A stretch of DNA of 43,358 nt from Bacteroidota bacterium (GTDB lineage: Bacteria > Bacteroidota > Ignavibacteria > UBA10030 > UBA8401), in NCBI GenBank assembly GCA_030679145.1, contig JAUXTU010000064.1:1-43358 (forward strand), read 5' to 3'. The notes below the pieces were generated by a model, which saw only the letters and a program-made list of their open reading frames with translations, did no database searches and was not told the DNA's origin. Below are positions 1 through 43,358 of this stretch, piece by piece (position 1 is the stretch's first letter; every line of letters starts with the position of its first letter). A program made the position numbers and the translations under genes.

Positions 1-655
1 GCACCCCCTTTTCAACAGCTTCTTTAGCTTTTTCAATAGCATCGCCGGAATTATTTTCACCGTCGGTCATGATAACAAGAACTTTGGTTGCCGGGTCTTC
101 AAAATTAAATGATTTCATCGATTGAACAATCGCTGAACCAATAGCGGTCCCTGGGTTTGGAACAGATTCTACATCAACAATATCCAACAGTAAACTTGCA
201 GCGCTATAATCAATCGTCAAAGGAAATTGTGTGTATGCTTCTCCGGAGAATACAATCATTCCAATCTTATCTCCCGCCAATCGCTCGATCAAATTCCCAA
301 TTTCGTATTTTGCCTTTTCTAAACGATTCGGTTTAATATCTTCCGCAAGCATCGATTTGGAAACATCCAACGCAATAAAAAGATCGACTCCTTCCTGTTT
401 CACATCTTCCATTCTCGTTCCTACTTGAGGATTTGACAATGCAACAACAAGAAAACTAAACGCAAGAATAAACAGACCGGCTTTCACCCCGCCTTTTCTT
501 GAACTGTGCTGTTCTGCAAGACGGGTGAATAATTCCGACGAAGAAAATAATTTCTTTGCTTGCACACTTTGCATACGCACATAGGCATACAAGGCTAAAA
601 AGACCGGAATGGCGGTCAAAAAATAAAGATAATCAGGATGAGCAAATCTGAACAT
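1..655 (-). CDS. batB: BatB-like VWA membrane protein, 3' end outside window
   Basis: Partial gene that runs off the window start; 218 codons are visible from an ATG at 655. The N-terminus has a hydrophobic segment (FLTAIPVFLALYAYV) and a second near residues 60-75, followed by a von Willebrand A domain with the MIDAS motif DVSKS and the threonine/aspartate pair in MTDGENN. BatA/BatB proteins are membrane-anchored VWA proteins of the MoxR-Bat operon, linked in other bacteria to envelope stress tolerance; the molecular role is not settled. It lies 6 nt after batA and is surely cotranscribed. It closely parallels the neighbouring batA (shared SMLAED and PNRLE/PNRIE blocks), so the two probably arose by duplication. 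Family assignment is firm; the function is only as good as the family knowledge. Confidence 0.88.
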   Translation of the reverse strand, partial: MFRFAHPDYLYFLTAIPVFLALYAYVRMQSVQAKKLFSSSELFTRLAEQHSSRKGGVKAGLFILAFSFLVVALSNPQVGTRMEDVKQEGVDLFIALDVSKSMLAEDIKPNRLEKAKYEIGNLIERLAGDKIGMIVFSGEAYTQFPLTIDYSAASLLLDIVDVESVPNPGTAIGSAIVQSMKSFNFEDPATKVLVIMTDGENNSGDAIEKAKEAVEKGV

Positions 656-661
656 AATATT

Positions 662-1657
662 CTACGGAATCTTTCTCAACCATGTGTTAGATAATCCAAC
701 ATCACCAATCAGCAAAAAAACTGCAGCAAAAATAAAGGAATAAAATAATTCTGTATACCGACGATACGAACGGACTTCGATCCGAGTCTTTTCGAGCTGA
801 TCAATTTCCTGATAGATAGCGCGTAATTTTTTATTATCTGTTGCACGAAAATATTTTCCATCGGTCATATCGGCAATTTGTTTCATCACCTTCTCATCAA
901 TCTCAACCGGAACCATTCTATATCGGATACCAAATGGAGTCTGTTGCGGCATCGGTGCTTCACCAATTGTACCGACACCAACAGTGTACACTCTGATTCC
1001 GTATGATTTTGCAATTTCTGCCGCTGTAATTGGATCTATCTCGCCGCGATTATTTACACCATCAGTAAGAAGAATAATCACTCTGCTTTTTGCTTTGCTT
1101 TCGCGCAGTCGGTTGACTCCGTTTGCAAGACCAAGACCGATTGCTGTTCCATCTTCGATCATTCCACTCTTCAACGGTTTGATCAATGTTTTCAAAACTT
1201 CATAATCGACCGTTAAGGGGCACTGAGTAAAACTTTCTCCGGAAAAAATCACCAATCCAATTCTATCATTTGTTCGTCCGCCAATAAAATCCTGTGCAAC
1301 ATTTTTAGCGGCTTCAATTCTGTTCGGTTGAAAATCTTCAGCAAGCATACTGCCGGAAATATCCAATGCAAGGACGATATCAATTCCTTCGGAATAAACA
1401 TTTTCCCCTTTTGATGTTGATTGAGGACGAGCAAGAGCAATAATCACTAACGCTACTGTACACAATCGAAGGATGAAAGGAAAATGACGAAGCCGTTCCT
1501 TCATACTGTATTTGATCATTGCAAAAGGCTGCAATGTAGAATACTGAACATCACTCTCTTTTGAGTGAAGCCGATAATAATACCACACCGCAAGCCCCGG
1601 AATGAGCAGCAGAAATAGTAACAGTTCGGGATTAGCAAATGTAATATCTGAGATCAT
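662..1657 (-). CDS. batA: BatA-like VWA domain membrane protein
   Basis: 331 residues. An N-terminal hydrophobic segment (about 10-26) and another near 58-76 precede a VWA domain. The MIDAS motif DISGS sits near residue 97, with TDGVNN further on; a C-terminal hydrophobic segment lies near 307-325. This is the standard BatA arrangement: a VWA domain held between membrane segments, predicted to face the periplasm. The domain is complete, so metal-dependent adhesion-type binding is plausible. The gene sits between the BatD-like gene (8 nt upstream) and batB (6 nt downstream) in the moxR operon. In other bacteria MoxR AAA+ proteins act with VWA proteins as chaperone-like pairs; that role here is inference from context. 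Confidence 0.9.
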   Translation of the reverse strand: MISDITFANPELLLFLLLIPGLAVWYYYRLHSKESDVQYSTLQPFAMIKYSMKERLRHFPFILRLCTVALVIIALARPQSTSKGENVYSEGIDIVLALDISGSMLAEDFQPNRIEAAKNVAQDFIGGRTNDRIGLVIFSGESFTQCPLTVDYEVLKTLIKPLKSGMIEDGTAIGLGLANGVNRLRESKAKSRVIILLTDGVNNRGEIDPITAAEIAKSYGIRVYTVGVGTIGEAPMPQQTPFGIRYRMVPVEIDEKVMKQIADMTDGKYFRATDNKKLRAIYQEIDQLEKTRIEVRSYRRYTELFYSFIFAAVFLLIGDVGLSNTWLRKIP

Positions 1658-1665
1658 AAAAATCT

Positions 1666-2625
1666 TTAGGATGCAATCGCTTCGGCTTGCATCTCTTGTT
1701 TTGCTTTTTCGGTTTCAATTGGTTTTGTCTGCTCAACAATTGAGCGGGCTTGGCCTAGTACCTGTTCATTCTCTGATGCAATTGGTTGATATTTTGCAAA
1801 TTTTACAAGATCGGCGTCCGATAAAAATTGATTGATCGATGCGAAGATGTTCTTTTCTAATTTGAATTTTTCTAATTGATCCATCACTTCTCCGGTGGTC
1901 ATCTCAAGGGCGATGAAACTATATCGCAATTCAAAGTACCGGCGGACAATCTCTGTCGCTTCACTATAGAACGCTTTTATCTCGCCCGACTGCCACAATC
2001 GTTTCACCTCCAACTCTTCCAGTTGAATCAATGCCAATACATGCGGCGGAATAGTTGGTTTTATTTCTGCAATCAATCCAGCCTTTTTCTTTTTTTGTTG
2101 TATATAATAGTAAATGCCATAACCAATCCCTGCAAGCGCAAACACAATTCCGGCATACAAAGCAATTTCTTCAGCGGAAATTGGAACGGTAAGCTGTGGT
2201 TTTACATCTTTAATAGAGAGCGAAGTGTCAACTTCAATACCACGAATCTCGACCGGGATTGGATTTGACAGTGATGAATGAATCTTTCCTGTTGCATCTT
2301 TGTATTGAACTTCAAACGGCTGGATATAAAAATTTCCGGCGTCATATTTCGCAATAACAAAATTCTTCTTAAGCTCAATCTCTCCGTTCAGTTCCGTTTT
2401 TAACAGAGAATCTTGTTGAACAATTTCGAAAGACCCGATCGTATCCTTAAATGATGGAAACCCGATAGGAACTGATGAAGGGTATTTAACATTGACAGAA
2501 TAACGAATCCAATCGCCAATGGAAACCGATTGCGAATCGACACTTGCGGTAACGATAACATCCTGTGAAAATGAGAATATAACAACGGACAGTGAAACAA
2601 CCAATGACCCTAACAACCGCATCAT
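1666..2625 (-). CDS. BatD/DUF4381-like membrane protein of the MoxR-Bat operon
   Basis: 319 residues. A signal peptide (LLGSLVVSLSVVIFSFS) leads into a beta-rich extracytoplasmic domain of about 130 residues that resembles BatD/oxygen-tolerance domains. A single transmembrane helix follows near residues 155-178 (ALYAGIVFALAGIGYGIYYY), then a lysine patch and a helical cytoplasmic domain (RLWQSGEIKAFYSEATEIVRRYFE) typical of DUF4381-like partners of MoxR operons. The start overlaps the stop of the DUF58 gene by four bases (ATGA), so translation is probably coupled. Two ATG codons lie in tandem at the start. The combination of the two halves fits the protein normally encoded between DUF58 and BatA genes. 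The exact family name is uncertain because the sequence is divergent. Confidence 0.75.
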   Translation of the reverse strand: MMRLLGSLVVSLSVVIFSFSQDVIVTASVDSQSVSIGDWIRYSVNVKYPSSVPIGFPSFKDTIGSFEIVQQDSLLKTELNGEIELKKNFVIAKYDAGNFYIQPFEVQYKDATGKIHSSLSNPIPVEIRGIEVDTSLSIKDVKPQLTVPISAEEIALYAGIVFALAGIGYGIYYYIQQKKKKAGLIAEIKPTIPPHVLALIQLEELEVKRLWQSGEIKAFYSEATEIVRRYFELRYSFIALEMTTGEVMDQLEKFKLEKNIFASINQFLSDADLVKFAKYQPIASENEQVLGQARSIVEQTKPIETEKAKQEMQAEAIAS

Positions 2626-3497
2626 ACTCTCGCCTCTCTCATCTTAAAGAAATCAACCAATGGGCGAATATATGGTTTGTGTGTTTCAATAGTGATACGG
2701 TCAACTTTTGTGGAAAGAAACGCTTTCTTCATCCGTTCATCATGCTGTTTCCAAAATTGATTGAATGATGATTGAATTCCTTTATCACTTGTGTCGATCC
2801 ACCGTTCAAGTCCGGATTCTGCATCTTTCATTTTGATCAGACCGATCTTCGGCAATTCGCGTTCGCGCGGATCGTTCAACGTTACAGCAATAACATCGTG
2901 GCGTTTGCTGACGATACGAAGTGCGTTATCATAATCTTTATCAATAAAATCGGAAACGATAAAGCTAATGGAACGTTTCTTGATGACATTGTTCAGATAT
3001 TGCAGCGCTGCGCTCACATTTGTTCCAGTTCCTTTCGGTTCAAAGGAAAGCAATTCACGGACGATACGAAGAATGTGTGATTTCCCTTTGTTCGGCGCGA
3101 TGAACTTCTCAACGCCGTCGGAGAACATAATCAATCCGACTTTATCATTATTTCGGATTGCAGAAAATGCAAGGACTGCACAAATTTCGATCGCGATCTC
3201 ATTCTTCGTTGAGGTGACAGTTCCAAACTGTCCGGATTTGCTCACGTCAACAACGAGCATTACAGTCAACTCACGTTCTTCTTCAAATATTTTGATGAAC
3301 GGTTTATTGGCTCGAGCGGTAACGTTCCAATCGATCTTACGGATATCATCACCGTAGGAATATTCGCGCACCTCAGAAAATTCCATTCCACGTCCTTTAA
3401 AGACCGAATGATATTCTCCGGAGAATACCTGATTCACCATTCCGCGGGTCTTGATCTCAACCTGGCGTACTTTTTTTAATAGTTCTGCTGTAGTCAT
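2622..3497 (-). CDS. DUF58 (VWA-like) domain protein
   Basis: 291 residues. The hallmark DUF58 block is present: GMEFSEVREYSYGDD followed by IRKIDWNVTARANKPFIK. A VWA-like fold then begins with VVDVSKSG, a MIDAS-type DxSxS variant. There is no signal peptide or membrane segment, so the protein is cytoplasmic. DUF58 proteins are encoded next to moxR in most MoxR operons and are thought to be partners or substrates of the AAA+ ATPase. Here moxR lies 90 nt upstream and the BatD-like gene overlaps the stop. Family membership is clear; the specific role is unknown. Confidence 0.9.
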   Translation of the reverse strand: MTTAELLKKVRQVEIKTRGMVNQVFSGEYHSVFKGRGMEFSEVREYSYGDDIRKIDWNVTARANKPFIKIFEEERELTVMLVVDVSKSGQFGTVTSTKNEIAIEICAVLAFSAIRNNDKVGLIMFSDGVEKFIAPNKGKSHILRIVRELLSFEPKGTGTNVSAALQYLNNVIKKRSISFIVSDFIDKDYDNALRIVSKRHDVIAVTLNDPRERELPKIGLIKMKDAESGLERWIDTSDKGIQSSFNQFWKQHDERMKKAFLSTKVDRITIETHKPYIRPLVDFFKMREARV

Positions 3498-3515
3498 AAT
3501 AGTAGTTGAGTAAAT

Positions 3516-3570
3516 GAGTCGTTGAGTAGATGAGAATATTCAAAAAGCAGTCTCAACTACTCAACGACTC
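3516..3570. repeat. Inverted repeat in the moxR-DUF58 spacer
   Basis: Two 20-base arms (3516-3535 and 3551-3570) are reverse complements with one mismatch, separated by 15 bases. The sequence is built from GAGTCGTTGAGTAG units. It fills most of the 90-base gap between two operon genes, so it would form a strong hairpin in the mRNA. There is no U-tract for a terminator. It could be an interspersed repeat or an mRNA processing or stability element. Confidence 0.7.
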
Positions 3571-3587
3571 AAATACTTATTAGCTTC

Positions 3588-4577
3588 CTATGGAACCTCA
3601 ACTTTGTTCAAAATTTCCTGCACGATTGTTTCTGATGTCACTTGTTCCGCTTCAGCTTCATACGTTACACCAATACGATGGCGCATGACATCAAGCGCAA
3701 CTGCGCGAACATCTTCCGGTATCACATATCCGCGGCGCCTGATGAACGCATATGCTTTAGAAGCAAGTGCCAGCGAGATAGTCGCACGGGGTGACGCACC
3801 ATAGTTGATCAAGTTTTCAAGATTCGGAAGCTGTGCATCTTTTGGATTACGAGTGGCAAAAACAATATCGAGAATGTATCGTTCGATCTTTTCATCCATG
3901 TAAATTTCCTGCATGGAAGCCCGTGCTTTTAAAACTTCTTTTCCCGTAACAACCGATTTTACTTCGGTGTATTTTCCGCTAACATTTTGACGCATAATGA
4001 GCAACTCATCATCCTTCGAAGGATAATCAATTTTCACTTTCAGCATAAAACGATCGACCTGAGCTTCGGGAAGCGGATATGTTCCTTCTTGTTCAATCGG
4101 ATTCTGTGTAGCTAAAACCAAAAATGGTTCATCAAGCTTGAAGGTCTCTTCACCAATTGTTACCTGACGTTCCTGCATCGCTTCCAGAAGCGCACTTTGC
4201 ACTTTTGCAGGCGAGCGGTTAATTTCGTCTGCAAGGATGAAGTTCGAAAAGATGGGACCCTTCTTTGTCTGAAATTTTCCATCCTTCTGATTATAGATGA
4301 GCGTTCCAACAAGATCTGCAGGAAGCAGATCGGGCGTGAATTGAATCCGCTGAAATTTCGCATCAATAGCCGATGCGAGAGTTTTAATGGCAAGTGTTTT
4401 TGCGAGCCCCGGAACACCTTCCAATAGGATGTGTCCGTTTGCAAGCAAACCGATCAACAGGCGTTCGACCATATGCTTTTGACCAACAATGACTTTGTTG
4501 ATCTCCATCGTGAGCAGATCGACGAAAGCGCTCTCCTTTTGGATTTTTTCATTGATCGCTTTGATGTCGTAGTTCAT
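3588..4577 (-). CDS. moxR: MoxR family AAA+ ATPase
   Basis: 329 residues, the usual size for MoxR proteins. The Walker A is GVPGLAKT, Walker B is FILADEINRSPAK, the sensor 1 region is LVLATQNPIEQEG, and the C-terminal lid contains GASPRATISLALASKA. MoxR ATPases use ATP hydrolysis to remodel or chaperone VWA-domain partners; the downstream DUF58, BatA and BatB genes supply such partners. The start at 4577 is supported by a strong GGAGGA Shine-Dalgarno sequence about seven bases upstream. It is the first gene of the operon, transcribed away from the TPR lipoprotein gene at 4808. The name comes from a methanol dehydrogenase cluster in another organism and does not imply methanol metabolism here. 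Confidence 0.93.
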   Translation of the reverse strand: MNYDIKAINEKIQKESAFVDLLTMEINKVIVGQKHMVERLLIGLLANGHILLEGVPGLAKTLAIKTLASAIDAKFQRIQFTPDLLPADLVGTLIYNQKDGKFQTKKGPIFSNFILADEINRSPAKVQSALLEAMQERQVTIGEETFKLDEPFLVLATQNPIEQEGTYPLPEAQVDRFMLKVKIDYPSKDDELLIMRQNVSGKYTEVKSVVTGKEVLKARASMQEIYMDEKIERYILDIVFATRNPKDAQLPNLENLINYGASPRATISLALASKAYAFIRRRGYVIPEDVRAVALDVMRHRIGVTYEAEAEQVTSETIVQEILNKVEVP

Positions 4578-4601
4578 TATTCCTCCGAATTTAAAATCAA
4601 G

Positions 4602-4685
4602 ATGTCAGACACCAGGCGTAATAGTTCCACATTTGAGGTGGCTGACATTTTAGTTTTTATTGCAGTTAACGTCTGATTAGACGTT
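4602..4685. repeat. Two hairpins in the divergent moxR / TPR-lipoprotein spacer
   Basis: Arms at 4602-4613 and 4637-4648 are inverted with one mismatch (ATGTCAG-CACC). A second, perfect hairpin with 7-base arms AACGTCT/AGACGTT and a 4-base loop covers 4668-4685. They occupy the 230-base divergent intergenic region that must also hold both promoters. Possible operators, or remnants of interspersed repeats. Confidence 0.5.
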
Positions 4686-4807
4686 GGTAAAATAAAAAAT
4701 GTTCCGATGAAAAAGAAGAAAGAATAGTGTATTTTTTCAAAAATCTTTCGTACTATTATATAGCCATATAAATTTACAGTTGTTTAGAACATTGAAAGGA
4801 AAGAATA

Positions 4808-5191
4808 ATGAGATATAGTGTAATTGTTATTGCTGTGCTTGCGCTGCTGATAGGGTGTGCCGAGCCAAAAGCTGATGCTGAAAAATTAAATCATGCAAAT
4901 GCGCTTGTAAACACAGCTCAGTTCGAAGAAGGAATTAAGCAGTTGGAAGAGATCCAAAAAAAGAGCCCGAACGATATTGCGTTGCAACAATCATTGGTTT
5001 CCGCTTATATAAAATTCGGACACTTTTACTTGAATAACGATACACTTGCACCAAAAGTAAAATATCCGACTGCCTTAAAGTATTATCGTGCAGCATTAAA
5101 AATTGATCCGAATAATAAAGATGCAGAGGATAACGCAAATTTAATCATCGGCATTTACAAAGATATGGGTCGTCCAGTTCCAGAAGTGTAA
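4808..5191 (+). CDS. Small TPR-repeat lipoprotein
   Basis: 127 residues, the only clearly supported plus-strand gene. The N-terminus is a lipoprotein signal (IVIAVLALLIGC) with the lipobox LIGC, so Cys17 would be lipidated after cleavage. Two TPR-like helical repeats follow: ALVNTAQFEEGIKQLEEIQK and ALKYYRAALKIDPNNKDAEDN. TPR proteins are protein-interaction scaffolds. The start is preceded by a GAAAGGAAAG purine stretch, and a strong terminator lies about 20 bases after the stop, so this looks like a single-gene transcript. BatC/BatE proteins of Bat operons also carry TPRs, but this gene is divergent from that operon; a functional link is only a guess. Confidence 0.85.
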   Translation: MRYSVIVIAVLALLIGCAEPKADAEKLNHANALVNTAQFEEGIKQLEEIQKKSPNDIALQQSLVSAYIKFGHFYLNNDTLAPKVKYPTALKYYRAALKIDPNNKDAEDNANLIIGIYKDMGRPVPEV

Positions 5192-5210
5192 TTATAGAAT
5201 AGCTTCAAAT

Positions 5211-5241
5211 AAAAAAACCGAGTGATGAACTCGGTTTTTTT
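5211..5241 (+). terminator. Intrinsic terminator after the TPR lipoprotein gene
   Basis: A perfect stem ACCGAGT/ACTCGGT with a short loop is flanked by seven A on the left and seven T on the right. The symmetric A/T tracts mean it can end transcription in both directions. It therefore closes the plus-strand lipoprotein gene and any minus-strand readthrough from the hyp region. Confidence 0.88.
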
Positions 5242-5261
5242 ATTTCGATAGATCAAAGATA

Positions 5262-5363
5262 TTAACAAATCCGCGGCAGTTGTTCACCAGACATCATATC
5301 CACAACCCGCTCACCACCAATTACCGTCTTCAATACGACCACTGAAGGATGATCGTTTGTTAT
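5262..5363 (-). pseudogene. Stranded second copy of the hypE 3' end
   Basis: Read on the minus strand, 5262-5360 encodes 32 residues and a stop that match the last 32 residues of HypE (6053-7108) at all but two positions (E to D and Q to K), ending in the HypE-specific PRIC. At the DNA level I count about 17 mismatches over about 100 aligned bases, nearly all at third codon positions. So the fragment diverged under selection for protein sequence before it lost its gene body, which is not expected for a simple recent duplication that decayed. The fragment has no start and the homology ends just before the REP-like hairpins of the neighbouring RAYT element. Most likely it is the displaced tail of an older hypE allele. 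Confidence 0.85.
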
Positions 5364-5369
5364 TTGTAT

Positions 5370-5426
5370 CCGCAACCTTTATGGTTGCGGGGTGCTTTTC
5401 TCCTCGACCGTAAAGGTCGAGGCTAC
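5370..5426. repeat. REP-like hairpin pair, left of the RAYT gene
   Basis: Two palindromes in a row: CCGCAACC...GGTTGCGG, then an 8-base stem CCTCGACC/GGTCGAGG with the loop GTAAA (5402-5422). The unit from GGTTGCGGG to GGCTACA recurs almost unchanged, in the same orientation, on the other side of the transposase gene (to 6007). REP-associated transposases recognise such hairpins. The transposase stop codon (5423-5425) lies at the edge of the hairpin. Confidence 0.85.
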
Positions 5427-5932
5427 AACTGTTCGTTCCATTCATCAAAATTGAATTTTGTTGAACCTTTATACGGATATTTTTTCCAAGAATCCGTTAA
5501 TCCAGCCCGAACCGGGTTTTGCAATATATAATAAATCTGGGCATTCATATCTTCATCCCTGCGAATGATATGATCGTAATAATCCTTTTGCCAATGGTAT
5601 AACGGTTTATTTTTATAAATCCAAAATCCCGTCCGTTGTTTAAACATGTCCATACATTCTTGCACATTTGCATTGTCATGTTCTCCTGCAAGAATAATAT
5701 GCAAATGATCCGGCATAAAGAGATAGACGTACGATGAACAGTGTTGACGTCTCAACTCATCCAATAAAATTGCTTGAAATATTTGAAAAACTGTATCGTC
5801 GACAAACAAATGTTTTTGTTCCAATACGTTGGCAGTAAATGCAACAGCAACAAATCCATTATAGGCTACCGAAGGAAGTCGATGATTTTTTTCTCGAATC
5901 GGTTTTTGCATATTCTTAATATGTAACCGCAA
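5423..5932 (-). CDS. REP-associated tyrosine transposase (RAYT, Y1/HUH family)
   Basis: 169 residues (162 if the second methionine at 5911 is the start, which brings the family motif NHRLP close to the N-terminus). The HUH-type metal-binding histidines are in FMPDHLHIIL. The conserved C-terminal region reads YYDHIIRRDEDM ... YILQNPVRAGL, where family members carry the catalytic tyrosine and the ENPVKAGL-like signature. These single-strand-specific nucleases act on REP hairpins, and matching hairpin pairs flank the gene on both sides. All expected motifs are intact, so it may be active or domesticated. It is inserted between hypE and the stranded hypE tail. Confidence 0.9.
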   Translation of the reverse strand: MRLHIKNMQKPIREKNHRLPSVAYNGFVAVAFTANVLEQKHLFVDDTVFQIFQAILLDELRRQHCSSYVYLFMPDHLHIILAGEHDNANVQECMDMFKQRTGFWIYKNKPLYHWQKDYYDHIIRRDEDMNAQIYYILQNPVRAGLTDSWKKYPYKGSTKFNFDEWNEQL

Positions 5933-6007
5933 CTACCAAAGGGATTCCTTTGGAACTTCACGGTTGCGGGAGGTTTTTCTCCTCGACCGTAAAGGTCGAG
6001 GCTACAT
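5926..6007. repeat. REP-like hairpins, right of the RAYT gene
   Basis: Same order and orientation as the left unit: ACCGCAAC...GGTTGCGGG followed by the 21-base CCTCGACC-GTAAA-GGTCGAGG hairpin at 5981-6001. The loop of the first hairpin holds an extra nested hairpin, CCAAAGG-GATT-CCTTTGG. A degenerate third piece (GATCGAGGTTACA) lies at 6033-6045, next to the hypE stop. Confidence 0.8.
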
Positions 6008-6052
6008 TTTACAAGGACTGACTTCGCCAAAAGATCGAGGTTACATTCTTTA

Positions 6053-7108
6053 TTAACAAATTCTCGGCAATTGTTCTCCGGACATCATATCAACAACTCT
6101 TTCACCGCCGATTACCGTCTGCAATACGACAACCGAAGGATGTTCGTTCGTTACCTCTCCTATTATAGAAGAATCTTTTCCAAATGGATGCTGCTTCATA
6201 ACAGCAAGAATTTTTTCTGCATCAACTGACGAAACGATAGCGATCAGTTTTCCTTCATTCGCAACATACAGTGGATCAAAACCAAGAATCTCACAAGCGG
6301 AACGGACATTTCCATTGACCGGAATTGCCTGTTCGAATAATCGAATTCCTTTATTTGATGATGATGCAATCTCGTTCATTGTGCTGGCAACTCCACCGCG
6401 GGTTGGGTCACGTAGAAAATTAATATTAGAAGAAGCGTGATACATCGCTTCAACCAATCCGTTGAGCGCGCATGTGTCTGATCGGATCTCTGATTCAAAT
6501 TCCAATCCTTCGCGCACGGACATGACCGCCATTCCGTGATCGCCAATTGTTCCGCTGATGATGATCTTGTCGCCCGCGTTGATCTTGGAAGGATGAATAT
6601 TTCTTCCTTCAGGAATCATACCAACACCGGATGTGGTGATGAAAATCTTATCAGCTTTGCCGCGCGGAACAACTTTGGTATCTCCTGTTACAATTAACAC
6701 TCCTGCTTTTTTTGCTGCATTCGCCATTGATTCAACAATAATTTCCAGTTCATCGATCCGCAAACCTTCTTCAAGAATGAATGATGCGGTCAAATATTTC
6801 GGCTGAGCACCGCACATTGCAATATCATTCACGGTTCCATTCACAGCTAGTTCACCAATATTTCCACCTGGAAAGCTAATCGGACTGACAACATACGAAT
6901 CCGTAGAGATTGCGATTCTTCCTTTGTTCACTTCAACCATTGCACCATCGTGCATCAGGTCCAGGTCAGGGTTCGAGAAATGTTTCTTGAACACCTGTTC
7001 AATTAGTTGGTGCGTCAGTTTCCCGCCGCCACCGTGTGCGAGAACTACAGTGGCGTAGTTATCGATCGGAAGCGGGCAGCTAAGTCCTTGTGAAATGTCG
7101 TTTGTCAT
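6053..7108 (-). CDS. hypE: Hydrogenase maturation protein HypE
   Basis: 351 residues of the PurM/AIR-synthetase-like fold. HypE dehydrates a carbamoyl group on its C-terminal cysteine (delivered by HypF) to a thiocyanate that supplies the CN ligands of the [NiFe] active-site iron. The sequence ends in PRIC with the essential terminal Cys351. Family blocks seen include LAHGGGGKLTHQLIEQVF, ISTDSYVVSPISFPGG, VTGDTKVVPRGKAD and LRDPTRGGVASTMNEIA. It is the last gene of the hyp cluster, 96 bases after hypD across a repeat. A second, diverged copy of its last 32 codons sits 690 bases downstream beyond a RAYT element. Confidence 0.97.
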   Translation of the reverse strand: MTNDISQGLSCPLPIDNYATVVLAHGGGGKLTHQLIEQVFKKHFSNPDLDLMHDGAMVEVNKGRIAISTDSYVVSPISFPGGNIGELAVNGTVNDIAMCGAQPKYLTASFILEEGLRIDELEIIVESMANAAKKAGVLIVTGDTKVVPRGKADKIFITTSGVGMIPEGRNIHPSKINAGDKIIISGTIGDHGMAVMSVREGLEFESEIRSDTCALNGLVEAMYHASSNINFLRDPTRGGVASTMNEIASSSNKGIRLFEQAIPVNGNVRSACEILGFDPLYVANEGKLIAIVSSVDAEKILAVMKQHPFGKDSSIIGEVTNEHPSVVVLQTVIGGERVVDMMSGEQLPRIC

Positions 7109-7130
7109 AGAAATAGGTCGTGAAATTTCT

Positions 7131-7188
7131 TACACACCCCTAAATCCCCTCTCGCTTTCGCACTCTACAACACACAGAGGGGACTTTC
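7131..7188. repeat. CCCCTCT...AGAGGGG hairpin repeat, single unit
   Basis: An ACACACCCCTAAATCCCC stretch leads into a CCCCTCT (7146-7152) / AGAGGGG (7176-7182) hairpin. The same design appears as double-hairpin copies at 29931-30090 and 39787-39931. It fills the hypD-hypE gap. Confidence 0.75.
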
Positions 7189-7204
7189 ATGAGTGCACCA
7201 TCAA

Positions 7205-8305
7205 TTAAATAGTAGAGACTTCCTGGCGTTTATAATTATAATACGCCGCACATGCTCCTTCGGAAGAAACCATCGGTGCACCGAGCGGATGTTCCGGTGA
7301 ACATTCTTTTCCAAAGGCGGAACATTCAAATGGTTTCTTCATTCCGCGTAAAATTTCTCCCGCAATACAAAGAGGAGATTCCTGAACATCGATCAAACCA
7401 AGATCGAATTTATTTTCCGCATCATAGCGGCTAAATTCTTCTTTTAAACGATAGCCGCTTTGTGGAATTTCACCAATGCCGCGCCATTTTCTGTGCGTTA
7501 TTTCAAATACTTTGAAAATCATTTCCTGTGCAGAAACATTTCCTTCTCTCTTTACCATCCGAGCATATTGGTTTTCTACTTCATAGCGACCTTCTTCTAG
7601 TTGTGTAATGAGCATCAAAGTTCCATGAAGAATATCAATCGGCTCAAAACCTGTAACGACCATTGGAACTTTGTACTTTTTTGCCAGAGGAATATATTCC
7701 TCGTAGCCCATTACTGTACATACATGACCAGCGGCAAGAAATCCTTGAACACGATTCTGTGCAGAAGAGAGCAATGCTTCCATTGCCGGAGGAACGAGAA
7801 CGTGTGAGCATAGGATAGAGAAGTTTTTAAGATTGTTTCGATGTGCCTGCCATACCGCCATTGCATTTGCAGGAGCGGTTGTTTCAAAACCGACGGCAAA
7901 AAAAACAACTTCTTTATCAGGATTTTTTTGAGCAATAGTTACAGCATCAAGCGGTGAATAGACAATTCTCACATCCCCGCCGGCGGCTTTTACATGCAGC
8001 AAGTCAGTAGAATTTCCGGGAACTCGAAGCATATCGCCAAATGATGTAAAGATCACATTTGGTTTTGAGGCGATGAGCACAGCTTTTTCAATGATATCCA
8101 ACGGAGTAACACAAACAGGGCAACCGGGTCCATGAACGATGGACAACGTTGATGGAACAAGTTTTTCCAAACCTGACTTTACAATTGAATGAGTCTGACC
8201 TCCGCAAACTTCCATGATGGTCCACGGCTTGGTCATAACAGTGTGAATTTTTTCTGAAAGAGTTTTTGCAAATGCAGGATCACGAAATTCATCGAGATAT
8301 TTCAT
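7205..8305 (-). CDS. hypD: Hydrogenase maturation protein HypD
   Basis: 366 residues. HypD is the [4Fe-4S] scaffold on which, with HypC, the Fe(CN)2CO unit of [NiFe] hydrogenases is assembled. The family signatures are all visible: EVCGGQTHS near residue 33, [15 protein letters not shown] near 59, VGFETTAPA, and the C-terminal FeS region with [12 protein letters not shown] and [28 protein letters not shown]. The start overlaps the hypC stop by four bases, so translation is coupled. No oddities. Confidence 0.97.
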
Positions 8306-8559
8306 ACAGGATCTCCTTCCTTCAATTCGTCAAGCGCATCTCCCATTTCTTTAAATAGCTCAATCGTTTCCAATGCTTCCTTTTCATCCACTTTTGTTAA
8401 CGCTACTCCTACGTGCACCAAAACGTAATCGTGAAGTCCCGCTTCCGGCAAAAATTCAATGCAAACATTTTTTTTGATCCCGCCAAAATCTACCTTCGCC
8501 ATTTTGGGATTGGAACCTTCTACAATGGATTCTATTTTGCCAGGAATTGCCAGACACAT
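8302..8559 (-). CDS. hypC: Hydrogenase maturation chaperone HypC/HupF
   Basis: 85 residues, normal for the family. The essential N-terminal Cys2 in MCLAIPGKI, the [16 protein letters not shown] strand pair and [15 protein letters not shown] are all present. HypC binds HypD and the immature large subunit and carries the iron centre between them. A clear AGGAGG Shine-Dalgarno sequence lies before the start. Only one HypC is seen for three hydrogenases, so it should serve all of them unless another copy lies outside the window. It overlaps hypD by four bases. Confidence 0.97.
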
Positions 8560-8579
8560 GGGAACCTCCTCTTATATGA

Positions 8580-8721
8580 AGAGATATATGGAAAACAGGC
8601 TGTCTATTATCATTCAGTGCAAAGCGAAGAATTTCGTTTTTATTTTTGGGAAAGAAAAGCAAGATTCTTCGTCGCTACGCTCCTCAGAATGACATTGATG
8701 TGAAGTTTTTCATATATCTCT
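8580..8721. repeat. Nested palindromic element filling the hypF-hypC gap
   Basis: Outer arms AGAGATATATGGAAAA (8580-8595) and TTTTTCATATATCTCT (8706-8721) pair with one mismatch. Inside lies an element with TCATTCAG...GAATGACA ends and the internal pair GCGAAGAAT / ATTCTTCGTCGC, a repeat type common in bacterial genomes. The spacer between the hypF end and hypC start consists almost entirely of this nested structure. Confidence 0.7.
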
Positions 8722-8726
8722 AGAAA

Positions 8727-8914
8727 TTATTGATTTGCAAGGTACGTTGCATAAATTTGCCCCAACGAAATTCCACCATCATTTGCCGGAATTCGCTGGT
8801 GCCAGTATGGAGTGAAACCATTTCTTCGTAACAATGTAATAGATTGTTCTAATAAAATCATGTTTTGGAAACATCCACCTGAAAGAACTATACGTGGGAT
8901 ATTATTTTTTTTTT
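8727..8914 (-). pseudogene. hypF: Out-of-frame C-terminal segment of HypF
   Basis: This segment continues the HypF protein in the next frame. After the A10 run it reads NNIPRIVLSGGCFQN and then PANDGGISLGQ, the conserved C-terminal block of the Kae1-like carbamoyltransferase domain, up to a stop at 8727. It has no start or ribosome-binding site of its own at the junction and directly abuts the hypF stop at 8902-8904. Removing one base from the run of ten A (8905-8914) would join the two parts into one protein of about 791 residues. It is needed for HypF function, so it is either reached by slippage or reflects a real mutation or a sequencing error. Confidence 0.88.
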
Positions 8915-11103
8915 GCCATCGCAACAATGTAATCGGAAAGAGTGTTGTGAAATTTTTTTGCGATCTCCGATTTTGGTATGCGCTTTTCAATATCATTCAA
9001 CATTTTTGTTATCATAGACCGCCAATCCCATTCGAACAAGCCATTGCTTTCGGTAATGATAATAGGATACGATTCCGTTGTGGAGTTATCAAGTGCTAAA
9101 AATTCTACTTCCATTGCCGATTGACCTTCAAACGAACTTTTCATTCGAACTCCAAGCAACGCAGCAACTGCATCAAATAACCTTCCGATACTGGTTGTTG
9201 TTGGGGAATTGATATTTTTTGTCAGCATTTCAACAATCATTTTTCGTTCACCGTCAAGGAATGTATTTTTGACCTCAATCGAATGCTCGAAACATTTTTC
9301 GCCAAAAAGCTCAAGTAAAATTCCTGCTGCACAACGCCGTGGTTCTTTCACTGCACGTTCTCCTCCGGGAAGTTTAAACGGTCGAATCGTTCCAACACGG
9401 GATTTTTTTTCCCCTTCTATGAGAAGGCATTCTCCCCCCCATATTGTTCCATCGGTGCCATAGCCAGTTCCGTCCCAAGAAAATCCGAGTACTGTCCCGC
9501 TCAATTCATTTTCCGCCATGCAGGAAAAAACATGAGCAAAATGATGCTGAAGTGGAATGATCATTGCTTCAGGATATTGTTGTGATAGATCATTCTTCGC
9601 TATTATTGTTGAAACATAATTTGGATGAAGATCGTGAACAATTTGCGATGGAACAATACCATATAACGAATGAAAATCTTGAATTGTTTTTTTGAATGTA
9701 ACAAGTGAATCCGGTGTTTCCAAATCTCCAATATGCTGACTGACAAAAATTGTGTTGTGATGAGCAAGCGCAATACTGTTTTTCAAATGTCCGCCGACAG
9801 CGAGGATTGGTTTTTCGATGTTCATGGGAAGTTGAATAGGAAGCGGAGCATAACCTCTTGCTCGGCGCACAACCAGTTCTCTACCCTGAACAATTCGAAC
9901 GATGGAATCATCACAATACCGCTCGATAGGACGATTGTGCACCAAAAAATAATCGGCGATCGATTTCAATTTTTTCATTGCTTGATGTTCATCGGTACAA
10001 ATCGGTTCATCACTGATATTGCCGCTTGTTGCAACGAGAGGAATTCCCGTTAACGAAAGTAGAATATGATGCAATGGTGTATATGGAAGCATTGCGCCAA
10101 TGAACGGATTTTTTGGAGCGACATATTCGGATATAACTGAGGAGATTGCCGCGTCGCTTCCTGTCCGACTGCGTCGGTCAGGCGGGTGCTCCTCGCAATG
10201 ACTTTTCCTTTTAGATCTCAATAACACAATGGGAGATTCAGGAGAAAGTAGAAGTCGTTTTTCATTTTCCGATATTTCACACTCTTTTTGAAGTTCATTG
10301 AGCGAAGGAAACATAACAGCAAACGGTTTTTCTTCGCGGTATTTTCGTGTTCTCAGTTTTTGTACAACATCATCGTTTCGAGCATCGCACATCAGGTGAA
10401 ACCCACCCAGACCTTTTACCGCAACAATATGTCCGTTCAAAAGTAATCCCGCAGCCTGCAGCACAGCTTGATGATGTGTTGCTTCGCTATTACCGTTCGA
10501 ATTCCACAATTCAACATGCGGACCGCATTTTGGACATGCGTTTGGCTGTGCGTGAAATCTTCTGTCAGCCGGATGGCGATATTCCATTTCACAATCTTCA
10601 CACATCGGGAAATTCTTCATGGTTGTATTCTTCCGATCGTACGGCAACGATTGAATGATGGTAAACCGCGGACCACAATTTGTACAATTCGTAAAAGGAT
10701 AGAGATATCGCCGGTTATTCGAATTGAATATATCGTTCAAGCAGTCCGAGCACACTGCTACATCCGGCAGCACAAGAACACTTTTTTCACCATTGTCACT
10801 GCTCTCTTTTATTTCAAATTGAGTAAACCCTTTTGGATCAAGAAACGAATGTTCAAAGCTGAGGATTTTTGCTAATGGCGGTTTTTCGGAATGGATTTTT
10901 GAAATAAATGTGTGAAGTGTTTGTTGGTCCCCTTCAACTTCAATCAACACACCTTGCGATGTATTGGAGACCCAACCATTGAGCTTCATCTCGGTTGCAA
11001 GACGATATACAAACGGGCGGAATCCGACACCTTGGACTGCGCCATGAATGATGACTTTTAAACGGCACGTTTCTTCGTTTGACTTCTCAACCACTCGCAC
11101 CAT
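8902..11103 (-). CDS. hypF: Carbamoyltransferase HypF, truncated by a frameshift at A10
   Basis: 733 residues as read, against about 750 for complete HypF proteins, but missing the true C-terminus. HypF makes and transfers the carbamoyl group used for the CN ligands. Domains in order: acylphosphatase (HGAVQGVGFRPFVYRLA, about 12-100), two zinc-finger-like cysteine pairs (CSDCLNDI, NCTNCGPRFT, CEDCEMEYRHP, ACPKCGPH, about 115-200), a YrdC-like domain (about 205-390) and a Kae1-like domain (LAVGGHLKNSIALA, QHHFAHVFSCMAE, FSWDGTGYGTDG) to about 730. A foreign-looking 21-residue stretch (SHCEEHPPDRRSR..., about 301-321) is encoded by a palindromic repeat. The start overlaps the hypB end by 46 bases. 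The reading frame stops in the A10 run before the essential GGCFQN and NDGGISLGQ motifs. Confidence 0.93.
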   Translation of the reverse strand: MVRVVEKSNEETCRLKVIIHGAVQGVGFRPFVYRLATEMKLNGWVSNTSQGVLIEVEGDQQTLHTFISKIHSEKPPLAKILSFEHSFLDPKGFTQFEIKESSDNGEKSVLVLPDVAVCSDCLNDIFNSNNRRYLYPFTNCTNCGPRFTIIQSLPYDRKNTTMKNFPMCEDCEMEYRHPADRRFHAQPNACPKCGPHVELWNSNGNSEATHHQAVLQAAGLLLNGHIVAVKGLGGFHLMCDARNDDVVQKLRTRKYREEKPFAVMFPSLNELQKECEISENEKRLLLSPESPIVLLRSKRKSHCEEHPPDRRSRTGSDAAISSVISEYVAPKNPFIGAMLPYTPLHHILLSLTGIPLVATSGNISDEPICTDEHQAMKKLKSIADYFLVHNRPIERYCDDSIVRIVQGRELVVRRARGYAPLPIQLPMNIEKPILAVGGHLKNSIALAHHNTIFVSQHIGDLETPDSLVTFKKTIQDFHSLYGIVPSQIVHDLHPNYVSTIIAKNDLSQQYPEAMIIPLQHHFAHVFSCMAENELSGTVLGFSWDGTGYGTDGTIWGGECLLIEGEKKSRVGTIRPFKLPGGERAVKEPRRCAAGILLELFGEKCFEHSIEVKNTFLDGERKMIVEMLTKNINSPTTTSIGRLFDAVAALLGVRMKSSFEGQSAMEVEFLALDNSTTESYPIIITESNGLFEWDWRSMITKMLNDIEKRIPKSEIAKKFHNTLSDYIVAMAKKK
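10141..10202. repeat. Palindromic repeat inserted in frame within hypF
   Basis: On the minus strand the repeat starts GTCATTGCGAGGAGCACCC and ends GACGCGGCAATCTC. These outer parts pair, and the middle has a CTGACCGACGCAG / CTGCGTCGGTCAG-like dyad. Its translation, SHCEE...GSDAAIS, is the typical peptide of this widespread repeat type. It adds about 21 codons without breaking the frame. Confidence 0.8.
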
Positions 11104-11717
11104 TCAGGAATTCCTTTGTTCGTTGAGCACGATGTTTCAAATATTTTCAGTGCAGGATTTATTTGGAGTGCATTCTTTTTTATTACTTCCGGATCAGAAT
11201 TAACATATGGAACCAGATCAATTTTATTGATAATCAGTATCGAAGCATTGTGAAACATTCCAGGATATTTTAAGGGTTTGTCATCTCCTTCGGTCGTGCT
11301 TACAACAACGACTTTCATCGCTTCACCGAGATCATAATTTGCGGGACAGACAAGATTACCAACATTTTCGATGACAAGCAGATCAACATTTTCCAATGAA
11401 AATGCGGAAAGCGAATCCTGCACTAATTTTGCTTCAAGATGGCAGCCGCCGTTCGTGACAATTTGAACAACAGGAATATTATACTTTGCAATACGCTGCG
11501 CATCAAAATCAGTCTGCACATCTCCTTCAACAACCGCAACACGAAGCGATGTCGTTAGATATTCAAGTGTCCGCTCTAAGAGGCTTGTCTTTCCGGAACC
11601 GGGCGAACTGACAAGATTAATCACAAAGATATTATTCTTCGCAAACAGTTCACGATTACGGCGTGCTATGTCATCATTTTTTTCGAGTACTTTTCGTTCG
11701 ATGGTAACTACACTCAT
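11058..11717 (-). CDS. hypB: Hydrogenase nickel incorporation GTPase HypB
   Basis: 219 residues of the SIMIBI GTPase family. The P-loop is SSPGSGKTSLLERT, with EGDVQTDFDAQRI, the metal-binding block TNGGCHLEAK, IENVGNLVCPANYDLGE, the guanine-specificity motif INKIDLVPY, and SCSTNKGIPEWCEWL at the end. HypB uses GTP to drive nickel insertion into the large subunits with HypA. It lacks the N-terminal His-rich nickel-storage stretch and the CXXCGC motif found in some homologues, so nickel storage would have to come from elsewhere, perhaps the His-rich permease. It overlaps hypA by four bases and hypF by 46. Confidence 0.96.
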   Translation of the reverse strand: MSVVTIERKVLEKNDDIARRNRELFAKNNIFVINLVSSPGSGKTSLLERTLEYLTTSLRVAVVEGDVQTDFDAQRIAKYNIPVVQIVTNGGCHLEAKLVQDSLSAFSLENVDLLVIENVGNLVCPANYDLGEAMKVVVVSTTEGDDKPLKYPGMFHNASILIINKIDLVPYVNSDPEVIKKNALQINPALKIFETSCSTNKGIPEWCEWLRSQTKKRAV

Positions 11718-12076
11718 GATTTCACCTGTTCTATGTCTTCCAATTCAATATCTTTCACTTGCAATTCTCTTCCTGAAATTATTGACGTACTGAAACTACT
11801 GCACAATGGACACTGCGTAATGCCATCCTCGCTTACTGAGTTGCGTTTACAATCTTTGCATTCAATCACAAACGGAATACGCTCAAGTGTAAGCGTTGAC
11901 CGTTCGAGTAATGTTCCTGCCGTAATTGCTTGATAGGAAAATTCCAGAGAGTCGGGTACAACTCCGCTGAATGTCCCAACTTTCACACGCACCGATCTCA
12001 CATCGGATAGTTGCTCTTTGTCAACGTACTGATGAACGATATCAACTATACTTTCTGCGATGGATAATTCGTGCAT
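11714..12076 (-). CDS. hypA: Nickel metallochaperone HypA
   Basis: 120 residues. HypA delivers nickel to the hydrogenase large subunit. The N-terminal MHELSIAESIV provides the nickel ligand His2. The structural zinc site is formed by C73/C76 (ECKDCKR) and C89/C92 (QCPLCSS). First gene of the hypABFCDE set and overlapping hypB by four bases. A 300-base gap upstream contains a repeat and a sigma-54-like element, so transcription may start there. Confidence 0.97.
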   Translation of the reverse strand: MHELSIAESIVDIVHQYVDKEQLSDVRSVRVKVGTFSGVVPDSLEFSYQAITAGTLLERSTLTLERIPFVIECKDCKRNSVSEDGITQCPLCSSFSTSIISGRELQVKDIELEDIEQVKS

Positions 12077-12265
12077 ATTTTTTAAAGGTAATCTAAAAAA
12101 TTAATTTTTTCGCCACTCTCCAAAAGGATGCCTTTGGCATAAGACACAAAAAGACGAAGAAAATAAAAAAAATATTTGAAGTTGTTTTAAAAATATCCAA
12201 TCGTTTTGCGATAAACTGTATTTACTCAGCGTATTTTTTAAACTTAGATTTGGTTTGAAATACAG

Positions 12266-12281
12266 AGCAAAATCATAGCCA
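12266..12281 (-). promoter_or_regulatory. Possible sigma-54 promoter upstream of hypA
   Basis: Minus-strand sequence TGGCTATGATTTTGCT fits the -24/-12 pattern TGGC-N8-TTGCW with the correct spacing; it departs from consensus at the AC after TGGC. Transcription would start near 12254, giving a leader of about 180 bases before hypA. The TGGC half coincides with the end of an interspersed repeat, so a chance match is possible. Confidence 0.4.
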
Positions 12282-12340
12282 CAGATTCACAGATTAAATT
12301 TTAAAAAACTTATCTGTGAAAATCTGTGCAATCTGTGGCA
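12278..12340. repeat. GCCACAGATTCACAG inverted repeat upstream of hypA
   Basis: Left end GCCACAGATT-CACAGATT and right end AATCTGTGCAATCTGTGGC are inverted copies around an A/T-rich loop. A second copy of the family lies at 16886-16988. Confidence 0.75.
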
Positions 12341-12375
12341 TCGTTTTTCCTTTGCTGAGTAATTACGATAAACTT

Positions 12376-13080
12376 CTATAAACCTAAAAATTGAACAGCA
12401 ATTCCACACATGAGAATTGCAAAACCGCCGAGAGCATGGCTGTATTGTTCCATTCTTTTCATTGGGACAAACGAAAGACCATACAACGCGCTAAACACAA
12501 CGGCAAGCATTGTCCCAATTGTTACTATACTAAAGACAGTGCAGACAATGACTACATCGGTTAATGTTCCTTTTGCAGCCGGATACATTAATATTGGAAT
12601 TAACGGTTCACATGGACCAAAAACAAAAATTGTAAAGATAAACCAGATTCGCATTGACGCTTTATATTCAGGATGCTCATGTTTATTTTGATGTTCATGC
12701 GAGTGTAATTCCATTGCTCCATCGTGGTGAATATGAGTGTGGGTATGAGGTTTGTTTAAAATTACGCGGCGAATTCCCCACACAGTATAGAGAAGACCAA
12801 AAATAATTAAGAGCCAGCCGGCGATATTTCCCCGATACGATTCAACACCTTGTATTTGAAATATGGAATAGCCGAATGCAATTCCAACTAATCCTAAAAT
12901 AATTGTACTCCCAACGTGACCTAATCCGCAGAGAATTGTAACCCATAATGTTTTAAACTTTGACCAATTCCCTGCTTTGGACATAGCAATGAATGGAATG
13001 TAATGATCAGGACCAAAAATGGTGTGCATGAATCCGACGGATGCTGCGGTAATTAATAGGACGGATAGTTCGCTCGGCAT
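12376..13080 (-). CDS. Nickel permease-like membrane protein (UreH/NicO-like) with His-rich loop
   Basis: 234 residues with about six hydrophobic segments. The first helix carries GFMHTIFGPDHYIPF, with H19, D25 and H26 resembling the histidine/aspartate signature of nickel/cobalt transporters (H-x5-DH rather than the NiCoT H-x4-DH). A loop at about 109-140 is very rich in histidine (HTHTHIHHDG ... HSHEHQNKHEHPE), as expected for metal capture. A later helix has FGPCEPLIPILMYPA. The gene lies between a hydrogenase maturation protease and hypA, so supply of nickel to HypA/HypB is the natural reading. Substrate and direction are inferred; export or cobalt transport cannot be excluded. Confidence 0.75.
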   Translation of the reverse strand: MPSELSVLLITAASVGFMHTIFGPDHYIPFIAMSKAGNWSKFKTLWVTILCGLGHVGSTIILGLVGIAFGYSIFQIQGVESYRGNIAGWLLIIFGLLYTVWGIRRVILNKPHTHTHIHHDGAMELHSHEHQNKHEHPEYKASMRIWFIFTIFVFGPCEPLIPILMYPAAKGTLTDVVIVCTVFSIVTIGTMLAVVFSALYGLSFVPMKRMEQYSHALGGFAILMCGIAVQFLGL

Positions 13081-13117
13081 GTGAACCTTTTATGGAAAGT
13101 ACTTTTATTAATGTACT

Positions 13118-13579
13118 CTATTTGTTCTCTAAAATCTCTTTTACAATTTGAACAATCTTAGGAATTGTCTGTTCAATTTCAAGCGATAAATCGGTAACCA
13201 TTGAACGAATTTCGTGAATTGAAATGACAATAAGATAAATTTTTGGCAATGGAGCCGATAGAATGGCTGTTTCGATTAGATCGCGAAGACCAATGTCATG
13301 CGCAGAAAGCGTTCTCGGAAAATCCGAAGCAAAACGAGGTTGAATCAAACGAACTGTTCCGATAGGATGATCATCCATTGTCGCATCAATTAAAATTAGC
13401 GGATCGTATTCATGAAAAAACGAAAGGAGGTGAAAACCGCCGGTGCCGCCATCAACAAGCCGAACATGTTCGGGGAATTGTTCTTTTAATAATGCTTCAA
13501 TAGCATGAACGCCGACGCCTTCATCACCCATTAGGTAATTGCCAATACCAAGAATTAGCGTTTGCTTCGGTGTATTCAT
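13118..13579 (-). CDS. Hydrogenase maturation protease, M52 (HybD/HyaD-like)
   Basis: 153 residues from the ATG at 13579. A longer reading to 13696 would add 39 residues translated from repeat DNA, so it is rejected. The family motif GIGNYLMGDEGVG starts near residue 11. The nickel-sensing and catalytic-site ligands match E16/D62/H93 of HybD: E20, D65 (LILIDATMDD) and H94 (LSAHDIGL). M52 proteases remove the C-terminal peptide of the large subunit after nickel insertion. A HybD-like protease most likely serves the HyaB-type large subunit at 22360, but the second Hox operon (33594-39166) has no protease of its own and may also depend on it. It lies 37 bases before the nickel permease gene. Confidence 0.9.
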   Translation of the reverse strand: MNTPKQTLILGIGNYLMGDEGVGVHAIEALLKEQFPEHVRLVDGGTGGFHLLSFFHEYDPLILIDATMDDHPIGTVRLIQPRFASDFPRTLSAHDIGLRDLIETAILSAPLPKIYLIVISIHEIRSMVTDLSLEIEQTIPKIVQIVKEILENK

Positions 13580-13581
13580 TG

Positions 13582-13599
13582 GTTGGAATATATTCCAAC
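13582..13599. promoter_or_regulatory. Perfect 18-bp palindrome just upstream of the protease start
   Basis: GTTGGAATATATTCCAAC is its own reverse complement and ends two bases from the ATG at 13579, where a ribosome-binding site would be. It could be an operator or could hide the start in an mRNA hairpin. Confidence 0.45.
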
Positions 13600-13659
13600 T
13601 TTTTTCTAAATGCGAGGATTTTTTGCAGGACGGATTGTCAATCCTTCCTCCATTATTAA

Positions 13660-13700
13660 AACCTTGCGAAGGTTGTCTTTTATAAAACCTTCGCAAGGTT
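13660..13700. repeat. AACCTTGCGAAGGTT inverted repeat after the beta-helix gene
   Basis: Arms 13660-13674 and 13686-13700 are perfect 15-base reverse complements with an 11-base loop. A neighbouring small hairpin, GGATTG-T-CAATCC, lies at about 13632-13644. The element sits directly after the stop of the surface protein and may act as its transcription end. Confidence 0.7.
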
Positions 13701-13707
13701 ACTGAAT

Positions 13708-16686
13708 TTATTTCACCACTAACATTTTCTTTATGTCAATAAAATTACCTGCACTTAGTTTATAAAAATAAATCCCTGATGAAACTTGCAAAGCATTCCA
13801 CTGCACTTCCTTCCATCCCGCAGATTGTTCTTCGTTCACAAGTGTGGCAATTTCTCTTCCGAGCAGATCATATACGGCAAGTTTTACGTTTCCAGAAACT
13901 GGAAGAGCATACCGAATTGTTGTTGTTGGATTGAATGGGTTGGGATAATTTTGCGAAAGACCAAATGATGTTGGAAGATGATTTAAAATAAGTTCTCTCA
14001 CACCAGTCCATGTGCCGTCTTCATAGGCACCAATATCAGGCGTTGAAGTAGTTGGACGAACTGTACCATAATAATCCTGATACGGTGCAGTAATTACTAA
14101 CCCGCCCACAGTTGCAGTATTTACACCTGCATTTTTACAGGGACTTCCGGATACGAATATTCCAAGAGAATCATTATTCGTGGATTTAAAAAGTGGATCG
14201 CTGTTAATATTTCCTGTGCCAACAAGTCCTCCACGAATGTTGCTGTATTGAGCATTAACGGAACCTCCAGCAAATATTTTTAACTCCGTCCCTGCCGGAT
14301 TCCAAAGTATCGTATTGAGCACATTAATATTTGCATTGACATCTATACAAAGTCCCGATCCGCCAATGCCGGCAGTGTTCATAGCTATTGTATTGTTTAC
14401 CGAAGAAAGTGATGAGCTAGGGGAGTATAACCAGACACCACCGCCATAACGGCCGGCGGTATTGTACATAATGATGTTGTTGACCATTGTTACAACGGGG
14501 ATGGCGGGAATTGTCGGATCGGCATAGATGATGATACCACCCCCAAGATTTGGAACAGAATTGTGTGTGATTCGATTATTACTTAACAGAACTGTTCCGT
14601 TCGAAATACTTGCCGCCCCGCCCGAAGATCCAGCTCCGGACAATAGAATACTTGCTGAATTGGTATTCCGTATAATAATGTTGTTTCGGATAATTGAACT
14701 ATTTCCGATTAAAAGACCGGAAGATTCTACAATTTTTCCTGTCAGTACATTGTCAGAAATAACATTATTTTCGATAATGGCGAACGAAACGCCGTTGACA
14801 TCCATTGGGTCCCAAACACTGACCGAACCTGCAATCGTATCATTGACATTATTATTGTTGTTTGCCCGAATAATATTATTGGATATTCGCGCACCGCCTC
14901 CGTTAATATTAATACCGGTGCCGGTTCTCCAATACCATGTCGGGTAATAAAATGAATGTCTACGATTACCTTTGCCTCCAGTGATCGTAAATCCGGTGAC
15001 CACAGTTGTTGTATCAGTCGCTCCATCGATCGTAACAACAGACATCGAATCCGAATGGCTCGGTGCGCTTCCGTCAATAATCGTCTTTGCAATGTGTGAA
15101 GTATCTTTGTCTTGATAGAAGAGACTCGCTAAAGTAATTTTCTTTTTGATAACGAGATTCTCTTTGTATGTTCCGTCTGAAACGAGTACAACATCGCCAT
15201 TTTGTGCAGCGTTAATTCCTTTTTGAATTGTAGTTTGATCTTGCGGAACACGAATTGCATTACCACCCGGAAATGCCTGACCAGATTCCATCGCTCCAAG
15301 ATCGGGTTTGCTCCAAGAAGGATTCGGACGGGAAGAACCGGAATAATCATTTGTCGGTGCGATTATCGGTACACTGCCAAGTGATGCATATGAAACACCG
15401 GCTCCAATGCACGGACTCGTATTTGAGAGGCGATACAGTGTATCGTTCGCAACAAAGCCCGGATTAGAATCGATATCACCTGTGCCGAGAGGACCGCCTC
15501 CGATAAGATTATATGCCGTAAAGCGGCTCCCGCTCCCAAATATGTTGCCCAATGTATTATTCCACAAGATATTGTTTAACATAGAAACGGTACCAGAGCC
15601 AGTAATGCCATATCGGCTGTTATCGGCGATTGTGTTATTGACGATAGTTGCTGAAGATGACACATCGACTAAAATTCCACCTGAATTGTTGACAATAATA
15701 TTGTTTCGAATCAAGCTTTTCGCCCCCCTTTCCACAAAGATGCCATACTGTCGAAGTGCGGTGTTTCTTGCAATGTAATTACGTTCGAACACTGTGTTAC
15801 AGTCATCCCCGACCCAGCAAACAACCGAAAGATCAGTGCTGACGATATTATCTGTAAAGACATTGTTACGAATGTATGCTGTCATTCCACTTCCTCCGAC
15901 AGCAAACCCTGAGATCTGTGAAGCTGAATTCCCCTGTATTAGATTGTTCTCAACGACGGCGGTGTCTTTTTTGGATAAGTTGTTCTGCCCGACAGCATTG
16001 ATCGAAAACATACTCGAATTACCAAGGATCTTATTGTTAATAATTCTTCCACTCCCTATCATGTCAATCCCGCCGCCTCCATTTTGTGTCCCCCCGATGA
16101 TCGAGTTGTTTGAAACGACATTCGATTCAATGATAGTGTACGTCGTGGAACCCTGCACATCAATATCGTAAACACCGATACCGCCGGCCCATCCTTCGGT
16201 TGCCGGCGGAAGTATGTTGAGCGTATTGCCGGTAATGATATTATTTCGGATTGTCATTCCACCGCCATTCATTTCGATTCCGCCACACGTCAATGCAGTC
16301 GCTGATGGATTCCAATACGGATTAACGTGTTTGTTTCCTGTTCCTTTGGTAATAGTGAATCCCGTGATCACTAAGGTGGTATCCACATTCCGGATGGAGA
16401 TAACAGATCCACTGTCGGGATTTGTCGGTGCACTTCCATCAATAATCGTTTTGGAAATGTGCGACGTGTCCTTGTCGATGAAATAAAGACTACCCAAAGT
16501 GACCTTTTTGGTGATAACAAGATTCTCTTTGTATGTTCCTTCTGCTACCAACACAGTATCACCGTTGACCGCGGCATTAATCGCCAGTTGTATCTTGGCA
16601 AAATCCTGCGGGACTTTTCGAGTAGTTGCCTCTGTGAATGAAATCAACAACAGCAATAATGCAACAAACGTAGAAACGGTACGCAT
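13708..16686 (-). CDS. Type IX-secreted surface protein with two right-handed beta-helix domains
   Basis: 992 residues. A signal peptide (STFVALLLLLISFTEA) opens the protein. Two homologous halves follow: each begins VPQD...IQ..INAA.NGD.VLV..GTYKENLVI and TSHI.KTIIDGSAP (about 24-100 and 475-555), then repeated NNII/NN.I rungs of a pectate-lyase-like parallel beta-helix. The end (about 905-992) is a type IX sorting domain: SQNYPNPFNPTTTIRYALP, VYDLLGREIATLVN and a final KKMLVVK. Such proteins are exported across the outer membrane and held at the cell surface, often acting on polysaccharides; no catalytic residues can be named here. The start has a GGAGG Shine-Dalgarno sequence. Upstream lies a hybrid regulator of the kind that often senses glycans. 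Confidence 0.9.
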   Translation of the reverse strand: MRTVSTFVALLLLLISFTEATTRKVPQDFAKIQLAINAAVNGDTVLVAEGTYKENLVITKKVTLGSLYFIDKDTSHISKTIIDGSAPTNPDSGSVISIRNVDTTLVITGFTITKGTGNKHVNPYWNPSATALTCGGIEMNGGGMTIRNNIITGNTLNILPPATEGWAGGIGVYDIDVQGSTTYTIIESNVVSNNSIIGGTQNGGGGIDMIGSGRIINNKILGNSSMFSINAVGQNNLSKKDTAVVENNLIQGNSASQISGFAVGGSGMTAYIRNNVFTDNIVSTDLSVVCWVGDDCNTVFERNYIARNTALRQYGIFVERGAKSLIRNNIIVNNSGGILVDVSSSATIVNNTIADNSRYGITGSGTVSMLNNILWNNTLGNIFGSGSRFTAYNLIGGGPLGTGDIDSNPGFVANDTLYRLSNTSPCIGAGVSYASLGSVPIIAPTNDYSGSSRPNPSWSKPDLGAMESGQAFPGGNAIRVPQDQTTIQKGINAAQNGDVVLVSDGTYKENLVIKKKITLASLFYQDKDTSHIAKTIIDGSAPSHSDSMSVVTIDGATDTTTVVTGFTITGGKGNRRHSFYYPTWYWRTGTGININGGGARISNNIIRANNNNNVNDTIAGSVSVWDPMDVNGVSFAIIENNVISDNVLTGKIVESSGLLIGNSSIIRNNIIIRNTNSASILLSGAGSSGGAASISNGTVLLSNNRITHNSVPNLGGGIIIYADPTIPAIPVVTMVNNIIMYNTAGRYGGGVWLYSPSSSLSSVNNTIAMNTAGIGGSGLCIDVNANINVLNTILWNPAGTELKIFAGGSVNAQYSNIRGGLVGTGNINSDPLFKSTNNDSLGIFVSGSPCKNAGVNTATVGGLVITAPYQDYYGTVRPTTSTPDIGAYEDGTWTGVRELILNHLPTSFGLSQNYPNPFNPTTTIRYALPVSGNVKLAVYDLLGREIATLVNEEQSAGWKEVQWNALQVSSGIYFYKLSAGNFIDIKKMLVVK

Positions 16687-16885
16687 AGAACCTCCAGAAT
16701 ATGGTTGATGGACAACAGGGTTGATTAAACGTGCGGGAATATATCAAAACAGAAGGGACGGACGTTAACTCTAATGTTGCAAACTATACCACTGGTGTTG
16801 CATTCTTCACCGTAGAAGCGCTTTACAAATAAAGACAAAAAGGTATTATTTAAAAAATTTGTTAATTCTCAGCAAAGTTTTTTTT

Positions 16886-16988
16886 GCCACAGATTTCACA
16901 GATTAGATTAAAAAAAGGTGAAGGCTAAGCATACCGTTCGTTCTAAACGAACGGTATGCTCTTACTAAAAATCTGTGAATCTGCGGCA
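16886..16988. repeat. GCCACAGATT repeat carrying a nested 15-3-15 hairpin
   Basis: Outer arms GCCACAGATTTCACAGATTA and AATCTGTGAATCTGCGGC are inverted and match the repeat at 12278-12340. The loop contains a perfect hairpin with 15-base arms (16928-16942 and 16946-16960) around a three-base loop (CTA; TAG on the minus strand). It follows the stop of the hybrid regulator. Confidence 0.78.
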
Positions 16989-16995
16989 ACGATTT

Positions 16996-19900
16996 TTATT
17001 TCTGAGGGTGCCTTACTTCGTTGGGGAGAATGCCAAACTGATCGTGAAAGCATTTGGCAAAATAGGAGTGGTTTATGAATCCAACATTTTCCGAAATTTC
17101 TGAAACAGTTCCGGCATTCTTTTCGAGAAGTTCTTTTGCACGCTGCAGGCGCAGGTGGCGGATAAAATCTGTTGCAGAAAGATTGGTGATCGCTTTAAGT
17201 TTCCGATGCAATTGTGTACGGCTGAGGAATACCTCCTGTGCAAATGTTTCAGCGCCGAATGCCGGATCGGAAAGATGCTTATTGACAACGCTGATCGATT
17301 TTTGGAGGAACGAATCGGTAAGTGACGTAACAGAAACTTCACCTGGTTTCAAAGAAACTGTCCTGCCAAATGCTTCCCGCAGTTTTTTCCTGTTCTCCAA
17401 AAGGTTTCGTACGCGCGAAAGCAATTCCTGCGCATCGAACGGTTTCACCAAATAATCATCCGCGCCGACATTTAATCCCTCGATCTTATCCTCTTTTTCC
17501 GCCAATGCGGTAAGCAGAATGACCGGAATATGACTTGTCCGTTCATCCTGTTTCAATTCCTTGCAGAGCTCCCGTCCGTTCTTTTTTGGCATCATCACAT
17601 CGCTGATAACGAGATCGGGGATCTGAAATTTTGTTTTGTTAAGCGCATCCACGCCATCTTCCGCTTCGAGAATAGTATACTGCTTCGTAAGCTGCGTTCG
17701 GATGAACATACGCGCATCCTCATTATCTTCCGCGATAAGAATGACCGGTTGTTCTTCAGCGTCAACAAGTGATTCCATAACACCATTAGACGAAGAAACG
17801 TGTATGGGTTCTTGCTTTACCGAACCTTCTATTGATTTTGCTGTAATTTCTGAATCGCTGTACCCAGACAAAGGAATACGCACCGTAACCGTTGTCCCTT
17901 TCCCAAATTCGCTCTCAATGTGCATTTCTCCGTGGTGGATCTCAGCAAGTTCTTTTGAAAGTGAAAGCCCGATTCCAGTTCCTTCTGTTTTGTGTGTTGT
18001 ATCAACGCGGTAAAAACGTTCGAACACATGATGCAAATGCTCGGGCGCAATCCCTACTCCTGTATCTTTTACGGAAAAAATCAGATCATTATGTTCTATG
18101 CGTACATATACTTCAACAGTTCCTCCGGGCCGGGTAAATTTAATAGCATTAGAAATGCAGTTCTGCAGAATGTGCTCAATTTTTTCTGCATCAACCAATC
18201 CATTGATATTTTCTTGTTCCGCTGTGAATCTCATTTCAATCTGTTTCTTTGCAGCAGGACTTGAAAAGTATCCCGTAAGACGGCGAAGAATTGAAATAAC
18301 ATCTTCTTGTGCTACGTTAAGTTTGATGGTGCCCGATTCTAAACGAGAATATTGCAACAACAATTCAATAAGCCGGAGCAATCGTTGAGCATTCCTTTGC
18401 ACAATACCAAGTTGTTCAACACATTCGGTATCATTTTTTTTTAAAAGCAGAAATTCGATCGGACCAAGAATGAGCGACAGTGGTGTGCGAAGTTCGTGGG
18501 AAACATTTGCAAGAAAGCGGGATTTCATAGAATTCATTTCTGAAAGTTTTTCTGTCTGCAGATGCTCAACAAGAACTTGCTGTTCCAGACGGAACCGATT
18601 CATACGAACCCAATTTACACTGACGACCATTCCTAAGAATACAAGTGTATATATGCAATACGCCCACCATTGTTGATACCAAGGAGCAAGAACAATGATC
18701 GAAAGCGTAGCGCTTTTTCCATTCCAAACATTGTCATGATTTGATCCAATGACCCGGAATGTATATCTGCCCGGATCCAGATTAGTATAAATAGCTTCGC
18801 GCCTGCTGCCGCAATACACCCAATCGTCATCAAATCCATCAAGCTTATACGCATATTGATTGAATGAATACTTTTCATAACTTAATGCTGAAAAAGAAAT
18901 AGAGAAAACATTTTCATCGTACTTAAATATAATTTCATTGATCAATTCCGGTGACGTGGTAAGTTGAATTGGTCTATTGAATTTTTTAATGCCGGTGATA
19001 ACAACCGGAGGAACATACTCCAGTTTTTTCACGTTATCAGGATGGAATGCCAGTATACCGGTATTAGTGCCAAACAATAATTCACCGTTTTCCCTTCGAA
19101 TAGAGCTGTTATAAAAATATTCCACTGTCGGAAGTCCGCTCGATTGATTATAATTCGTAATAACTCCGGTTGTACCATTTATTTGTGTAATGCCGACTTC
19201 TGTTGCTGCCCAGATGTTTCCTTTTCCATCTTCCTGAAAAGACATAATTGCTTTTCCAGCCATTCCTTCTGCGGTGGTAAATCTGGTGAAGCTTCCGGTT
19301 GTTGACTCATACAGATTCAATCCATCCACCGTTCCAACCCAAAGTCTGCCGCGATGGTCTTCGAGAAGATTCGCGACCACATTATTGCTCAGAGTCGTTG
19401 AATCATTCTTCATGTATTGAAATTTTATGAATGACCTTGATGTTTCTTCAAACTGATATAAGCCGGATGTCATACCTATCCAGAAAGTTCCGGAACGATC
19501 ACGCAATAATGTGTTCACGACACCGGAACCAAGCCATCTTGAATTCTTCGGATCAGAGGAGAAGATAGAAAGTACGTTCCCCTGTGTATCGATATGGTAT
19601 AATGTTCTCCTGGAACCAATCCATATGATTCCATCACTATCTGGTAGGAAACAACTGAGGTGTTCTCTAAATCCACTCTTCGTGATTGGTGTTCGAAATA
19701 CGATTGATGATTTGTTGGAATTGGGATAATATTGGATGAGTTCGCCTCTATCTCCGCAGCGCATCCAAATTGCTCCGGCATTACCTTCTTGGATCTGATC
19801 GATAAAGCGAGCATCGGAACGTTCCACTATGGATACTTGATTTGATTTAACACTTGCCAACTGCATCGCATCTCGTATTAGAGGAAGGGAAATATGCAGT

Positions 19901-21156
19901 AACTCCTGTGTCGAAAAACTATATTTCCAAACTCCATTTAAAAATGTTCCGATGTAAAGATCTCCCCGGTGATTTTTACAAAGAGATTCTGCCCCATTGT
20001 TCAGTAAAAAAGAATTTGCTATTGTTTGGTGATGAACAAATGGTTTTAATGCAACTGTATTCACACCTCCTCTCCAAGTGCCTACCCAGAGAAGTCCGGA
20101 TCTATCAAAGAAGAGTGAAGCAATAGTAGGACTCGTAATACTTAATTGGTTTAAAGGATCATACGTATATTGAACTATCAATTTCGTTTCTTTATTGTAT
20201 TTAAATATCCCGGAGCCCCAAGTAGCAAACCAGATATTTCCTGTGCGGTCTTCGCAAATTGTTTTTGCGAATATTCGATGTATGGTTAGAGGTTTGGTAG
20301 AAGATATTTGAATTGGGAGAAATGTGTTGTTTGTTCGATTGAATGTAGAAACTCCACCATCTGTTCCTATCCACACTATTCCGTCACGATCTTCATACAA
20401 CGATGTTACCCAATCGTTCGGAAGGCTGTTATGATCTTTATCGTTGTGATTGAAATGAGTGAAAATTCCGTTTTTGCGGTCAAGTACACTTAAACCACCA
20501 GCAAAACCAAAATAGCGTCCTCTTCCAATCCAAAAATCTCCTCTACTATCCTCAAGAATGGCAGTGATGGAATTGATTCCCGAGTTGGAAGAATCGTGAG
20601 GTATCGGAAATATTCGTTCACAGGTTTTGGTATTTTTATCGAATTTGTTTAGACCGTATGAAGTCCCGATCCACAGCGTACCTTTTTTATCTTCATAGAT
20701 TGATTGAACAGAATTATTACTGAGAGTATTTGGATCATTAGCATTGTGAACATATCGAAGGAATGAATTTATTTCCGGATCATACTTATTTAAGCCGTCA
20801 GCAGTCCCAATCCACAAATCTCCCATGGAGTCAATCCAGAGTGCACTCACCCAGTTATCACATAAACTAGTCGAATCTTGTGGAATATTTTTGAACACTG
20901 TAATATTCTCACCATCATATTTATTCAGCCCATTATCTGTTCCAATCCAGATAAATCCATACTTATCTTGAGTAATTACATTTACAGAACGGGAGGAGAG
21001 TCCTTGTTCAGTAGAAAAATGTTCTACGGTTATGCCCTGAGAAAATTCACTGGAAGGTTTTGTTCGTTCCGATTGGAATTGTTTCGGCTGTGAACATAGA
21101 TTGTAAATGCTGAAGAACAGAAAAATAAAAGTATATTTTATTCTGACATGAGTCAT
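16996..21156 (-). CDS. Hybrid two-component system regulator (HTCS)
   Basis: 1386 residues uniting sensor, kinase, receiver and DNA-binding parts. A signal/anchor segment is followed by a periplasmic region of many two-component propeller repeats (GTADGLNKYD, GTSYGLNKFD, GTDGGVSTFN; about 40-740) and a Y_Y_Y domain (about 745-815, YAYKLDGFDDDWVY). The membrane helix is near 829-850. The kinase has H887 in FLANVSHELRTPLSL and ATP-binding boxes VGIAPEHLHHVF and GTGIGLSL. The receiver phospho-acceptor is D1186 (LVISDVMMPKKNG). An AraC-type helix-turn-helix ends the protein (SRTQLHRKLKAIT, VGFINHSYFAKCF). HTCS proteins usually sense glycan fragments and switch on a neighbouring locus; the beta-helix surface protein downstream is the obvious candidate target. 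Confidence 0.95.
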   Translation of the reverse strand: MTHVRIKYTFIFLFFSIYNLCSQPKQFQSERTKPSSEFSQGITVEHFSTEQGLSSRSVNVITQDKYGFIWIGTDNGLNKYDGENITVFKNIPQDSTSLCDNWVSALWIDSMGDLWIGTADGLNKYDPEINSFLRYVHNANDPNTLSNNSVQSIYEDKKGTLWIGTSYGLNKFDKNTKTCERIFPIPHDSSNSGINSITAILEDSRGDFWIGRGRYFGFAGGLSVLDRKNGIFTHFNHNDKDHNSLPNDWVTSLYEDRDGIVWIGTDGGVSTFNRTNNTFLPIQISSTKPLTIHRIFAKTICEDRTGNIWFATWGSGIFKYNKETKLIVQYTYDPLNQLSITSPTIASLFFDRSGLLWVGTWRGGVNTVALKPFVHHQTIANSFLLNNGAESLCKNHRGDLYIGTFLNGVWKYSFSTQELLHISLPLIRDAMQLASVKSNQVSIVERSDARFIDQIQEGNAGAIWMRCGDRGELIQYYPNSNKSSIVFRTPITKSGFREHLSCFLPDSDGIIWIGSRRTLYHIDTQGNVLSIFSSDPKNSRWLGSGVVNTLLRDRSGTFWIGMTSGLYQFEETSRSFIKFQYMKNDSTTLSNNVVANLLEDHRGRLWVGTVDGLNLYESTTGSFTRFTTAEGMAGKAIMSFQEDGKGNIWAATEVGITQINGTTGVITNYNQSSGLPTVEYFYNSSIRRENGELLFGTNTGILAFHPDNVKKLEYVPPVVITGIKKFNRPIQLTTSPELINEIIFKYDENVFSISFSALSYEKYSFNQYAYKLDGFDDDWVYCGSRREAIYTNLDPGRYTFRVIGSNHDNVWNGKSATLSIIVLAPWYQQWWAYCIYTLVFLGMVVSVNWVRMNRFRLEQQVLVEHLQTEKLSEMNSMKSRFLANVSHELRTPLSLILGPIEFLLLKKNDTECVEQLGIVQRNAQRLLRLIELLLQYSRLESGTIKLNVAQEDVISILRRLTGYFSSPAAKKQIEMRFTAEQENINGLVDAEKIEHILQNCISNAIKFTRPGGTVEVYVRIEHNDLIFSVKDTGVGIAPEHLHHVFERFYRVDTTHKTEGTGIGLSLSKELAEIHHGEMHIESEFGKGTTVTVRIPLSGYSDSEITAKSIEGSVKQEPIHVSSSNGVMESLVDAEEQPVILIAEDNEDARMFIRTQLTKQYTILEAEDGVDALNKTKFQIPDLVISDVMMPKKNGRELCKELKQDERTSHIPVILLTALAEKEDKIEGLNVGADDYLVKPFDAQELLSRVRNLLENRKKLREAFGRTVSLKPGEVSVTSLTDSFLQKSISVVNKHLSDPAFGAETFAQEVFLSRTQLHRKLKAITNLSATDFIRHLRLQRAKELLEKNAGTVSEISENVGFINHSYFAKCFHDQFGILPNEVRHPQK

Positions 21157-21294
21157 TCTACTAATACGTACCCATTTATTTTAAATAATTTGTTTGTTCG
21201 CAAAATTTTTAATTGGCGGATGGTATCAATCAATTTATTTCACCTGATTGTAAGATATTTCATCGTATAATTCTTCAACATTTATTTTTAGCAA

Positions 21295-21340
21295 TAAAAA
21301 AACCTCTTTCTTCGCAGTTGGCGAATCCAGAGGCTCTTTA
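21295..21340 (-). terminator. Intrinsic terminator after the uptake hydrogenase operon
   Basis: On the minus strand an AGAGCCTCT...AGAGGTT stem encloses an inner TTCGC/GCGAA stem and is followed by seven T. It lies about 330 bases beyond the cytochrome b gene and before the hybrid regulator gene, so it closes the Hya transcript. Confidence 0.75.
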
Positions 21341-21548
21341 ATAAGTAATTGTAACCACAATCAGAATTTCGGGATTCCGTTTGCAATATTTGCAGGAATT
21401 TAGAAACGCTGATGATGAATAGCAATAAAAAACATGAGTAGAATCAAGACAATTATGTCCTAATTGATTTTTGTTAGCATATTTCCACTTATCGTTTACC
21501 TATTAAATAATTCAGAAAGTATTTCCGCAAGATCCTTCCACAAAACGC

Positions 21549-21665
21549 TTAAGAACAATCTTTGGATTTTCCGAACATCTCAAACAATTGATACGGAGCT
21601 ACACTATCATCCGTGATAATAAACGGCGAGCAACTTTGCTGTTTCGCCTTTATTTTATTTTTCAT
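21549..21665 (-). CDS. Possible 38-residue ORF after the hydrogenase cytochrome b gene
   Basis: An ATG at 21665 lies eight bases beyond the stop of the cytochrome b gene and opens 38 codons with two cysteines, ending SKDCS. I do not recognise the sequence and see no clear ribosome-binding site. An overlapping reading in another frame holds a CLRCSENPK stretch followed by VEGSCGNTF, which looks at least as protein-like but lacks an ATG. The 330-base stretch between the cytochrome gene and the terminator has no better-supported content. It may be noncoding leader/trailer DNA. Confidence 0.2.
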   Translation of the reverse strand: MKNKIKAKQQSCSPFIITDDSVAPYQLFEMFGKSKDCS

Positions 21666-21672
21666 TTATCAT

Positions 21673-22350
21673 TTATTCCTGTTTATCTTTTTCAATAAAC
21701 TTCCACCCGCCGGCGATTGATGAGATGATACCTCGCCCTTCCACATAATCATGATAAAATACCAGATACACATGGATCATGGAAAAGATGATGAAGAACC
21801 ACATCATTAAATGATGCCATTGCCGCACTGCAAAATCTCCACCCATTAACGGAACTATCCATGCAAACATTTGGGGCAAGAACGATGTGCTCATTGCCGC
21901 ATACATTCCAAAACCGGTAACGCATTGAAATAAAAATGCTAAAAAGGTAATGAAATATGTAAGTCCGGCAAGACTGTTATGACCGATAGATTCTAATGGT
22001 TTTATTTTTGCTTGTAGAATATCCACCTTTAACACTTCATTCATTTCTTCAAACTGCTTTTTCTTTGTCGGAATAAAATTATGCCAGTTCGCATATTTAT
22101 TTCCAACAAATCCCCAGTATATGCGTCCAAGGAAATTAAAGAAAAAGAAAAATGCTGAAACGAAATGAATGAAGCGTACGGTGCCGAACCAGTAATTATC
22201 ATACGCTTCGGTACCGCTTTGAATTGCAAACGGATGTCCAATCAAATATCCAGTACACGCAAGCAGAACTACCGCAAGTGCATTTACCCAATGGTACAAT
22301 CGCACCGGTAACTGCCAAACATATACGCGCTGTATTAATGCATTTTCCAT
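21673..22350 (-). CDS. hyaC: [NiFe]-hydrogenase b-type cytochrome subunit
   Basis: 225 residues with four hydrophobic segments. Haem-ligand candidates fit the HyaC/HydC family: RLYHWVNALAVVLL in the first helix, RFIHFVSAFFFFFN in the second, and WHHLMMWFF with IHVYLVFYHDYVEGRG in the last. This subunit takes electrons from the small-subunit FeS chain to the quinone pool and anchors the enzyme in the membrane. An AGGAGG Shine-Dalgarno sequence lies before the start; the gene follows the large-subunit gene by nine bases. The end GIISSIAGGWKFI is typical of the family. Confidence 0.95.
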   Translation of the reverse strand: MENALIQRVYVWQLPVRLYHWVNALAVVLLACTGYLIGHPFAIQSGTEAYDNYWFGTVRFIHFVSAFFFFFNFLGRIYWGFVGNKYANWHNFIPTKKKQFEEMNEVLKVDILQAKIKPLESIGHNSLAGLTYFITFLAFLFQCVTGFGMYAAMSTSFLPQMFAWIVPLMGGDFAVRQWHHLMMWFFIIFSMIHVYLVFYHDYVEGRGIISSIAGGWKFIEKDKQE

Positions 22351-22359
22351 ACGCGCCTC

Positions 22360-24078
22360 CTAAAATGTGTTAATCTGGTGAACGTACCGTCCTTTTTCAT
22401 CATACAAATGGACTGCGCACGCCAAACACGGATCGAACGAATGGATCGTTCGTAATATTTCCAACGGTTGATCAGGATTACTAATCGGAGTACCGATCAA
22501 TGCAGCTTCATATGCAGACCGCTGCCCGCTCGGATCGCGCGGAGAAGCATTCCATGTGGTTGGAACAACAAGTTGATAATTTTCAATCTTCTTGTCTTTG
22601 ATAACGATCCAATGTGCAAGTGCGCCGCGAGGTGCTTCAGTGAGTCCTACACCTTTGGCTTCACTGGGCCACGAAGAAGGTTCCCATTTATCTTTAACGA
22701 ACATTCTTGAATCACCATTTTTAATGTTCGAAAGAAGCTGTTGATAAAATTCCTTAGCCCAATTCGCCATCAGTTTTGTCTCTATACCGCGTGCGGCAGT
22801 TCTGCCCAGCGTTGAGAACAATGCCCCGACCGGTACATTGAGCGCTTTCAACACACCATTCACCTCTTCAATAACCTCCTTGTTTCCTGAGCCATAAGCG
22901 ACTAGCATTCTGGAAAGCGGTCCCACTTCCATTGCATGACCTTTCCATCGCGGAGTCTTTAACCAGCTGTATTTTTCTTCAATATTTAAATGTTGATACG
23001 GCGGCTTCGGTCCGGTGTATTTCAATTTTGTTTCACCTTGCCATGGATGAATGGCAACATCATCTCCGCCGGCATATTCATACCACGAATGTTTCACGAA
23101 TTCCTGGATCTCTTCAATATTCTTTCCGTCAACTTCGTGTACTTTTGAAAGATCTCTGTTGAGTATTGCACCCCGTTGAAATTTATATTTCGAAACATCT
23201 GCATATCCATTCATCGGAAGATCACCATAACAAAGATAATTTGAAACACCGCCGCCAATTGCTCCCCAATCTTTATAGAATGAAGCGACAGCAAGCAGAT
23301 CCGGAATGTACACTTGATTAACAAATTCATACGCTTGATCCAGCAGCGTTCCAACATACGCCAGACGTTCTGCATTCAACGAATTAGCTTCTTCAATATT
23401 GACTGAACACGGAACTCCGCCAACAAGATAATTCGGATGAGGATTTTTTCCGCCAAAGATCGTGTGAATTTTTACGATCTCTTTTTGCCATTCCAATGCT
23501 TCAAGATAGTGTGCAGTTCCCATCAAATTTGCTTCTGCGGGAAGTTTGTATGCATTATGTCCCCAGTATCCGTTCGCAAAAATACCTAACTGTCCGCTTT
23601 CAACAAATGCTTTCAATCGGTTTTGTACATCGGCAAAATACTTAGGTGAGCTTTTGGGCCAATTGGAAATACTCTGTGCAAGTTCCGAAGTTTTTTTCGG
23701 ATCAGCTTTTAATGCACTGACAACATCAACCCAATCCAATGCATGCAAATGATAAAAATGAACGACGTGATCTTGCAGATACAACGTAGCAAACATAAGA
23801 TTACGGATTAATTCCGCATTTGGAGGAACAACAATGTTCAACGAATCTTCAACAGCACGAACAGATGCCAATGCGTGAACCGTCGTACACACACCGCAGA
23901 CTCGTTCTGTAAATGCCCACGCATCCCGCGGATCGCGACCTTTGAGAATTAATTCAATACCGCGCACCATTGTGCCTGCACTCCATGCATCAACAATTTT
24001 TCCATCTTTTATTTCAGCTTCAATGCGAAGGTGCCCTTCAATTCGGGTAATTGGATCGACAACAATTCGGTTAGACAT
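22360..24078 (-). CDS. hyaB: Uptake [NiFe]-hydrogenase large subunit (group 1, HyaB-like)
   Basis: 572 residues, full length. It binds the Ni-Fe(CN)2CO centre. The N-terminal cysteine pair is C61/C64 in RVCGVCTTVHALAS and the C-terminal pair C551/C554 in DPCLACAVH; RIEGHLRIE is also present. The 15 residues after H557 (LYDEKGRYVHQINTF) form the peptide removed by the M52 protease. The gene overlaps the small-subunit stop by one base and has a GGGAGGTG Shine-Dalgarno sequence. The protein should travel to the periplasmic side with the Tat-signal small subunit. Its resemblance to E. coli Hyd-1 fits the small-subunit evidence. Confidence 0.97.
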   Translation of the reverse strand: MSNRIVVDPITRIEGHLRIEAEIKDGKIVDAWSAGTMVRGIELILKGRDPRDAWAFTERVCGVCTTVHALASVRAVEDSLNIVVPPNAELIRNLMFATLYLQDHVVHFYHLHALDWVDVVSALKADPKKTSELAQSISNWPKSSPKYFADVQNRLKAFVESGQLGIFANGYWGHNAYKLPAEANLMGTAHYLEALEWQKEIVKIHTIFGGKNPHPNYLVGGVPCSVNIEEANSLNAERLAYVGTLLDQAYEFVNQVYIPDLLAVASFYKDWGAIGGGVSNYLCYGDLPMNGYADVSKYKFQRGAILNRDLSKVHEVDGKNIEEIQEFVKHSWYEYAGGDDVAIHPWQGETKLKYTGPKPPYQHLNIEEKYSWLKTPRWKGHAMEVGPLSRMLVAYGSGNKEVIEEVNGVLKALNVPVGALFSTLGRTAARGIETKLMANWAKEFYQQLLSNIKNGDSRMFVKDKWEPSSWPSEAKGVGLTEAPRGALAHWIVIKDKKIENYQLVVPTTWNASPRDPSGQRSAYEAALIGTPISNPDQPLEILRTIHSFDPCLACAVHLYDEKGRYVHQINTF

Positions 24079-25202
24079 TACGCACCTCCCTTGTTAGATG
24101 TTTCTTCTTTTTCAGTACTGCTCGCAATTTCAGCGTTAATAAGTTTTCCTTTTCTAATATTTGTGGAAATAGCATGAGCTGCAATTCCTATTGCAGTTGC
24201 TGCTCCAACAGCAACACCAATGTTATCGGCGGTTGTTTCAATTCCAAAACCTGGGAATGAAGCAAGGTGTTGATAGAATGGACCATTATCCCAGAAATCT
24301 TTTTCGCTGCATCCAATACAACCATGTCCGGATTGGATCGGATAACTGACTCCATTGTTCCATTTCATAATTGCGCACGCATTGTATGTTACCGGACCGC
24401 GGCAGCCCATTTTATACAAACAATATCCTTGACGCGCATTTTCATCATCGAATGATTCAACGAATAAACCGGCATCATAATTTGGACGGCGATAACATGT
24501 ATCGTGAATTCTTCTTGAATAAAATGCTTTCGGTCTTCCAAGTCCATCAAGCTGCGGAATGCGGTCGAATGCCAGCAAATGAACAATCGTTCCCGCCATT
24601 ACTTCTGCTATTGGAGGACAACCCGGAACATTGATGATCGGTTTTCCGGTAATGAGTTTATGAACCGGCGTTGCTGACGTTGGATTTGGTTTTGCTGCTT
24701 GAACGCAGCCGTGCGTTGCACAATTTCCCCACGCAACAATTGCTTTAGCATCAGCGGCAACTTCTTTCAAAATATCAATTGCAGATTTTCCACCAATGCA
24801 GCAATAGACACCATCATCGGCGGTAGGAACTGATCCTTCAACCAATAATAAATATTCACCTTTGTATTTTTTTATTGTATCACTCAGCGATTTTTCCGCT
24901 TGGAATCCTGAAGCCGCCATTAACGTTTCAGTATAATCCAGCGAAATTTTATCCAGCACGATATCCGAAACAACCGGATGAGAAGAACGGATAAACGATT
25001 CACTGCAGCACGTGCATTCTTGGAAATGCATCCACACTACAGGCAAGCGTGGTTTTTTTTCCATTGCATGAATAACTTGACCGACTGCCGACGCTTCAAT
25101 TCCGGCTGCTGCCGCAAGCCACGAACAATATTTGATAAAATCTCGCCGGGAAACTCCCTGCGACTGTGCATGTTCCCAAAGAGTAAGTGGAGTACCGTTC
25201 AT
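24078..25202 (-). CDS. hyaA: Uptake [NiFe]-hydrogenase small subunit, oxygen-tolerant type, Tat signal
   Basis: 374 residues. The twin-arginine signal is SRRDFIKYCSWLAA (18-31). The proximal cluster has six cysteines rather than four: C63, C65 and C66 in ECTCCSESF, C161 and C166 in GNCATHGCVQ, and C195 in VPGCPP. These align with C17/19/20/115/120/149 of E. coli Hyd-1, where the two extra cysteines form the [4Fe-3S] centre that confers oxygen tolerance. Distal and medial cluster ligands follow (HDTCYRR, GYCLYKMGC, TYNAC, GHGCIGC). A C-terminal membrane helix is near 327-347. It overlaps the leader ORF by four bases and has an AGGAGG Shine-Dalgarno sequence. The Hyd-1 comparison is from memory. 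Confidence 0.97.
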   Translation of the reverse strand: MNGTPLTLWEHAQSQGVSRRDFIKYCSWLAAAAGIEASAVGQVIHAMEKKPRLPVVWMHFQECTCCSESFIRSSHPVVSDIVLDKISLDYTETLMAASGFQAEKSLSDTIKKYKGEYLLLVEGSVPTADDGVYCCIGGKSAIDILKEVAADAKAIVAWGNCATHGCVQAAKPNPTSATPVHKLITGKPIINVPGCPPIAEVMAGTIVHLLAFDRIPQLDGLGRPKAFYSRRIHDTCYRRPNYDAGLFVESFDDENARQGYCLYKMGCRGPVTYNACAIMKWNNGVSYPIQSGHGCIGCSEKDFWDNGPFYQHLASFPGFGIETTADNIGVAVGAATAIGIAAHAISTNIRKGKLINAEIASSTEKEETSNKGGA

Positions 25203-25423
25203 TTCTGCCTCCTAGGTATTGGTTGAAAATTTATTGAGTTGAATAAAAACGTAATTTCTATCGTTGCTTCATCACCAAGATGAGCATCGTTGATCTCATC
25301 TACTTCAATGGTGAACGGCTTGATGAGAAGAGTCGTGACAGGCTTTTCTTCTTTTTGAAAGACACCAACCACTTCTGCAGTGATTGAGGCATTTTGAATG
25401 GGAGTAGTTGGAGAAATTGACAT
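25199..25423 (-). CDS. Small beta-rich protein leading the uptake hydrogenase operon
   Basis: 74 residues, not recognised. No signal peptide, no cysteines. Alternating hydrophobic pattern (ASITAEVVGVF, TTLLIKPFTIEV, EATIEITFLF) with a DAHLGDEA turn suggests a small beta-barrel or sandwich. The stop overlaps the hyaA start by four bases and the start lies about 17 bases after the predicted sigma-54 transcription start, so this is the first gene of the operon. Possible roles are a small-subunit chaperone (HyaE/HoxO-like position) or a translation leader. No clear Shine-Dalgarno sequence; the upstream bases can form a TGTTGA/TCAACA hairpin. Confidence 0.6.
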   Translation of the reverse strand: MSISPTTPIQNASITAEVVGVFQKEEKPVTTLLIKPFTIEVDEINDAHLGDEATIEITFLFNSINFQPIPRRQK

Positions 25424-25450
25424 AATGTGTTGTTGAATTGCTCAACACAC

Positions 25451-25466
25451 TGCAATAACAATGCCA
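25451..25466 (-). promoter_or_regulatory. Sigma-54 promoter of the uptake hydrogenase operon
   Basis: Minus-strand TGGCATTGTTATTGCA matches the sigma-54 consensus TGGCAC-N5-TTGCA at all but one of its defined positions, with GG and GC at the required 10-base spacing. The transcription start would be near 25439, 16-17 bases before the leader ORF. A sigma-54 activator gene lies directly upstream, and tandem dyads sit at a proper enhancer distance. Confidence 0.72.
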
Positions 25467-25515
25467 GTTAAAAACGATGTTTTTTAAGGAATTAGTTGAA
25501 GTGAAGAATTGAAGT

Positions 25516-25553
25516 AACGGATTTCCGCTCGACGATAAACGGATTTCCGTTTA
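25516..25553 (-). promoter_or_regulatory. Tandem dyads upstream of the sigma-54 promoter, candidate activator site
   Basis: AACGGATTTCCG occurs twice (25516-25527 and 25538-25549), start to start 22 bases, close to two helical turns. Each copy is a CGGA-TT-TCCG dyad; the distal one extends to TAAACGGA-TT-TCCGTTTA (25536-25553). They lie roughly 75-115 bases before the predicted transcription start, the usual place for binding sites of sigma-54 activators. Confidence 0.5.
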
Positions 25554-25556
25554 AGA

Positions 25557-25595
25557 AGTAAAAAACCTTCCAAGTTTTAGAAACTTGGAAGGTTT
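25557..25595 (-). terminator. Intrinsic terminator after the sigma-54 activator gene
   Basis: Perfect 15-base stem (25563-25577 and 25581-25595) with a three-base TAG loop, followed on the minus strand by six T. It ends the activator transcript just before the hydrogenase enhancer region. The stem sequence AACCTTCCAAGTTT resembles a dispersed repeat. Confidence 0.85.
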
Positions 25596-25623
25596 AGAGT
25601 AAACCGGGAATCTCCATGATTTT

Positions 25624-26640
25624 TTATTCTTCTAAACTATATTTTTTAAGTTTATCTCGAAGTGTTGAAGGGCTTAGATTTAAAATTTTTGCGGCTTGTG
25701 TTCTGTTACCGTCGGATTTGAGCAGTGCTTGTTTCACAAGATTCATTTCAAGACAGTTCACGACTTCTTCAAAGCTCATCTTTTCTTCAACAAGACATTT
25801 ATTGCAAGCTTTTAAGATCGATTCGAGTGAACTGCTCGCATGAATTTCCGAAGGAAGATTTTTAGGCGTAATTGATCCGTTCGCAAATATCGCCATTCGC
25901 TGAACCACATTCCGCAATTCACGGATATTTCCGGGCCAATCATACGATTTCAATATTTGCATTGCTTCATCAATTACTTCAACAGGACGGTCCGGTATGA
26001 ATCGTTTTAGAAAATGATGGATCAAGATCGGAATATCGTCCCGACGCGAACGGAGAGGTGGGATGTAAATAGGAACAACATTGATCCTATAGTAGAGATC
26101 CGAACGGAACATGTTCTTATCTACCAAAACTTTTAGATCTATTTTTGATGCGCAGATCACTCGAACGTTTACCGGAATGGGAACCGTTCCGCCAACACGC
26201 ATTAATTCACGTGATTCAAGAACTCGAAGAAGTTTGGATTGTAAATGAATTGGAAAATCATCAATGTCATCGAGAAAAATACTCCCCGACTCTGCTAATT
26301 CAAACAATCCTTTTTTTTCTGTTCCCGCACCGGTGTATGCACCTTTTTCGTGTCCGAACAATTCGCTTTCCAATAATTCAGCAGGAAGAGAAGCAAGACC
26401 CACTTTTACGAACGGTAAATTATCACGATTGCTTTTTTTATGGATGTATTCGGCAAACAATTCTTTGCCAACACCTGTTTCACCAACCAGCAATATGGAT
26501 GAATCCGAAAGAGCAGCAGTTTCAACATGCTCTAATAATTCCCGCATGATCGTGCTTTGAGCTATCAATGTTAAGGACGAAGTCGGACTCATAACTCCTG
26601 ATTTTTGCAGAAATGTAGGCAGGGAGAACGAAAAAAGCAA
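25624..26640 (-). CDS. Single-domain sigma-54 activator (bEBP) with altered motifs
   Basis: 338 residues: an AAA+ activator domain (about 22-250) and a Fis-type helix-turn-helix (SDGNRTQAAKILNLSPSTLRD, about 309-330), with no N-terminal receiver or ligand domain. Walker A is GETGVGKE (53-60). The sigma-54 contact loop is GAYTGA (100-105) instead of GAFTGA. Walker B is GSIFLDDID (119-127), where the catalytic glutamate of the usual DE pair is Asp. Arginine fingers (FRSDLYYRINV) and the sensor 2 region (WPGNIRELRNVV) are normal. It lies directly upstream of the hydrogenase promoter and is the natural activator of it, in the role of HoxA/HupR, but how it is controlled is unclear without a sensory domain. 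A methionine at residue 17 is an alternative start. Confidence 0.9.
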   Translation of the reverse strand: MLFSFSLPTFLQKSGVMSPTSSLTLIAQSTIMRELLEHVETAALSDSSILLVGETGVGKELFAEYIHKKSNRDNLPFVKVGLASLPAELLESELFGHEKGAYTGAGTEKKGLFELAESGSIFLDDIDDFPIHLQSKLLRVLESRELMRVGGTVPIPVNVRVICASKIDLKVLVDKNMFRSDLYYRINVVPIYIPPLRSRRDDIPILIHHFLKRFIPDRPVEVIDEAMQILKSYDWPGNIRELRNVVQRMAIFANGSITPKNLPSEIHASSSLESILKACNKCLVEEKMSFEEVVNCLEMNLVKQALLKSDGNRTQAAKILNLSPSTLRDKLKKYSLEE

Positions 26641-26802
26641 ATGTTTGTTGGGAATGATCTGAAGAATGGTATAACTCTTTAAAAGTGTCAGGTATATGCT
26701 TCGAAATGAATGTCACTAATAGGAACTTACCGTATCACAGAGAAATGTATGAACACTGCTTCCAAAGAGGCATTATGAAAGTGACCGGTTAGAATATAAA
26801 TC

Positions 26803-27858
26803 TTATAATGCTTGATATCTATAAATACTTCCATTAAAGGATAACGCCCAACCATGAGATTGATCTACAAAACATATATCAACAATTATATCATCTGTTT
26901 TACTAAATTGGTAATCCCATGTCTTTCCACTATTTGTTGTAAAAAGAATTCCACCGAAGCATCCTGCCCAACCGAAATTTTCATTAACAAATTGAATAGA
27001 GTTTATCGCGAGTTCTTCCGGTGTAGATTGACAATTCCACGTGTTACCGGTATCTGAGGTTCTAACGATCGATGCAATTGGATTTCTAATACTACTTGCC
27101 CCAACGTTTGTTGCAATCCATCCTTTAGACTGATTATAAAAATAAATATCACTGTAAATTGCAGTAATACCATTTCCATAGTTAATAGTATCGAGGATAT
27201 TTGTAGTCCAATTGTCACCACCATCGGTTGTGTGAAGAACCACTCTGTTCGTGGCAACAGCCCACCCTTCTTTGGCATCTAAAAATTGCACCGATGTGAT
27301 TGCCCATGTTGTGCCGCTGCTCTGTGGCGTCCAAGTCATTCCGCCATCTTCTGTGTGAAGTATCCCGCTATAATTGTCAACAACCCAACCCGTATATTCA
27401 TTGATGAATGACATTGCCATAAAAGTTCTACTAGATTCACCAGCGGGATGCTGCCATATCCAGGTAATACCGCCGTTTGTTGTCAAACCAATTGAATTGT
27501 TCCCTCCGCCAATCCAACCTTTTTGTGTATTAGCAAAATACACACATTTTAGAGAAACAGTTGTTCCACTTTCTTGAACATGCCACAAATTTCCACCATC
27601 ATTCGTGGTTAGAATTTTTCCAGAATCTCCAACGACACAACCATTATGCTGATCTATAAAAGACAACGCGTGATAGTAGTTGTCATTTTGATTTTCACGA
27701 ACAAGCTTCCATTCACTTGGTGTTTCTTGTCCGGTAAGGTTTTCAGTTTTCTTACATCCTGAAATCATAATCACTAATAATGCAACAAAACCAAAGAATG
27801 TTTTTTTCACATTCGTTCCATTACGCTTTAGTTTTTTTTGTATCCCAAAGTAGAACAT
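26803..27858 (-). CDS. Lipoprotein with YCF48-like beta-propeller
   Basis: 351 residues. A lysine-rich start and hydrophobic stretch (FFGFVALLVIMISGC) give a lipoprotein signal with lipobox MISGC. The first 16 residues may be extra: a GTG at residue 17 would give a more typical signal. The rest is a series of blades of the YCF48/HCF136 type, each with TTDGG..W or TTNGGITW and a GW.... strand (KGWIGGGNNSIGLTTNGG, TGWVVDNYSGILHTEDGG, EGWAVATNRVVLHTTDGG, FGWAGCFGGILFTTNSG). YCF48 proteins assist complex assembly, but in this phylum such propellers are common surface proteins of unknown role. It lies alone between the activator gene and the hoxFUYHW operon; no link to hydrogenases is shown. Confidence 0.85.
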   Translation of the reverse strand: MFYFGIQKKLKRNGTNVKKTFFGFVALLVIMISGCKKTENLTGQETPSEWKLVRENQNDNYYHALSFIDQHNGCVVGDSGKILTTNDGGNLWHVQESGTTVSLKCVYFANTQKGWIGGGNNSIGLTTNGGITWIWQHPAGESSRTFMAMSFINEYTGWVVDNYSGILHTEDGGMTWTPQSSGTTWAITSVQFLDAKEGWAVATNRVVLHTTDGGDNWTTNILDTINYGNGITAIYSDIYFYNQSKGWIATNVGASSIRNPIASIVRTSDTGNTWNCQSTPEELAINSIQFVNENFGWAGCFGGILFTTNSGKTWDYQFSKTDDIIVDICFVDQSHGWALSFNGSIYRYQAL

Positions 27859-27920
27859 CGCTTACTTTGCGTTCTCAAACTGACTGATTGTGTGAGTTTG
27901 GAAAATTGAGAGTCAAAAGG

Positions 27921-28400
27921 TCAAACGTGCTCGTGCATTTTCTCAATCTCTATCCACTCTTGCAATTGCAACCGAAAGAAATGGAAAGCACTCCACAAAT
28001 TTTTCTCTGCTTGTTCGGATAGCCCTTCCAGCATCTCCCACTCATACCCTTTAATCTGCAGAAGATATGTTTCCGGCAGTTTTCCATAGAGATCATTGCA
28101 CAGAAATAATACACCCGCGGGAGACATTGTATGAGTTGTAAAAGGAGATTGAGACTCCGGCTGAACTTTTGTGAATGTGAAATTTTCGATCTCTTCTTTT
28201 GTGGCATCAACAAATACCACAATATCAAATTCACTCATGGTGTATGCATCTTCCACGTTCAGTTGAAAACCGCTTTCACATGTAAGATGATGTTCGTATT
28301 CAGACGATATCCATGGGTGACACATTTCAATAAATGCATTTCCTAGTCCGTCATCTCTTCTGCCAGGATTTCCGTATGCATGGAGTAGTATTTTTTTCAC
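27921..28400 (-). CDS. hoxW: Hydrogenase maturation protease HoxW-like (M52)
   Basis: 159 residues. The M52 motif AYGNPGRRDDGLG starts near residue 8. Ligand positions are D17 (aspartate in place of the usual glutamate), D65 (VVFVDATKE) and H90 (FTTHTMSPAGVL). The C-terminal ~25 residues are charged and more variable. It starts one base after the stop of the adjacent HoxH gene, so it almost certainly cleaves the 25-residue tail of that HoxH. Whether it also processes the other HoxH (33594-35021), with a 24-residue tail beginning AAGQMPLEI instead of AYGQMPLEI, cannot be told from sequence alone, but the tails are similar enough to allow it. Confidence 0.9.
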   Translation of the reverse strand: MKKILLHAYGNPGRRDDGLGNAFIEMCHPWISSEYEHHLTCESGFQLNVEDAYTMSEFDIVVFVDATKEEIENFTFTKVQPESQSPFTTHTMSPAGVLFLCNDLYGKLPETYLLQIKGYEWEMLEGLSEQAEKNLWSAFHFFRLQLQEWIEIEKMHEHV

Positions 28401-28401
28401 A

Positions 28402-29856
28402 TTACTCTTTCTTCTTTTGATCGATCAATTTTTCGCGTGCATCGTATAGCGAGATCTCCAACGGCATCTGTCCGTACGCATGGGTTGCGCAACTCAAGCA
28501 CGGATCGTACGCACGGATGGCAACTTCAATCGCATTCATCATCGGTTCGGTGATCTCTTTCTTTCCGGTCATCATGGATTTTGCAACCTGGTTTACTGCC
28601 CGATTCATCGGTTCATTATTGTGCGTTGTTGAAACAATAAGATTTGCCATTGCGATCTGATCATTGTCGTTGATGCGATAATGATGAAATAGTGTCCCGC
28701 GCGGTGCCTCAATAACGCCGACTCCTTCATGTCTCTTTTCTCCTGTCCGCACAAGTTCATTTCCTTGCAGATCAGAATCATTCAGAAGGTCACGGATCAC
28801 TTCTGCGGCGTGAAGCAGTTCTATTAAACGTGCATAATGTGTATGCATGCACATATTGTTCGGCTTGCCATTTGTGAGAGCTTTGTATATTTCAAATTCC
28901 GTCTGTGCCAGCGGAGAGGGGATAAAATTGCAGGTATTGAGCCGTGCCAATGGTCCAACCCGATACCACCCGCCGTTTTCTCCTATTTCAGCAATATATG
29001 GAAACTTCATATAACTCCACGACCGCACTTCTTCGTGGATGTAATTGAAATATTCCTGATAATTTACATCGTGTAATATTACCACACCTTCGTTGTCAAT
29101 CGCTCGGATTGCTCCATGATAGAAATCAAGTGCACCGTCCTTACCAACAAGGCTTAAATGATTTGATGGAAAGACAGAAAACGTATCGATGAATTTTTTA
29201 TTTTTTTTATAATATCCTTTGAAGAAATCGATCGCCGATTGCGCCCAGGCGATCATCGCTTCGGGGTTCATCGGTGATTCACCTTTTGTGAATTTATCGC
29301 GCTCTTCTTCAGATAAATTCTTATTTACTCCACCGGGAATTGCACCAGTGCCGTGAATTTTCTTTCCCGCAGTTGCCTGTATCAGTTCCTGACCAAATTT
29401 CCTCATCATCACCCCCTGAATGGCAAGGTCTTTATTTGCGCGCGCAACGCCGACGATGTTTCGAATTTTTGGATCGGCATCAATTCCAAACAAAAGATCT
29501 GGTGATGCTAAATGAAAGAAATGTAAAGCGTGCGATTGAAAAATTTGCGCGTAGTGCATTAGCCGCCTAACTTTTTCTGCGGTATGTGAAAGACCGTGTC
29601 CGGTTCCTGCGCCAACGATAACATCTAATGCTTTTGCTGCAGCAAGATGATGACTGACAGGACAAATTCCGCATAGACGTTGGACAAGTACAGGCGCTTC
29701 CCAGTACGGTCTGCCTTGAACGAAACGTTCGAATCCGCGAAATTCTACAATATGCAGACGGCTCCGCACAACATTTCCTTCATCATCAAGATGGATCGTA
29801 ACTTTTCCGTGTCCTTCAACTCGGGTAATAGGGTCAATCGTAATTTTTTGTGACAT
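28402..29856 (-). CDS. hoxH: NAD-linked [NiFe]-hydrogenase large subunit HoxH (Ralstonia SH-type operon)
   Basis: 484 residues. Active-site cysteines are C62/C65 in QRLCGICPVSHH and C453/C456 in DPCLSCATH; ITRVEGHGKVTI opens the protein. The tail after H459 (AYGQMPLEI ... DQKKKE, 25 residues) is the maturation peptide. It forms the hydrogenase module with HoxY and passes electrons to the HoxFU diaphorase for NAD reduction, in the cytoplasm (no signal). The gene is separated from hoxY by a 250-base palindromic repeat region and is followed by hoxW after one base. Group 3d assignment follows from the operon partners. Confidence 0.96.
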   Translation of the reverse strand: MSQKITIDPITRVEGHGKVTIHLDDEGNVVRSRLHIVEFRGFERFVQGRPYWEAPVLVQRLCGICPVSHHLAAAKALDVIVGAGTGHGLSHTAEKVRRLMHYAQIFQSHALHFFHLASPDLLFGIDADPKIRNIVGVARANKDLAIQGVMMRKFGQELIQATAGKKIHGTGAIPGGVNKNLSEEERDKFTKGESPMNPEAMIAWAQSAIDFFKGYYKKNKKFIDTFSVFPSNHLSLVGKDGALDFYHGAIRAIDNEGVVILHDVNYQEYFNYIHEEVRSWSYMKFPYIAEIGENGGWYRVGPLARLNTCNFIPSPLAQTEFEIYKALTNGKPNNMCMHTHYARLIELLHAAEVIRDLLNDSDLQGNELVRTGEKRHEGVGVIEAPRGTLFHHYRINDNDQIAMANLIVSTTHNNEPMNRAVNQVAKSMMTGKKEITEPMMNAIEVAIRAYDPCLSCATHAYGQMPLEISLYDAREKLIDQKKKE

Positions 29857-29930
29857 AATGTTACTCCGTGAAAAACAAAATGCGGTTAATCGATATATAA
29901 ATACCTGATGATATGCAAAACTTGATTTTT

Positions 29931-30090
29931 GCTCCCCTCTGTGCGTTGACCCGTGCGCCAGCGAGAGGGGTCGGGGGGTGTGTCGTTGTGTTTAAACAAA
30001 CAATTAATTTATGTCCAACAATTTTATATTCAAACACACCCCTAAATCCCCTCTCTCCATCGCAAATTCCAGCACTAAGAGGGGACTTTC
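29931..30090. repeat. Double-hairpin CCCCTCT repeat between hoxY and hoxH
   Basis: Two CCCCTCT...AGAGGGG hairpins face each other, and an outer pair GGGGTCGGGGGGTGTGT / ACACACCCCTAAATCCCC joins them, so the whole could fold as a three-way junction. The same architecture with different loops is at 39787-39931, and a single unit is at 7131-7188. No gene is seen in the gap. Confidence 0.78.
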
Positions 30091-30106
30091 TTTTGCGTGA
30101 CATTAG

Positions 30107-30664
30107 TTAATCATACTTCACAACTTCATACGGTAATTTTAATTCATTTCCGGAAATGAGTGCCGCAAGTGCGTCATAAATAAGATCGGCGCGCGGCGGA
30201 CAACCCGGCAAATAATAATCTATCTTTACAATTTCGTGACATGGATACACTCGATCCAGAATCATAGGAAGTTCAGGATCGTTCGGCAACACCATCTCCG
30301 GGTTGTGTCCTTTTACCGATGGTCCGTGCATATATGCTTCTTCAAAACATTCACGGATCGGAATTCCATTACGCATTGATGGTATGCCCCCCATGATAGA
30401 ACACTCGCCAAGAGAAATTAACACGCGGCAGTTCTTCCTAAATTCTTTAAGAGTATAAACATTTTCGCTATTGCAGCAGCTTCCTTCGATGATTCCAATG
30501 TCACAATACTCCGTGAATTTTTTGATGTCGTTGATCGGCGATTTATTGAACTCAACAAGATCAATTAAACTTAATATTCTTTCATCGATATCGAGTATGG
30601 ACATGTGGCAGCCGAAACATCCGGCAAGCGAAGTTGTTGCAACAATTGGTTTTTTCTTTTCCAT
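30107..30664 (-). CDS. hoxY: NAD-linked [NiFe]-hydrogenase small subunit HoxY (Ralstonia SH-type operon)
   Basis: 185 residues, no signal peptide. The proximal [4Fe-4S] ligands are C16 and C19 (SLAGCFGCHMSILDIDER), C88 (LGECSIMGG) and C155 (LPGCPPRADLIYDAL). This short form with one cluster is typical of HoxY in cytoplasmic NAD-linked enzymes. An extra cysteine pair occurs at EGSCCNSENVY (63-64). It lies 12 bases after hoxU and before the repeat that splits the operon. Function: carries electrons from HoxH to HoxU. Confidence 0.95.
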   Translation of the reverse strand: MEKKKPIVATTSLAGCFGCHMSILDIDERILSLIDLVEFNKSPINDIKKFTEYCDIGIIEGSCCNSENVYTLKEFRKNCRVLISLGECSIMGGIPSMRNGIPIRECFEEAYMHGPSVKGHNPEMVLPNDPELPMILDRVYPCHEIVKIDYYLPGCPPRADLIYDALAALISGNELKLPYEVVKYD

Positions 30665-30676
30665 AATGAATCCTTC

Positions 30677-31384
30677 TTATTGATGAGCATGCTCAATATC
30701 GCTTCCGATCGGAGTGCGTTCATATTTGCGATTGCTGATCGGCGTTTGATAACCGCTTTCTTTCTTTAATAGTGCACCGGTCGGACAAATATCAACTGCG
30801 CGTTGAGCAACCTCTTCGGTCAACAGCTCGTTCATACTGTGATCGATGCTGATTTCAATCTTGTGCCCGCGTTTATGAAAAGCAAAAAAACCTCGTCCTT
30901 GTTCATCCTTAATCGTGCGGATACAACGTTTGCAAAGGATACATCTATTATGATCCTTGATAAGATGTGGGTTGAGAGCATCGATAGTTCGTTTCGGGTA
31001 TTGATGCGGAAAACGTGACACTAATATTTGATATCTGTATCCTAGAGCTTGAAGATCGCAATTACCGCTCTTTTCGCATACCGGGCAGATATGATTTCCT
31101 TCAACGAACATAATTTCGAGAATCGCTTTTCGCAGATCAATTAAATCGGGTGTGTTCGTTCGTACATCCATGCCTTCAGAGATTGGTGTTGTGCAAGCCG
31201 ACATATACCTTCCATTAACGCTTACAGTACACATTCTGCATGAGCCGCGGGGTTTTATTCCCGGAATATTGCAAAGCGTTGGAATGAAGATCCCGCTTTC
31301 ACGCGCAACATCAATGATAAACGTTCCGTTTTTTGCAAGATATTCTTTACCATCAATTAAAAATTTGATCACATTGTTTGTCAT
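30677..31384 (-). CDS. hoxU: Diaphorase subunit HoxU, reduced cluster type (Ralstonia-like)
   Basis: 235 residues. The [2Fe-2S] ligands are C38, C49, C52, C64; the His-Cys3 [4Fe-4S] site is H98, C100, C103, C109 (GNHICPVCEKSGNC). Only one further [4Fe-4S] site is complete: C148, C151, C154 plus C200 (CILCKRC ... DICPTGALL). The other ferredoxin-type cluster is absent, since residue 158 is not cysteine and the second CxxCxxC is missing. From memory, Ralstonia HoxU has the same reduced layout, including the GYxxPIxxRKYE ending seen here as GYQTPISNRKYE. It relays electrons between HoxY and HoxF. Spacing to hoxF and hoxY is 12 bases each. Confidence 0.95.
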   Translation of the reverse strand: MTNNVIKFLIDGKEYLAKNGTFIIDVARESGIFIPTLCNIPGIKPRGSCRMCTVSVNGRYMSACTTPISEGMDVRTNTPDLIDLRKAILEIMFVEGNHICPVCEKSGNCDLQALGYRYQILVSRFPHQYPKRTIDALNPHLIKDHNRCILCKRCIRTIKDEQGRGFFAFHKRGHKIEISIDHSMNELLTEEVAQRAVDICPTGALLKKESGYQTPISNRKYERTPIGSDIEHAHQ

Positions 31385-31396
31385 TGTTGACCCTCT

Positions 31397-33268
31397 TCAA
31401 TTTGAGTGAATATTCGGTACACGTCCAACAGCATCGCACGATTCTTTCACCGCCGCCAGCATATCAAAATTGCTGTCGTACTCTTTTCCGTGTTGAATCT
31501 TTTTGTCATACAATGGTCGGAAGTTTCTTATGCTTGTAACAATTGGGTTGGCAGCGGTCAATCCAAGTCCGCAGCGGCTTGCCTTTAATACTTTTGCCCA
31601 CTCGATCATATCCTCAATATCTTTCTGAACACCGCGCGCATTAAGGATCTTCTCCAACTTTTGCCTCAGCATCACCGGAATATTTCTGCATGTTGTACAC
31701 GATCCGCACGATTCATCAATAAAAAAATTTGTAAAATTCAACACAACATCTTTGATAAGATCTCGCTGTTTGTTGAAAATGATGATCGAACCGCCCGTTG
31801 AAAGATCGGTGTAACTCAAAGTCCTGTTAAATTCATTCTGACCGATAAGTGTTCCGGAAGGACCGCCGACCTGCACTGCCTGCACATCACTGGCGCCGAC
31901 CATTTCCAAAACATCGGTCACCGAAAATCCCCATTCAATTTCATACACGCCGGAATATTTACAATCGCCGGAGATACTGATCACTTTTGTTCCGCTCGAT
32001 TCTTTTGTTCCCATCGAACGGTACCATAGGGCACCGTGATTGACTATCTTTACAATTGAACAGAGCGTTTCAACATTGTTTACGATAGTCGGTTTTTGAA
32101 GGTATCCGCTCTCTACCGGAAACGGAGGACGATCACGCGGCTCTCCCCGCTTTCCTTCAGCTGATTCGATCAACGCCGATTCTTCTCCGCAAACATATGC
32201 TCCGGCACCAAATTGAATTCGAATATCGAAATCAAAACCTTCTTTGCCGCAGATATTTCTTCCGAGATAATTTTTCTTTCTTCCACCTTCAATAATTTTT
32301 TCGAGATATTCCTGCAAGTATTTGTATTCATGTCGAACGTAGAGGATTCCCTTCTTTGCGCCAACTGCATATCCTGCAATCGCCATCCCTTCCATTAACA
32401 TCTTCGGATATTCGGTAAGGATAACGCGATCTTTGAATGTTCCAGGTTCACCTTCATCGGCATTGCAGAAAATATATTTTTCATCACTTGGTGCATTGCG
32501 GCAAATCTCCCATTTCATTCCGGTGGGAAATCCTGCACCCCCGCGTCCGCGAATATTGGAGAGTTTCACTTCTGCGATCACTTCTTCCGGTTTTATTTTC
32601 ATAATTTTTTTCAATGCTTCACCCGGTTTGTATCCGTCGGCAAGGATTGGACCTTTTTTTCGGATATTATTGTGTACCATTGAATTAATCTCCGGCAAAG
32701 CATTCGCTCCATCACCCAATCCCTCAACAATTATCTCGTCTAATTTTTTCCCTCCTTTCAGATCACGAATAATCTCCTTCACTCTAAACGGCGTAAGCAT
32801 GGTAAAGACTGTTCCATTGATCAATGCCGCAGGTTCCTGATCGCTCATACCGATACACGAGGTTGAGAATAGACCGATCAATCCATCCGCAGAAACTTCG
32901 CCGAACTTACAACCGGCTTCACGTTCAAATGTACGGGCAACATCCTCTCGTCCCATCATATTTGCGATAACACTATTGTTCAAATAGACGGTATATTTTC
33001 CGGTTGGTTTTGTGGAAAAGAAATGATAGAACGACAGTGTCTGTTCAATATCAACGTTGGAAATATTTAATTGACGGGAAATTTCGGCAACAATAAGCGG
33101 CTGGATATATCCGAATTCTGATTGTGTGTCGATCAGAATATCCATTAAACGAGTGGGATTATGATCGTACTTTTTGAGGATGTCGCGGACAGTATCAATC
33201 ATGGTATCTTGATAGACTATCTCACCAATCTCAAGTTCATCGGTACTATCGGGGAAAGCGTTTTTCAT
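31397..33268 (-). CDS. hoxF: HoxE-HoxF fusion, NAD(H)/FMN diaphorase subunit (Ralstonia SH type)
   Basis: 623 residues. Residues 1-180 are a HoxE/NuoE-like thioredoxin fold (TLSFYHFFSTKPTGKYTVYL), but the [2Fe-2S] ligands are lost except C138: the second pair reads SCIGMSDQEPA and the first pair is replaced. The rest is HoxF/NuoF: FMN/NAD site RGRGGAGFPTGMKWE, CNADEGEPGTFKDR, FGAGAYVCGEESALIES, and [4Fe-4S] motif SCGSCTTCR with SRCGLGLTAANP. This fused, cluster-poor N-terminus is the layout of Ralstonia HoxF as I recall it. It exchanges electrons with NAD(H). First gene of the operon, with an AAAGGAA ribosome site and a conserved sigma-54-like element about 125 bases upstream. Confidence 0.95.
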   Translation of the reverse strand: MKNAFPDSTDELEIGEIVYQDTMIDTVRDILKKYDHNPTRLMDILIDTQSEFGYIQPLIVAEISRQLNISNVDIEQTLSFYHFFSTKPTGKYTVYLNNSVIANMMGREDVARTFEREAGCKFGEVSADGLIGLFSTSCIGMSDQEPAALINGTVFTMLTPFRVKEIIRDLKGGKKLDEIIVEGLGDGANALPEINSMVHNNIRKKGPILADGYKPGEALKKIMKIKPEEVIAEVKLSNIRGRGGAGFPTGMKWEICRNAPSDEKYIFCNADEGEPGTFKDRVILTEYPKMLMEGMAIAGYAVGAKKGILYVRHEYKYLQEYLEKIIEGGRKKNYLGRNICGKEGFDFDIRIQFGAGAYVCGEESALIESAEGKRGEPRDRPPFPVESGYLQKPTIVNNVETLCSIVKIVNHGALWYRSMGTKESSGTKVISISGDCKYSGVYEIEWGFSVTDVLEMVGASDVQAVQVGGPSGTLIGQNEFNRTLSYTDLSTGGSIIIFNKQRDLIKDVVLNFTNFFIDESCGSCTTCRNIPVMLRQKLEKILNARGVQKDIEDMIEWAKVLKASRCGLGLTAANPIVTSIRNFRPLYDKKIQHGKEYDSNFDMLAAVKESCDAVGRVPNIHSN

Positions 33269-33390
33269 AGCACGGTTCCTTTCTGCATCAAGAAATGGTG
33301 ACGCGCACTGGCAGTTTTAGGTGTGCGCGTATGAAACTATCTGGGCGAAATTATTTCAAATAAATAGCTTATCATATCTGAAGAGACATC

Positions 33391-33406
33391 AGCAAATATT
33401 ATGCTA
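33391..33406 (-). promoter_or_regulatory. Promoter-like element of the hoxFUYHW operon, shared with the other hox operon
   Basis: Minus-strand TAGCATAATATTTGCT has TTGCT at -12 and spacing exactly as in sigma-54 promoters, but -24 is TAGCA instead of TGGCA. It differs at a single base from the element at 39245-39260 upstream of the other hox operon. The predicted start gives a leader of about 110 bases. Alternatively it is an AGCA-N8-TGCT-like operator. Confidence 0.45.
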
Positions 33407-33424
33407 CAAAAAAATGATGTTTAG

Positions 33425-33450
33425 ATTGAAATTTCAATGGACACTGTCCA
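33425..33450. promoter_or_regulatory. Two adjoining palindromes upstream of the hoxF element
   Basis: ATTGAAATTTCAAT (33425-33438, perfect 14-bp palindrome) runs directly into TGGACA-C-TGTCCA (33438-33450, 6-bp arms). They lie 20-45 bases beyond the -24-like element. Good candidates for activator binding. The rest of the 325-base gap between hoxF and the hoxH stop shows nothing else. Confidence 0.45.
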
Positions 33451-33593
33451 TATCTTTAGCGGGAATGCAAAAATATATTTTTAGTTTTTGCAGAAAAGGA
33501 AAAAGGGAGATTATGATATGTTCATTTTTTCAACGTTGAATTACTGTTCAGGTAGAGCCACGACATTCCACATGACACCAGTACTTGATGTAC

Positions 33594-35021
33594 TTATCGT
33601 TTAACCATGTCAAGTAAGTACCCATCACTATCCAACATTTGTATTTCCAGCGGCATTTGTCCCGCTGCGTGAGTAGAACAGCTTAAACACGGATCGTAAC
33701 ACCGGATACCTGCTTCGACTCTATTCAATATCGGTTCAGTAATTTTTTTCCCGTCAATAAATCGCATCGCAATTTGTTTTATCGTACGATTCATTGCCAT
33801 ATTATTTTGCGCTGTTGCAATTAACATATTCACTTTTTGTATCACACCATTTTCATCTACGTTGTAATGATGAAACAGTGTTCCGCGCGGAGCTTCTGCA
33901 AAGCCTACACCTTCCAACCGATTGATCTCCGCTTTTGAACGGACATGCGTTCCAAGAATTGTTGGATCGTGAAGCAGCTCCTCAATTTTCTCGACGGCAA
34001 AAACCGTTTCGATCATTCGCGCATAATGGTAATAGAACGAGTTGTTCACTGATTCCATTTTGGGAGCCAAAAGCTTGAACATTCGCCGTTCCTTTTCAGC
34101 AAGCGGCGTTTCAATAGAATCGCAGATATTCAATCGCGCCAATGGACCGACACGATAGATTCCTTTTGGATAACCAAGTGGTTTATAATACGGGAATTTT
34201 AGATATGACCACGATTCGCTTGCTTCGCCAAAATGTTTGTAATAGTCGCGCGGATCTATACTGTCTGCTATAATATTTCCTGCGCTATCCATAATGCGAA
34301 GCGTGCCTCCGTAATATTCTAATTCTCCTTTTGGACCCACAAGGCCGACATAGAGCGAATGGAAGTTTCCAAAACTCGGAATCTCCGCATGGAATTTCTC
34401 ATGAGTTTTTTTGATAACATCAACAGCAAGAAGCGCCGTTTCCTTCACTTCCGGAAACCATTCGAGAAGTGTGTCGCGTTCTTCTTTTGTAAATGGTTCG
34501 CGGACTCCCCCTGCAACAGCCCACGGCGTATGAATTCTTCGCCCGCCGAGAAATTCAATGATCTGCTGACCGAACTTGCGAAGACGAATTCCGCGTCGCG
34601 CAAAATCCTTATCAAGCTGCATCAATCCAAAAATATTTCGCACCGCGGGATCTGCGTCAAATCCCAGCAGAAAATCGGGGGAAGAAAGATGGAAAAAACT
34701 GAGCGCATGCGATTGAATCCATTGAGCAAGCGTCAGCATACGACGAAGTTTCTCTGCAGTTTCCGGAATTCCGATTGCCAGAATATCATCACCTGCTTTT
34801 GCGGAAGTAACAAGATGGCTCGCCGGACAGATTCCGCAAATACGCGAAGTCAATCCCGGCATTTCCCATAATAATCTTCCTTCACAGAATTTTTCAAAAC
34901 CGCGAAATTCGTTCACGTGAAATCGTGCATCATCCACTTCCCCTTTTGAGTTTAAGTGGATAGTGATCTTTGCATGACCTTCAATTCGTGATACCGGTGA
35001 TATTGTAATAATGTTAGACAT
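33594..35021 (-). CDS. hoxH: NAD-linked [NiFe]-hydrogenase large subunit HoxH (HoxEFU-type operon)
   Basis: 475 residues. Active-site cysteines are C62/C65 in [11 protein letters not shown] and C445/C448 in [20 protein letters not shown] opens the protein. A 24-residue maturation tail (AAGQMPLEI ... DMVKR) follows H451. It resembles the HoxH at 28402-29856 in layout, but is clearly diverged and not a recent duplicate. Cytoplasmic, working with HoxY at 35136. Last gene of its operon; no protease gene follows, so cleavage must rely on HoxW or the HybD-like protease elsewhere in the window. The 114-base gap to hoxY holds short ATTCAATCA-like repeats. Confidence 0.96.
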
Positions 35022-35135
35022 TGTTTTTATTTTCTAAAAATTAACACATTTATGAAATTGTTTCATTTGTCCATTGAGCCATTGTACTATTGCATTGATT
35101 CAATGGATCAATGATTCAATCATTCAATCAAATTC

Positions 35136-35687
35136 TTATCCGTACCGCAAAAATTGCGTCTTAAATACCGGAATACGTCCTTGTAATAATTCATTCACCG
35201 CAAACCAAATCTCATCCGGTGTAGGCGGACAGCCATGCAAAAATGCATCAACTCGGATAAGATGATGCAGCGGAATTGCCTGCTCACGTAATTGCGCGAT
35301 CAATGTATGATCATTCGGCACGGAATTACAGATATCGGCAAGTTCTTTATACGCTCGATTAATTAATTCTTCGTTGGTGAATCTATTTCGCATTGCCGTT
35401 ACATTGCCTGTAGTTGCACAATCTCCGAATGAGATAACGTATCGAGAATTTTTCCTGACGCGATGCGCCATTTCCTCATTCTCATCGTTCGTCACTGCCC
35501 CTTCTACCAATGTTACATCAACATTTTCCGGAAATGTTTTAATATCTGCGATTGGTGAATAGACAATATCAACTTTATCTGCCAGTTCAAACAATCGTTC
35601 ATCAAGATCTAGAAATGACATGTGACAGCCGGAGCATCCGCCAAGCCAAACTGTAGCAACGCGTGGTTTTTTATTGATTTCACTCAT
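35136..35687 (-). CDS. hoxY: NAD-linked [NiFe]-hydrogenase small subunit HoxY (HoxEFU-type operon)
   Basis: 183 residues from the ATG at 35687; a longer reading to 35777 would only overlap the upstream gene. The start overlaps the preceding ORF stop by four bases (ATGA), which decides the choice. [4Fe-4S] ligands: C18 and C21 (WLGGCSGCHMSFLDLDER), C90 (FGDCATTGN) and C153 (LHGCPPTPDEIWFA). No signal peptide. It pairs with the HoxH encoded downstream and passes electrons to HoxU. Confidence 0.95.
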   Translation of the reverse strand: MSEINKKPRVATVWLGGCSGCHMSFLDLDERLFELADKVDIVYSPIADIKTFPENVDVTLVEGAVTNDENEEMAHRVRKNSRYVISFGDCATTGNVTAMRNRFTNEELINRAYKELADICNSVPNDHTLIAQLREQAIPLHHLIRVDAFLHGCPPTPDEIWFAVNELLQGRIPVFKTQFLRYG

Positions 35688-35983
35688 AAATTTTCTTCTA
35701 TTCGAAATGAATATATTGGTTGAGCGTCCGTAACTTTTTTTACGATCAAATGATCCCCCTTTGCCAGTCCTGACCATTTTACAAAGTAATGTTCATGCGG
35801 CTTATCCGGTCCCTGGCATTCACAGTGATAGGATTCAATTTTGGCTTTCTTTTTCTTCGGTCCATTCGTCACAGAAAATGTCGATCCCTCTTCCGGAAAG
35901 AATGAAAGTTTATTTTTCAGTACAAGAAAATATCCTTGCCGGGCTTCTTCCGATGAGATGTTTCGTTCGTATATGTTTTTCAT
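35684..35983 (-). CDS. Small unknown protein between hoxU and hoxY
   Basis: 99 residues, not recognised. It has no signal peptide or membrane helix, a lysine run (GPKKKKAKIE) and a patch rich in Cys and His (SYHCECQGPDKPHEHYF) that could bind metal. The end is beta-rich (LAKGDHLIVKKV, QPIYSFRIEENL) and its GD turn loosely recalls HypC-like small barrels and the 74-residue ORF at 25199. Tight coupling to hoxY (ATGA overlap) implies a role with the hydrogenase, for instance as an accessory or assembly factor. That is inference from position only. Confidence 0.65.
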   Translation of the reverse strand: MKNIYERNISSEEARQGYFLVLKNKLSFFPEEGSTFSVTNGPKKKKAKIESYHCECQGPDKPHEHYFVKWSGLAKGDHLIVKKVTDAQPIYSFRIEENL

Positions 35984-36013
35984 TTTTTATTTTCTATTGT
36001 AAATACTACTTAA

Positions 36014-36116
36014 TTGTCATTCCGAACGAAGTCCCGAAGGGACTAGTGAGTAATCTCGTTTTTATTATTAAAGATAAAACAAAGATTTCTTGATGCTTCG
36101 CATCTCGAAATGACAG
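36014..36116. repeat. TGTCATTCCGA...TCGAAATGACA repeat between hoxU and the 99-residue ORF
   Basis: Inverted ends TGTCATTCCGA and TCGAAATGACA enclose a GTCCC-GAAG-GGGAC-like hairpin (GTCCCGAAGGGAC) and GATGCTTCGCATC. It belongs to the widespread TCATT...AATGA repeat type also seen at 8580-8721. It fills the intra-operon gap. Confidence 0.7.
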
Positions 36117-36130
36117 TGATTTAATAGCCT

Positions 36131-36859
36131 CTAGTCATTCGCAATGTAAACCCATTCTTTTTTCTGTCGTGCAGTGATGATGTATTTCAAAAATCCTTTC
36201 TTCTTTTCCATCTCAGAAATGTTGGCACCTTTTTCAAACAATGCGCCGGTCGGACAGACCATAACGCATTTACCGCATGATGTGCACGTTTCAGAATTTC
36301 CCCAATTAGCATCCAATCCCGTAACGATCTCGCAATTGATTCCGCGTCCGGCAACATCCCACACGTGAGCACCTTCTACTTCATCGCAAACACGGACGCA
36401 GCGCGTGCAGAGAACGCAACGATTATGATCCATTACATATTCTTTGTGTGTGGCATCCAACGTTTTTTTCGGATAGAGATACGGATAGCGAACACGTATT
36501 AATCCTACTTGATATGCAAGGTCTTGCAGCTCGCAGTGATTGTTTGCAACACAGACTGCGCAGACATGATTTCCTTCCGACGCAAGAAGTGCAATGATCA
36601 TTCTTCGATATTTATTCAGCTTCACGTTCGATGTTTGAACGACCATTCCTTCTTCAACTTTTGTGGTGCATGCAGGAAGCAGTTTCGGAATTCCTTCGAT
36701 CTGAACAACACACAATCTGCACGCGCCGACAGTTGAGAGCCCTTCCAGATTACAGAGTGTTGGAATTGGTATTTTATGCTGCCGCGCAACAGAGAGTATC
36801 GATTCACCTTCCTGCGCGCTGTATTGCTGACCGTCGATTGTTAATGTTTTAACTGCCAT
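36131..36859 (-). CDS. hoxU: Diaphorase subunit HoxU, full cluster type
   Basis: 242 residues. [2Fe-2S]: C36, C47, C50, C64. His-Cys3 [4Fe-4S]: H98, C100, C103, C109. Two complete ferredoxin clusters follow: C148, C151, C154, C158 (RCVLCTRCVRVC) and C192, C195, C198, C202 (TCTSCGKCVMVC). This is the cyanobacterial-type HoxU, with one more [4Fe-4S] cluster than the HoxU at 30677-31384. It could equally be described as a NuoG N-terminal part, but the protein ends after the ferredoxin region and the operon encodes HoxYH, so HoxU is preferred. Confidence 0.95.
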   Translation of the reverse strand: MAVKTLTIDGQQYSAQEGESILSVARQHKIPIPTLCNLEGLSTVGACRLCVVQIEGIPKLLPACTTKVEEGMVVQTSNVKLNKYRRMIIALLASEGNHVCAVCVANNHCELQDLAYQVGLIRVRYPYLYPKKTLDATHKEYVMDHNRCVLCTRCVRVCDEVEGAHVWDVAGRGINCEIVTGLDANWGNSETCTSCGKCVMVCPTGALFEKGANISEMEKKKGFLKYIITARQKKEWVYIAND

Positions 36860-36918
36860 AAGAATATTCTCTTGTCTTGAATTTTTTACCTTTTTTTGAA
36901 ATCATTGTCTCTTAAATC

Positions 36919-36987
36919 AATGTCATTCCCGCGAAAGCGGGAATCCAGAAAAAATCCATTCATTCCCAACGGGACGTTGGGAATGAG
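36919..36987. repeat. Two-hairpin repeat between hoxF and hoxU
   Basis: First hairpin ATTCCCGC-GAAA-GCGGGAAT (36925-36944); second CATTCCCAACG-GGA-CGTTGGGAATG (36961-36985). Both are perfect. The CATTCCCGCGAAAGCGGGAA unit is a common dispersed repeat. Confidence 0.75.
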
Positions 36988-37004
36988 GTGTTTCTTCATG
37001 GTTT

Positions 37005-38654
37005 TTATTTTTCAAAATCCGCAACCGCAATATCGCTGGCGATAAATGTTTCTACCGGCTGCAACAATTCTTCATACTCGTTTCTAAAAAATCGCAATGT
37101 TGAAAGAACAGGATTCGGCGCCGATTGTCCAAGACCGCACAGACTCGTTTCTTTCACCATCATACACAATTCTTCCAGCAGCACCATATCATCCTGAGTT
37201 GCTTTCTTCTTTGAGATCTTATCAAGCAACCCGTAAATATGTCTTGTGCCGACTCTGCACGGAATACATTTTCCGCACGATTCATCCATACAGAACTGCA
37301 TAAAGAACTTCGCTACTTCCACCATTTTGGAAGTTGAATCCATCACAATCATTCCGCCGCTTCCCATGATCGATCCAACCTTTGCAAGAGATTCATAATC
37401 TACCGGAAGATCAAGATGTTCTTTTGGAATACAGCCTCCTGAAGGTCCGCCGGTTTGCGCGGCTTTAAATTCTGTTCCTTCAGTCGTTCCGCCGCCTATA
37501 TCGAAAATTATTGTACGAAGTGGAATTCCCATCGGAACTTCGATCAAGCCGGTGTTCCTGATATTTCCTGCAAGGGCAAAAACTTTTGTCCCTTTACTTT
37601 TTTCTGTGCCGATATTCGAAAACCATTCGCTTCCATTTCGAATGATAGGCGCAATATTTGCAAAAGTTTCCACATTATTGATCAGCGTTGGCATTCCCCA
37701 CAAACCTTTTTCAGAAGGATATGGCGGACGCGGTTTCGGATTTCCCCGTTTTCCTTCAATCGATTGAAGCAACGCAGTCTCTTCTCCACACACAAATGCG
37801 CCGGCACCGATTCGAATATCAATTCGGAAATTGAACTGCGATTCAAGAATTCTATTCCCCAGTAATCCCATCTTTTCCGCTTGTTTGATCGCCAGTTTCA
37901 ATCGCTCGATTGCCAGCGGATATTCAGCCCGGCAATAAATATATCCTTGCGACGCACCAATCGCATGACCGGCAATAGCCATTCCTTCCAATACTCTGTG
38001 CGGGTCACCTTCCAGCACACTGCGGTCCATAAAAGCGCCCGGATCACCTTCATCCGCATTACAGACAATATATTTTTGCTCCCCTTGCGCCTTGCTGACA
38101 ATTCCCCATTTTAATCCTGTTGAATAACCGGCACCGCCGCGTCCACGCAATCCGCTTTTGCGGATTTCTTCAATCACTTCGGCCGGCTGCATATCGTTGA
38201 TCGCTTTTGCAAGAGCTTCATATCCGCGCACAGCAATGTATTCATCAATACTTTCAGAATTGATCATTCCGCAATTTTCCAGAACGATTTTCGTCTGCGA
38301 AGCAAAGAATGGTTTTGTTGTATCGCTGACATACTGCTCAACTTTTTTGTTGTTCAAAATGTGCAACTCAATAATTTGTTCTGCAGTGCGCACATCAACA
38401 TTTTGATAGAGCGTGTTGTCACTTTGCACTTTCACAAGAGGACCTTCACCGCATAAACCGAGACATCCGGTTCCGATCACTTCACACTCTTTTTCAAGAG
38501 CATGTTCTTTAATCTTTGTTCGCAGCGCATCGCTCACTTTATTGCTCCCACAGGAAACACATCCTGCCGCAGAACAATATAATATGCGATGTTTCTTTTC
38601 CGATTGTCGCTGCTGTTCTTTTTCAGAAAGTTCCTGTAAATCTTCCAATGTCAT
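37005..38654 (-). CDS. hoxF: Diaphorase subunit HoxF (NAD(H)/FMN), HoxEFU-type operon
   Basis: 549 residues. An N-terminal thioredoxin-like [2Fe-2S] domain has cysteines at 27, 32, 35 and in [11 protein letters not shown]. The catalytic part has the FMN/NAD motif [45 protein letters not shown], and the [4Fe-4S] motif [13 protein letters not shown] with [13 protein letters not shown]. Size and domain order match cyanobacterial HoxF rather than the Ralstonia fusion. It catalyses electron exchange with NAD(H). The start overlaps the hoxE stop by four bases. The many clusters would also suit electron bifurcation, but nothing in the sequence shows that. Confidence 0.95.
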
Positions 38655-39166
38655 ACTAATACCTCACGCGGAGTATTCTTTAGTTGTTCAACACGTTTCA
38701 ATGATTCGTCAGGACTTAGTTTACCGACAACAACATCGTCCAATACTGCCACCGGTGCAAGTCCGCACGAACCAACACACCGCGCAGTAATGAACGAAAC
38801 TTTATTATCCTTCGTTGTTTGTCCAAATTTGCATTGATGATGTTCTTCCAATGCCGTTTGAATATGCTCAGCACCTTTTACATAACACGCAGTTCCCATA
38901 CACAATACAAACGTATGTTCGCCGTTCGGTTTTAAATTGAAGAAGTGATAGAACGTTGCAACACCATACACTCTGCTTGGCGGAAGTTTTAAAGCGTGTG
39001 CAACATAAATAAGAAGGTCGTTTTCCAGATAACCAAAAATTCCCTGTGCAACGTGAAGCACCTCGATCAGCGCATCACCGCGTGCTTGGTGTTTGGTGAT
39101 TGCGCGGTCCAATAATTTGAAACGATTGTCGCCGCTGGGATGTTGTTGTTTTTCACCTTGAGCCAT
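38651..39166 (-). CDS. hoxE: HoxE, [2Fe-2S] subunit of the diaphorase module
   Basis: 171 residues from the ATG at 39166. A longer reading from TTG at 39217 would translate hairpin DNA and is rejected, though no clear ribosome site precedes the ATG. NuoE/HoxE fold with [19 protein letters not shown] and all four [2Fe-2S] ligands: C89, C94, C130 and C134 ([19 protein letters not shown]). First gene of the hoxEFU-x-YH operon, overlapping hoxF by four bases. It supports the view that this enzyme keeps the complete cluster chain. Confidence 0.93.
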
Positions 39167-39205
39167 AGTCTTGTCGTAGTGAATGTGGGAGGAAATATTC
39201 CAGAA

Positions 39206-39229
39206 AATACCGAACAAATCTTCGGTATT
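39206..39229 (-). promoter_or_regulatory. Leader hairpin upstream of hoxE
   Basis: Perfect 9-base arms AATACCGAA / TTCGGTATT with a 6-base loop, between the promoter-like element at 39245 and the hoxE start. Could stabilise the mRNA or serve as an operator. Confidence 0.5.
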
Positions 39230-39244
39230 GCTTCTCTATACCAC

Positions 39245-39260
39245 AGCAAATATTGTGCTA
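39245..39260 (-). promoter_or_regulatory. Promoter-like element of the hoxEFU-x-YH operon
   Basis: Minus-strand TAGCACAATATTTGCT: 15 of 16 bases equal the element before the other hox operon (33391-33406). -12 and spacing fit sigma-54; -24 has AG for GG. A GACAATA-CGT-TATTGTC dyad (39290-39306) lies 30-46 bases further upstream, a position similar to the palindromes at 33425-33450. Leader to hoxE is about 70 bases. Confidence 0.45.
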
Positions 39261-39289
39261 ATGTAATTTCAACTTTAGTTCAATATTTC

Positions 39290-39306
39290 GACAATACGTT
39301 ATTGTC
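39290..39306. promoter_or_regulatory. Interrupted palindrome upstream of the hoxE promoter element
   Basis: GACAATA and TATTGTC are perfect 7-base arms around CGT. Possible activator or repressor site. The remaining stretch to 39556 shows no gene or other clear structure. Confidence 0.4.
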
Positions 39307-39556
39307 TGATTTGCGATAATGGGAAAGAAAGCTCAATGTTTTTGCAAAAGAGCAAAATCAATAGGGGTAAATTTCAACGTTGGATTTTTTGACAATGGCA
39401 GAAACTATGCGGAAGAATTTACTTGCCTACAACGGTACGTTAAGAACAAAATAAATTGATGATGAAGTCTAATTTTTCGACAATAAAACCGGTATGATTT
39501 ATTTTGAAACAAATCTATAAACAGAGATATTTTTTCTTGCAAATCAAAGTATACGA

Positions 39557-39587
39557 AGTCTACAAAAGCACTGCTTTTTTGTAGACT
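39557..39587. repeat. Hairpin at the broken end of the DUF559 fragment
   Basis: Perfect 11-base arms AGTCTACAAAA / TTTTGTAGACT with a 9-base loop. It begins five bases after the stop codon of the truncated gene and could be a terminator or the repeat whose insertion cut it. Confidence 0.6.
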
Positions 39588-39592
39588 CTGTA

Positions 39593-39763
39593 TTATTCAC
39601 TGCCGAACTGATCGAGTGGTTTTTGTCTGTGAAAATCGAAGCCAAGCATTTGTTTATTTCGTAATTGTTTCCAGAGCAATATTTCACCGAACGTGCTATT
39701 GTTGCGAAGTACTCTAGTAACTTCTTTTAATTTTGGATTGTATGGAATTATTTTACGTTTCAT
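39593..39763 (-). pseudogene. Truncated DUF559 endonuclease-like gene
   Basis: 56 residues from an ATG at 39763. The sequence MKRKIIPYNPKLKE, LRNNSTFGEILLWKQLRNK and MLGFDFHRQKPLD is the N-terminal half of DUF559 proteins (Vsr-like nuclease fold, usually about 120 residues). The match stops after KPLD, where the family continues with the catalytic part; here the frame ends GSE and a stop. So the nuclease core is missing and the fragment is probably dead. It lies near a restriction-modification gene, a common home for such fragments. Confidence 0.75.
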
Positions 39764-39786
39764 TCCGTATTCCGTATTCCGTTGTT

Positions 39787-39931
39787 AACACACCCCTTTT
39801 TCCCCTCTCCCCACTACACCTGCCAACCCACAGAGGGGATTGCCAAGTTTAAAATTTGAATTGCGAAAAGTTCAACTCCCCTCTGCAGCGTTGATTTGTG
39901 TGAGAGCGAGAGGGGCATGGGGTGTGTCGCT
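39787..39931. repeat. Double-hairpin CCCCTCT repeat before the restriction-modification gene end
   Basis: Outer pair ACACACCCC / GGGGTGTGT encloses two CCCCTCT...AGAGGGG-type hairpins. Same architecture as 29931-30090. It ends two bases before the stop codon of the restriction-modification gene. Confidence 0.8.
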
Positions 39932-39932
39932 C

Positions 39933-42900
39933 TTACTTGCCCTCCACTCGCCGTGTCGAGTCTTCGACAATCTTTATCTCTTCTTCCGTCAATCCATATA
40001 ACTCATACACCGTTTCATCTATTTTGCGATCTAAGGATGCGCAAAGGAGTTCAAGACGATTAACTTCTCCATCGGTTTTGGCAGTGGAAAGTTTTTGTTT
40101 TGCTTCAAGCATTTGCTCGACAAGTTTTACAATGTTATCGTGACGAGTTTTATCAGAAGAATCGTTAAAATTTATCAAACGAATTGGAAATGGATTAATA
40201 TATGCCGTCTTAATTCTAAAATATCCACCTCGCAATGAAGTTCCCGTTTCTTTTAAGAAAAAAGTAAGGAGAGGGGAATTCAGGATAGCTTGAAAATATT
40301 TTAAACTCATCTTTTCGTTTGGTTTTACTGCTATTGCATAAGCAGTATCAATTAACCATCGACCTTTGTCATCAAAGTAAAACTCGCCACGTATTGCAAC
40401 ATCTGGAAAAACAAGTTTTTCTCCATGCTCAATTTTTTCCATATTCTGCGGTCTACCATATCGAAACCAACCTACATTCTTAAATCGCCCATTCTCTCTT
40501 TGGTTCAGTAAATCTTTGTTGTCAAATAAATAATGATAAAGTTTAGGTGCATTCTTTTTTAAGTTATCTTCGCTTAAAAGTGAATATTTATTATTTATTT
40601 TTTCATATGGAACAATTATACCCAAATTGGTTTCAACCAATCCATATCTCTTAATGCCACGACCACGCATAACTGGTTTAACATATCTAGTTTCAATTAT
40701 TGTTTCTTTTAATGAATCAAGGGAACGAATTTTTAACTGATTATCATTTCTATTCAATATTTCTACAACAAAAATTTTATCTGCTCGTGTTCCTGTGCCC
40801 TGAAAAACTTCTGCTAATTGATTAAGCGGTGTATGCTTCCGTAATTTATCAAAAAGTGTATTATCGCCTGCTGAAAAAAGCCAAGGTTTTTCATTTAATT
40901 TATCGTTTGAAAAATTAATTTCATTCCAAACGGTTTTATTTTCCTCTGGCAATTCGCATTTATTTATTGACGAATTAACAGAACCCGTATATTTATAAAT
41001 TGTTGATGTAATCTCACTTTTTTTAGATAAGAAAAAAAGATTTGTATAAGTAGTTACCAAAGGAAATATTTGAAATGCAGTAAAATCAACAATTTTTTTG
41101 AGATGTTTTCCTATAGCAACTATGTTTCTTAAATTTTCTCCAACTTGTGAATTGAAAAACTTATTAGGTAAAATAAATCCAAGCAGTCCATTTTTAGATA
41201 AAACATCCAAACCTTTTTCAACAAAGATGAGATAAATATCCCATTCTTTGTCATGAGCACTTTTAAATTTATTATGATAATAATCCCAAGCAACTGGGTT
41301 GCTTAATTTCAAATTAATACTTCTAACATACGGTGGGTTTCCCACTACTGCATCAAATCCGCCACCCTGCCCGCCATCTTTTTGGCGGGGTTTCATAATC
41401 TGCGGGAAAGCATCTTCAAAATTCATAGCTTTCACTTTATCTGTCTCTTCGCTTTCAAACAAACCGCCAATATCGGTTCCGATCAAAGAATTACCGCACA
41501 CAATATTATTGTTCAGGTTTGGAAGAATCGTTTCTTTGAACATTCCCATCTGGTACGTTTCATTCATCGAAACATTTTCCAACAATTTTAAATAGAGCGA
41601 AAGCTGCGTCACTTCCGTTGCTTGAAAATCTATATCAACACCGTAAACATTGTTTGTAAGGATTTCTTTTTTCTTTTTCAGCGAAAGATGCAAATGTCCG
41701 TCCCGCTCAAACACATCATCTTTTTTTGCTTTGCCTTTGTTCGCATTATACCATCGGTCGTGATATTCCAATAATACGCTGTACACTTCAATCAAAAACG
41801 AACCGGAGCCGCATGCAATATCGGCAAACGACATTTTCGCTATTTCGTCCGGCGTTTTGTTTTCAATTAACTTCCCAACAGTCTCTTTTACAATGTAGCG
41901 GACGATATATTCGGGAGTATAATACACACCTCCCGCTTTTCGCACTTCTGGTTTTTCCTGCACTTCAACGCGCTTTGCCGTTGCGTGAACCACTTTACCG
42001 AGAAATCGTTCGTAAATGCTTCCAAGAATCGAGATCGGTATCTTATCAAAGTCGTACGGCGAGGTTGGGTCGGCAAGTTCTCCGCAAATGTCGGCAAAGT
42101 CTCTGTCGTCGGGCGGGTTAAATTTGTTTCCATCCAAAATACGATGCGGTTTAAAAATAAGTCCGTTGTATTTTGGCTCGAACCGTTTGCAGATTGCAAG
42201 AAATGAGTTCCACGCCGATTTATTTTCGTGCAGACCGATGATCTGCGGTTCTTCAATTCCTTTATCTTCTAAAAAGCGAATGAACACAAGCCGGTCAATC
42301 GTCCGTTGCACCGCTTCGGTCAGTTCTTCCCCTCCAAGTTCCTGATTCTCTTTCTTAAATGCTTTTGCAAGTGTATTGCGGTATTCATCCAGTTGTTCAA
42401 GAAACGCTTCATCAACAGATTTATAACCGCCTTTGAATAGACCGCCTTGGATTGCTTTTCCGCGCGGTTTCGGAAGATGGGCGGCAAATTTCTCTAACGA
42501 GCCGTTGGCAACAGCTTCACGTCCGAAGAGATAGAAAATCTCTTTGAACTTTTCTTCGTCGGCGTAGTGAGAATAATGATACTGTTTTATTTTTCGATTA
42601 AGCGAATCTTTAATGTCGGGTTTGTATCGGCAATCAAGAATGTGAAATTCTTCAAAGTCGGTAAGAATTGCAATCGGAGTATTGGCGTTCCACGCATATC
42701 GGATTGCTTGGTAATAATCATCTGCATTGGAAAGATTACGCGACGGCTTTTTTGCCTCGGTAAAGAACTTTACGTCGCGGTAATTCGGCATAATAAAAAA
42801 TGCGTAATCCGCGCGTCGCTGTGTGCCGGGCATTGTTACTTTGTTCTCGATCTTTACTTCCTGCTCATACGGATTGAATTGTTTTGTATGTGTTACATCC

Positions 42901-43037
42901 CATCCAAGCGCAGTAAAAAATTTATCAATAAAATCAGACCGAACCTGCGATTCAGAGTAATTGGAAGCAAGATACGCCAATTCATTTGCTTTGAAGTTTG
43001 TAACAAGCTGTTGAATGGTTTTAAATGATTTTTCCAT
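39933..43037 (-). CDS. Type IIG-like restriction-modification enzyme (nuclease-methyltransferase fusion)
   Basis: 1034 residues. The N-terminus (about 30-100) has a PD-(D/E)XK nuclease arrangement: D77 in RADYAFF and E94-x-K96 in FFTEAKKP. A helical linker follows. The methyltransferase core contains VYYTPEYIVRYIV (372-384), the AdoMet motif FADIACGSGSFLIEVY (404-419) and the catalytic NPPY (567-570), typical of N6-adenine methyltransferases of the Eco57I/TaqI group. The C-terminal half (about 700-1000) resembles TaqI-like target-recognition domains (GRGIKRYG, FPDVAIRGEFYFDDKG, SLRGGYFRIK). One protein would both methylate and cut. No separate specificity subunit is seen. Catalytic residues are all present, so it is probably functional; the recognition site cannot be predicted. 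Confidence 0.88.
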   Translation of the reverse strand: MEKSFKTIQQLVTNFKANELAYLASNYSESQVRSDFIDKFFTALGWDVTHTKQFNPYEQEVKIENKVTMPGTQRRADYAFFIMPNYRDVKFFTEAKKPSRNLSNADDYYQAIRYAWNANTPIAILTDFEEFHILDCRYKPDIKDSLNRKIKQYHYSHYADEEKFKEIFYLFGREAVANGSLEKFAAHLPKPRGKAIQGGLFKGGYKSVDEAFLEQLDEYRNTLAKAFKKENQELGGEELTEAVQRTIDRLVFIRFLEDKGIEEPQIIGLHENKSAWNSFLAICKRFEPKYNGLIFKPHRILDGNKFNPPDDRDFADICGELADPTSPYDFDKIPISILGSIYERFLGKVVHATAKRVEVQEKPEVRKAGGVYYTPEYIVRYIVKETVGKLIENKTPDEIAKMSFADIACGSGSFLIEVYSVLLEYHDRWYNANKGKAKKDDVFERDGHLHLSLKKKKEILTNNVYGVDIDFQATEVTQLSLYLKLLENVSMNETYQMGMFKETILPNLNNNIVCGNSLIGTDIGGLFESEETDKVKAMNFEDAFPQIMKPRQKDGGQGGGFDAVVGNPPYVRSINLKLSNPVAWDYYHNKFKSAHDKEWDIYLIFVEKGLDVLSKNGLLGFILPNKFFNSQVGENLRNIVAIGKHLKKIVDFTAFQIFPLVTTYTNLFFLSKKSEITSTIYKYTGSVNSSINKCELPEENKTVWNEINFSNDKLNEKPWLFSAGDNTLFDKLRKHTPLNQLAEVFQGTGTRADKIFVVEILNRNDNQLKIRSLDSLKETIIETRYVKPVMRGRGIKRYGLVETNLGIIVPYEKINNKYSLLSEDNLKKNAPKLYHYLFDNKDLLNQRENGRFKNVGWFRYGRPQNMEKIEHGEKLVFPDVAIRGEFYFDDKGRWLIDTAYAIAVKPNEKMSLKYFQAILNSPLLTFFLKETGTSLRGGYFRIKTAYINPFPIRLINFNDSSDKTRHDNIVKLVEQMLEAKQKLSTAKTDGEVNRLELLCASLDRKIDETVYELYGLTEEEIKIVEDSTRRVEGK

Positions 43038-43061
43038 TATTGTCAGTATTATTACAAAATA

Positions 43062-43097
43062 AATCCGCGGTTCGCCATTGTTCGCACCCCGCGGATT
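43062..43097. repeat. Hairpin upstream of the restriction-modification gene
   Basis: Perfect arms AATCCGCGG / CCGCGGATT with an 18-base loop, 25 bases before the start codon. It could control expression of this toxic-type enzyme; no T-tract for a terminator. Confidence 0.5.
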
Positions 43098-43183
43098 CCC
43101 TCAACTGCCAAAATGTAGCACTTTTATCTTTAACAATGAACTTGAATTTGTGAATAGATTATTACTGCGTAAAAACTGTGCGT

Positions 43184-43229
43184 AAAACAAAACGGCGATT
43201 CCTCAATATCAGAATCGCCGTTTTGTTTT
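43184..43229. terminator. Bidirectional terminator between the surface protein and restriction gene
   Basis: Perfect 17-base arms AAAACAAAACGGCGATT / AATCGCCGTTTTGTTTT with a 12-base loop. The A/T ends give a U-tract in either direction. It lies 18 bases beyond the stop of the type IX-secreted protein. Confidence 0.85.
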
Positions 43230-43246
43230 AGGTATATACGTTAGTA

Positions 43247-43358
43247 CTATTTAACAAGCATCAACTTTTTTATCTCTACGTTATCACCGCTTTGCAGTCG
43301 CATAAAATACGTTCCAGAAGAATATTTAGAACCGTCAAACTTTACGGAATATTCTCCC
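43247..43358 (-). CDS. C-terminal end of a type IX-secreted protein (partial)
   Basis: Only the last 37 codons are in the window; the gene continues beyond 43358. The translation includes GEYSVKFDG, SSGTYFMRLQSGD and the ending KKLMLVK before TAG. This is the final strand pair of the type IX secretion sorting domain, like the end of the beta-helix protein at 13708 (SSGIYFYKLSAG ... KKMLVVK). The nature of the secreted domain is unknown. Confidence 0.85.
   Translation of the reverse strand, partial: GEYSVKFDGSKYSSGTYFMRLQSGDNVEIKKLMLVK

Follow-up and report, generated by a model that had tools for sequence, protein, structure and literature searches.

The window analysed here, a stretch of 43,358 nucleotides that makes up its whole contig, carries on the minus strand, in reading order, the gene of a sigma-54 activator, a terminator, a distal and a proximal dyad, a sigma-54 box, an open reading frame of 74 codons and the genes of the small subunit, the large subunit and the b-type cytochrome of a [NiFe] hydrogenase (Table 1).

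Table 1. Features of the activator and hydrogenase locus (positions in the window) and split large-subunit matches at related loci (positions on the loci named).
Feature	Position	Strand	Basis or remark
Hydrogenase b-type cytochrome subunit	21673..22350	minus	domain profiles
[NiFe] hydrogenase large subunit	22360..24078	minus	domain profiles
[NiFe] hydrogenase small subunit, most similar to the oxygen-tolerant HoxK and Hyd-1	24078..25202	minus	domains and structure comparison
Small ORF of 74 aa at the head of the operon, weakly HypC-like	25199..25423	minus	unannotated; profile comparison
Sigma-54 (-24/-12) promoter TGGCATTGTTATTGCA	25451..25466	minus	exact in sequence; position conserved in orthologous loci
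Proximal enhancer dyad (putative), core CGGATTTCCG at 25518-25527	25515..25530	none	centre about -82; pair conserved
Distal enhancer dyad (putative) AAACGGATTTCCGTTT, core at 25540-25549	25537..25552	none	centre about -104; pair conserved
Intrinsic terminator of the activator gene	25563..25595	minus	separates activator from hydrogenase operon
Sigma-54 activator, AAA+ domain and Fis-type HTH, without sensor domain	25624..26640	minus	Pfam profiles
Codons of C279, C282 and C296 (C-x2-C-x13-C)	25753..25806	minus	linker between AAA+ lid and HTH
Split large-subunit matches	L167 7124-8680; L168 7367-9083; L169 7698-9330; L172 7928-9494	activator strand	

Among solved structures, HoxK of Cupriavidus and hydrogenase 1 of E. 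coli are nearest to the small subunit, whose ECTCCSES motif and a cysteine before IGG align with HoxK as the extra cysteines near the proximal cluster of oxygen-tolerant membrane-bound [NiFe] hydrogenases, which are linked to oxygen tolerance. The small ORF gave no significant match in Pfam or NCBIfam, and it was looked for and not found in G107, G111 and G102. Its open frame and an LGD motif (LEA in one case) are kept across 16 aligned sequences, and it is conserved in the order and beyond. In a profile comparison it aligned with HypC/HupF over 56 columns (probability 80%, P 1.4e-5); however, the Pfam HypC profile matches only 2 of the 16 family members, with a best E of 0.016, and the N-terminal MCLAIPG of HypC, and with it the Met-Cys, is absent from the small-ORF sequences. 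This suggests a HypC-like barrel that lacks the N-terminal cysteine.

The activator gene starts at a TTG (26640) in the list of reading frames, an ATG at 26592 being the more likely start. Its product matches Sigma54_activat and HTH_8 over the Pfam cut-offs, the AAA+ match beginning at residue 25 with no domain ahead of it, and the Pfam search gave no match to a receiver domain (Response_reg). The GAFTGA-type loop reads GAYTGA, relatives also having GAYTSA or GAFTSA, and the protein remains below the cut-off of every NCBIfam equivalog among the 25 matches listed. As the original prediction had it, the gene ends just beyond the dyads, with the terminator lying in between; the terminator hairpin has a dG of -19.2 kcal/mol, and none of 200 shuffles was as stable.

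That prediction also named TGGCATTGTTATTGCA as the best sigma-54 match in the window, and indeed this exact sequence, with the GG-N10-GC spacing of sigma-54 promoters, is the sole TGGCA-N6-TTGC of the contig. In the whole 3.83 Mb genome, the same pattern has 33 matches against 30 for its reversed form, so that the box shows no genome-wide excess over chance and is hence unconvincing by itself. A scan of 25200-25700 for sigma-70 promoters found none, and rpoN is present in one copy in the genome. From the box we place the predicted transcription start at 25440, counted as 12 bases beyond its -12 C. The box lies upstream of the hydrogenase operon, the first gene of which is the small ORF and not the small subunit.

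The dyads, expected 22 bases apart at about -75 to -115, were found in that arrangement: the 12-mer AACGGATTTCCG occurs exactly two times, at 25516-25527 and 25538-25549 with 22 bp from start to start, corresponding to -76 to -87 and -98 to -109 relative to the predicted +1, and the distal dyad extends into a longer palindrome, TAAACGGA-TT-TCCGTTTA, at 25536-25553. If up to two mismatches are allowed, the window contains the 12-mer 12 times, with 5.6 occurrences expected; thus a single dyad is unremarkable by chance, but the exact pair is remarkable. Scored with a model built from other genomes, the pair reaches 34.9, and no shuffle of the region, out of 300, attains this value. The next-best pair in the window (score 9.1, near 8763) was dropped, as it falls at the end of a coding frame, which by eye we take to carry a HypF motif.

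The core CGGATTTCCG has 18 sites in the genome and forms a close pair only here among the loci examined. A strict pattern, defined as box, 54-64 bases, half-dyad, 11-12 bases and dyad, matches the home genome at this one place only and thus yields no other targets there, which is the outcome of the genome search for dyad pairs upstream of TGGCA-N6-TTGC that had been suggested along with the original prediction. Of the 33 sigma-54-like boxes, 30 were inspected with their surroundings, as were the exact dyads, all 18 of them, and no second pair was seen (best 10.9 versus 36.3).

The arrangement recurs in relatives. A protein search of 60 of them returned ten close activator homologues, all short and 53-88% identical, and in the DNA 3' of each, CGG-N4-CCG-type dyads occur in pairs with a spacing of 21-22 bp, together with a sigma-54-like box. 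Eight of the ten loci continue with a hydrogenase closely related to that of the window, the exceptions being G039, where the hydrogenase is distant, and G040, which has none within the stretch. Across 98 genomes of the order, a profile search detects the activator in 17, and G096, whose copy is truncated where its contig stops, brings the count to 18. None of the 18 lacks the dyad pair or, downstream of it, a sigma-54-like box, although half-sites have decayed in some of them: changes affect the proximal dyad of G088 and G090 and a single half-site in G087, G096, G039 and G049. Deviant boxes have TGGTA (G017), ATGA at -12 (G049, G088, G090) or CGGCA-N6-TTGT (G078). The strict pattern occurs in 14 of the 98 genomes and its reversed control in none, and 13 of these 14 matches adjoin the activator gene (Fisher p 2e-11 for pattern versus activator, the genomes being related and shared ancestry being ignored). 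The remaining match, in G002, stands alone in a genome without the activator and was counted as spurious.

Pairs were scored in 29 regions with a dyad model from which the respective genome was left out, each region being shuffled 300 times. In 26 regions no shuffle reached the best pair, and in the others one (G088), three (G040) and eight (G078) did, the last two counts being due to the analysed region having cut off the distal dyad; with its whole region G040 scores 31.3. One region, G350, passes the shuffles yet scores -1.4, its dyads being degenerate although the activator is present. By comparison, the regions that follow 100 of 102 other activators gave a best score of 9.2 (L073) versus a median of 31.4 for the positives. 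The distance from the centre of the proximal dyad to the -12 base is 71-74 bp in 20 of the 29 regions, 82-85 bp in five and 148-150 bp in three; the remaining region, G040, had a mis-picked value and measures 72 bp by hand. Between the first and second of these groups the offset is roughly one turn of the helix, which is what one would expect of an activator that has to face the polymerase. Several members of other orders have weak boxes.

We consider it highly probable (about 0.87, a figure that leaves the sensing step aside) that this is an enhancer-dependent sigma-54 promoter at which the adjacent activator acts through both dyads on the hydrogenase operon, as originally predicted. In oligomeric form, the activator would occupy the two CGGAAWTCCG-type dyads, which lie two helical turns apart, and would loop to the sigma-54 RNA polymerase at TGGCATTGTTATTGCA, where its AAA+ ATPase would open the promoter; the transcript, starting at about 25440, would carry the small ORF, the small subunit, the large subunit and the cytochrome b. 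The elements, their conservation, spacing and co-occurrence and the protein domains are seen in the sequences, whereas binding, transcription start and input are inferred. Enhancer-dependent control is strongly supported by comparison because activator and dyads co-occur across genomes, the sites are helically phased, the dyads track the hydrogenase promoter, and they are lost where the activator is.

The loss is best seen in the genomes that keep the hydrogenase. Relatives of the large subunit with at least 74% identity are present in 17 of the 98 genomes, 15 of which also have the activator, and the two others are G025 and G015, the latter cut at a contig end. In G025, the hydrogenase is 77-80% identical, and the 5.5 kb seen upstream of it contain no activator and no box, the best pair scoring -5.3. 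As such, G025 is a real control, in which the hydrogenase is kept and both activator and dyads are absent. These findings bear on the possibility that a different, unlinked regulator binds the dyads, while the neighbouring activator contacts the promoter at another place or needs no defined site. Single palindromes at other places in the genome (the 18 sites noted above) would be compatible with such a regulator. Against it, pair and activator co-occur, and where the hydrogenase has been kept without the activator the pair is missing too. Sigma-54 activators bind paired, phased sites about 80-105 bp upstream of the -24/-12 box, so that the pair also sits in the usual activator position, and we regard the involvement of an unlinked regulator as very unlikely. 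Another clade of hydrogenases (45-48% identity) is present in G006, G002, G018 and G058, and none of these four showed a dyad pair, some of the stretches being short.

Within the order the dyads directly follow the activator stop, and in G040 they overlap the stop region, which could mean that they serve the activator gene itself, through autoregulation or as a terminator or attenuator, and lie near the hydrogenase promoter by adjacency only. However, the terminator is a separate hairpin, and the distance from the dyads to the sigma-54 box is kept. Moreover, in family f22 of another class (G098, G102, G107 and G111), the activator is convergent with an operon that encodes the small and the large subunit, the cytochrome and, further downstream, a short protein that is presumably a maturation protease, and the dyad pair lies upstream of the small subunit in all four genomes, away from the activator. 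Second pairs also precede hydrogenase genes: in G089 (L169 6404-6505) and G088 (L167 5954-6057), a further pair and box on the activator strand, a duplicated enhancer-promoter module, lie between the small ORF and the hydrogenase, and in G039 a second pair is found upstream of a NiFeSe-type hydrogenase, the large subunit of which is 38% identical, with a weak box two turns further off. Taken with these cases, a role confined to the activator gene seems extremely improbable, and control of the hydrogenase promoter through the dyads is the reading that we retain.

Other genes are found at such sites as well. Behind the second activator copy of G392 come a pair, a box, the gene of a maturation protease and Hdr-type genes. 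The gene after the pair and box in G040 is a QmoC/HdrC-like iron-sulphur gene, and G078 has a similar reading frame in the same place. In G230 and G350, secreted proteins are encoded after the small ORF, among them a multihaem cytochrome in G350. Secretion-tail domains in relatives point tentatively to the Bacteroidota/Ignavibacteria branch, and a scan of named genomes gave general activators only among the matches listed. With the hydrogenases included, the common thread of the targets is hydrogen and low-potential electron transfer.

The activators concerned form a distinct clade. In a tree of the AAA+ domain alone, with 80 of 127 sequences, the clade makes up one side of a branch with an SH-aLRT of 99, and C-x2-C-x13-C in the linker is present in all 25 members examined versus none of 102 other activators, the three cysteines being invariant down to about 47% identity. 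The AlphaFold model of the activator (mean pLDDT 88) is less confident in the linker, at about 66; in it C279 and C282 lie near the end of a helix (264-285) and C296 in the next one (290-308), so that C279 and C296, equidistant from the turn, could face each other. The top score of the negative control belongs to a longer activator from an unclassified bacterium (L073 3492-4412), which is the weakly supported sister of the clade, lacks the cysteines and has degenerate dyads and a TGGCATTGTTCTTGA box downstream.

As the activator has no sensor domain, we propose, with confidence somewhat short of even, that its input most likely comes through the linker cysteines, acting as a thiol or a metal/iron-sulphur switch in analogy to rhizobial NifA; of all steps of the model this one is the least certain. 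Direct redox or metal sensing is favoured because the oxygen sensitivity of NifA has been attributed to a metal-binding cysteine motif in such a linker (PMC7888657). The likeness has its limits, as the present activator scores 316.6 bits with the NifA equivalog profile, below the cut-off of 528.85, and has no N-terminal domain, whereas rhizobial NifA combines its AAA+ domain and Fis-type HTH with one and has a cysteine spacing other than C-x2-C-x13-C.

Alternatively, the cysteines might be structural or make protein-protein contacts, the activator being constitutive or held by a partner, as PspF is by PspA, with output set by its amount. PspF shares the architecture of AAA+ and HTH without a sensor domain, which favours this explanation of the input. 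PspF is not known to carry the C-x2-C-x13-C motif, though, and with its equivalog profile the present activator scores 258.4 bits, far below the cut-off of 443.55. The invariance of the three cysteines in 25 of 25 members at such low identity, and the fact that the targets are redox enzymes, argue against this explanation, to which we assign a plausible but lesser than even chance. Returning to sensing through the cysteines, the wider picture would be that of a hydrogenase-dedicated clade without sensor domain, spread over several classes of one phylum, that works as a one-component switch and senses redox state, oxygen or a metal/iron-sulphur cluster via a C-x2-C-x13-C helical hairpin beside the DNA-binding domain, with activator, enhancer and promoter moving as a module between hydrogenases and related electron-transfer operons; we offer this tentatively, the odds being just on the lower side of balanced.

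Sigma-54 control of uptake hydrogenases is already known through HoxA. In Cupriavidus necator, two hydrogenases have promoters at which HoxA and sigma-54 act, possibly with participation of IHF, and HoxA, as a response regulator, receives its signal from the histidine kinase HoxJ and a regulatory hydrogenase (PMC10073562). The sigma-54-dependent activation of an uptake hydrogenase operon in HoxA/HupR systems thus resembles the one proposed here, but HoxA is a response regulator and the present activator has no receiver domain. Deriving activator regulons by comparison of upstream sites is likewise an established approach (PMC6615313). Our search of the open-licence literature, which speaks for the accessible portions of that literature and not for print as a whole, found no paper on this activator or operator, and to that extent the cysteine-bearing clade without sensor domain, its operator and its link to hydrogenases are new. 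An unnamed activator family thereby gains a candidate operator, promoter and regulon. The switch of two dyads, sigma-54 promoter and three-cysteine activator gene is found again next to hydrogenase genes in further families and classes of this phylum. It offers a concrete model for the control of hydrogen oxidation in this phylum without the two-component H2-sensing pathway of the Cupriavidus type, and it pinpoints three residues through which a sigma-54 activator might sense redox state or a metal directly.

Several observations concern the hydrogenase genes themselves. In G030 (L053 7129-14893, activator strand) the small and large subunit genes, adjacent elsewhere, are separated by about 5 kb in which a Ycf48-like match lies. 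The large-subunit match is split in G088, G090, G089 and G097 (Table 1), about 56-84 residues being missing in G088 and G097, which may reflect sequencing errors, gene decay or inserts. In the window itself, two VhuA-like hydrogenase large subunits that share 45% identity are encoded upstream of the activator on the same strand (28402-29856 and 33594-35021), and the window therefore has at least three [NiFe] hydrogenase large subunits.
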